From assembly GCF_945957465.1 (NCBI RefSeq), contig NZ_CAMFLC010000039.1, forward strand, positions 1 to 33,410: 33,410 nt of DNA. Reading direction: 5' to 3'. This DNA comes from an uncultured Leifsonia sp. (GTDB lineage: Bacteria > Actinomycetota > Actinomycetes > Actinomycetales > Microbacteriaceae). A model generated the notes under the pieces. That model saw nothing but the letters and a program-made list of their open reading frames with translations, searched no databases and was not told where the DNA came from. Both the position numbers and the translations under genes were made by a program. Shown here piece by piece: positions 1 through 33,410 of the stretch. Position 1 is the stretch's first letter. Every line of letters starts with the position of its first letter.

Positions 1-606
1 CGCGTGCACCTGCAGCAGGGCGCCGACTTCTACGCGTCGCTGCGCACCTCCACCGCGCTCGAGAAGGCGGAGGTCGCGGTCGTCGTGCTCGACGTCTCCG
101 AGCCGATCAGCGAGCAGGACGTGCGCATCATCGACCTGGTGCTGGAGTCCGGGCGTGCGCTCGTGCTGGCGTTCAACAAGTGGGACCTCCTCGACGACGA
201 CCGCCGCCGCTACCTGGAGCGCGAGATCGAGCAGGATCTCGCCCACGTGTCGTGGGCGCCGCGCGTCAACATCTCGGCGCGCACCGGCCGGCATCTCGAG
301 AAGCTGGTGCCGGCGCTGGAACTCGCGCTCGAGTCGTGGGACACCCGCATCCCGACCGGCAAGTTCAACGCGTTCCTCGCCGAGCTCACCGCGGCGCACC
401 CGCACCCGGTTCGCGGCGGCAAGCAGCCGCGCATCCTGTTCGGCACGCAGGCGTCGAGCCGGCCGCCGACATTCGTGGTGTTCACCACGGGCTTCCTCGA
501 CCCGGGCTACCGGCGCTACATCATCCGCCGTCTGCGCGAGGTCTACGGCTTCGAGGGCACGCCCATCGTGCTGAACATGCGCGTGCGCGAGAAGCGCAAA
601 CGCTGA
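1..606 (+). CDS. der: GTPase Der (EngA), 3' part only
   Basis: Essential ribosome-assembly GTPase with two G domains and a KH-like C-terminal domain. Only the last ~200 residues are in the window; the frame is open to the left edge, so the start lies upstream. Visible are the end of the second G domain with the NKWD (G4) base-recognition motif about 58 residues in, an SAR (G5-like) motif about 34 residues later, and then the KH-like domain ending in a basic tail (VREKRKR). Length and C-terminus agree with the family. It is a housekeeping chromosomal gene and marks the left part of the window as chromosome rather than mobile element. Confidence 0.95.
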
Positions 607-628
607 CGCCGGTCCCGCCGCCACCCGG

Positions 629-650
629 CCGCCCGTATCGGCCCGGGCGG
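629..650 (+). terminator. Putative terminator after der
   Basis: Perfect 7-bp stem (CCGCCCG / CGGGCGG) with an 8-base loop, beginning 22 bases after the der stop codon. There is no strong T-run, as is usual in high-GC actinobacteria. The rest of 607-834 has no gene. Confidence 0.5.
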
Positions 651-688
651 TGTCAAGGGACGGCGCGGCGTGGCGCAGGATGGATTTC

Positions 689-728
689 GGTGACGCGTCA
701 CCCCAATGGTGGGGGGACCCGATTGGGG
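689..728 (+). promoter_or_regulatory. Palindrome and inverted repeat upstream of the glycosyltransferase operon
   Basis: GGTGACGCGTCACC at 689-702 is a perfect 14-bp palindrome. It is followed by a second inverted repeat, CCCCAAT (701-707) / ATTGGGG (722-728). Both lie 107-146 bases before the chosen start of the glycosyltransferase, where an operator or 5' leader structure would be expected. No regulator can be named. Confidence 0.4.
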
Positions 729-834
729 GTCTTTGTACCCCGCCTTGTCTTCACTAATGTGGACCACTGACGGAGCTACCCGACCGCGCTACCCGAAGGC
801 GCGGGCTCCACCCATTGAGGACGCATACCCGACC

Positions 835-3168
835 ATGAGTTCTACAAGTTCATACACGCCTGCCCGGAAACGGCAGTGGGGCGCCGAGCGCCGCACCGAA
901 CCGCTGCCCACCGTGCACCCGAAACCCTCCGATCGAAAGATCACCTGGAGCCGTGTCGCCATCGTCGCGACCATCGTGTTCTGGGCCATCTACGTCGTGA
1001 CGACGATCATCCGGCAGTTCCTCGTGCTCGGCACGCAGGACTTCCGGTTCACGATGGAAGCCATCGGCTACACCGTCGTCGTCACGTTCCTGACGTTCTC
1101 CGCGCTGATGTACCTGGTCGCCCGTCAGGGTGCGTTGCAGCGGTTCCAGAAGCACGTGCGCGTTCCGCGCGCCGAGCTCGACCGCCACTTCGCGCAGAAC
1201 CAGCCGTCGATCACGGTGCTCGTGCCCTCCTACGCGGAGGAGCCCGAGGTCGTGCGGATGACGCTGCTCTCGGCCGCGCTGCAGGAGTTCCCGTCCATGC
1301 GGGTGGTGCTGCTGGTCGACGACAACCCGAACCCGACCGACCCCGCCGTCGCCGAGCGGCTGGACGCCACGCGTGCTCTCGCCGACAGCATCACCGGTCA
1401 GCTCGCGGAGCCGCGGTTCCGCTTCACCGACGCCCTGCTGCGGCACGAACTCGGTGACGAGCGTGCGTTCGTGTCCGACGAGGCCGCCCTCGAACTGGCC
1501 GAGCACTACCGCTGGGCCGCCGAGTGGCTGTACGCCCAGGCCGACGCTCACAGCATCGACGACCACGTCGACGTCTTCTTCGCCGACCAGGTGCTCCGTG
1601 CGCTCGGCGACGAGCTCGCCCTGACCGCGGAGGCCGTGAATGCCGCCGTCTCGGAGGGCGCCGAGCTCCCCTCGGAGCGGGTCGCTCAGCTCTACCGCCG
1701 CCTGGCGTGGACGTTCGACGCCGAGTTGATGGTCTTCGAGCGCAAGAAGTGGGCCTCCCTGTCGCACGAGGCGAACAAGGCGATGAACCTGAACGCCTAC
1801 ATCGGCCTCATGGGCGGCACCTACCGTGCCGAGCAGACGCCGGACGGTCCGGTCCTGAACCCGGTGCCCGCGGCCTCCCGCCGGCCCGGTGACATCCAGA
1901 TCCCGGACAGCGACTTCCTGCTCACGCTCGACGCCGACTCGATCCTGCTGCGCGAGTACTGCCTGCGGCTCACCTACTTCCTGCAGCAGCCGGACAACGC
2001 GCGCGTCGCCGTCACCCAGACGCCGTACTCCTCGTTCCGCGGCGCCGGCACCCGCATCGAGCGCCTGGCGGGTGCGACGACCGACATCCAGCACATCCTC
2101 CACCAGGGCAAGAGCTACTACGGAGCGACGTTCTGGGTCGGTGCCAACGCGGTGATCCGCAAGCGGGCACTGGAAGACATCGTCGAGACCGAGTGGGTCG
2201 GCGGGTTCGAGGTGCGCCGGTACATCCAGGACCGCACGGTCATCGAGGACACCGAGTCGAGCATCGACCTCGGCACCCACGGCTGGACGCTCGTCAACTA
2301 CCCGGAGCGCCTCAGCTACTCGGCCACCCCGCCCGACTTCGGCTCGCTCATCGTGCAGCGCCGCCGCTGGGCGAACGGCGGCCTCCTGATCCTCCCGAAG
2401 CTGTGGAAGCAGGTGCGGGAGCGCAGGCGCCGCGGCGAGAACGTCTCGCGCATCGAGCTGCTGCTGCGGGTCAACTACATGGCCTCCATCTGCTGGGCCA
2501 GCTTCGGCCTGGTGTTCCTGCTGGCCTACCCGTACGACGGTCGCCTGTTGAGCCCGATGGTGCTGCTGGCGGCGCTGCCGTACTTCATCAGCCAGGCCAG
2601 CGACCTCCGTTACGCCGGATACAAGGCGACCGACATCTTCCGGATCTACGGCTTCAACCTGATCCTGCTGCCGGTCAACCTGGCCGGAGTGCTCAAGTCG
2701 ATCCAGCAGTCGCTGACCGGCAAGAAGATCCCGTTCGCCCGCACCCCGAAGGTCAAGAACCGCACCGCGTCGCCGCTGCTGTACGTGATCGCGCCGATCG
2801 CGATCATCGCGTTCTCGCTGTTCACGCTGTGGCGTGACTGGAACGCGCACAACTGGGGCAACGCCGCGTTCGCCGCGTTCAACGCCACCCTGGCCATCTG
2901 GTCACTCGTCGCCTACATCGGCATCTGGAACTCCATCGTCGACATCTGGCTCGGTCTCACCAAGCCGCTCTACGTGGACAAGAAGCGGAAGAGCGCGGCG
3001 CCGGCCACCGCCCCGGTGACCGAGTCGATCGACTGGCGCTCGGTGCTCTACCACGGCCACACCGGCGGCGAGGTGCCGCACCTGGAGCGCACCGCGCTGC
3101 GAGACGACGCCCCGGCTGCGGCCGCCTCCGACGCGGCCGTGTCCGACGACCAGAGGCAGGCCGCCTGA
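835..3168 (+). CDS. Cellulose-synthase-like family 2 membrane glycosyltransferase
   Basis: Predicted processive inverting glycosyltransferase that polymerises a nucleotide-sugar at the membrane and probably exports the chain. From the ATG at 835 (777 aa): membrane segments near residues 38-60 and 73-96, a GT2 start motif (ITVLVPSYAEEPEVV, ~125-139), a DDNPNP motif, the DxD of LTLDADS (D366/D368), an ED-TE acid pair (~471-474) and QRRRW (508-512) matching the QxxRW signature of cellulose, chitin and hyaluronan synthases. Several C-terminal membrane segments follow. An acidic helical insertion (~185-300) separates the first nucleotide-binding motif from DxD and is longer than usual. An earlier in-frame start at 706 lies within the palindrome region and is unlikely. 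The stop overlaps the next start (TGATG), so the two genes are coupled. Substrate is not deducible; the chitinase-like neighbour suggests GlcNAc polymers. Confidence 0.85.
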   Translation: MSSTSSYTPARKRQWGAERRTEPLPTVHPKPSDRKITWSRVAIVATIVFWAIYVVTTIIRQFLVLGTQDFRFTMEAIGYTVVVTFLTFSALMYLVARQGALQRFQKHVRVPRAELDRHFAQNQPSITVLVPSYAEEPEVVRMTLLSAALQEFPSMRVVLLVDDNPNPTDPAVAERLDATRALADSITGQLAEPRFRFTDALLRHELGDERAFVSDEAALELAEHYRWAAEWLYAQADAHSIDDHVDVFFADQVLRALGDELALTAEAVNAAVSEGAELPSERVAQLYRRLAWTFDAELMVFERKKWASLSHEANKAMNLNAYIGLMGGTYRAEQTPDGPVLNPVPAASRRPGDIQIPDSDFLLTLDADSILLREYCLRLTYFLQQPDNARVAVTQTPYSSFRGAGTRIERLAGATTDIQHILHQGKSYYGATFWVGANAVIRKRALEDIVETEWVGGFEVRRYIQDRTVIEDTESSIDLGTHGWTLVNYPERLSYSATPPDFGSLIVQRRRWANGGLLILPKLWKQVRERRRRGENVSRIELLLRVNYMASICWASFGLVFLLAYPYDGRLLSPMVLLAALPYFISQASDLRYAGYKATDIFRIYGFNLILLPVNLAGVLKSIQQSLTGKKIPFARTPKVKNRTASPLLYVIAPIAIIAFSLFTLWRDWNAHNWGNAAFAAFNATLAIWSLVAYIGIWNSIVDIWLGLTKPLYVDKKRKSAAPATAPVTESIDWRSVLYHGHTGGEVPHLERTALRDDAPAAAASDAAVSDDQRQAA

Positions 3169-4817
3169 TGGCCCGCTCGGACAGGAAAGCCGCCAAGGCG
3201 GCTGCTGCGGCCGCTGCCGCTGACTCGTCCGTCGCGCAGACCGACCGTCTGCAGGCGCCCGAGTCGGACTCCGGCCGTCGTCTCTCGCCGTGGCGGGTGA
3301 TCGGCGCCGCGCTCGTCGCGATCGTCGTCGTCTCCGGCGGGGTCGTCGGCTTCCAGTGGTGGAGCGCCCGCGCCTCCGTCGACGTCAAGCCGTGGTTCGC
3401 CTCGTTCGTGGATGTGACCGCGACCCCGAAGTACGCGTTCGAGAACCTCGGCACGACCTCCACCAAGGATGCCGTGCTCTCGTTCATCGTCTCGAGCCCG
3501 TCGAACGCCTGCACGCCTTCGTGGGGCGCCGCCTACACGATGGATCAGGCGCGCGGTTCGCTCGATCTGGACCGCCGGATCGCCCGGCTGCAGCAGCAGG
3601 GCGGGGACATCGCGGTGTCGTTCGGCGGGCAGGCCAATGAGGAGCTCGCCGTCGGCTGCACCGATCCGGCCGCTCTGAAGACCGCGTACGCGTCGGTCGT
3701 GGACCGGTACAAGGTCGGCACCATCGATCTGGACCTGGAGGGCGACGGCCTGGTGAATGCCGACGCCGCCTCCCGCCGGGCCACCGCGATCGCCGAACTG
3801 CAGCGGGAGCGCCGCGCCGCGGGCAAGGGTCTGGCGGTGTGGCTGACCCTCCCGGTCGCGCCCACCGGCATGACCACCGACGGCACCAACGCCATCGCCG
3901 CGATGCTGAAAGCCAAGGTCGATCTCGCCGGCGTCAACCTGATGACCATGGACTACGGGCAGGCCAAGGACGCGTCGAAGTCGATGGCCGCGACCTCCGA
4001 GGCGGCGCTCAGCGCCGCGCAGAGGCAGCTCGGCGTGCTGTACAACCGGGCGGGCATCCACCAGTCCGACCCGAGCCTGTGGGCGAAGATCGGCGCCACC
4101 CCGATGATCGGTCAGAACGATGACGAGGGCCAGATCTTCGGCCTCGCCGACGCCAAGTCGCTCAACGCCTGGGCGGTCTCGACCGGCCTCGGCCGCATGT
4201 CGATGTGGTCGGCGAACCGCGACAAGACCTGCGGCTCCAACTACGTCGACCTGACCGTGGTCTCCGACGCGTGCAGCGGCGTGAACCAGGGCAAGCAGAC
4301 CTTCGCCGGCCTGCTCTCGAAGGGCTTCGACGGCCGCATCGCGCTGGGGGAGGGCGCCGTGACCACCGCGGAGCCGACCTCCGCCGCCGCCACCGACGAC
4401 CCCGCCCACTCGCCGTACCCGATCTGGACCGCCAGCAACTCGTACCTCAAGGGCACCAAGGTCACCTGGCACCACAACGTCTACGAGGCCAAGTGGTGGA
4501 CCAAGGGCGACGTGCCGGACAACCCCGTGCTCAACCAGTGGGAGACCCCGTGGGAGCTGGTGGGCCCGGTGCTGCCGGGCGAGACCCCCATCCCGCAGCC
4601 GACCCTGCCCCCTGGCACCTACCCGACCTGGTCGGGCGAGACCCCGTACGACAAGGGCGCGCGTGTGCTCTTCGACGGTGTGCCGTTCGAAGCCAAGTGG
4701 TGGACGCAGGGCGACAGCCCGGAGGCGGCCAGCGCCAACCCAGACTCGTCCCCCTGGGCCCCGCTCACCCAGGACGAGATCGACACGATCCTGGGCGGTG
4801 GTACCCCCCAGAAGTGA
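3168..4817 (+). CDS. Membrane-anchored GH18-type protein with two CBM5/12 modules
   Basis: 549 aa. An Ala-rich cytosolic tail is followed by one membrane anchor (~43-65) and an extracellular GH18-like barrel. The GH18 catalytic signature DxxDxDxE appears as GTIDLDLE (184-191), with E191 as the expected acid and the first Asp replaced by Gly. Two carbohydrate-binding modules of the CBM5/12 (ChtBD3) type follow, near 415-465 and 485-535, each with a YP-W opening and an EAKWWT core. It starts inside the stop codon of the glycosyltransferase. A synthase and a chitinase-like protein in one operon suggest a secreted GlcNAc-type polysaccharide that is trimmed or bound on the cell surface; this is inference. 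It could also be a non-catalytic wall-binding protein. Confidence 0.8.
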   Translation: MARSDRKAAKAAAAAAAADSSVAQTDRLQAPESDSGRRLSPWRVIGAALVAIVVVSGGVVGFQWWSARASVDVKPWFASFVDVTATPKYAFENLGTTSTKDAVLSFIVSSPSNACTPSWGAAYTMDQARGSLDLDRRIARLQQQGGDIAVSFGGQANEELAVGCTDPAALKTAYASVVDRYKVGTIDLDLEGDGLVNADAASRRATAIAELQRERRAAGKGLAVWLTLPVAPTGMTTDGTNAIAAMLKAKVDLAGVNLMTMDYGQAKDASKSMAATSEAALSAAQRQLGVLYNRAGIHQSDPSLWAKIGATPMIGQNDDEGQIFGLADAKSLNAWAVSTGLGRMSMWSANRDKTCGSNYVDLTVVSDACSGVNQGKQTFAGLLSKGFDGRIALGEGAVTTAEPTSAAATDDPAHSPYPIWTASNSYLKGTKVTWHHNVYEAKWWTKGDVPDNPVLNQWETPWELVGPVLPGETPIPQPTLPPGTYPTWSGETPYDKGARVLFDGVPFEAKWWTQGDSPEAASANPDSSPWAPLTQDEIDTILGGGTPQK

Positions 4818-4823
4818 CTCGGT

Positions 4824-4855
4824 GGCGGGATGCTGCCTCCTGTGCGCATCCCGCC
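4824..4855 (+). terminator. Putative terminator after the GH18 gene
   Basis: Perfect 9-bp stem GGCGGGATG / CATCCCGCC around a 14-base loop, 6 bases after the stop codon. No T-run follows. Positions 4856-5054 contain no gene that I can support. Confidence 0.55.
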
Positions 4856-5054
4856 GCCGACCCACTCGGACCAACCGCTGCGGGGCGGGACGTCCGTGGC
4901 GCTCGCGCGCGCACGCTCGTCGGGAGCGGTGCGTTCGGCGCCGGTGCTGGCGGGGCCCACAGTGGCTTTCGGGTTGGTCACGACCGGCCCCGCCGGCACG
5001 CTAAGATAGTCGAGTTGTCTCATTTGGCGCCCCCCGGCCTGGGTGGGACAGCAA

Positions 5055-5102
<48 letters not shown>

Positions 5103-5135
5103 TTACCCCTCCTGGTTGGCTCAAAAATTGAATAA

Positions 5136-5209
5136 CGGGATGTGGCGCAGCTTGGTAGCGCACCTGACTGGGGGTCAGGGGGTCGCAGGTTCAAATCCTG
5201 TCATCCCGA
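5136..5209 (+). tRNA. tRNA-Pro, anticodon GGG
   Basis: Full cloverleaf of 74 bases: acceptor CGGGATG (5136-5142) pairs with CATCCCG (5202-5208), discriminator A; D arm with GGTAGCG; anticodon stem CCTGA/TCAGG around CTGGGGG with anticodon GGG at 5170-5172; T arm GCAGGTTCAAATCCTGT. CCA is not encoded. It decodes CCC. It lies 34 bases after the broken tRNA-Pro and beside the putative integrase sites, so it may be carried by, or rebuilt by, the integrated element. Confidence 0.95.
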
Positions 5210-5214
5210 CGTAA

Positions 5215-5249
5215 AAGCCCTGGTGAGAGCATGTTTCTCGCCGGGGCTT
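5215..5249 (+). terminator. Hairpin after tRNA-Pro
   Basis: 13-pair stem, including two G-T pairs, between 5215-5227 and 5237-5249 with a 9-base loop, starting 6 bases after the tRNA. Probable tRNA transcript terminator or processing hairpin. Confidence 0.65.
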
Positions 5250-5274
5250 CGTCATGTCTTGGGAGGGTTTTTGT

Positions 5275-5380
5275 TGGTCCCCCTCTGGTCCCCCTGGACC
5301 CGCGCACGCTCGGGCTGCCTGTGGATAGATGGGCCCTCCGAGACCCCTTCCCTGTGGATAAGGGGACCAAAAGGGGACCA
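5275..5380 (+). repeat. Paired direct and inverted repeats next to the tRNA (candidate integrase arm sites)
   Basis: TGGTCCCCCT occurs at 5275-5284 and again at 5286-5295, an 11-base period. Its near reverse complement AGGGGACCA occurs at 5361-5369 and 5372-5380, again 11 apart. CCTGTGGATA is also repeated at 5318-5327 and 5351-5360, 33 bases apart. Helically phased short repeats beside a tRNA attachment site are what arm-type binding sites of tyrosine integrases look like. No protein gene is credible in 5250-5531. Confidence 0.5.
5320..5361 (-). promoter_or_regulatory. Two DnaA-box-like words
   Basis: TGTGGATAA at 5353-5361 is the exact complement of the DnaA box TTATCCACA. TGTGGATAG at 5320-5328 differs at one base. 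They sit between the two arm-like repeat pairs. They may be DnaA sites, or just part of the integrase recognition repeats. Confidence 0.35.
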
Positions 5381-5502
5381 GAACGATTCCCGGCCTCATT
5401 CGCCCCCCTGCCCGGCTGTTATCGGATGGACGTGAGGACTCGGTAGTCCCCGCTTCTCTCGGACGCGGGCGAGAGCGGCTCGCGTGAACCGAGGCTTGAT
5501 AT

Positions 5503-5518
5503 GCAAGTAGCCACTTGC
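5503..5518 (+). promoter_or_regulatory. Operator-like inverted repeat before the ArsR gene
   Basis: GCAAGT-AGCC-ACTTGC is a perfect 6-bp inverted repeat with a 4-base spacer, 14 bases before the GTG start of the ArsR-family gene. Such a dyad overlapping the start region fits autoregulation by an ArsR-type dimer. Confidence 0.55.
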
Positions 5519-5531
5519 CTACTGTGGAGGC

Positions 5532-5810
5532 GTGGGAGACATCTACCAAGCACTCGCCGATCCGACCAGGCGCCTCATCCTCGATGAGCTCTCCGAGCGC
5601 GATGGGCAGAGCTTGTTCGAGTTGTGCGGCCGGCTGGCGATGCGGCATGGCATTGCGTCGTCCAGGCAGGCGATCTCCCAGCATCTGACCGTCTTGGAAG
5701 AAGCGGGACTTGTCAGCTCGCAACGTTCTGGGCGGACGAAACTCCTCTCCCTGCACACCGAGCCGCTGCGGGAGATCACCGAACGCTGGCTCACCGAACC
5801 GAAGGAATGA
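5532..5810 (+). CDS. ArsR-family winged-helix regulator
   Basis: 92 aa and nearly all winged helix: helix 1 starts QALADPTRRLILDEL, the recognition helix is in SRQAISQHLTVLEEAGLV, and the wing in SSQRSGRTKLLSLH. No cysteine metal-binding cluster of the arsenic or cadmium sensors is visible, so it belongs to the non-metal branch often paired with VOC or SRPBCC proteins. The GTG start at 5532 has GGAGG only one base upstream, so translation may be leaderless or use poor spacing. A perfect dyad lies just upstream. It is 3 bases from the next gene, forming a two-gene operon. It sits between the attachment site and the integrase and is therefore likely cargo. Confidence 0.8.
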   Translation: MGDIYQALADPTRRLILDELSERDGQSLFELCGRLAMRHGIASSRQAISQHLTVLEEAGLVSSQRSGRTKLLSLHTEPLREITERWLTEPKE

Positions 5811-5813
5811 CTC

Positions 5814-6206
5814 ATGAGCATCCGAATCAACGTCACGAGCGTCTTCGTTGACGACCAGGCCAAGGCACTCGCCTTCTACACCGACAAGCTCGGCTTCGTC
5901 CCCAAGAACGACGTGCCACTGGGCGAGTTCCGCTGGCTGACCGTGGTCGGACCTGACGCACCCGACGGCCCCGAGCTGCTGCTGGAGCCCAATCAGCACC
6001 CTGCGGCCAACGCCTATACAGCCGCACTCGTCGCCGACGGCATCCCGGCAGCCTCCTTCGCCGTTGACGATGTGGCCGCGACCTATGCGCAGCTTGTTGC
6101 TGGCGGCGTCCGATTCACGCAAGAACCGACACCGATGGGGCCTGTCGTCACCGCCGTATTGGACGACACCTGCGGAAACCTCATCCAGCTCACAAGCCCG
6201 GCATAA
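5814..6206 (+). CDS. VOC (glyoxalase/bleomycin-resistance fold) protein
   Basis: 130 aa, one VOC unit with two beta-alpha-beta-beta-beta halves: the first starts VTSVFVDDQAKALAFYTDKLGF, the second around ASFAVDDVAATYAQLVAGGVRF. It ends with GNLIQLTSPA, where metal-dependent members usually have Glu (GNLIEL); the Gln suggests that metal use is altered or absent. Many such proteins bind or modify small toxic molecules, but no substrate can be assigned. It is co-transcribed with the ArsR regulator (ATG 3 bases after its stop, GAAGGA upstream). The next gene runs convergently. Confidence 0.8.
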   Translation: MSIRINVTSVFVDDQAKALAFYTDKLGFVPKNDVPLGEFRWLTVVGPDAPDGPELLLEPNQHPAANAYTAALVADGIPAASFAVDDVAATYAQLVAGGVRFTQEPTPMGPVVTAVLDDTCGNLIQLTSPA

Positions 6207-6279
6207 CACAGGCCACCGTCGTTCACGTCCAGCATTGCCGCCTGCATCGGTTTGCCCCGAGTCCAGCCCGATCGCGGAG

Positions 6280-7509
6280 CTAGATGCCGCGCTTGGGCGG
6301 CTGACTCTGGCGCGCATGGCGACGCTGCCCCGCGGCAGAGAGGAAGGCGTTGGCCTGCTCAGCGGCGGAGGCGAGGTGGCGGTCGTCGGGGTGCAGGTAG
6401 CCGCGGGTGGTCTCCAGCGAGGCGTGCCCGAGGATGTCTTGGAGGACGTGCAGAGGGATGCCGGCGTCGGCCATCCAGGTCGCCCCGGTGTGGCGCAGGC
6501 CGTGCCGGGTGAGGTCAGGCAGCCCGAGCTTCGCCACGACGCCGTCCCAGTTCGTGGCGTCGCGGACGGTCGCAGTGGTGAGGTAGCCGCCCTTCGGACC
6601 GACCAGCAACGAGTCCGCGGGCTCCTTGCCGTCGGTGAGGCGTTCGAGCACGGGCCGGAGCGGTTCGAGGATCGGCACGCGTCGCTCTTTGCGGCTCTTG
6701 GTCGGCTTCGTGACCAGGCCACCCTTGCCGGGGAACACCTGCCGGCGGATCACCACGAGGTTCTTGTCGAAGTCGACATCCCCGACCTGCAACCCAGACA
6801 CCTCCGAGGACCGGGCCGCGAGCAGCGCGGCGAGCATCACGAAGTCGCTGTAGGACTGATGCACCTTCCCGCATGCGCGCGCGAGGCGGTTGAGGGTCTT
6901 CATGTCCGGGATCGCGTGCGCCCGCGGGGAGGCGTGTTCGGCGGACTGGCCGCGGAAGGCGTTGCGATTCAGGCTCCGCTTGGCACGGTTCTTCGCGGGG
7001 TTGATCTGGATCAGCCCGTCCCGCACGGCTTCATCGAGCACCCGCACGAGCGGGGCGATAGTGTTCTTGATAGTTGAGGCGCCGTGACGCTGTTCCCACT
7101 CATCAATGGTGCGGTCGATGATCCCCGCGGTGATTTGGGTGACCGGCAGATGCCCGAGCGCGGGCAGCACCCGCAGCTTCAGCCCGTACCCGTAGGTCTC
7201 GCCGGTGGAGGTCGGGTCCAGGCCCCGCGCCCACCGGTCGCCGATGGAGGTGACGAACTCCAGCAGCGTCATGGACACGTCCATGCCCTTGGTCGAGGAG
7301 TTGCGGAGCTGGTCGAAGAACGCGTGCGCGGCCGCTTCGTCCCGCACGATCTCCGAGCGGATCACCCGGCGCTTGGTGGTCGGGTCCGTCCACCGGGCGC
7401 GGGCGCGGATGCCGTAGGAGCGGCGCTCCATGTCCGTGGAGACCTTCACACCAATCGGCGGGACCGGCTTGGGCTCAGCGGTCGGCTGCGGCTCAGCTCT
7501 CCGGGGCAT
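6280..7509 (-). CDS. int: Tyrosine recombinase (element integrase)
   Basis: 409 aa site-specific recombinase that would integrate and excise the element at the tRNA-Pro. The N-terminus (~30-70) is a small arm-type DNA-binding region, followed by the SAM-like core-binding domain (~80-175) and the catalytic domain. Catalytic residues visible: R233 (AARSSE), H336-x-x-R339 (HGLRH), H362 (GHAS) and nucleophile Y371 (RGYLH). The complete set suggests activity. The start overlaps the end of the excisionase gene by 17 bases. The C-terminus faces the tRNA junction about 1 kb away, with the ArsR/VOC cargo between. Confidence 0.93.
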   Translation of the reverse strand: MPRRAEPQPTAEPKPVPPIGVKVSTDMERRSYGIRARARWTDPTTKRRVIRSEIVRDEAAAHAFFDQLRNSSTKGMDVSMTLLEFVTSIGDRWARGLDPTSTGETYGYGLKLRVLPALGHLPVTQITAGIIDRTIDEWEQRHGASTIKNTIAPLVRVLDEAVRDGLIQINPAKNRAKRSLNRNAFRGQSAEHASPRAHAIPDMKTLNRLARACGKVHQSYSDFVMLAALLAARSSEVSGLQVGDVDFDKNLVVIRRQVFPGKGGLVTKPTKSRKERRVPILEPLRPVLERLTDGKEPADSLLVGPKGGYLTTATVRDATNWDGVVAKLGLPDLTRHGLRHTGATWMADAGIPLHVLQDILGHASLETTRGYLHPDDRHLASAAEQANAFLSAAGQRRHARQSQPPKRGI

Positions 7510-7705
7510 GGTCGTGTTCCAGCTCCGCCAGCCAGCGATCCACGGCGTCGAGCCGATACCGGGCGATCCCGCCCAGGCGCAGGAACGGCGGCCCCGTGCC
7601 CGCCGACCGCCACCGCGACAGGGTGGACTCCGAGACCTTCAAGTACGCCGCGACCTCGCGGCTGTGCATGAGCGGCGACACCACGAGCGTCCCTTCGTCG
7701 CTCAT
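7493..7705 (-). CDS. xis: Excisionase-type MerR/HTH_17 protein
   Basis: 70 aa containing one winged HTH of the HTH_17 type: SREVAAYLKVSESTLSRWRSAG, followed by the wing motif PPFLRLGGIARYRLDAVDRWL. It is the usual recombination directionality factor beside a tyrosine integrase. Its start overlaps the upstream stop by ATGA, and it overlaps the integrase start, so all three genes are coupled. Confidence 0.85.
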   Translation of the reverse strand: MSDEGTLVVSPLMHSREVAAYLKVSESTLSRWRSAGTGPPFLRLGGIARYRLDAVDRWLAELEHDHAPES

Positions 7706-8286
7706 GACAGTTCTCCGGTGTCGGGGTCGAGGGTGCGGTAGAACGCTTCCTCGGCGTCGCGGCGAGCCTGGACGTCGGCCATGACGAACTCCACGAACTC
7801 GGCGTCGCGGTCGATGATCGGCAGGTCCTGGATCGGGTCGGCGGGTTCCTCACCGGGCCAGACGGTCTGCCTGGTGGGCCGGTCGTGGTCGAGCTTCGTG
7901 CCGGACGCAGCGACCCATTCGCGCAGCCGCTGGCGGGCGTCGGCGAAGTCGCGGTGCCAGCCCAGTGGCGCGGAGCCGTTCTGCTCGGGGTCGTAGGCGC
8001 ACAGCCAGTGCAGGTGCAGCGCGGACAGCTCCCACAGCAGCTCAGAGTGGGCGTACCAGGCGGGCGGGATCACCGCGGCGGGCAGACCGTAGGTGTGCCG
8101 CAGCCAGTCCACCCACCGGTTCAGCTCCAGCCACTCGACCTCGGCATCGTCGGCGTTCAGCAGGTTCCAGTTGATCGGGTGCGGCGGCTCCGCGATCAGC
8201 GGGTCCTCGAAGCCCTCGTCGCCGTCCAGCTCCGGGCCGGGCAGGTCGCCCGTGGTGGCGTCATCGTCGCGGGGATCGTCGGACAT
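7702..8286 (-). CDS. DUF4913-like element protein
   Basis: 194 aa from the ATG at 8286, which has AGGAG seven bases upstream; a longer in-frame start at 8322 lies in a CCCCGG/CCGGGG hairpin and lacks such a site. The N-terminus is acidic. The core has the tryptophan-rich pattern of DUF4913 (W-L-ELNRWVDWLRHTYGL, PAWYAHSELLWELSALHLHWL, GWHRDFADARQRLREW), which I recall from actinobacterial plasmids and ICEs next to coupling-protein genes. No catalytic motif or membrane segment is seen. The role is unknown; position suggests an accessory transfer or excision factor. Confidence 0.65.
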   Translation of the reverse strand: MSDDPRDDDATTGDLPGPELDGDEGFEDPLIAEPPHPINWNLLNADDAEVEWLELNRWVDWLRHTYGLPAAVIPPAWYAHSELLWELSALHLHWLCAYDPEQNGSAPLGWHRDFADARQRLREWVAASGTKLDHDRPTRQTVWPGEEPADPIQDLPIIDRDAEFVEFVMADVQARRDAEEAFYRTLDPDTGELS

Positions 8287-8341
8287 GGTGTGCTCCTGTC
8301 TGCTCTCGCGGTCCCCGGTCATGCCGGGGCTTTCTATGGCA

Positions 8342-8356
8342 GGCAGGTGGGCGCGG
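8342..8356 (-). repeat. Copy of the recurring 5' motif (weak)
   Basis: Reads CCGCGCCCACCTGCC on the coding strand, in the short gap after the coupling-protein gene. One of seven related gap motifs; this is a poorer match. Confidence 0.3.
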
Positions 8357-8373
8357 AGGCGACTGGCGTGTGC

Positions 8374-10152
8374 TCAGGTGTCAGAGCGGCGCAGCAGGGC
8401 CTCTATCTGCGCACGATCGGCGGTGAGCTGGGTGGTGTCGGGGCGCTTTGGCCACGGGTGCAGGTCGGTGACGATCGGGGGCGCGGAGCGCAGCAGCACG
8501 ATCCCGGTGCCGAACGGTAGCCGGCGGATGCGGTCGGGCGGGAAGATCGGCACCCGCCGGACGGAGCGCTGGTTGGAGCGGGTGCCGTGGTCACCCAGCG
8601 TCACGGAGTCGGTGTACTCGTCGCGTTCCCCGACCAGGGCGCTGAGGTCTTGCAGATCGCGACTGTTGGAAGCGCCGCCGAGGATGACCTTGACGATCGA
8701 CGCGTCCCAGATCGCGCCGGCCTGGTGCTCGTTCCACTTGTCCCGCGCCTGCGCGAGGGACTGGAGCACCGGCATCGTCGTGATGCCCGACCCGCCGCCT
8801 TCGGCCATCAGCGTCGGCAGCGACGGCAGGGGCGAGAGGTTGGCGATCTCATCCAGCGCCAGCAGCATCGGCGGATCGAGCCGCGCACCGGGTGAGCGCG
8901 CGGCGAGACGGCGGGCAGTCTCGATGAGGTCTTCCACCAGCGCCGCGACCAGTGCGGCGCTGGCTCCCGCACCGGACCCGGTGGCCAGGAGAAACAGGGT
9001 GCCGCGGTTCTGGATGAAGTGCTCGGGGTCGAATCCTTCACCGGGGCCGGGTGAGACGGCGTCGAGCACTCGGGGGTCGGCGAGCGATCCGAGGGCGAGG
9101 GACACGCCTTGCCAGATGGAGTCGCGGGTGCGGGGGTCGGAGTCGATCATCGCTTCCAGCGACTCGGCCCATCCGGTCGCCGCGCGGGTCGAGCCGGTCA
9201 GGATCGCCACCGCGTCGGCGGCTGCGGTCGGGTCGAGGGTCCAGCGGAACAGCTCGGCCGGTGGGCGGTGGTCGATCGCGGCGGCGTGCAGGAGCGCTTG
9301 CAGTGCGGCGCGGGTCTTGCCCTCCCAGAACCCGCCGCCGTCGACGCCGCCGGATGAGAGGCCGGTTCCGGCGGCGAGCCCGGTGGCGCGGATCATCGCG
9401 GTCTGCGGGGACTCACAGCCCCGGATCGGTGACCACCGCATCCCCGCGGGCAAGCCTTCGGCGAGGTGTTGCGGGTCGAAGATCGCGACCGGCCCGACCC
9501 GGCTGCGGGCGCGCAGGGTCGCGGTCAGGTTGTCCGGCCGGGTCGAGGTCACCACGACGGCACCGGGGGCGTCGAGGATCGCGGGGATCACCAGGTGCAG
9601 GCCCTTCCCGGAGCGGGGCGGGCCGATGACCATGATCGAGTCCTCCACCGACGCCCACACCCCGGTGCCCTTAGAGGCGCCGAGCCGGTAGCCGACATCT
9701 TGCGGGCGTGGATTATCCAGCCCGGGGCGGAGGTTCCCGGCGCGACGCAGCAGCGCCTTCTCGGACGCGGCGGCAGCGACCTCATGCCTCGTGGCAATGC
9801 CCGCCATCCGGCGCGGGTCTTGCTCGACTCGGTGCGTGTGACGGCGCAGCCGCGACCAGACCCACACGCCGCCGGTGATGAGCACGGCGAGCAGGAGGCT
9901 CGTGACGAGCCAGTAGACGACCGGGCTCATGCCGGGCGCGTCCAGGGCGCCAGCGGGATCGCCCGGATCGAACAGCACACCGATCCCGGACGCAGGACCA
10001 CCGGCGGGCTGGCTCGTGCCGGTGACGAATGCCGCGACGGACCCGGCGCCGCGGAGCACCAAGGCGATGCCGAACAGGCCGACCAGTCCGATCATGGCCG
10101 CGTTGGTCAGCTCATCACCGAACGAGCCGGTCTGCCGACCCTGACTGTTCAT
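8374..10152 (-). CDS. VirD4/TraG-type coupling protein
   Basis: 592 aa inner-membrane ATPase that brings the relaxase-DNA complex to the secretion channel. There are two membrane segments (~18-45 and 77-100). The cytosolic ATPase domain has Walker A GPPRSGKG (177-184) and Walker B LLALDEIAN (~430-438), followed by the PLPSLPTLMAEGGGSGI stretch that is typical of VirD4/TraG. An extracytoplasmic Gly/Pro/Asp-rich loop lies between the two membrane segments. The ATG overlaps the upstream stop as ATGA. It belongs to the SCO-type actinobacterial T4SS set seen across this operon. Confidence 0.92.
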   Translation of the reverse strand: MNSQGRQTGSFGDELTNAAMIGLVGLFGIALVLRGAGSVAAFVTGTSQPAGGPASGIGVLFDPGDPAGALDAPGMSPVVYWLVTSLLLAVLITGGVWVWSRLRRHTHRVEQDPRRMAGIATRHEVAAAASEKALLRRAGNLRPGLDNPRPQDVGYRLGASKGTGVWASVEDSIMVIGPPRSGKGLHLVIPAILDAPGAVVVTSTRPDNLTATLRARSRVGPVAIFDPQHLAEGLPAGMRWSPIRGCESPQTAMIRATGLAAGTGLSSGGVDGGGFWEGKTRAALQALLHAAAIDHRPPAELFRWTLDPTAAADAVAILTGSTRAATGWAESLEAMIDSDPRTRDSIWQGVSLALGSLADPRVLDAVSPGPGEGFDPEHFIQNRGTLFLLATGSGAGASAALVAALVEDLIETARRLAARSPGARLDPPMLLALDEIANLSPLPSLPTLMAEGGGSGITTMPVLQSLAQARDKWNEHQAGAIWDASIVKVILGGASNSRDLQDLSALVGERDEYTDSVTLGDHGTRSNQRSVRRVPIFPPDRIRRLPFGTGIVLLRSAPPIVTDLHPWPKRPDTTQLTADRAQIEALLRRSDT

Positions 10153-10661
10153 GGCAGCCGCCGGACGATCGTGGCGCCGGAGATACGGCCGACCAGCACC
10201 ACCTCCACAACCCCGCCCGCAGCATCCGACCCGAGCCGGCCGGGGTCGATCAGGGCACGGGCCGTACCGGTACCGGACGCGTCGGTGTGCCCGGTGACGA
10301 CGGCGACCGCGATGTCCTCGCCGGGAACGAACCCGTCGCCTTCAACGGTTTGGAATACCGGCCGCGAGGCTGGCTTCTCGGGGTCAGGCGTCGGGTCGGG
10401 TGCTCGGCGACGTTGAGCCGCGATGATGTCGGTGAAGGTCGTCCCGTCTGCCTCGCGGACCTCGACCCGCGCCGGTGTCGTCCGGTCATCCGTGGCACGG
10501 TCGATGATCTGCCCGAATGAGGAACGCCGCCACGGCGGCGCGAACGGCTCGGGGTCCAGCCGTATCCCGTCGACGGTGACGGCCACGGTGCCGTCCTCGC
10601 GCACGTCGAGCACGACGAACGGAATAGACACCGGGACCGGTTCGGGCTCGACTCTCCTCAT
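10149..10661 (-). CDS. Uncharacterised conjugation-operon protein
   Basis: 170 aa. I do not recognise a named family. Proline-rich start, then a beta-rich segment (SIPFVVLDVREDGTVAVTVDG), a motif FGQIIDRATDDRTTPARVEVREADGTTF cut by no gaps, a Pro-rich linker, and a C-terminal beta-rich part. No membrane segment or catalytic motif. Its stop overlaps the coupling-protein start (ATGA), so it is likely made together with that protein and may assist it. There is no good ribosome site before the ATG, which lies directly next to one copy of the recurring gap motif (10666-10680). Confidence 0.7.
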   Translation of the reverse strand: MRRVEPEPVPVSIPFVVLDVREDGTVAVTVDGIRLDPEPFAPPWRRSSFGQIIDRATDDRTTPARVEVREADGTTFTDIIAAQRRRAPDPTPDPEKPASRPVFQTVEGDGFVPGEDIAVAVVTGHTDASGTGTARALIDPGRLGSDAAGGVVEVVLVGRISGATIVRRLP

Positions 10662-10665
10662 AGCG

Positions 10666-10680
10666 GCGAGGTGAACCAGC
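10666..10680 (-). repeat. Copy of the recurring 5' motif
   Basis: Coding-strand GCTGGTTCACCTCGC, ending 4 bases before the start codon of the preceding entry's gene; CCTC in it can pair with GAGG just after the ATG. It nearly matches the copy at 17224-17238. Confidence 0.45.
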
Positions 10681-10742
10681 GATACCTTCGTCCCGCCCAG
10701 ACCGGCAGCCGCGAGATGCTGACGTTTCGGCCCGCGCGCGGC

Positions 10743-11189
10743 TTACTCGCTGGGCGGCGTCAGCTCGATGCCGCGTGATGTAGCGAGAGCTTGGAGTTTC
10801 TCGGCATCGTCAGTCTGCACACAGACGGTCGCGCGGAGGCCTGCTTCCTCGCTGCGAAGCAGGTAGTAGGCGGTGCTGTCTGTGAGCAACTCACCGGCGG
10901 CGTCGAAGAACTCCCACCGCACTCGTATCAGCACGAGTAGGCCGGTGAGGTGGTTCTGATCCAAGAGTTCGTATCCCACGGAGTGGAGGCCGAGCTTCTG
11001 GTAGAGCGGGTAGGACTGCTTCAAGCCCTGCACCATCGCCTCTCGCGATTCGAGGACCCCGGAGAACCGGTCGTCTGCGATCAGGCCTGGCGTCGTCCAG
11101 AGGTCGGCCGCGGACTCGGCGTCGAGGTCGGTCATGGTGGCGGCGTAGCGGGTGAGGTAGTCGTCGATCTGTTCGTGGCTGATGCTCAT
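10743..11189 (-). CDS. NTF2-like (SnoaL-type) protein
   Basis: 148 aa. Alpha helix start (HEQIDDYLTRYAATMTDLDAESAADLW), then a curved-sheet pattern (TGLLVLIRVRWEFFDAAGELLTDSTAYYLLRSE), as in small NTF2/SnoaL-fold proteins that are enzymes or ligand binders. No diagnostic active-site set can be named. It follows a helix-turn-helix gene by 42 bases on the same strand and probably shares its transcript. With that regulator it interrupts the transfer operon, so it is probably cargo. Confidence 0.7.
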   Translation of the reverse strand: MSISHEQIDDYLTRYAATMTDLDAESAADLWTTPGLIADDRFSGVLESREAMVQGLKQSYPLYQKLGLHSVGYELLDQNHLTGLLVLIRVRWEFFDAAGELLTDSTAYYLLRSEEAGLRATVCVQTDDAEKLQALATSRGIELTPPSE

Positions 11190-11231
11190 ACTTCGACGAT
11201 ACGAGCTAATGCCGACAAGGCTGTGACGGTT

Positions 11232-11609
11232 TTACGCCACCGTCTCAGGCGAGAGTGCGGTGGTGAGCTTCTCGAAAACGCTTCGTGCGCTTGAGGAACT
11301 GTAGGGGCCGATGGCGACCAGTGCCGCCAGCAGGGCGGACACCTCGCCGGGCGTGAGGGAGACCTGGCACGCTTGTTCCCGAGCGGCGACTCGGTAACCG
11401 CCTCGTGAACCCCTGACGACTTCAACCGGAATGCCGGCTTGTCGGAGCCTGGCGATATCTCGCTCGATGGTCCGCGCGCTGATCCCAACCAGGTCGGCGA
11501 GCTGGTTCGCAGTGGTGAGCTTCGGATGCCGTGCGCGTAGTTGCTCGATGACGGCGTGCTGCCGCTCGACCAGGGGAAGGAGCTGGTGCAGGCGGATGGA
11601 GGGGTCCAT
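11232..11609 (-). CDS. HTH_11 (YafY-type) regulator without WYL domain
   Basis: 125 aa from the ATG at 11609. The HTH is TTANQLADLVGISARTIERDIARL, followed by the wing GIPVEVVRGSRGGYRVA, a close match to the N-terminal domain of YafY/PafC regulators. Those proteins are normally about 300 aa with a WYL ligand-binding domain. Here the protein ends about 50 residues after the wing and nothing WYL-like follows in another frame. It may be a naturally short family or a truncated gene. It likely controls the NTF2-like gene downstream. Longer GTG starts up to 11684 are possible but overlap the VirB4 gene. Confidence 0.75.
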   Translation of the reverse strand: MDPSIRLHQLLPLVERQHAVIEQLRARHPKLTTANQLADLVGISARTIERDIARLRQAGIPVEVVRGSRGGYRVAAREQACQVSLTPGEVSALLAALVAIGPYSSSSARSVFEKLTTALSPETVA

Positions 11610-11680
11610 ACGACCAGACTCGCACCTGAGCGACGGTGATGCCCGGAACAGCTTCGATCCGCCAAGGCCTGGCGTCCCGT

Positions 11681-13186
11681 TCACGGCTCAAGAGCATGCG
11701 ATGGATCGCCATTCATGCGGGCAGTGGTATCGAACGCGGCCAGTTCGGCGGGGTGGAGTTGGTGCTGGACGACGAAGCTGCGGTCCTTGATGCGCCAGAG
11801 CCCTTGCCCGGTGCCCAGTCCCGGCAGGAGACGTTGCTCGGTGCCGGTGAGCCCGAGCGCGGTGGCGGTGGGGCCGAGCTGGTCGGTCTCTTGCCGGTAG
11901 ACGATCCGGGTCTCCGCGTTCGCCAGCAGCGAGTTCGCCAGAGCACGGTTCGCTGAGCCGAGGTCACCGACGTTCTCCAGGTCGGTGAGCTTGTGGAACA
12001 CGAGCAGGTTCGCCAGGCCGTAGTGGCGGGCGAGCCGCCAGTGCGCGTCCATCCGGCGCAGCAGCGCCGGATGCGACATCAGCCGCCACGCCTCGTCGTA
12101 GATGACCCAGCGTCGGCCGCCGTTCGGATCGAGGAGGGCGGCTTCCATCCACGCCGACGAGCACGTCATCAGCACCGAGATCAAGGTGGAGTTCTCGGTG
12201 ACGCGGGACAGGTCCAGGCTGACCATCGGCAGCGTCGGGTCGAACCTCACCGTCGACGGGCCGTCGAACAGCCCGGCCAGGTCACCAGCGACGAGCCGCC
12301 GCAGCGCGTGCCCGACTTGACGGCCATCCTCAGCAAGTCGGCCGTCTGGATCGTCGGCCGGGTCTGGGCGCAGCAGCCGGTCGACCACCATCGGCAGAAT
12401 CGGCACCTCGGTGTCGCGCACCGCGCCGGCCAGGGCGGTATCGATCGCGGTGTGTTCCAACGGCGCGAGCGGTCGAGCAAGGACGGTCTCGGTGAGCGCG
12501 CCCAGTAGGTCCCGGCGCCGCGCAGCCAGCGTGGTCGCCCACTCCCGGTCCGAGAGGCCACCGGGACGGTAGCCCTCATCGAGCGGGTTGAGCCTGTTGC
12601 CCATCCCGTGCCCGAGGATGATCGCCTTCCCTCCGACCGCTTCGGCGACACCGGTGTGCTCGCCTTTGGGGTCGCCGGGAACGTAGACGCGGTAGCCGAA
12701 CGGCAGGCTGCGCGTGTAGAGGCTCTTGGCGAGCGAGGACTTCCCGGAGCCGACGATCCCGGCCAGGATCAGGTTCGGGGCGGTGATAATGCCCCGCCGG
12801 TACAGCACCCACGGGTCGTAGACGAACGACGACCCGGAGTAGAGATCCTGCCCGATGAACATCCCCTGCGGCCCGAGACCAGCTTCGGCCAAGAACGGGT
12901 AGTGGCCGGCGAAGACGGCGCTGGTGTCCTGATGCCGAGGCAGCCGGAACCTCCCCGGAGTACGGAGCGCGGCTGGCCCTGGCTCGCCGGCCGAGGACAG
13001 GTAGACCGTGGCTCGCCGTTCGGCACGCTCAGCCTCCAGCTTCGCGCGGGCCGTGGCCTTCTCCGCCTGCCGCTGCTCGGCGACGAGCCGGGCGGCTGCT
13101 TGTCGCCGCTGCTTTCGCAGCCGCCGTCGTTCGGAGGCCGGTGCGACGAGGACGGCGGTGTGCAGCTTCTCGTCCCGGCTCACCAC
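11681..13186 (-). CDS. VirB4-type T4SS ATPase (C-terminal half form)
   Basis: 501 aa cytosolic ATPase powering the conjugation channel. The basic/Ala-rich N-terminus (~18-58) is likely coiled coil. Then Walker A GIVGSGKS (143-150), Walker B VIYDEAW (361-367), and later motifs LLVFHKLTDLENVG and RIVYRQETDQLGPTA typical of VirB4/TraE/TrbE proteins. It lacks the N-terminal CagE/TrbE/VirB domain; that part seems to be supplied by the SCO6880-type gene at 14023-15492. GTG start at 13186, overlapping the upstream gene by 7 bases. Confidence 0.88.
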   Translation of the reverse strand: MVSRDEKLHTAVLVAPASERRRLRKQRRQAAARLVAEQRQAEKATARAKLEAERAERRATVYLSSAGEPGPAALRTPGRFRLPRHQDTSAVFAGHYPFLAEAGLGPQGMFIGQDLYSGSSFVYDPWVLYRRGIITAPNLILAGIVGSGKSSLAKSLYTRSLPFGYRVYVPGDPKGEHTGVAEAVGGKAIILGHGMGNRLNPLDEGYRPGGLSDREWATTLAARRRDLLGALTETVLARPLAPLEHTAIDTALAGAVRDTEVPILPMVVDRLLRPDPADDPDGRLAEDGRQVGHALRRLVAGDLAGLFDGPSTVRFDPTLPMVSLDLSRVTENSTLISVLMTCSSAWMEAALLDPNGGRRWVIYDEAWRLMSHPALLRRMDAHWRLARHYGLANLLVFHKLTDLENVGDLGSANRALANSLLANAETRIVYRQETDQLGPTATALGLTGTEQRLLPGLGTGQGLWRIKDRSFVVQHQLHPAELAAFDTTARMNGDPSHALEP

Positions 13187-13971
13187 GAGAGCCCCCGGGC
13201 CTGCTTGACGGCGGCGACGCCGGGATGCTCGAACCAGCTTCCGTCCCGGACTCCGCTGCGCCGTCTCGCCGTATCGCGCCCGGTCTCGCGGTCCGAGGGT
13301 GGGACGGGGGTGTCGTCGGGCGGGTCTGTCGCGTGGTCGGCGGGGATCAGGTGCCGCCGGTAGAGGGCAACGTGCCCGGCCTGCGGGTTGTAGGTCATCG
13401 CATAGTCGCCAGTCTCGGCCGGCCGATCCCCGGCACAGACAGGGCCGTGGTCGTGAACATCGCCGTTCTCCAAGGCGGCGTCGGTGGTCTCGTCGCCGTA
13501 GTCCCAGCCGGACAGATGCTCGATCCCCGCCTCGACGCCGTCACGGTCGATGAGGTCGAGAACCCGGTCGGCGTCCTCGCCTTGCAGGAACACGACCCCC
13601 ACCCACTGTTCAACGAGTTGCGTCGGTGGGTTCCAGACGATCCGGCCGGAATGACTCATCGCGGCGTTGAGCCGGTCGTGGGCCCGGTCGATGAGCGTGC
13701 CGGCCCGGTGCAGCTCGTCGGCCGCCGACACCGCCTCGACCGCACCGCCGGCCGGGTCGCGTGCTTCGTCGGCCAGCTGATGCTGCTGGTTCAGGTGGGC
13801 GGTGGCGAGCTGGTCCAGGACTTGCCGGAGCGAGCGCACCCCGCCCAGCAGGTCACCGATCACCGCGTACATGTCGGCCGGGTCGGCGAAGCTGCGGGTG
13901 GCGTGCGCGAGCCCGCGCAACGCTTCGGACGCCTCGGCGGCGTCGCGGCCGGGATCGGCGAACGTGGGCAT
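13180..13971 (-). CDS. Uncharacterised protein between the two VirB4-related genes
   Basis: 263 aa from the ATG at 13971, chosen because GGAGG lies 6 bases upstream; a GTG at 13974 is also possible. Family not recognised. The first 110 residues are helical (SEALRGLAHATRSFAD, RSLRQVLDQLATAHLNQQHQLADEA), resembling small four-helix proteins. The C-terminal half is polar, acidic and Pro-rich with YRRHLIPADHA. No membrane segment. It overlaps the VirB4 start and sits after the SCO6880-type gene, so a role in the same machine is likely. Its ribosome site lies in a 7-bp stem formed with an upstream gap motif. Confidence 0.75.
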   Translation of the reverse strand: MPTFADPGRDAAEASEALRGLAHATRSFADPADMYAVIGDLLGGVRSLRQVLDQLATAHLNQQHQLADEARDPAGGAVEAVSAADELHRAGTLIDRAHDRLNAAMSHSGRIVWNPPTQLVEQWVGVVFLQGEDADRVLDLIDRDGVEAGIEHLSGWDYGDETTDAALENGDVHDHGPVCAGDRPAETGDYAMTYNPQAGHVALYRRHLIPADHATDPPDDTPVPPSDRETGRDTARRRSGVRDGSWFEHPGVAAVKQARGLSW

Positions 13972-13973
13972 CA

Positions 13974-14020
13974 CTGGCCTCCATCTGTGCAGGGTCTCGA
14001 CGCCTGCCAGGTAGGCCAGC
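13974..14020 (-). promoter_or_regulatory. Hairpin covering a ribosome-binding site, with recurring motif copy
   Basis: CTGGCCT (13974-13980) and AGGCCAG (14013-14019) are perfect complements. The first overlaps the Shine-Dalgarno GGAGG (13978-13982, coding strand) of the 263-aa gene, and the second belongs to the recurring motif at 14006-14020. The fold would hide the ribosome site. Confidence 0.45.
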
Positions 14021-14022
14021 GG

Positions 14023-15492
14023 TCACACGATCCGGCACAGCGGGAGCGCCGCCGCGGTGAAGGCTGCGGCTTGCTGGCCGACGAGCCGGCGGGTCTCGCA
14101 GGAGGCTTGGATCGCGGACTGCTCGATCGCGGCGATCGCGGCTTCCAGGTCGTCGAGGGTGGGTGCCGTGATGCTGATGAGGCCGGAGACGCGGAGCACG
14201 CCGTGTCCGGCGGTGAGGTCGGCTTCCTGTTGGAGCACGTCGTGGTACTCGGCGGTCTGGGCGGCGTCCTCGATCTGTCCCATCCGTGCCCGCTGGGCCG
14301 CATCGGAGAGGTGTTCGACCTTCTTCTTGCGGATGTCGCGGGCGGCCTGATCCGAACGCATCGGCGTGTAGAGCAGCGAGACCGAGCGTTGGATGCCGGT
14401 GGACAGCAGCACAGGGGCGAGGAAGCCCGGGTAGACCATGCTCCGGGGCCATTCGGCGACCCAGAGGACGGTGTGCCAGGCCGAGTCGGTGCGCAGGCTG
14501 CCCCAGGTCTCGGTGACCGCGACCGGGCCGGCGGTGGCGAGGTCTTGCCCGAGCTTCCCGTGCCGTTCCAGTGCGGCGGCGACGGCCGGGTCGTAGGCCG
14601 AGCGCAGGATCACCGCGACCTGGCCGGGGCCGAGCCACCCGACCGGGGTCAGGTCCGCCGACCGCAGCGCGGCGGTTAGGGTCGCCATCTCTTGGCGCAG
14701 GACCGCGGCGGCGCCCCGGATGCCGCCGCCGGCGGTCCTGATCTGCCGGGCCGCGGTCTTCATGTCCAGGGAGAGGCTGATCGTGGTGGCGTGCCGTTCC
14801 CCGGCGGGACCGGCCCGTTCGATCAGCTCGGCGTAGGTGGTCGCGGCCCAGGAGTCGTCGGCGGTGCCGTGCTCGGCCCACCATTCGGCCAGTCCGGTCC
14901 CGGAGTCCGGCAGCGTCCGCTCCAGGACCTGCAGGGTCGCGATCCGCCCGGACCGGCAGATCGTGGCGAGCACCCGTCCCCAGGAGGTGACCCGGCGTTC
15001 CTGCTCGCCGGGGTCGAGCAGCACGAACGCGGGATGGGTGACTTCGCAGACCACGGTGAGGGTGGACTGGCGGGGGTCGTGGATCATGCAGGCCCCGGTC
15101 TCGGGGTCCAGATGCTCGCGCAGCCGGGCCATGTCGCCGGGCAGGGCGAGGTTCCCGGCCGGGCGCGGGGTGACGATCCGCCGCCGGTACAGCAGTTGCC
15201 CGCCGGTGGAGCGCCACAGCCACCAGCAGGCGACGGGGAGCCATTCGACCATCGGCCGCCCGGCGACGGGCACCCAGGTCAGCACCGCGGCGAGCACCCA
15301 GATCGGGGCGGTGTAGGCCAGCAGCATCCCGGCCCCGCCGTAGAACGCCGCCAGCACGCTCAGGCCGCCGATGCCGAGGGTGATGAGCTGTGAGATCGAG
15401 AGCCCCAGCAGCACACCCCGGCGCGTGAGGCGGGAGAACTTCACCGGCGTCAGCTCACTGCCCGGCGCTTTCTGATCTGTCGTGGCGGGCAT
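14023..15492 (-). CDS. SCO6880-family T4SS protein (VirB3 plus VirB4 N-terminal-like)
   Basis: 489 aa. Two membrane segments near the N-terminus (~28-50 and 52-80) as in PrgI/VirB3-type proteins, then a large soluble domain with GNLALPGDMARL and blocks such as ATLQVLERTLPD, LSLDMKTAARQIR and TGIQRSVSLLYTPM that I recall from the actinobacterial SCO6880 family. There is no Walker motif. Known T4SS organisation and the separate ATPase downstream suggest that it forms the VirB3/VirB4-N part of a split VirB4; this is inference. Strong AAGGAG before the ATG; that site overlaps the stop of the TrbL-like gene. Confidence 0.82.
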   Translation of the reverse strand: MPATTDQKAPGSELTPVKFSRLTRRGVLLGLSISQLITLGIGGLSVLAAFYGGAGMLLAYTAPIWVLAAVLTWVPVAGRPMVEWLPVACWWLWRSTGGQLLYRRRIVTPRPAGNLALPGDMARLREHLDPETGACMIHDPRQSTLTVVCEVTHPAFVLLDPGEQERRVTSWGRVLATICRSGRIATLQVLERTLPDSGTGLAEWWAEHGTADDSWAATTYAELIERAGPAGERHATTISLSLDMKTAARQIRTAGGGIRGAAAVLRQEMATLTAALRSADLTPVGWLGPGQVAVILRSAYDPAVAAALERHGKLGQDLATAGPVAVTETWGSLRTDSAWHTVLWVAEWPRSMVYPGFLAPVLLSTGIQRSVSLLYTPMRSDQAARDIRKKKVEHLSDAAQRARMGQIEDAAQTAEYHDVLQQEADLTAGHGVLRVSGLISITAPTLDDLEAAIAAIEQSAIQASCETRRLVGQQAAAFTAAALPLCRIV

Positions 15493-15498
15493 GGCCGG

Positions 15499-16884
15499 TC
15501 ACTCCTTTCCGGTTTGCGGCGGCGCTGGCTGGGACGGTGCCGGGGTGCGCGGCTGGGGTGCGGACGGCGGGGGCGGTGTCTTGGACGGCGCGGTCTGGCC
15601 GCTACCGGCTTGGCCTTCGGCGCCGCTGGCGGCGGTCTCGGCCTGTCCGGCGACTGCCTTGCCTGCCTTCGGGCCGGATTCGGCCGCGCCCTTGACGACC
15701 TGCGCTCCGACGACGACCGCCGCGGCCGGACCCGCCGCCGCAGCACCGCCCCCCGCTCCTGCCGCCGCACCGGACCCTGCGCTGGTGCCGGCACCAGCGG
15801 TGCCAGCGCTGCCGGTGCCGCTGGCGGCGGCCGGTGCCGGGGTGCGCGGCGACGGGCTGCCGCCTGGTCCGCCGCCGGACACCTTTCCGCCTCCCGGGTC
15901 GCCGCCCTGGGGGTCATCGAGAACCTTCTTCGGCTCGCCGCCGCCGGGGGTCTTGGAGGGCAGCGGGAGGGGACGGTTGAGGGCGTTCTTGGCTTCCTGC
16001 TCGGTGCCCATCTGCTGGTAGAGGTCGAAGCCGATGAACGACACGAACCGGTAGGCCATGTACGGGGCGAAGGCCGCGATTCCCATCAGCACGATCCCGG
16101 TGATCGGCTCGGTGACCGCGGTGATGTCCGCCTCGATGGGGGTGGCGATCTGGGTGATCGCCAGCAGGAAGATCACCACGAGCACGAGCTTGGACACGAT
16201 CAGAGCGATCACGAACGCGGCCCACTTGCCGATCCACCCCTTGGTGGCATCCCACGAGGCGCCGGCGAACGCGATCGGCGCGAGCACGACCCCGACCAGC
16301 AGCAGCGCCTTGCGGATCAGCAGCGAGAACCAGACGATGAAGACCGCGGCGATCATCAGCCCGGCCAGGAAGATCGTGACGATCGCGCCGACACCGGGAG
16401 CGGCGATGTTGATGCCGGTCAGTCCGGCGGCGAGCAGGATGATCTTGTCGCCCATCGTCTCGGTGGTCTCCCCGGATGCCTGGATGATGCCGATGCAGAG
16501 CTGGTCCACGATCTCCAGCGCGAGCGCGGTCAGCGTGACCACGACGAACGCGCCGAGCACCGACTTCGCCGCTCCGAGCGCGGCACGAGACAGTGCGGTC
16601 GGGTCGCGCTTGATGAGCCCGGTGATGAGTTGCAGGCAGAAGAAGATCAGCACCAGGAACACGCCGATGCCGAAGATCAGGTTGTAGACGTTGGTGAACC
16701 CATCGGTTTGGACGTCGACCAGGGTGGTCGTGTCGAACACCGCCCACATCGCCTCGATCAGCCAGCCGGCCGCGCCGCCCATCGCCTGGGCGAGCCAGTC
16801 GAACGGGGCAGCCACGACCGTCGCGGCAGCTTCCCCGGCCACATCGCACACCGACGAGATGACCGGCACATCGCAGACACCCAT
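15499..16884 (-). CDS. VirB6/TrbL-type polytopic channel protein
   Basis: 461 aa inner-membrane core component. About six hydrophobic segments between residues ~60 and 275 (for instance NLIFGIGVFLVLIFFCLQLITGL cut short here as its first helix, then GAFVVVTLTALALEIVDQL, IFLAGLMIAAVFIVWFSLLI, WAAFVIALIVSKLVLVVIF). The motif WxxLIRKALLLxGxxLAPIAFAG is typical of TrbL/VirB6-like proteins. The last ~160 residues are a low-complexity Gly/Ala/Pro/Ser tail. AGGAG precedes the ATG. It lies 6 bases before the SCO6880-type gene and 30 after a DUF6112 gene. Confidence 0.85.
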   Translation of the reverse strand: MGVCDVPVISSVCDVAGEAAATVVAAPFDWLAQAMGGAAGWLIEAMWAVFDTTTLVDVQTDGFTNVYNLIFGIGVFLVLIFFCLQLITGLIKRDPTALSRAALGAAKSVLGAFVVVTLTALALEIVDQLCIGIIQASGETTETMGDKIILLAAGLTGINIAAPGVGAIVTIFLAGLMIAAVFIVWFSLLIRKALLLVGVVLAPIAFAGASWDATKGWIGKWAAFVIALIVSKLVLVVIFLLAITQIATPIEADITAVTEPITGIVLMGIAAFAPYMAYRFVSFIGFDLYQQMGTEQEAKNALNRPLPLPSKTPGGGEPKKVLDDPQGGDPGGGKVSGGGPGGSPSPRTPAPAAASGTGSAGTAGAGTSAGSGAAAGAGGGAAAAGPAAAVVVGAQVVKGAAESGPKAGKAVAGQAETAASGAEGQAGSGQTAPSKTPPPPSAPQPRTPAPSQPAPPQTGKE

Positions 16885-16914
16885 CGTGAATCTCCTGTCG
16901 TGTCGGGGCCGGCC

Positions 16915-17184
16915 TCAGACGGCCTGGCCGACGTCCCAGAAGAAGTTGACGAGCGTCACTGCGGCGCCGCAGATCACCGCGGCGCCGCAGGAGATCAGCA
17001 CGCCGAGCTTCCCTCGCCCGGACAGGTGCGGGTTGGAGCTGTTGGCGCCGTAGGCCCACACGATCGCGGACACGATCAGCGCCAGGACGGACAGGATGAG
17101 GCCGACCGTCATCACGGCGCCGACGATGGCGCGGAGCTGTTCGATGCCGGGCAGGCCGGAGCTGTTGGGGTCGATGTCGATCAC
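16915..17184 (-). CDS. DUF6112-like small membrane protein (first copy)
   Basis: 89 aa, GTG start with GGGAG upstream. Two membrane segments (~20-44 and ~60-82) separated by a short basic loop (NPHLSGRGKLGVL). The layout (short, two helices, conserved SSN-H-LSGRGK loop) matches DUF6112 proteins of actinobacterial ICEs and resembles VirB2/TrbC-like pilins in size and topology. It is a paralogue of the next gene. A hairpin with a copy of the recurring motif lies in the 90-base gap between them. Confidence 0.75.
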   Translation of the reverse strand: MIDIDPNSSGLPGIEQLRAIVGAVMTVGLILSVLALIVSAIVWAYGANSSNPHLSGRGKLGVLISCGAAVICGAAVTLVNFFWDVGQAV

Positions 17185-17212
17185 GGCGGTTACTCCCTCG
17201 CTGAGCGGATGG

Positions 17213-17238
17213 CTGGTTCAGCGGCGAGGTGAGCCAGT
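17213..17238 (-). repeat. Hairpin and copy of the recurring 5' motif between the DUF6112 genes
   Basis: CTGGTTCA (17213-17220) pairs with TGAGCCAG (17230-17237) with one G-T pair. The motif copy is 17224-17238, almost the same as at 10666-10680. It is 29 bases upstream of the first-copy gene's start. Confidence 0.45.
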
Positions 17239-17274
17239 TGCCCCCTGAGGGCCGCGTCTGCCTGCGCGCGGGGG

Positions 17275-17541
17275 TCAGAGCTGGCGGCCGAGGACGATCA
17301 GCCAGTTCACCCACGCCACCCCAGCACCGGCGAGCACGGCGGCACCGGCCCCGACGAGCACCCCGACCCGGCCCTTGGAGGCCAGCGAGTGGTTGCCGTG
17401 CGACGCGCCCAGCGCCCAGCAGATCGCCGAGACGACGATCATCAGCACCGCGACGACGAGCACGATCGTGAGCAGCGCACCGATCACCTGTTCCAGGTCA
17501 CCGATCCCGGCCAGGCCGTCGAAGTCGGGGAACACGTCCAT
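17275..17541 (-). CDS. DUF6112-like small membrane protein (second copy)
   Basis: 88 aa from the ATG at 17541, which overlaps the upstream stop as TGATG; a GTG 3 bases earlier is also in frame. Two membrane segments (~20-44 and ~60-82) and a loop SHGNHSLASKGRVGVL that aligns with the loop of the neighbouring copy. The two proteins are about one-third to one-half identical by eye in the helices and loop. Two copies might form a mixed pilus or channel component; that is inference. Confidence 0.75.
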   Translation of the reverse strand: MDVFPDFDGLAGIGDLEQVIGALLTIVLVVAVLMIVVSAICWALGASHGNHSLASKGRVGVLVGAGAAVLAGAGVAWVNWLIVLGRQL

Positions 17542-19196
17542 CACGCACCGGCCTTGACGGTGACGTGGAGGTGGTCGAAGTGTCCGCCGGTCACGTCACC
17601 GGGGTCGTGGCTTCCGCCGCCGTCGTAGTCGCGCCAGCCTTCCCCATCGCGGGCGACCGACCAGATGCGGCCCTGCCAGATCAGGTACTCCACGCCCAGG
17701 GTCTCGGCGTGGTCTTTCATCCAGTTCGTCACCCGCCATCCGTCCTCGAGTTGCGCGGGTGTGGGATAGGTCCCGATGCGGTTGCCGAAGGTGATGTCGC
17801 AGGCGCGTCCCAGCGGGTGCTCGGAGGTGGTGCCGGGCCGGGGCGAGTAGCAGGCCCAGCCGGTGTCGGGGAACCCTGCGCGGGCTTGGGCCACGAGGTG
17901 CGCCATCCGGGCGGTGATCTGCCCGTCGCTGGTGGGGTCGTCCACTAGCCGGTCGGGGTCGCCGTCGACCGGGGCGGGTTCGCCCGCGGTGCCGCCGGGG
18001 GTGTCGCAGCCGGCGGGGGTGCCGACGGCGGCTTCGGGCAGGTCGGCGGCGTTGTGCGCGTTGAGCCACGCGGCGGCGTCGACGGCCTCGCCGTGGGTGC
18101 CGCCGGGGCGGACCTCGAAGTGCAGATGCGGTCCGGTGGAGTTGCCGGAGCTGCCGACATCGCCGATGTGCTGCCCGGCGACCACCCGGTCACCGGCTGA
18201 GGCGTGGAGGCCGGATTCCCACATGTGGGCGTAGGCGGTCGCCACCGTCTGGCCGTCGATCTGATGCTCGATGACGATCAGCCCGCCGTAGCCGCCGGAG
18301 AACTCCGCGACGGTCACGGTGCCGTCCGCGGCGGCGAGGATCGGGGTGCCGTCGGGGGCGGCGAGGTCGGTGCCGGTGTGGAACGACGACTCTCCGGTGA
18401 TCGGGTGGACTCGTGGCCCGAACTCGCTGGTGAGCACCCAGGTTCCCTCCGGCAGCGGGAACACCACCCGCGCGGACTGTGCCACCGGACCCGCCGCGAC
18501 CGCGGACCTCGCCGGACCGGCCGAGCCGGATGCGTCGGTTCCGTCGCTGGCGGCGCCGGTGAGGGCATCAAGGATCGCGTCGGCGACTGGCTGGTAGTTG
18601 CGGTAGCGGTCCGGGTAGGCGCTGACTTCGACGGCTTGGGCGGCTTCGCCGGGGTCCATCTGCTGCCAGCCCGGGATGTCCAGCAGCCCCCGCGGGCTCG
18701 GGTAGTTCGGGCCGTCCGGTCCGCCGAAGAACGCCCGCGCCTGGTAGTTCGGGTCCATCAGCTCCGCGACGGTGCCCCACCCGGATTGCGGTCGCATCTG
18801 GAACAGGCCGAGCGAGTCGTGATCCGAGCCGTTGCCGTCGTTGGGGTAGTTCCCGCTGTCGGGGTAGGCGCCGGTGTTCGCCAACTGCCGCAGCGTGCTC
18901 TCGGCCAGCGCGGCCATCAGCGCGATCGTGATGCCGGGCCGGCCGACGCCCTCGATCCCGCCGCCGATCGTGATGATGGTGGCCGCGTGCGTGAGCTGCT
19001 GCCGGTTCAGGGTGAACGTCTCACCGTTCGCGGTCGTGACCGTCAGCGACTCCGGGACCGTCCCGACGGTCACCGATCCGCCGGGAGTCGCGCAGTTCGC
19101 GGCGGCGGGATTCATCAGCACGCCGATGCCGACCAGCCCCAGCATGGGGCCGAGCAGCAGCAGCGCGAGGATGGCGGCGGTGAGCTTCTTCAACAC
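17541..19196 (-). CDS. Three-domain peptidoglycan hydrolase of the T4SS
   Basis: 551 aa secreted or anchored enzyme opening the cell wall for the conjugation channel (VirB1-like role). An N-terminal signal or anchor helix (~4-28) is followed by a lytic-transglycosylase-like domain (~70-215; catalytic E99 in LAEST, then SLGLFQMRPQSGWG). Next is an M23 endopeptidase domain (~245-375; zinc ligands H273 and D277 in HTGTD, H357-x-H359 in GPHLHFEV). The C-terminal domain (~425-550) looks like an M15/VanY-type peptidase, SEHPLGRACD (H460, D467) and HFDHLHV (H542, H544). Three different cutting activities in one chain are unusual. GTG start; coupled to the DUF6112 gene by TGATG. Confidence 0.88.
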   Translation of the reverse strand: MLKKLTAAILALLLLGPMLGLVGIGVLMNPAAANCATPGGSVTVGTVPESLTVTTANGETFTLNRQQLTHAATIITIGGGIEGVGRPGITIALMAALAESTLRQLANTGAYPDSGNYPNDGNGSDHDSLGLFQMRPQSGWGTVAELMDPNYQARAFFGGPDGPNYPSPRGLLDIPGWQQMDPGEAAQAVEVSAYPDRYRNYQPVADAILDALTGAASDGTDASGSAGPARSAVAAGPVAQSARVVFPLPEGTWVLTSEFGPRVHPITGESSFHTGTDLAAPDGTPILAAADGTVTVAEFSGGYGGLIVIEHQIDGQTVATAYAHMWESGLHASAGDRVVAGQHIGDVGSSGNSTGPHLHFEVRPGGTHGEAVDAAAWLNAHNAADLPEAAVGTPAGCDTPGGTAGEPAPVDGDPDRLVDDPTSDGQITARMAHLVAQARAGFPDTGWACYSPRPGTTSEHPLGRACDITFGNRIGTYPTPAQLEDGWRVTNWMKDHAETLGVEYLIWQGRIWSVARDGEGWRDYDGGGSHDPGDVTGGHFDHLHVTVKAGA

Positions 19197-19211
19197 GGCA
19201 GGACCCGGTGG

Positions 19212-19901
19212 CTATCGGAGCGGGTTGTCGAGCTGGGACAGGCGCAGCAGATGACACAGGCCGGTGCGGAACTGCGGCGCCGGCGGCGGGCAGGCCAGGA
19301 ACACCGTGAACGACACCGACTGCTCAGCCGTGACCGGTTCGCCGTTCCAGACGCCCGCGCGGTGGCGGGTGCCCTCGATCGTGACCGCGGTGGCACCAGG
19401 CGCGAGCTGGCCGGGCTGGGCTTGCTCGACCGCCTGATCCCATGCCTCCGGTACGAACGAGCGGTCGATGACCAGGCGCTGGGTGGTGGCGTACTGGCGC
19501 AGCTCGATCCACGTCTCACGGGAGGGCAGGTAGGCGGCGATGTCCGAGCCGAGTCCGGCCTGCTCGGTGCCGGAGGGGTCGCCGACCTCCAAGATTCCGG
19601 CGGAGTAGTCCAGCGGCATCAGCCCGGAGCCGGTGTCCCACCCGAACAGCGCTTCCGCGACGTTGCGGGCGAACTGATCCGGGTCGTGCGAGGGCAACAC
19701 TCGCGGTGGCCCCGGCGCCGCCGGGCCGGTCTCGTCGAGCGCGGTGACGGTCGGCGCCGGTGCGGGTGCGCCGTCACGGGGTGGTCGTGGGCCGGTGAGG
19801 AGCCCGTAGACGCCGACACCGACGAGGAGCAGCAGGGCGAGCCCGGCGGCGATCACGGCGATCAGCCGGCCACGGGACCAGGATGCGAGATTCGTCTTCA
19901 T
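19212..19901 (-). CDS. Membrane-anchored VirB8/TcpC-like protein
   Basis: 229 aa from the ATG at 19901. A short basic cytosolic tail, one membrane helix (~12-36), a Pro-rich linker, and an extracytoplasmic domain (~75-229) with a mixed helix/strand pattern, e.g. DQFARNVAEALFGWDT, ETWIELRQYATTQRLVIDRSF, and strands RAGVWNGEPVTAEQSVSFTVFLAC. Topology and position between ParB and the hydrolase suit a VirB8/TcpC-type NTF2-fold channel subunit; sequence alone does not prove this. A GTG 30 bases upstream gives a longer alternative. A copy of the recurring motif lies 4 bases before the start. Confidence 0.65.
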   Translation of the reverse strand: MKTNLASWSRGRLIAVIAAGLALLLLVGVGVYGLLTGPRPPRDGAPAPAPTVTALDETGPAAPGPPRVLPSHDPDQFARNVAEALFGWDTGSGLMPLDYSAGILEVGDPSGTEQAGLGSDIAAYLPSRETWIELRQYATTQRLVIDRSFVPEAWDQAVEQAQPGQLAPGATAVTIEGTRHRAGVWNGEPVTAEQSVSFTVFLACPPPAPQFRTGLCHLLRLSQLDNPLR

Positions 19902-19905
19902 ACCC

Positions 19906-19920
19906 GCCAGGTGCGCCCGC
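19906..19920 (-). repeat. Copy of the recurring 5' motif
   Basis: Coding-strand GCGGGCGCACCTGGC immediately upstream of the VirB8-like start. Identical to the copy at 21890-21904 except one base. Confidence 0.45.
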
Positions 19921-19947
19921 CCGTGACACACCGGGACCCGGAGTAGT

Positions 19948-20958
19948 TCAGAGTGCGCGTAGCAGCGGCTGGTCGGGCTGGGTCGCGGTGCGGGCGGTGC
20001 GGAGCCGGTCAGCGAAGGCCATCGTGCCTTCGACGGCGGCGAAGAACACCTCGATCTGCTCGTCGGTCAGGTCCGTCGCCAGTTCGTCCACGTCGTAGTG
20101 CGTCCACCACGCGTCCAGCCCGCCCCAGGTCAGCACGAACGCGCGCACCGAGAACCGTGCCGGACCCGCGTCCCCGTCAGCGGGTCGCGCCTCGGATACG
20201 GCCCGTTTCGGAGCCTTGCCGCGCCGGGTGGTATGGACGCGGGCGAGTGCTTCGTCGGCCAGCTCGTGCAGCCGCCGGTCCCGCTCAGCGCCGGTGTCGG
20301 AGTGTGCGTCCCGGAGACGCTGGAGGATCGGGTTGACCGGCGCGCCGGCCTCGATCCGCGCCAGCCCGTCGCGGGCCTGGCCGCGCAGCGCCTCAGAGAC
20401 GGAAGGGTCGTCGGTCAGGCGTTGCAGGAACCCGATCTGCTCCAGCCGCGTGTAGGACAACGAGCCGGTCACCATCCGCGCTGCTTGCGCGCGGGCATCG
20501 CCGAGCGGGCCGGGGGCTGGTGGTCCCGCCGAATCGGCGGGACCATGCTTCCCGGGCTCGTGGCCGTCCTGGAACTGGGTGGCCGCCTTCCTGCGGGCGG
20601 CGTCCTCGGCGATGAGTTCCTTGATCTCCCGGTACAGCCCGGCCGCCTCGATCGGGGTGAGGGACTTGTGGAGCTGGTTGTCGTCCTGTTCAGCGAGCAG
20701 ATGACCGAGCCGGTCCGAGATGCCCGAGCGCACCCACACGCTGACGCGGCGGTGCCCGAGCTGCTTGATCGCCGCGAGCCGCCGCGCCCCGCACACCAGC
20801 GTCCCGTCCGGGGTGATCGTCGGCGGCTGCAACAGGCCCTCCCGCTCGATCGACGCCGCCAGAGCGTCGAGGTCGCCCAGGTCGGTGCGGTGCCGGCGAC
20901 CGACGGTGATGGAGTCCACCGTCCGCTCCAGCTCGATCCGCCCGTCCGGGGTACTCAT
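19948..20958 (-). CDS. ParB-family partition/regulatory protein
   Basis: 336 aa. The ParB/Srx N-terminal domain (~10-80) has GLLQPPTI (41-48) and CGARRL (56-61), the position of the G-E-R-R CTP-binding box with Ala in place of Glu. Next follow a DxxQLHKSLTPIEAAGLYREI segment split here as the ParB box II, and a helix-turn-helix-like middle (SLSYTRLEQIGFLQ). The C-terminal part (~240-336) is element-specific and acidic. No ParA is in the window, so it may act as a regulator or with a host ParA. It overlaps the upstream gene by ATGA. With the Prim-Pol protein it suggests an autonomously replicating stage. Confidence 0.88.
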   Translation of the reverse strand: MSTPDGRIELERTVDSITVGRRHRTDLGDLDALAASIEREGLLQPPTITPDGTLVCGARRLAAIKQLGHRRVSVWVRSGISDRLGHLLAEQDDNQLHKSLTPIEAAGLYREIKELIAEDAARRKAATQFQDGHEPGKHGPADSAGPPAPGPLGDARAQAARMVTGSLSYTRLEQIGFLQRLTDDPSVSEALRGQARDGLARIEAGAPVNPILQRLRDAHSDTGAERDRRLHELADEALARVHTTRRGKAPKRAVSEARPADGDAGPARFSVRAFVLTWGGLDAWWTHYDVDELATDLTDEQIEVFFAAVEGTMAFADRLRTARTATQPDQPLLRAL

Positions 20959-21869
20959 CTGGCACCTCGCGACGTGTCGGTGCCGCGCGCGTTCGTGCCG
21001 GGTGCCGCCAGCGACAGGGTGAGCACGAGGTCGTCGTCGCGCAAAAGCACCGGGAGCGTCTCACCGATCAGCAGCCGCAGCAGGATGCCCCGTCCGGCGC
21101 CGGTCGTCGCGAGTTCCGCCGCGGGGCTGCCCAGCAGCGCACGCAGCAGCACCGCCCAGGTCCGGCCCGGCATGTCGAGCAACGCGCGGGCGTGCTTGTC
21201 ACGCCGCAGCGTCTCGTAGGCGGTGTGCCGGTTCCCGACCCGGGTCAGCGTCCCGCAGACATGCTCCACCGCCGCCCGCGCGGTCCCCGCAGGCCAGCCC
21301 AGCAGCACCAGCAGCGTGATCGCATCCTCGACCGCCGCGGTCGCCGACGTCGGTTCCGACCCGTCCCGCCCTGCCTCGTCACCGTGTTCCTCGCCGTGCC
21401 CGGTGGTGTCGTGCGGGTCGGTGATCTGGAAGGCGGGGTGGTAGTCGTCCAGCGGGTTCTCCCGGTCGGAGAGCCGTTCGGGGTCGTGGAACACCGAGTA
21501 GCGGGGCCGGCGCGCCTGGTGGGTCGAGCACAGCAGCCCTTGGCCGCGTTCCTCGGCGATGCAGGTGATCCGCACCGCGTGAGTGACCACCGCCCACGGG
21601 TCATCGGCGGTGCGGGCGGCCTTGCTGCGCATCACGTCGAACGCCGCTGACGCGGCCTCCCACGGGTCGAGCCGGTGCTTGTGCGCCAGGGCCGCGTACT
21701 TCTCGGCCGCGAACGCCATCAGCTCACCCGCCACGGGGTCCTGCTCCCACGCGCCACGACCCGCGGCGTGGAGCCGGTGCAGCAGCGCGCGCAGCCCCTC
21801 GCTGCTGCGGTAATCCTCCGCCCGTTCGCCGCTGTTCGTCGTGCCGGTGGTCTTGGTGTCGTCGGTCAT
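20955..21869 (-). CDS. Element protein with weak sigma-factor-like pattern
   Basis: 304 aa. The ATG at 21869 has AGGAGG ten bases upstream; a longer in-frame start at 21947 is unlikely. I do not recognise a named family. Residues ~45-95 (AFAAEKYAALAHKHRLDPWEAASAAFDVM, then DDPWAVVTHAVR split from it) look faintly like region 2 of ECF sigma factors, and a C-terminal helical region (~200-260) might be region 4-like. This is only a pattern match. No catalytic motif. The gene lies just upstream of parB (ATGA overlap). Its ribosome site can pair with the recurring motif upstream. Confidence 0.6.
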   Translation of the reverse strand: MTDDTKTTGTTNSGERAEDYRSSEGLRALLHRLHAAGRGAWEQDPVAGELMAFAAEKYAALAHKHRLDPWEAASAAFDVMRSKAARTADDPWAVVTHAVRITCIAEERGQGLLCSTHQARRPRYSVFHDPERLSDRENPLDDYHPAFQITDPHDTTGHGEEHGDEAGRDGSEPTSATAAVEDAITLLVLLGWPAGTARAAVEHVCGTLTRVGNRHTAYETLRRDKHARALLDMPGRTWAVLLRALLGSPAAELATTGAGRGILLRLLIGETLPVLLRDDDLVLTLSLAAPGTNARGTDTSRGAR

Positions 21870-21873
21870 GGTT

Positions 21874-21904
21874 GGGGCACCTCCTGGCGGGCAGGTGCGC
21901 CCGC
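21874..21904 (-). promoter_or_regulatory. Hairpin over AGGAGG with copy of the recurring motif
   Basis: GGGGCACCT (21874-21882) pairs with AGGTGCGCCC (21893-21902) with one bulged base. The stem takes in part of the AGGAGG site (21880-21885) of the 304-aa gene. The motif copy itself is 21890-21904. Confidence 0.45.
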
Positions 21905-21963
21905 AGGTCCCTGCGGGTCTGACCTCCGCCAGCCAGGCGTCCACCACTGATCACCGCTCCCGG

Positions 21964-22374
21964 CTACCGCATCCCGACCCCGGAGCGGACCTGGGCTCGG
22001 TCGGTGCCGCCGCGACGCCCGAACGCCGACACCGGCGGCAGATGCCGGGCACGTTCGCTCGCCCTCTGCGCGCCCTTCTCGATCGGGGCGCGCAGACGGC
22101 GGCTCCCCGCGGCGGCGAGGTCGATGCCGCCGCGCGACAGCGCCCCGCCGGCGCGGGCGAACAGGTCGGTCGGGCGCACCCAGTCCACGCCCCGGCCCCG
22201 TACCTGCGCCAGCTTCTCCTTCGCGGCCCGGCGGGATGCGGCGTCCCTGATCGCGTCCGGCGTCCTCGTCGCCTCCGCATCCTCGGTCGGCGCGGTCGGT
22301 GTTCGTGGGGCGTCGTCCGGCACGCGATGCCGTCGGTACTGCTCGGCCGGGTTCGTCTGGTCCTGGTCACTCAT
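21964..22374 (-). CDS. Small basic element protein
   Basis: 136 aa, family not recognised. Polar N-terminus rich in Asp, Pro and Thr, then a basic helical middle (RDAASRRAAKEKLAQVRGRGVDWVRPTDL) and a basic C-terminus (RRLRAPIEKGAQRASERARHLP). No membrane helix. Net positive charge suggests nucleic-acid or membrane-surface contact, without proof. The start overlaps the DUF2637 stop as ATGA, which fixes the start and shows it is part of the operon. Confidence 0.65.
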   Translation of the reverse strand: MSDQDQTNPAEQYRRHRVPDDAPRTPTAPTEDAEATRTPDAIRDAASRRAAKEKLAQVRGRGVDWVRPTDLFARAGGALSRGGIDLAAAGSRRLRAPIEKGAQRASERARHLPPVSAFGRRGGTDRAQVRSGVGMR

Positions 22375-23099
22375 GGCGTGACTCCTTCCCTTATGGGCTC
22401 GGACCCGGGCGGGCCGGCCTCATGGCTGTGGTGAGCGTCGGGACGCTCGGGGCGGGGCAGCCACCGGCCGACTGTCGAGGGATGCACCCCCAGGTGTCGG
22501 GCGATGGCCTTGTTCGACCACTCCCGCTCCCGTAGCTGCGCCGCCTGCGCCCGACGATCCGAACCAGCGTCCTCACCCGCCTCGAAGGGGCCGGGCGTGG
22601 CAGGCGGGGGTGCGGGTCGTTCGGGCTCGATGCCTGCCACGGTGACCGTGGCGGGCGGCACCTCACCCGCTGTCTCTGGCGGTTCGGCGGGACGGGCGGC
22701 AGCGCGGGTCAGAACGACGGTCAGATGGGTGATCGCCAGCAGCACCACGGGCGGCACCGCGGCGACTGCAGCCGCGAGCGGGCCTGGCACGTCGGCGTCC
22801 GCGGCGACGACCGCATGCAGGGAGTTCGCCGTCACCGACACCGCCGCGCCGCCGATCAGCAGCGTCCACGGATACCAGGCCGCCTTCTCACCGGCGAGCG
22901 CGACCACGGCGACCGTGGACACCACGATCACGCCATCGACGATCAGCGGCCACGCCCACGCTTGCCCCGCCCCTATCCCGGAGCGGCGGGCCAGGTCAGC
23001 CAGCGCGGTGAAGGACAGCCAGAACGCTCCGGTGGCGATGAACACCGTCCCAGCAACGGAAGTGACCACGGCCCAGCTCCGCCCCCGCACCCTGTTCAT
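22371..23099 (-). CDS. DUF2637 (SpdB-like) membrane protein with C-terminal HTH
   Basis: 242 aa from the ATG at 23099, which overlaps the Prim-Pol stop (ATGA) and has GAGGGG upstream. Four membrane helices (~8-33, 45-67, 72-95, 108-130) with AWAWPLIVDGVIVVSTVAVVAL, the hallmark of DUF2637/Spd proteins involved in plasmid spread within actinobacterial mycelium or cells. A Pro-rich linker follows, then a helix-turn-helix (~190-215: REREWSNKAIARHLGVHPST). Membrane helices fused to a DNA-binding domain suggest anchoring of element DNA to the membrane; inference. Confidence 0.82.
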   Translation of the reverse strand: MNRVRGRSWAVVTSVAGTVFIATGAFWLSFTALADLARRSGIGAGQAWAWPLIVDGVIVVSTVAVVALAGEKAAWYPWTLLIGGAAVSVTANSLHAVVAADADVPGPLAAAVAAVPPVVLLAITHLTVVLTRAAARPAEPPETAGEVPPATVTVAGIEPERPAPPPATPGPFEAGEDAGSDRRAQAAQLREREWSNKAIARHLGVHPSTVGRWLPRPERPDAHHSHEAGPPGSEPIREGVTP

Positions 23100-24031
23100 C
23101 CCAGGCCCCTCACCGCGCCCGCCCACGACCCGGGGTCGCGTCGAGCGAACCCACCCGCCGGCGTGCTCGCTGAGGCGGAGCGTTCTCGGCGGGCGGCTCC
23201 CGCGTTGACGCTGCGGTAGGCGCTGTAGACGGTGCGGGTGATCTCCCGCTCGGCGAAGTCGGGCTGCTCGGCACGCACCAGCGCATCCAGGGCATCGGAG
23301 ACCGGCACGTTCCCCTCAGCCAGGCGGCACGCGGCCCAGAACAGCTTGTAGTTCCGATCGCCCTTGATCTGCCGGGACAGCCACGCCGCCAGCCGGTCCG
23401 CGTTCTCCCGCCCCGACGCCTGCCCGCCTTCCCGCCCCGGGCGACGTGGCGGTGGCGGATCGAGGAAGTCACGTAGCCGCACCGCATCCACCGGCGCGAC
23501 CGCACCGGCGGCCACTTGCTCGACCCGGTACGAGACCGAAGTAGCCTCCAGTCGCAGCGTCGAGGGGGGCGCGATGACGTAGCCTCCGTCCCCGCGGCAA
23601 TCCACGCCGGCCTTGCCGACCGCCCACGACCGCTGCACCCGGGCCGGGACGGCCGGGAAGTAGGCATGCCGACCCCCGGTGGGCGTGGTCACCGTCGCCA
23701 GCGGCGCCGGGATCAGACCCGCGCGAGCCGCCCGCGCATATGCCGCGTACCCGTCGACGCCGTGCACGTCCACGTCGATCACGACCAGACCCGAGACGGC
23801 GCCGGTCGGGATGCCGATGTTCGCGCTCGGCTGCCACCGCCACCACTGCGCGACCTGGTGCGGGTCGGTTGTCGCGCGCCGGAAACCGGACGCGACGATC
23901 GGGGTCTTCTCGCCCGGCACGCACGGGAACACGGCCACCCCGGCCCGTGCCAGCTCGCGTGCTGCAACCGGCAACGGCAGACCGTCGAGCCGGTCGAACA
24001 CGGCGGCGAACGCCGAGGGGGCGACCATCAC
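23096..24031 (-). CDS. Prim-Pol (bifunctional primase-polymerase) replication protein
   Basis: 311 aa. The N-terminal Prim-Pol domain (~25-195) has the typical VAVFPCVPGEKTPI opening, WRWQPSANIGIPTG, the metal-binding pair D86-x-D88 (VVIDVDVHG), the GGRHAYFP histidine motif (H122) and DCRGDGGYVIAPPS. The C-terminus (~215-285) has a helical region (KLFWAACRLAEGNVPVSDALDAL) like primase C-terminal helices. Such proteins start replication of actinobacterial integrative elements and plasmids, here without a visible helicase gene. Overlap of ATGA with the ArdC gene, and with DUF2637 downstream. Two adjacent ATGs can start it. Confidence 0.88.
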   Translation of the reverse strand: MMVAPSAFAAVFDRLDGLPLPVAARELARAGVAVFPCVPGEKTPIVASGFRRATTDPHQVAQWWRWQPSANIGIPTGAVSGLVVIDVDVHGVDGYAAYARAARAGLIPAPLATVTTPTGGRHAYFPAVPARVQRSWAVGKAGVDCRGDGGYVIAPPSTLRLEATSVSYRVEQVAAGAVAPVDAVRLRDFLDPPPPRRPGREGGQASGRENADRLAAWLSRQIKGDRNYKLFWAACRLAEGNVPVSDALDALVRAEQPDFAEREITRTVYSAYRSVNAGAARRERSASASTPAGGFARRDPGSWAGAVRGLG

Positions 24032-25113
24032 AGCCCCCGCTCCGGCACCGCCTGCACCGTCCGCGGCTCACGCACCGGCAACGGCTCGGCCCCCGGTCCC
24101 GCCTCCGGCGCCCGCGCAGGTCCAGACTGTTCGACTTCGGGTCGGTCGAGTCGCAGTGAGGTCGGGTTGCCGTTGCCGAGCTGGATCGTGTCGAGCTGGC
24201 CCAGGACCTCGGTCGCGGTGCGGCGGACCTTCTCGCCGGTGTCGCGGATGACCTGCACCGGGTCCGTGCCGTCGACGTTCGCGGCCCACCCAGCGACGTA
24301 GGGGATCGTGTAGTCGCTGGTGTCCATGCCATGCGCTGCGGCGATCATCAGCGCCACCGACTCGGCCTCGACCTCACCGATCCCGCGATGCTGGCGCGCG
24401 TCCTGCTGGTTCGGCCCATGCAGACGCACATGGCCCAGTTCGTGCGCGAGGGTCTTCACCTGCGCGGCCGGATCCATGTCGGTCCGCACCAGGACCTGGC
24501 GGGTCTCGTAGTCGGTCATGCCGTTCGCGCCGCGGATCGCGTCGGCGTCGGGTATCCGCAGCACCTCGAATCCCAGCGACTCGACCTGCCCGGCCAGCCC
24601 CTCCCACAGCCCGGCGGGCGCCTCGCCTCTCAGCAGCTTCGGGCTTGGCAGTTCCGGCAGGTCGGCACCGTGGGTCCGGGACACATCCCACACATGAGCG
24701 GGGACGACGCTGACGATCCGCCGTTGCACGACCTCACCCGGGCGCGGCTTCTCGCCCTTCGTCAGGCGTCGCCACGAGGCCGGGTCCTTCGGCGTGGCCG
24801 TGGCGAAACGCACTCGGACCGGGGCGCGAATCTCATAGCCGCCGCCGGCCTCGGCCCAGCGGCCCATCTTCTTCCAGTCCTGGAACCCGGCCACCCATGT
24901 CGGCGTCGGGGATGGCACCCGGCCCTGCTCGTAGGCTTCCAGGTGCTGAGCCCAGATCAGCAGCGTGTTGTTGAATGAGCGCGATCGGAACCGCGCGGCG
25001 AACTCCATCGCCCGCCGCCAGTCCTCACCTGAGACCAGCTCCTCGACCGAGCGCACGATGCGTTCTTCGAGAGCTTCGAGCTTCGCTTCCCGCGTCTCGC
25101 TCCTCATCGCCAT
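24028..25113 (-). CDS. ArdC-like anti-restriction metalloprotease-fold protein
   Basis: 361 aa. The N-terminal ArdC ssDNA-binding domain (~10-135) has FRSRSFNNTLLIWAQ and PTWVAGFQDWKKMGR. The C-terminal zinc-peptidase-like domain has HELGH (224-228) and a downstream acidic ligand in EVEAESVALMI (~247-257). ArdC proteins protect incoming single-stranded DNA from host restriction in conjugation. It is the first gene of the leftward operon, with GGAGG six to ten bases upstream of the ATG. Gap 25114-25336 upstream should hold the operon promoter; I could not assign -35/-10 boxes with certainty. Confidence 0.9.
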   Translation of the reverse strand: MAMRSETREAKLEALEERIVRSVEELVSGEDWRRAMEFAARFRSRSFNNTLLIWAQHLEAYEQGRVPSPTPTWVAGFQDWKKMGRWAEAGGGYEIRAPVRVRFATATPKDPASWRRLTKGEKPRPGEVVQRRIVSVVPAHVWDVSRTHGADLPELPSPKLLRGEAPAGLWEGLAGQVESLGFEVLRIPDADAIRGANGMTDYETRQVLVRTDMDPAAQVKTLAHELGHVRLHGPNQQDARQHRGIGEVEAESVALMIAAAHGMDTSDYTIPYVAGWAANVDGTDPVQVIRDTGEKVRRTATEVLGQLDTIQLGNGNPTSLRLDRPEVEQSGPARAPEAGPGAEPLPVREPRTVQAVPERGL

Positions 25114-25166
25114 CGCAGGACCTCCCTCCGCCGTGGCCGCCCCGAGTGGGAGCAGCCGTTGCGACC

Positions 25167-25181
25167 ACGAGGTACGCCGGG
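25167..25181 (-). repeat. Copy of the recurring 5' motif (weak)
   Basis: Coding-strand CCCGGCGTACCTCGT in the presumed leader of the ardC operon, 54 bases upstream of the ATG. Weaker match to the other copies. The remainder of 25114-25336 contains no gene. Confidence 0.3.
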
Positions 25182-25336
25182 CGGATCAGGAAGACAAGGC
25201 GGACGACGGAAACGAGACTGGCGACCGCCAGGCTCCGCGATGAACCCGACGAGTCCCTACCGGACTACCGGAACCCCCGAAAGCCGTGGGGCCGCGGCCC
25301 GCGATCCTGCGGATATGACCCGGCTCGATGCGCGTT

Positions 25337-26272
25337 TCACCCGGACGACGGGGTGGCACGCGAGCGGGCGATCGCCCGGTAGCGGCTCGGCGTCACACCG
25401 ACGCTACGACGGAACTGACGCGCCGCGAAATCAGGATCACTCCACCCCACCTCACGAGCAACCACCGCGATCGGCGTGTCCGTCGTGCGTAGAAGACCCG
25501 CCATCCGCTCCGCCCGCAACATCGTCAGATACGCGATCGGCGACTTCCCGTACGCCTCCACGAACACACGACCAAGCTGCGACTTCGACAGATGCACCTC
25601 GCGCGCCAGGTCCGTCACCGACCACCGACGCACCGGGTCCGACCGCAGCAGCTCGGCGACCCTCCGCGCCTCGGCCCGCAACGGCGCGAATCCCCGTCGC
25701 CTGGGCGGAGCAGGCCACGTCGTCGCGCGCTGCGTGGAGGACTCGCGCACCGGTGTCGTCGTGACGAACGGAGTCAGGACGTGAGCGATCGAGAACCACA
25801 ACGCCTGCACCCGATGAAAGTTCGCGACCGGGCGATCCTCAACACTCAGCGCGACCAGCTCGTCCAGCCACGGCATCAACATCCCCGCCCGGTCCTCACC
25901 AAGTCGGAGAACCTGGGCTGGCTCGGCATAAGTCGTCGCAAAGAAGTCCTGTGCTTCAAGTCGATCTTGCAGAAAGCCGACGTACTGCCAGAACACCTGG
26001 TCCACCAGGTAATCGGTGTTCGCGAAGACGGTGGTCGTCGTGACGTGGCCTTCTGGCTCACTCCCGCACAGGACGTTCGCGCCGAGCACGACAACATCGC
26101 CAATACAGACGGGTCGCTGTCCGAACTCACTGAACAGCACCGCGGACCCAGAGCGGACGATGACAATCTTGATGCAGTCATATGCCACCGGACCGATCGG
26201 ACGATGCTCGGTACGGGTCAATGCCGTGATGGGTGAGCGCAGGCCTTGTTCGTCTGCCTCGAATCCCAACAT
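25337..26272 (-). CDS. AraC-family regulator
   Basis: 311 aa. The N-terminal sensing domain (~15-180) is cupin-like (IVIVRSGSAVLFSEFGQRPVCIGDVVVLGA). The C-terminal AraC DNA-binding domain (~205-305) has the two helix-turn-helix units, WSVTDLAREVHLSKSQLGRVF and DTPIAVVAREVGWSDPDFAARQF, and the signature RRSVGVTPSRYR. It is the third gene after the ABC-F and MFS genes (24-base gap), so it probably regulates this cassette or is induced with it. The ligand is unknown. Base composition is slightly less GC-rich than the transfer operon. Confidence 0.88.
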   Translation of the reverse strand: MLGFEADEQGLRSPITALTRTEHRPIGPVAYDCIKIVIVRSGSAVLFSEFGQRPVCIGDVVVLGANVLCGSEPEGHVTTTTVFANTDYLVDQVFWQYVGFLQDRLEAQDFFATTYAEPAQVLRLGEDRAGMLMPWLDELVALSVEDRPVANFHRVQALWFSIAHVLTPFVTTTPVRESSTQRATTWPAPPRRRGFAPLRAEARRVAELLRSDPVRRWSVTDLAREVHLSKSQLGRVFVEAYGKSPIAYLTMLRAERMAGLLRTTDTPIAVVAREVGWSDPDFAARQFRRSVGVTPSRYRAIARSRATPSSG

Positions 26273-26296
26273 GTTCTTGACCCGGACAGTCGCGTC

Positions 26297-27565
26297 TCAG
26301 CGTTCGTCCAGTGAGCGTTCCATCTCGCTTTCGCGCATCCGTCCCGCCAGCAGAGCGATCAGCGCAAGGGCGGGTGGCGCGATGCCGGCGATGATGAAGA
26401 TCACGGGGATAGGCACGAGCAGTGAGAGCGGGCCTGCGATGGCGATCGAGACCGGCATGAAGGCGATCGAGACGAAGAAGTCGAGGCTCGCGACTCGGCC
26501 GATCATGTCGAGCGGCACCAGACGTTGCAGCAGGGTTCCCCAGATGACGACACCGGCTCCGGTCGCCGCGCCGACGATGAACAGTGCTGAGAGCATCAGA
26601 ATCAGGTTGTCGGCGACGCCGATGACCGCAAGGGGGAGGGTTCCGCCGCCCCAGCAGGCGATCATGAATGTGAGGTAGCGGCGCGGCAGTTTCAGAGATG
26701 ACACAACGAGTGAGCCGATCGCCCCGCCGATGCCGAATGCGGCAAGGAGGAAACCGAACGTCGATTCGGCGTCCTCGAACCTGTCGCGGGTGATGAACGG
26801 CAGCAGCACTTCGATCGGTCCCTGGATGATGAGGGCGAGAGAGGAGCCGAAGATCAGAGTCCAGAGCAACCAGCGAGTGCGAGCCACATAGTTCACGCCT
26901 GCTCGAAGGTCGCCCCACACGCTCGTGCGCTGCTCCGGAGAAGTGACCGTGATCAGTTCGTCGCGCCGACTGAGGAACAGAGTGAGGATGAACGCGATCG
27001 CGTACGACGCTGCGACGATCACGGCCCCGATGGCGGGAAAGAACATGCCGACGAAGATTCCGCCGAGGGCGGGACCCAGACCCTGCCCCATTGAGGGTCG
27101 GAGAGCGCCTTCGAGCCCGTTCGCGGCGAGGAGCTGCTCAGGCGGAAGCACCTGGGGCAGATACGCGCTGTAGGCGGGGTAGAAGAACGCGCTTCCTGCG
27201 CCCATCGCGAAGGAGGCGACGCCGACGTGCCACAGTTCGATCGTCCCGGTGAGGGACAGCACTGCCACCACGGTCATCACGGCCGCGGTGCATCCCTGCA
27301 CGGTGATGATGATGCGGCGTTTGGAGAACCGATCGGCGACAACGCCACCCAGGATCGAGAAGGCGAACAAGCCCAAGCTCATCCCTGTCGCGACCGCTGA
27401 GAGCGCGAGCGGGCTGTCATCGAGCGCGAGGACTTGGAAGACCATCACGATGGTCCACATCCCGGTGCCGAAGACCTCGATGCCGACTGCGGCGAACAGG
27501 AGCCGATAGTCCCGCGAAGCCAGTGGCCGCAGGGCACGTATCCGGTTGAGGTTCTTCTCGCTCAT
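26297..27565 (-). CDS. MFS efflux protein of the Tap/Mef type
   Basis: 422 aa from the ATG at 27565, which overlaps the ABC-F stop as ATGA; a longer start at 27613 is unlikely. About 12 membrane segments. The MFS_3 pattern is visible: RDYRLLFAAVGIEVFGTGMWTI, GGVVADRFSKRRIII (the A-motif loop G-x-x-x-D-R-x-x-x-R-R), and SAFFYPAYSAYLPQVLPPEQLLAANGL. This branch includes macrolide (Mef) and mycobacterial Tap exporters. Coupled to a resistance-type ABC-F gene, it suggests drug efflux, probably macrolide-like, but the substrate is not proven. Confidence 0.85.
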   Translation of the reverse strand: MSEKNLNRIRALRPLASRDYRLLFAAVGIEVFGTGMWTIVMVFQVLALDDSPLALSAVATGMSLGLFAFSILGGVVADRFSKRRIIITVQGCTAAVMTVVAVLSLTGTIELWHVGVASFAMGAGSAFFYPAYSAYLPQVLPPEQLLAANGLEGALRPSMGQGLGPALGGIFVGMFFPAIGAVIVAASYAIAFILTLFLSRRDELITVTSPEQRTSVWGDLRAGVNYVARTRWLLWTLIFGSSLALIIQGPIEVLLPFITRDRFEDAESTFGFLLAAFGIGGAIGSLVVSSLKLPRRYLTFMIACWGGGTLPLAVIGVADNLILMLSALFIVGAATGAGVVIWGTLLQRLVPLDMIGRVASLDFFVSIAFMPVSIAIAGPLSLLVPIPVIFIIAGIAPPALALIALLAGRMRESEMERSLDER

Positions 27566-29217
27566 ACCAGCGCCTCGCCTTCGATCATCGAAGTCAGTTC
27601 GAGGCTCGGCCATTCGTAAACGTCACGGAGCAGCTGCCGGTCGTGCGTTGACAGGACGACCGCCGCTGCAGTCGCTCCGAGCGCGTCGGTGAGTTCGTCA
27701 ACGAGCGCGATTGAAAGGTGGTTGGTGGGTTCGTCCAGGAGGAGCACATGCGGGCGCATCGCGAGCACGAGTGCCAGATCGAGCCGGCGCTGCTGCCCCA
27801 TCGAGAGCTCGCCCACTCGTTTGCCCGCCTCGCGCGGGCGAAGGAGACCAAGCTGAGAGAGGCCGATCGCATCCGATTCCCGCAAGGTGCCTTCGGACAC
27901 GAGCGCGCCGACGTGCGTGGCGTACACCTCGCTCGCTCTCCGATCAGGCGGCAGGGTCGTCTCCTGATGGAGAAAGCCGAGGCGCGTGCTCCGAGGCATC
28001 CGAACCGCTCCGGTGTCCGGCGATAGCTCACCACCGACCACGCCCAGCAGTGTGGACTTGCCGGCACCGTTCGGGCCGGTCACAACGAGACGGCCGCGGT
28101 GGGAGAGTGAGAACGACACTGGCTGGCTCAACCGCCCGGCGACGCTGACGTGATCGACGCTGAGGAGAACCGCGCCAGTTCGTGTGGGGAGTTCGGGGAA
28201 CCGGAAGAGCTGAGGCGGTTCCGGCACGGTGACGGCGTGGGCTTCGAGTGCTTCCTGGCGTCGGTGAACGTTCTGCACAAGCCCGCCGGCCCGGGTGGCG
28301 CGCCCATGCTTGTTGGTGCCCTTCTCTGGTCTCCACCCCGAGACGAGTCGGTTCTGCGCTGCGCTGAGACTGTCCTGTAGCCGAGCATGCTCGGCCTGCT
28401 GGCGGTCATAGTCCTGTTCCCAGCGTTCCCGCTCGGCCAGACGTCCCTCCCGGTAGCCGGCATAGCCGTTCCCGTACACGCGCGGCCGATCGTCCGGCGT
28501 CGGGTCCAGGTCGACGATGGTCTCCGCGATGTCGGACAGCAGCGCGCGATCGTGGCTGACGACGACAACACCCCCGCTCCGCGCTCGGAGCTGCGCGGTC
28601 AGGAACTCGAGCCCGCTTCGGTCGAGGTGGTTGGTGGGCTCATCAAGCAGGAGGAAGTCGTGATCGGCGCCCAGGAGGCACGCCAGCCGTACCCGATAAC
28701 GCTGTCCCACCGAGAGGTCTGTGAGAAGCCTGGTCGAGTCCGTCTCCGCGTCGAGTGCTTCGAGCGCGATCTGCACGCGCCGTTCGGCATCCCACGCATC
28801 GAGCGCTTCGGCATGTTCCAACGCGGCCGCGTACTGCTCCTCCGTCCGGTCCTTGTTGTCCGCGAGAGCGAGAGCGGCCGCGTCGAGCGCCGCCAACGCG
28901 GCCAGTGGTTCGGCGATCGCCTCTGCGACCGCCTGCCCAACAGTTCGACTGTCAGCGGCGGTCATCTCTTGCTCGGCCACAGCGATCGTGCCGATGCGCT
29001 GGACTGTTCCGCTGTCCGGGACCAGGACGCCAGCGAGAACCTGCAGGAGGGTCGATTTCCCTCGCCCGTTCTCTCCCACGATCGCGACACGCGATGAGGA
29101 AGTGAGGGTGAGGTCTACATGATGGAGAACGGGTGTGGCTCCGCGCATCAAAGACACGTCGGAAGTGATGAGTTGCGCGCGATGGCGCGCCGGATGACGG
29201 TTCGTCGGGGTAAGCAT
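27562..29217 (-). CDS. Antibiotic-resistance-type ABC-F protein
   Basis: 551 aa from the ATG at 29217, with GAAGGA five bases upstream; an in-frame extension to 29331 is not likely because it covers the leader. Two ATP-binding cassettes: Walker A GENGRGKS (48-55), signature LSVGQ, Walker B LLLDEPTNHLD; then Walker A GPNGAGKST, signature LSMGQ, Walker B LLLDEPTNHLS. Linker between them has the basic stretch GWRPEKGTNKHGRATRAGGL. No membrane segments. ABC-F proteins of this sort displace macrolide-, lincosamide-, streptogramin- or pleuromutilin-type drugs from the ribosome. The linker resembles those of TlrC/LmrC-type actinomycete proteins. An upstream six-codon leader peptide suggests drug-induced regulation. 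Confidence 0.9.
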   Translation of the reverse strand: MLTPTNRHPARHRAQLITSDVSLMRGATPVLHHVDLTLTSSSRVAIVGENGRGKSTLLQVLAGVLVPDSGTVQRIGTIAVAEQEMTAADSRTVGQAVAEAIAEPLAALAALDAAALALADNKDRTEEQYAAALEHAEALDAWDAERRVQIALEALDAETDSTRLLTDLSVGQRYRVRLACLLGADHDFLLLDEPTNHLDRSGLEFLTAQLRARSGGVVVVSHDRALLSDIAETIVDLDPTPDDRPRVYGNGYAGYREGRLAERERWEQDYDRQQAEHARLQDSLSAAQNRLVSGWRPEKGTNKHGRATRAGGLVQNVHRRQEALEAHAVTVPEPPQLFRFPELPTRTGAVLLSVDHVSVAGRLSQPVSFSLSHRGRLVVTGPNGAGKSTLLGVVGGELSPDTGAVRMPRSTRLGFLHQETTLPPDRRASEVYATHVGALVSEGTLRESDAIGLSQLGLLRPREAGKRVGELSMGQQRRLDLALVLAMRPHVLLLDEPTNHLSIALVDELTDALGATAAAVVLSTHDRQLLRDVYEWPSLELTSMIEGEALV

Positions 29218-29273
29218 TGAAGTCCTTCGAGACGACGCACCACCAGCCACAGACAGGCAGATAGGTACGCAAA

Positions 29274-29359
29274 TGACGGCGACCCAGGAAGGGTCAGAAA
29301 CGAGCGGCCGCCGCAGTCTCGGATTACTCAACGAGCGCGGTGGGCCTACTCAGCCGTCA
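29274..29359 (-). promoter_or_regulatory. Candidate attenuator in the ABC-F leader
   Basis: TGACGGC at the leader-peptide stop (29353-29359, coding strand) is the perfect complement of GCCGTCA (29274-29280). Between them is a small hairpin GACCC-TTCCT-GGGTC (29281-29295). The CCTTC in that hairpin can also pair with the ABC-F ribosome site GAAGG (29224-29228). These mutually exclusive pairings are what a translation or transcription attenuator would need. Rest of 29218-29419 has no other gene. Confidence 0.4.
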
Positions 29360-29377
29360 CAGGAAGTACAAATGCAT
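29357..29377 (-). CDS. Six-codon leader peptide MHLYFL
   Basis: ATG CAT TTG TAC TTC CTG TGA lies 139 bases upstream of the ABC-F start, on the same strand. Upstream AGGGTGG may act as ribosome site or TAGGGT as a -10 box, in which case translation would be leaderless. Size and hydrophobic-aromatic make-up recall the macrolide-sensing MsrDL leader (MYLIFM, from memory) of mef/msrD operons, which also precedes an ABC-F gene. The stop codon lies in the 7-bp element of the proposed attenuator. Confidence 0.55.
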   Translation of the reverse strand: MHLYFL

Positions 29378-29419
29378 ACGACCACCCTACCGCACGAAGC
29401 CGACGTGCCCTCCGCCTAG

Positions 29420-30538
29420 CTACGCGATCGCTAGAAGGGCGCGGAGCGCGTGCGCTGCTTGGGCGGGTACGACTCCGTTGCCGAGTGCGGTGAGCTGTTC
29501 TGGCGGGGTGAGTCCGAGGTTGGGATCGGTCACCCATCCGTCCGGTAGGCCCATCAGCCATTCCACGAAGCGCGGCGCGGGCCGGCACTGCCCCTCGTCC
29601 GTTACGAGGGCTGGTGAGGGGGCGCCTCGTCCGGTGAGGTGTTCCCATCGTCGGATTGCCAGGGCGTAACGTCCCCAGCGTCGAAGAGCTGCCCGATCAG
29701 CGGCCACAGAAGCTCCGGATCCCGATGCGGCCGCGAACCGTCCGGCCCGTTCAGCGCCAGGTCGATGACCTGATGGGACAGGGCGATCGTGCCGCGCCGC
29801 GCGCGTACTCGTTCCAGGCTCTCCCCGCCGCGGGCGGCGTCGGAGGCCAGCGGCGTGCGGAACAGCGCGGCGGGCGAGGATGAAGATGCGAAAGCGGGTG
29901 TGGGGTGCGCCGATGTCGGAAGCGGGTAGGCCGAGCCAGCGCGCGTCGTACCCGAGGTCGGCCAGATCGCCGAGTACGGCGCCAAGAGCCCGTAGAGGTC
30001 GAGCTGGCTGGTCTCCCAGATGCCACGGGTCGGATTCCACACCGCGAACGGCCGCCCCCTCGATTGCGGTTGCGGGCTCGGGGGTTGCAGAGGCGGGGTT
30101 GCGTCCATCAGGGTCCTCTCCTTCCGGTGTCGGGCGCGTCGCGGTAGCCGAAAGCAGCCCGCGCACGTTCTCGGCGACGACCCACTCCGGTTGCAGCACG
30201 TCGATCGCCTCGGCCATGCGCGCCCACAACCCCGAGCGGGTGCCAGGGTGCAGGCCGGCCATGCGTCCCACGGTGGACACGTCCTGGCAGGGGAACCCAC
30301 CGCAGATCACATCGACGGGCTCGACCGCGTTCCAGTCGATCGTCGTGATGTCGCCCAGGTTCGGCACGCCCGGCCAGTGATAGGCGAACACCCGCGCCGG
30401 CGCCGGGCTCAACTCTGAGAACCACACCGTCTCGCCGTCGAACACTTCCTCGACGGCAAGGTCGAGTCCGCCGTAGCCAGAGAACAGTGACCCGATCCGT
30501 AGACGACGGCCCTGGGTCTCGTCGTTCGGCAGGCGCAT
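29420..30538 (-). CDS. C5-cytosine DNA methyltransferase
   Basis: 372 aa from the ATG at 30538, chosen since GGAG lies upstream and motif I begins 12 residues later. Motifs: I, LRIGSLFSGYGGLDLAV (13-29); IV, GGFPCQDVS with catalytic Cys84; VI, ENVRG (E123); VIII, APHTRFRIFILA; X, ALGNGVVPAQAAHAL. The region between VIII and the C-terminal target-side block (RRWGRYALAIRRWEHLTG, FVEWLMGLPDGWVTDP) is Arg/Ala-rich and has poor codon bias for this organism; another frame there has better bias (see the gene at 29602-30108). No restriction enzyme is next to it, so it is probably a solitary protective methylase. Confidence 0.85.
   Translation of the reverse strand: MRLPNDETQGRRLRIGSLFSGYGGLDLAVEEVFDGETVWFSELSPAPARVFAYHWPGVPNLGDITTIDWNAVEPVDVICGGFPCQDVSTVGRMAGLHPGTRSGLWARMAEAIDVLQPEWVVAENVRGLLSATATRPTPEGEDPDGRNPASATPEPATAIEGAAVRGVESDPWHLGDQPARPLRALGAVLGDLADLGYDARWLGLPASDIGAPHTRFRIFILARRAVPHAAGLRRRPRRGEPGTSTRAARHDRPVPSGHRPGAERAGRFAAASGSGASVAADRAALRRWGRYALAIRRWEHLTGRGAPSPALVTDEGQCRPAPRFVEWLMGLPDGWVTDPNLGLTPPEQLTALGNGVVPAQAAHALRALLAIA
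29602..30108 (-). CDS. Overlapping gene inside the methyltransferase gene, alternate frame
   Basis: 168 aa, fully inside the methyltransferase gene in another frame. The ATG at 30108 has a strong AAGGAG-type site eight bases upstream. The product has WNPTRGIWETSQLDLYGLL, PYSAIWPTSGTTRAGSAYPLPTS and LFRTPLASDAARGG, blocks that I recall from actinophage and ICE proteins near methylases. Codon bias supports it: by hand count about 54 of 62 codons end in G/C between about 29693 and 29878, against 32 of 62 in the methyltransferase frame. No enzyme motif is recognised. The alternative is that this segment belongs to the methyltransferase and two frameshifts have separated it. Confidence 0.55.
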   Translation of the reverse strand: MDATPPLQPPSPQPQSRGRPFAVWNPTRGIWETSQLDLYGLLAPYSAIWPTSGTTRAGSAYPLPTSAHPTPAFASSSSPAALFRTPLASDAARGGESLERVRARRGTIALSHQVIDLALNGPDGSRPHRDPELLWPLIGQLFDAGDVTPWQSDDGNTSPDEAPPHQPS

Positions 30539-30699
30539 GAGGACTCCGGCAGATCGGTGATCCCCGGCCGAGTCCGATCGTGAACTCGATGCCGGGCTGG
30601 TTACCCGCCAAGTGCTCGCCGCACCTCCCGTCTCCAACTCGAACGACCTTGCGACGGCCTGCCGCCGCCCTTGGCTCGCCCCGTCTCTGAGCTGCCACA

Positions 30700-30746
30700 C
30701 GTCTTTCAGACGAGGCGCGAGGGTCCCGAGTCGCATCTGATGCGAC
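30700..30746 (+). other. Candidate oriT hairpins upstream of the relaxase
   Basis: Two perfect inverted repeats: CGTCT-TTC-AGACG (30700-30712) and GTCGCAT-CTG-ATGCGAC (30730-30746). They lie in the 261-base gap between the divergent methyltransferase and relaxase genes, 54-100 bases before the relaxase start, where MobF origins of transfer are often found. No nic sequence could be assigned. The rest of 30539-30799 contains no other gene. Confidence 0.4.
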
Positions 30747-30799
30747 CGGGCTTGCGGGATCACCTGCTCTCCGAGCGGTTAGCGGAAGGGGCAGCCGAG

Positions 30800-33358
30800 G
30801 TGACGGTTTCGATGCGTGTGATGAGCGCGGGCGATGGGTACAAGTACCTACTGAAGTCCATCGCCGCGGGCGATGGCGACCGCTCGCTGTCCACGCCGCT
30901 GACTCGGTATTACGCAGAGGCAGGAACGCCGCCCGGCTTCTGGATGGGCTCGGGACTTGGCCGGCTCGGGCACGGCGAGCTGGTCGAGGGAGCCCAGGTC
31001 GCAGAAGCCCAGCTCGCGCTGTTGATCGGGATGGGCCATGACCCGATCACGGGCGATCCGCTGGGCCGCGCCTACCAGCAGTTCGCGTCGGTCGCGGAGC
31101 GGATCACGCAGCGCGTCGACGCCCTCGACCCCGAACTGGGGCCGGCCGCTCGAGCTCAACAAGTAGCCGCGATCGAAGCGGAGGAGGCTGAGCGCGGAAC
31201 CCGCCGCGCCGTGGCGGGCTATGACTTCACCGTCTCCGTGCCGAAATCCGTCTCCACGATCTGGGCGGTTGCAGACGCGGGCACCCAAGCCTTGATCGCA
31301 GACGCCCACCATGCGGCGGTTGCAGAGCTGGTTGCGTTCCTCGAACGAGAGGTTGCGACAACCCGAGTCGGTGCAACCGGCCCGGACGGCGCGGTTGCGC
31401 ACGTCGATGTCGCCGGCGTCGTGGCGGCGGCGTTCGATCACTACGACAGCCGCGCGGGCGACCCGCAGTTGCACACGCATGTCGTCATCAGCAACAAGGT
31501 TCTGACCGTGCAGGACGGGCGCTGGCGAACCCTCGCTGGCCGGCCGATGCACTCGGTCGTCGTAGCCGTCTCCGAGCTCTACAACGCCGCTCTGGCGGAC
31601 CAGCTCACCCGCGTCCTCGGCGTGGAGTGGGAGGCGCGAGAGCGGGGCCGGGACCGGAACCCGGCATGGGAAATCGAGGGCGTGCCCGACGAGCTGGTGA
31701 CTGAGTTCTCCACCCGGTCGCGACACATCAAGGCCGAGAAGGATCGCCTGATCGCTGAGTACGTCGCCAGGCACGGGCGCCAGCCTTCGGCGCGGACGGT
31801 GCTGAAACTCCGGGCACAGGCGACGCTCGCTACCCGGCCGGAGAAGCAGGTTCGGTCGCTGGCCGACCTCACCCGCGAGTGGCGGCAGCGCGCCAGCCGA
31901 GTGCTCGGGAAGGACGCGAACGGCTGGGCTCGCACCCTCACCGTGACGAACGCGCGGGCGCCGCGGGTGTTGCGTGCCGACGATGTGCCGCTGGACGTGG
32001 TGCGTGAGGTCGGGCAGACCGTGATGGAGACGGTCGGTGAGAAGCGTTCGACCTGGACCCGCTGGAACCTGCATGCCGAGGCATCCCGGCAGTTGATGGG
32101 GTGGCGGTTCGTCACCATGCAGGATCGGGAGGCGATCACTGGCCTGGTGGTCGACGCGGCCGAGCACGCTTCGCTGCGGTTGACGCCGCCGGAGCTGGCG
32201 TCGAGTCCGTTGCAGTTCCGCCGCGTGGACGGCACCTCCCGGTTCCGGCCGCACTCCTCGACGCTGTTCTCATCCGAAGTCCTGCTGGCCGCCGAAGACC
32301 GGCTCCTGGCCCGAGCGTCCACCACCACGGGGCCGGTCGTGGCGTTGGAGACGGTCGAGAGGATCGCCCGAAAGCCCGACGCACGCGGGCGGGTGCTCGG
32401 CGAGGATCAGGCCGCGGCCCTGGCAGCTATCGCAGTCTCCGGTCGGATCGTGGACGTGCTGGTCGGCCCGGCCGGTGCCGGGAAGACCACGGCCATGAAC
32501 GGGCTCCGCAGGGCGTGGGAGAAGGAACACGGCAACGGGTCGGTGATCGGACTCGCGCCCTCTGCTGTGGCGGCGCAGGTCCTCGCCGATGACCTCGGCA
32601 TCGCGACGGAGAACACCGCGAAGTGGTGGCAGAACCATCTCATGCACGGGACCACGTTCGCGGCTGGGCAGCTCATCATCATCGACGAGGCGAGTCTGGC
32701 CGGCACCATGTCGCTGGATCGGCTCACCCACGAGGCTGAGCAGGCGGGCGCGAAAGTCCTCCTGGTCGGTGACTGGGGCCAGCTCCAATCACCGGGCGCC
32801 GGCGGGAGCTTCGCGATGCTCGTGCACGCCCGTGAGGATGCCCCCGAGCTGACCGATCTGCACCGCTTCACCCACGAGTGGGAGAAGACCACCTCGCTCC
32901 AGCTCCGCCACGGCCGCGCCGAGGCGATCGACACCCTGATCGAGCACGGCCGGATCACCGGCGGCGACGAGGAAGCGATGATCGACGCCGCCTATCGCGC
33001 GTGGCGGGCTGATGTTGCCGCTGGGCGTGCGTCGATCCTCGTGACCGAGACGCACGCGACCGTCACCGAGCTGAACGCCAGGGCGCGGGCGGATCGGATC
33101 ATCGACGGCGCCGTGAACCCGACCCGCGAACTCGCCCTGCACGACGGTACCGCGGTCTCGGACGGTGATCTGGTCATCACCCGCGAGAACGACCGGCGGC
33201 TCCGCAACGGCCGAACGTGGGTCCGCAACGGCTCCAGATGGATCGTCACCGGGGTCCGTGAGGACGGGTCGGTCAGCATCCGCCCTGCCGGGCGCAGGTT
33301 CGGCGGCGGGATCGTGCTGCCGGCCGACTATGTGGCCGAGCACCTGGACCTCGGTTAG
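30800..33358 (+). CDS. MobF relaxase-helicase (TraA/TrwC type), truncated
   Basis: 852 aa as present. The GTG at 30800 (GGAAGGGG upstream; protein MTVSMRVMSAGDGYKYL) is the usual family start; an extension to 30671 is unlikely. Relaxase domain: active-site tyrosines Y37/Y38 (TRYYAEAG) and metal triad H214 with H225-T-H227 (DHYDSRAGDPQLHTH). RecD-like helicase: Walker A GPAGAGKT (556-563), Walker B IIIDEAS (D629/E630). Relatives of this type continue past PADYVAEHLDLG with YAxTxHRAQG and several hundred more residues. Here a TAG follows the Gly at once, and no continuation is seen in any frame. The relaxase half is intact; the last helicase motifs are lost. It runs opposite to the transfer operon. 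Confidence 0.9.
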   Translation: MTVSMRVMSAGDGYKYLLKSIAAGDGDRSLSTPLTRYYAEAGTPPGFWMGSGLGRLGHGELVEGAQVAEAQLALLIGMGHDPITGDPLGRAYQQFASVAERITQRVDALDPELGPAARAQQVAAIEAEEAERGTRRAVAGYDFTVSVPKSVSTIWAVADAGTQALIADAHHAAVAELVAFLEREVATTRVGATGPDGAVAHVDVAGVVAAAFDHYDSRAGDPQLHTHVVISNKVLTVQDGRWRTLAGRPMHSVVVAVSELYNAALADQLTRVLGVEWEARERGRDRNPAWEIEGVPDELVTEFSTRSRHIKAEKDRLIAEYVARHGRQPSARTVLKLRAQATLATRPEKQVRSLADLTREWRQRASRVLGKDANGWARTLTVTNARAPRVLRADDVPLDVVREVGQTVMETVGEKRSTWTRWNLHAEASRQLMGWRFVTMQDREAITGLVVDAAEHASLRLTPPELASSPLQFRRVDGTSRFRPHSSTLFSSEVLLAAEDRLLARASTTTGPVVALETVERIARKPDARGRVLGEDQAAALAAIAVSGRIVDVLVGPAGAGKTTAMNGLRRAWEKEHGNGSVIGLAPSAVAAQVLADDLGIATENTAKWWQNHLMHGTTFAAGQLIIIDEASLAGTMSLDRLTHEAEQAGAKVLLVGDWGQLQSPGAGGSFAMLVHAREDAPELTDLHRFTHEWEKTTSLQLRHGRAEAIDTLIEHGRITGGDEEAMIDAAYRAWRADVAAGRASILVTETHATVTELNARARADRIIDGAVNPTRELALHDGTAVSDGDLVITRENDRRLRNGRTWVRNGSRWIVTGVREDGSVSIRPAGRRFGGGIVLPADYVAEHLDLG

Positions 33359-33365
33359 CCGAGGT
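33348..33365 (+). repeat. Inverted repeat at the relaxase breakpoint
   Basis: ACCTCGG-TTAG-CCGAGGT, a 7-bp inverted repeat with the TAG stop in the loop. It may be a terminator or mark an insertion or rearrangement point. The last 52 bases of the window hold no gene. Confidence 0.4.
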
Positions 33366-33410
33366 TCTGTAAACGCACCTACCTCTCACACGAGTAGGAA
33401 GGTGGGCCGA

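Follow-up and report, generated by a model that had tools for sequence, protein, structure and literature searches.

A conserved +1 reading frame nested in a C5 cytosine methyltransferase gene of an uncultured Leifsonia sp. as a candidate recognition subunit

The small chain of the C5 cytosine methyltransferase M.EcoHK31I is read from an overlapping reading frame. According to a paper on such enzymes, M.AquI and M.EcoHK31I are two-polypeptide C5 methyltransferases, and complementation between fragments is documented for several further enzymes (PMC3404938). In the same text, the small chain of M.AquI carries motifs IX–X and that of M.EcoHK31I motif IX alone, with motifs I–VIII and X as well as the predicted target-recognition domain on the large chain (PMC3404938). 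Overlapping methylase halves are also described in the Cluster O mycobacteriophages Corndog (gp7/gp6) and Firecracker (gp6/gp5), where the strongest ribosome-binding site of the second half lies inside the first (PMC4351075). This 2015 Corndog paper left two products, a frameshift, a ribosome hop and splicing undecided; RT-PCR showed no splicing, and mass spectrometry on the Corndog relatives detected neither product (PMC4351075). Furthermore, another report describes the ShiLan domain, a hidden HNH endonuclease located out of frame inside phage methylase genes (PMC11855218). Among open-access papers, the literature search returned the Corndog and ShiLan reports and nothing describing the arrangement presented here, in which one frame is nested within the other, as a class. 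The nested type described below is a further variant of a known arrangement, with evidence favoring two products.

Here, such a nested locus is described from the window, that is, the whole analyzed stretch of 33,410 nt from contig NZ_CAMFLC010000039.1 of an uncultured Leifsonia sp. The methyltransferase frame is termed alpha and the frame nested within it beta. The locus probably specifies a two-polypeptide C5 cytosine methyltransferase encoded by a single DNA segment, in which beta aids recognition in trans. In the proposed mechanism, the alpha frame would yield a catalytic chain with motifs I–VIII, IX, and X, in which the part from VIII to IX would largely serve as an unconstrained linker. 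A second ribosome entry site within alpha would allow beta to start in the +1 frame. Beta would comprise a small N-terminal domain (WNP...WET...TSGxTRxG) overprinting motifs VII–VIII, followed by a target-recognition cassette. Both chains would assemble, and beta would provide DNA recognition in trans. We infer the translation of beta, the alpha–beta complex and the recognition role from sequence.

Organization and genomic setting of the locus

The alpha frame encodes a C5 cytosine methyltransferase, with a match to PF00145 (E = 5.5e-31) and motifs I–VIII, IX, and X. It also matches phrog_363 (E = 3.6e-70), its score against the NCBIfam dcm model (99 bits) lies slightly below the cut-off of 100.65, and its relatives in the PDB, M.HhaI and M.HaeIII, correspond to approximately residues 11–132. 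Beside motif IV, motif VIII, and FVEWLMGLP (Table 1), the translation also contains LGNGV. The open frame extends back beyond the likely ATG to a GTG at 30763 (open span 29420–30763).

Table 1. Features of the methyltransferase locus and of the surrounding element in the window
Feature	Position	Strand	Basis or remark
TraG/TraD-type coupling protein	8374–10152		conjugative marker together with the relaxase
Alpha, C5 cytosine methyltransferase	29420..30538	minus	372 aa from likely ATG at 30538
Alpha motif IV, GGFPCQ	starts 30301	minus	translation
Alpha motif VIII, GAPHTRFRIF	starts 29911	minus	translation
Alpha motif IX, FVEWLMGLP	near 29563	minus	translation
Beta, nested ORF	29602–30108	minus	168 aa (168 codons), own ATG; +1 frame of alpha, uninterrupted, wholly within alpha
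AAGGAG, predicted ribosome-binding site of beta	30118–30123	minus	9 nt upstream of beta ATG
Beta N-terminal block, WNPxRGxWET	29987..30041	minus	selected in beta frame
Dual-use core, alpha motifs VII–VIII and beta PYSxxWPTSGxTRxGxAYPLP on the same bases	29896..29987	minus	codon-position and selection counts
Beta target-recognition-like cassette, LFRTPLASDAARGG...TIALSHQVIDLAL	29761..29896	minus	alpha is an unconstrained linker over most of the cassette
TrwC-type relaxase, divergent neighbor of alpha	30671..33358	plus	PF08751, E = 4.9e-93

A preliminary description of this DNA had reported a second frame of 168 residues inside the methyltransferase gene, opening with its own ATG behind AAGGAG, and this frame is indeed present (Table 1). 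It had also called for separate database searches with the two frames, which led from alpha to the families named above and from beta to phrog_1008, annotated as “DNA methyltransferase” (E = 3.1e-11; beta residues 16–97 aligned with only profile positions 68–149 of 329). At the limits used, beta gave no match in Pfam, NCBIfam or PADLOC, and a sequence comparison with the PDB returned nothing credible (best E = 0.8). The AlphaFold2 model of beta is poor, with a mean pLDDT of 57.6 and values below 50 for residues 68–96; only residues 21–60 or so average at least 70, forming a small beta-sheet part of moderate confidence in which residues 21–40 reach 85–86. A hidden HNH insertion of the ShiLan type was considered for beta and rejected, given the lack of a Pfam match and the bases shared with motif VIII. 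The ShiLan domain is an inserted homing endonuclease in the third frame, whereas beta lies over the core motifs on the same bases and is a member of phrog_1008.

Third-position G/C had been counted by hand in the preliminary description as 54/62 in beta against 32/62 in the methyltransferase frame (29693–29878) and as about 59/75 against 48/72 (29890–30108), and these counts were nearly right. The computed values for beta, the methyltransferase frame and the third frame are 53/61, 36/62, and 49/61 in the first stretch and 60/73, 49/72, and 44/72 in the second. Since high values extend to the unused third frame within the first stretch, GC3 alone is weak evidence and was not used as proof.

The coupling protein together with the relaxase indicates a conjugative element; the relaxase also lies within the retrieved stretch of 33 of the 44 related loci introduced below. 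A 5.2-kb segment (27351–32545) recurs at 99.96–99.98% identity in Brachybacterium equifaecis (L132) and, with one gap, in Janibacter hoylei (L133), which represent two genera of different families. This near-identity probably reflects a recently shared conjugative element, and the methyltransferase may protect the element from host restriction. The gene adjoining the methyltransferase encodes a duplicated-ATPase ABC protein (27562–29331), ABC-F-like by our reading and matched by Pfam ABC_tran in two stretches, with an MFS transporter nearby (26297–27613); the window also encodes a protein with an M23 peptidase domain (17541–19196).

Conservation and selection in the two frames

The two frames were compared in a set of 44 non-redundant loci, the window included, drawn from 46 loci in which motifs VIII and IX lie 330–360 nt apart in one open alpha frame (median DNA identity 73%, pairwise range 42–97%). 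The beta ATG is present in 43 of them. A ribosome-binding core precedes a beta ATG in 37 of the 44 loci, as opposed to 0.5% of background windows, and in 31 when a looser pattern is applied to the first beta ATG only. Across the VII–VIII core, the +1 frame contains no stop in either of two sets (0/44 and 0/54 loci, with 17 and 33% expected to be interrupted), and the +2 frame is stopped in 20/44 and 37/54 loci (25 and 52% expected). Control methyltransferases without beta have +1 stops in 11 of 16 cases, close to the expectation of ~71%. Alpha is likewise kept open across the cassette more often than expected: among loci with an open beta cassette it is open in 55 of 61 and stopped in six, and 67% of beta-synonymous cassette shuffles (42 loci) create an alpha stop. 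The wider 61-locus tally was used here because the 44-locus set is itself selected for an open alpha frame. A stop in beta with alpha open occurs in two of 63 loci (L020 and L180), and alpha is interrupted upstream of motif VIII in one locus of the 44-locus set (L022).

A codon bias within the overlap was also observed. The Tyr codon of the LGYDA stretch in alpha is TAT in 36 of 43 cases in the phage set (vs. 15/104 of the other Tyr codons in the same genes) and in 20 of 32 cases in the 44-locus set (vs. 5/25 elsewhere). In this stretch TAT, the rarer Tyr codon, supplies a Met in beta; the window uses TAC at this position.

The mean pairwise difference at alpha codon positions 1/2/3 changes in pattern along the 44 loci. 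It amounts to 0.06/0.05/0.44 at motif IV, 0.28/0.25/0.20 and then 0.20/0.14/0.23 upstream of motif VII, 0.14/0.10/0.38 and 0.18/0.13/0.35 across VII–VIII, and 0.30/0.14/0.21 directly after VIII. Across the cassette it is 0.57/0.19/0.11 and 0.46/0.18/0.11, past the cassette 0.54/0.41/0.37 and 0.33/0.28/0.27, and further downstream 0.23/0.20/0.45. The variable position therefore shifts from the alpha wobble to the beta wobble and back to the alpha wobble.

When each change was counted according to its consequences in the two frames (716 pairs; bootstrap intervals over codons, with shared ancestry uncorrected), beta dNN/dNS was 0.43 (0.22–0.74) in the WNP block, 0.39 (0.11–0.97) at offsets +15..+60 past motif VIII and 0.25 (0.17–0.36) in the cassette at offsets +60..+150, compared with 1.14 and 0.88 for the same frame in flanking alpha-only controls. 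The VII–VIII core is not significant alone, either in the 44 loci (0.60, 0.24–1.07) or in 65 phage and other loci (0.80, 0.50–1.27). The first ~22 beta residues show no selection (1.13, 0.68–1.70), and the +2 frame is always at least 0.87. The corresponding ratio for alpha, dNN/dSN, is 0.21 (0.07–0.38) over VII–VIII, 0.30 downstream and 2.60 in the cassette, where alpha is a free, unconstrained linker. A profile test based on synonymous shuffling was discarded as evidence: it was strong in the +1 frame (mean z 3.8 and 4.0) but similar in the +2 frame, which is unused (3.6 and 3.4), and of this analysis just the stop counts and the Tyr codon bias were retained.

Selection thus acts on both frames, mostly in different segments of the overlap, because beta alone is not significant in VII–VIII and alpha is unconstrained in the cassette. 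With both frames selected and the second start conserved, alpha and beta form a same-strand overlapping gene pair. Synonymous-site conservation across homologous loci had been recommended as a check, and the counts above reveal protein-level selection on beta outside the VII–VIII core. The selection, the conserved ATG and ribosome-binding core and the phrog_1008 match confirm that the nested frame is more than chance, and the earlier suggestion of a true overlapping gene is supported by the variation at codon positions, by an internal start kept across loci and by the broad distribution described below.

Arrangement types among relatives

A second copy of the locus in the same genome (L002, 72% DNA identity) shares the nested frame, which is open there over 164 codons. 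Within the family, searches with beta were positive in 23 of 299 genomes, its own counted, and elsewhere in 88 phage records and two plasmids; an alignment search across the phylum was positive in 11 of 396 genomes. When loci were retrieved by the beta sequence alone (n = 160, comprising the best 80 of 151 viral-contig loci and the best 80 of 166 genome-contig loci), motif VIII lay in the −1 frame of beta in 154, five had a variant or broken motif VIII and one had no recognized beta pattern. Of these 160 loci, 108 belong to a table of 142 distinct loci and all have VIII in the −1 frame; the other 52, checked separately, consist of 30 duplicates and 16 further loci with VIII in the −1 frame, the five with a variant or broken motif and the one without the pattern. 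Apart from the latter, no beta free of a methyltransferase frame was found among the 160.

The 142 loci were chosen from 211 (L001–L211) by motif patterns and removal of duplicates. Their next C-terminal motif (IX or X) lies in the alpha frame in 112, in the beta frame in 16 and in the third frame in six, and was not found in eight. In 15 of the 142, the beta frame is open through to IX/X, with alpha often ending soon after VIII. The preliminary description had regarded continuity of the second frame with motif VIII and the C-terminal block as a sign of frameshifts. Continuity with VIII was seen in none of the inspected loci except L027/L037, one degraded locus in which an indel makes the N-terminal portion of that frame continuous with motif VIII; continuity with IX/X was found in the 15 loci mentioned. 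L027/L037, together with L023 and L026, in which IX is out of phase, are apparently decaying methyltransferase genes. In L003 (Tweety, 1–661), gene 69, another annotated methyltransferase, contains the same nested beta text over motif VIII and ends ~280 nt later.

Deposited records annotate both overlapping frames in Firecracker (gp6/gp5) and in Paenibacillus phage Jacopo. The nested protein of Jacopo matches phrog_1008 (E = 6e-72) and carries motif IX, with X remaining in alpha, an arrangement seen in seven of 22 viral loci. Four proteins of split or nested relatives match the same family (E = 1.1e-58 to 3.7e-79), and nested or overlapping frames related to it occur in phages of several hosts, some of them with motifs IX or X. 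Because a direct profile comparison between beta and the Jacopo nested protein is weak (probability 14.6%), the link between the two depends on phrog_1008. Within a Jacopo-type set from a divergent branch (the 40 loci out of 61 in which the region around motif IV is open, reduced to 32 non-redundant ones), a single locus of the 32 has a +1-frame stop, where 95% were expected to be interrupted, and dNN/dNS is modest, at 0.52–0.91 from motif IV to shortly past VIII and 1.09 beyond. In the divergent branch (L253–L312, e.g., L266 at ~2001–2700), mostly of middle GC content, the nested frame starts before motif IV and spans IV–VIII.

The window represents a third type, with IX and X in alpha and a beta frame made up of the N-terminal block and the cassette only. 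Among the known enzymes, M.EcoHK31I resembles Jacopo and the other viral loci of its kind in having IX in the nested frame or small chain and X in alpha or the large chain; in contrast, the window has IX in alpha and only the recognition-like cassette in beta. Because its predicted recognition domain is placed on the large chain in that text, M.EcoHK31I does not fit a simple rule of recognition in beta. M.AquI is comparable to the 16 loci with the next C-terminal motif in the second frame, but the window alpha retains IX–X and beta is nested entirely within it. Firecracker gp5 resembles beta in using the other frame and in matching phrog_1008; however, the second frame of Corndog and Firecracker holds IX–X and the first ends after VIII. 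The window differs from two-subunit C5 enzymes whose conserved motifs are split between chains, as alpha has I–VIII, IX, and X and beta only the presumed recognition segment.

Cassettes of an xTP pattern, which we defined ourselves, were located between VIII and IX in 125 loci, with 240 in the beta frame, 120 in the alpha frame and 14 in the third frame. Where IX lies in the alpha frame, they occur in beta only in 65 of 105 loci. In L038, the beta frame ends ~157 nt past motif VIII and five xTP cassettes lie in the alpha frame, so cassettes can occur in either frame. Another enzyme carries a cassette similar to that of the window beta, but in its alpha frame, between motifs VIII and IX (46% over 46 aa; E = 3e-4, valid for a single comparison only). 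By its position and this likeness, the beta cassette looks like a target-recognition region.

Alternative explanations and implications

Beta could be a separate small protein with another role, such as a regulator or inhibitor of alpha or an unrelated function, rather than a recognition subunit. Alpha has all catalytic motifs and beta lacks IX/X in the window, which might in principle allow alpha to act by itself, and in M.EcoHK31I it is the large chain that holds the predicted recognition domain (PMC3404938). Such a role nevertheless appears unlikely, since IX/X are carried by the beta frame in split relatives and the beta cassette resembles one that another enzyme carries between VIII and IX in its methyltransferase frame.

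Programmed frameshifting, in which ribosomes past motif VIII would switch from the alpha to the beta frame, yielding a single enzyme with the cassette, and would shift back for IX/X in nested loci, seems rather unlikely as well. It is named together with a ribosome hop as an option in the Corndog paper (PMC4351075), and it would suit the loci with the next C-terminal motif in the beta frame, nearly all of which are open to that motif. Nonetheless, in the window and, apart from the degraded L027/L037, in the inspected loci, beta occupies the +1 frame relative to alpha, which a −1 slip cannot reach, and nested loci would need two shifts. In addition, the overlap between the frames in the inspected loci ranges from ~200 nt (209 nt in the Firecracker annotation) to far more than 300 nt (Jacopo type), beta opens with an ATG of its own behind a ribosome-binding core, both conserved, and a fusion would lose the WNP block, which is under selection in beta and lies ahead of motif VIII. 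Due to the +1 phase and the separate start, frameshifting is considered less likely than two products.

The preliminary description had offered a target-recognition segment displaced by two frameshifts as a further reading. In its appearance this segment does fit a target-recognition part, but many lineages share the same arrangement of frames, so a mutational displacement does not account for it. A remnant produced by two indels in a decaying gene is thus very improbable: some relatives are broken, as described for L023, L026, and L027/L037, but the 44 loci keep the same phase at 42–97% pairwise DNA identity, with purifying selection on beta. That conserved alpha residues and GC-rich codons dictate the conservation of beta is hardly credible, as this explanation, although in line with the near-equal shuffling similarity of the +2 frame and the non-significant VII–VIII core, is contradicted for the cassette and the WNP block, though not for the VII–VIII core, by an alpha wobble that is the most conserved position (0.11) in a cassette where alpha itself is unconstrained and by +1 stops that are frequent in controls without beta yet absent from the 44 and 54 loci.

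Returning to the two-polypeptide reading, we tentatively suggest, as a possibility just short of an even case, that these loci form a widespread class of C5 methyltransferases whose recognition subunit is an overprinted +1 gene lying over the enzyme’s own catalytic motifs. With cassettes in either frame, specificity might be exchanged in one frame while catalysis is kept in the other, and the beta domain, whose SGMxRxG corresponds to LGYDAxW in the alpha frame, might be an ancient overprint rather than a recent oddity.

To our knowledge, few long same-strand overlaps in bacteria are strongly supported for both of their products; here, both overlapping products would belong to one enzyme. The question raised by the Corndog paper, namely two products, a frameshift or a hop, becomes testable. 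The findings suggest that some pairs of phage genes annotated as “DNA methylase” may be one two-chain enzyme, and gene callers may retain just one of the two frames. If beta gives specificity in trans, it would serve C5 enzymes as a compact equivalent of the Type I S subunit and would be useful for engineered methylation.
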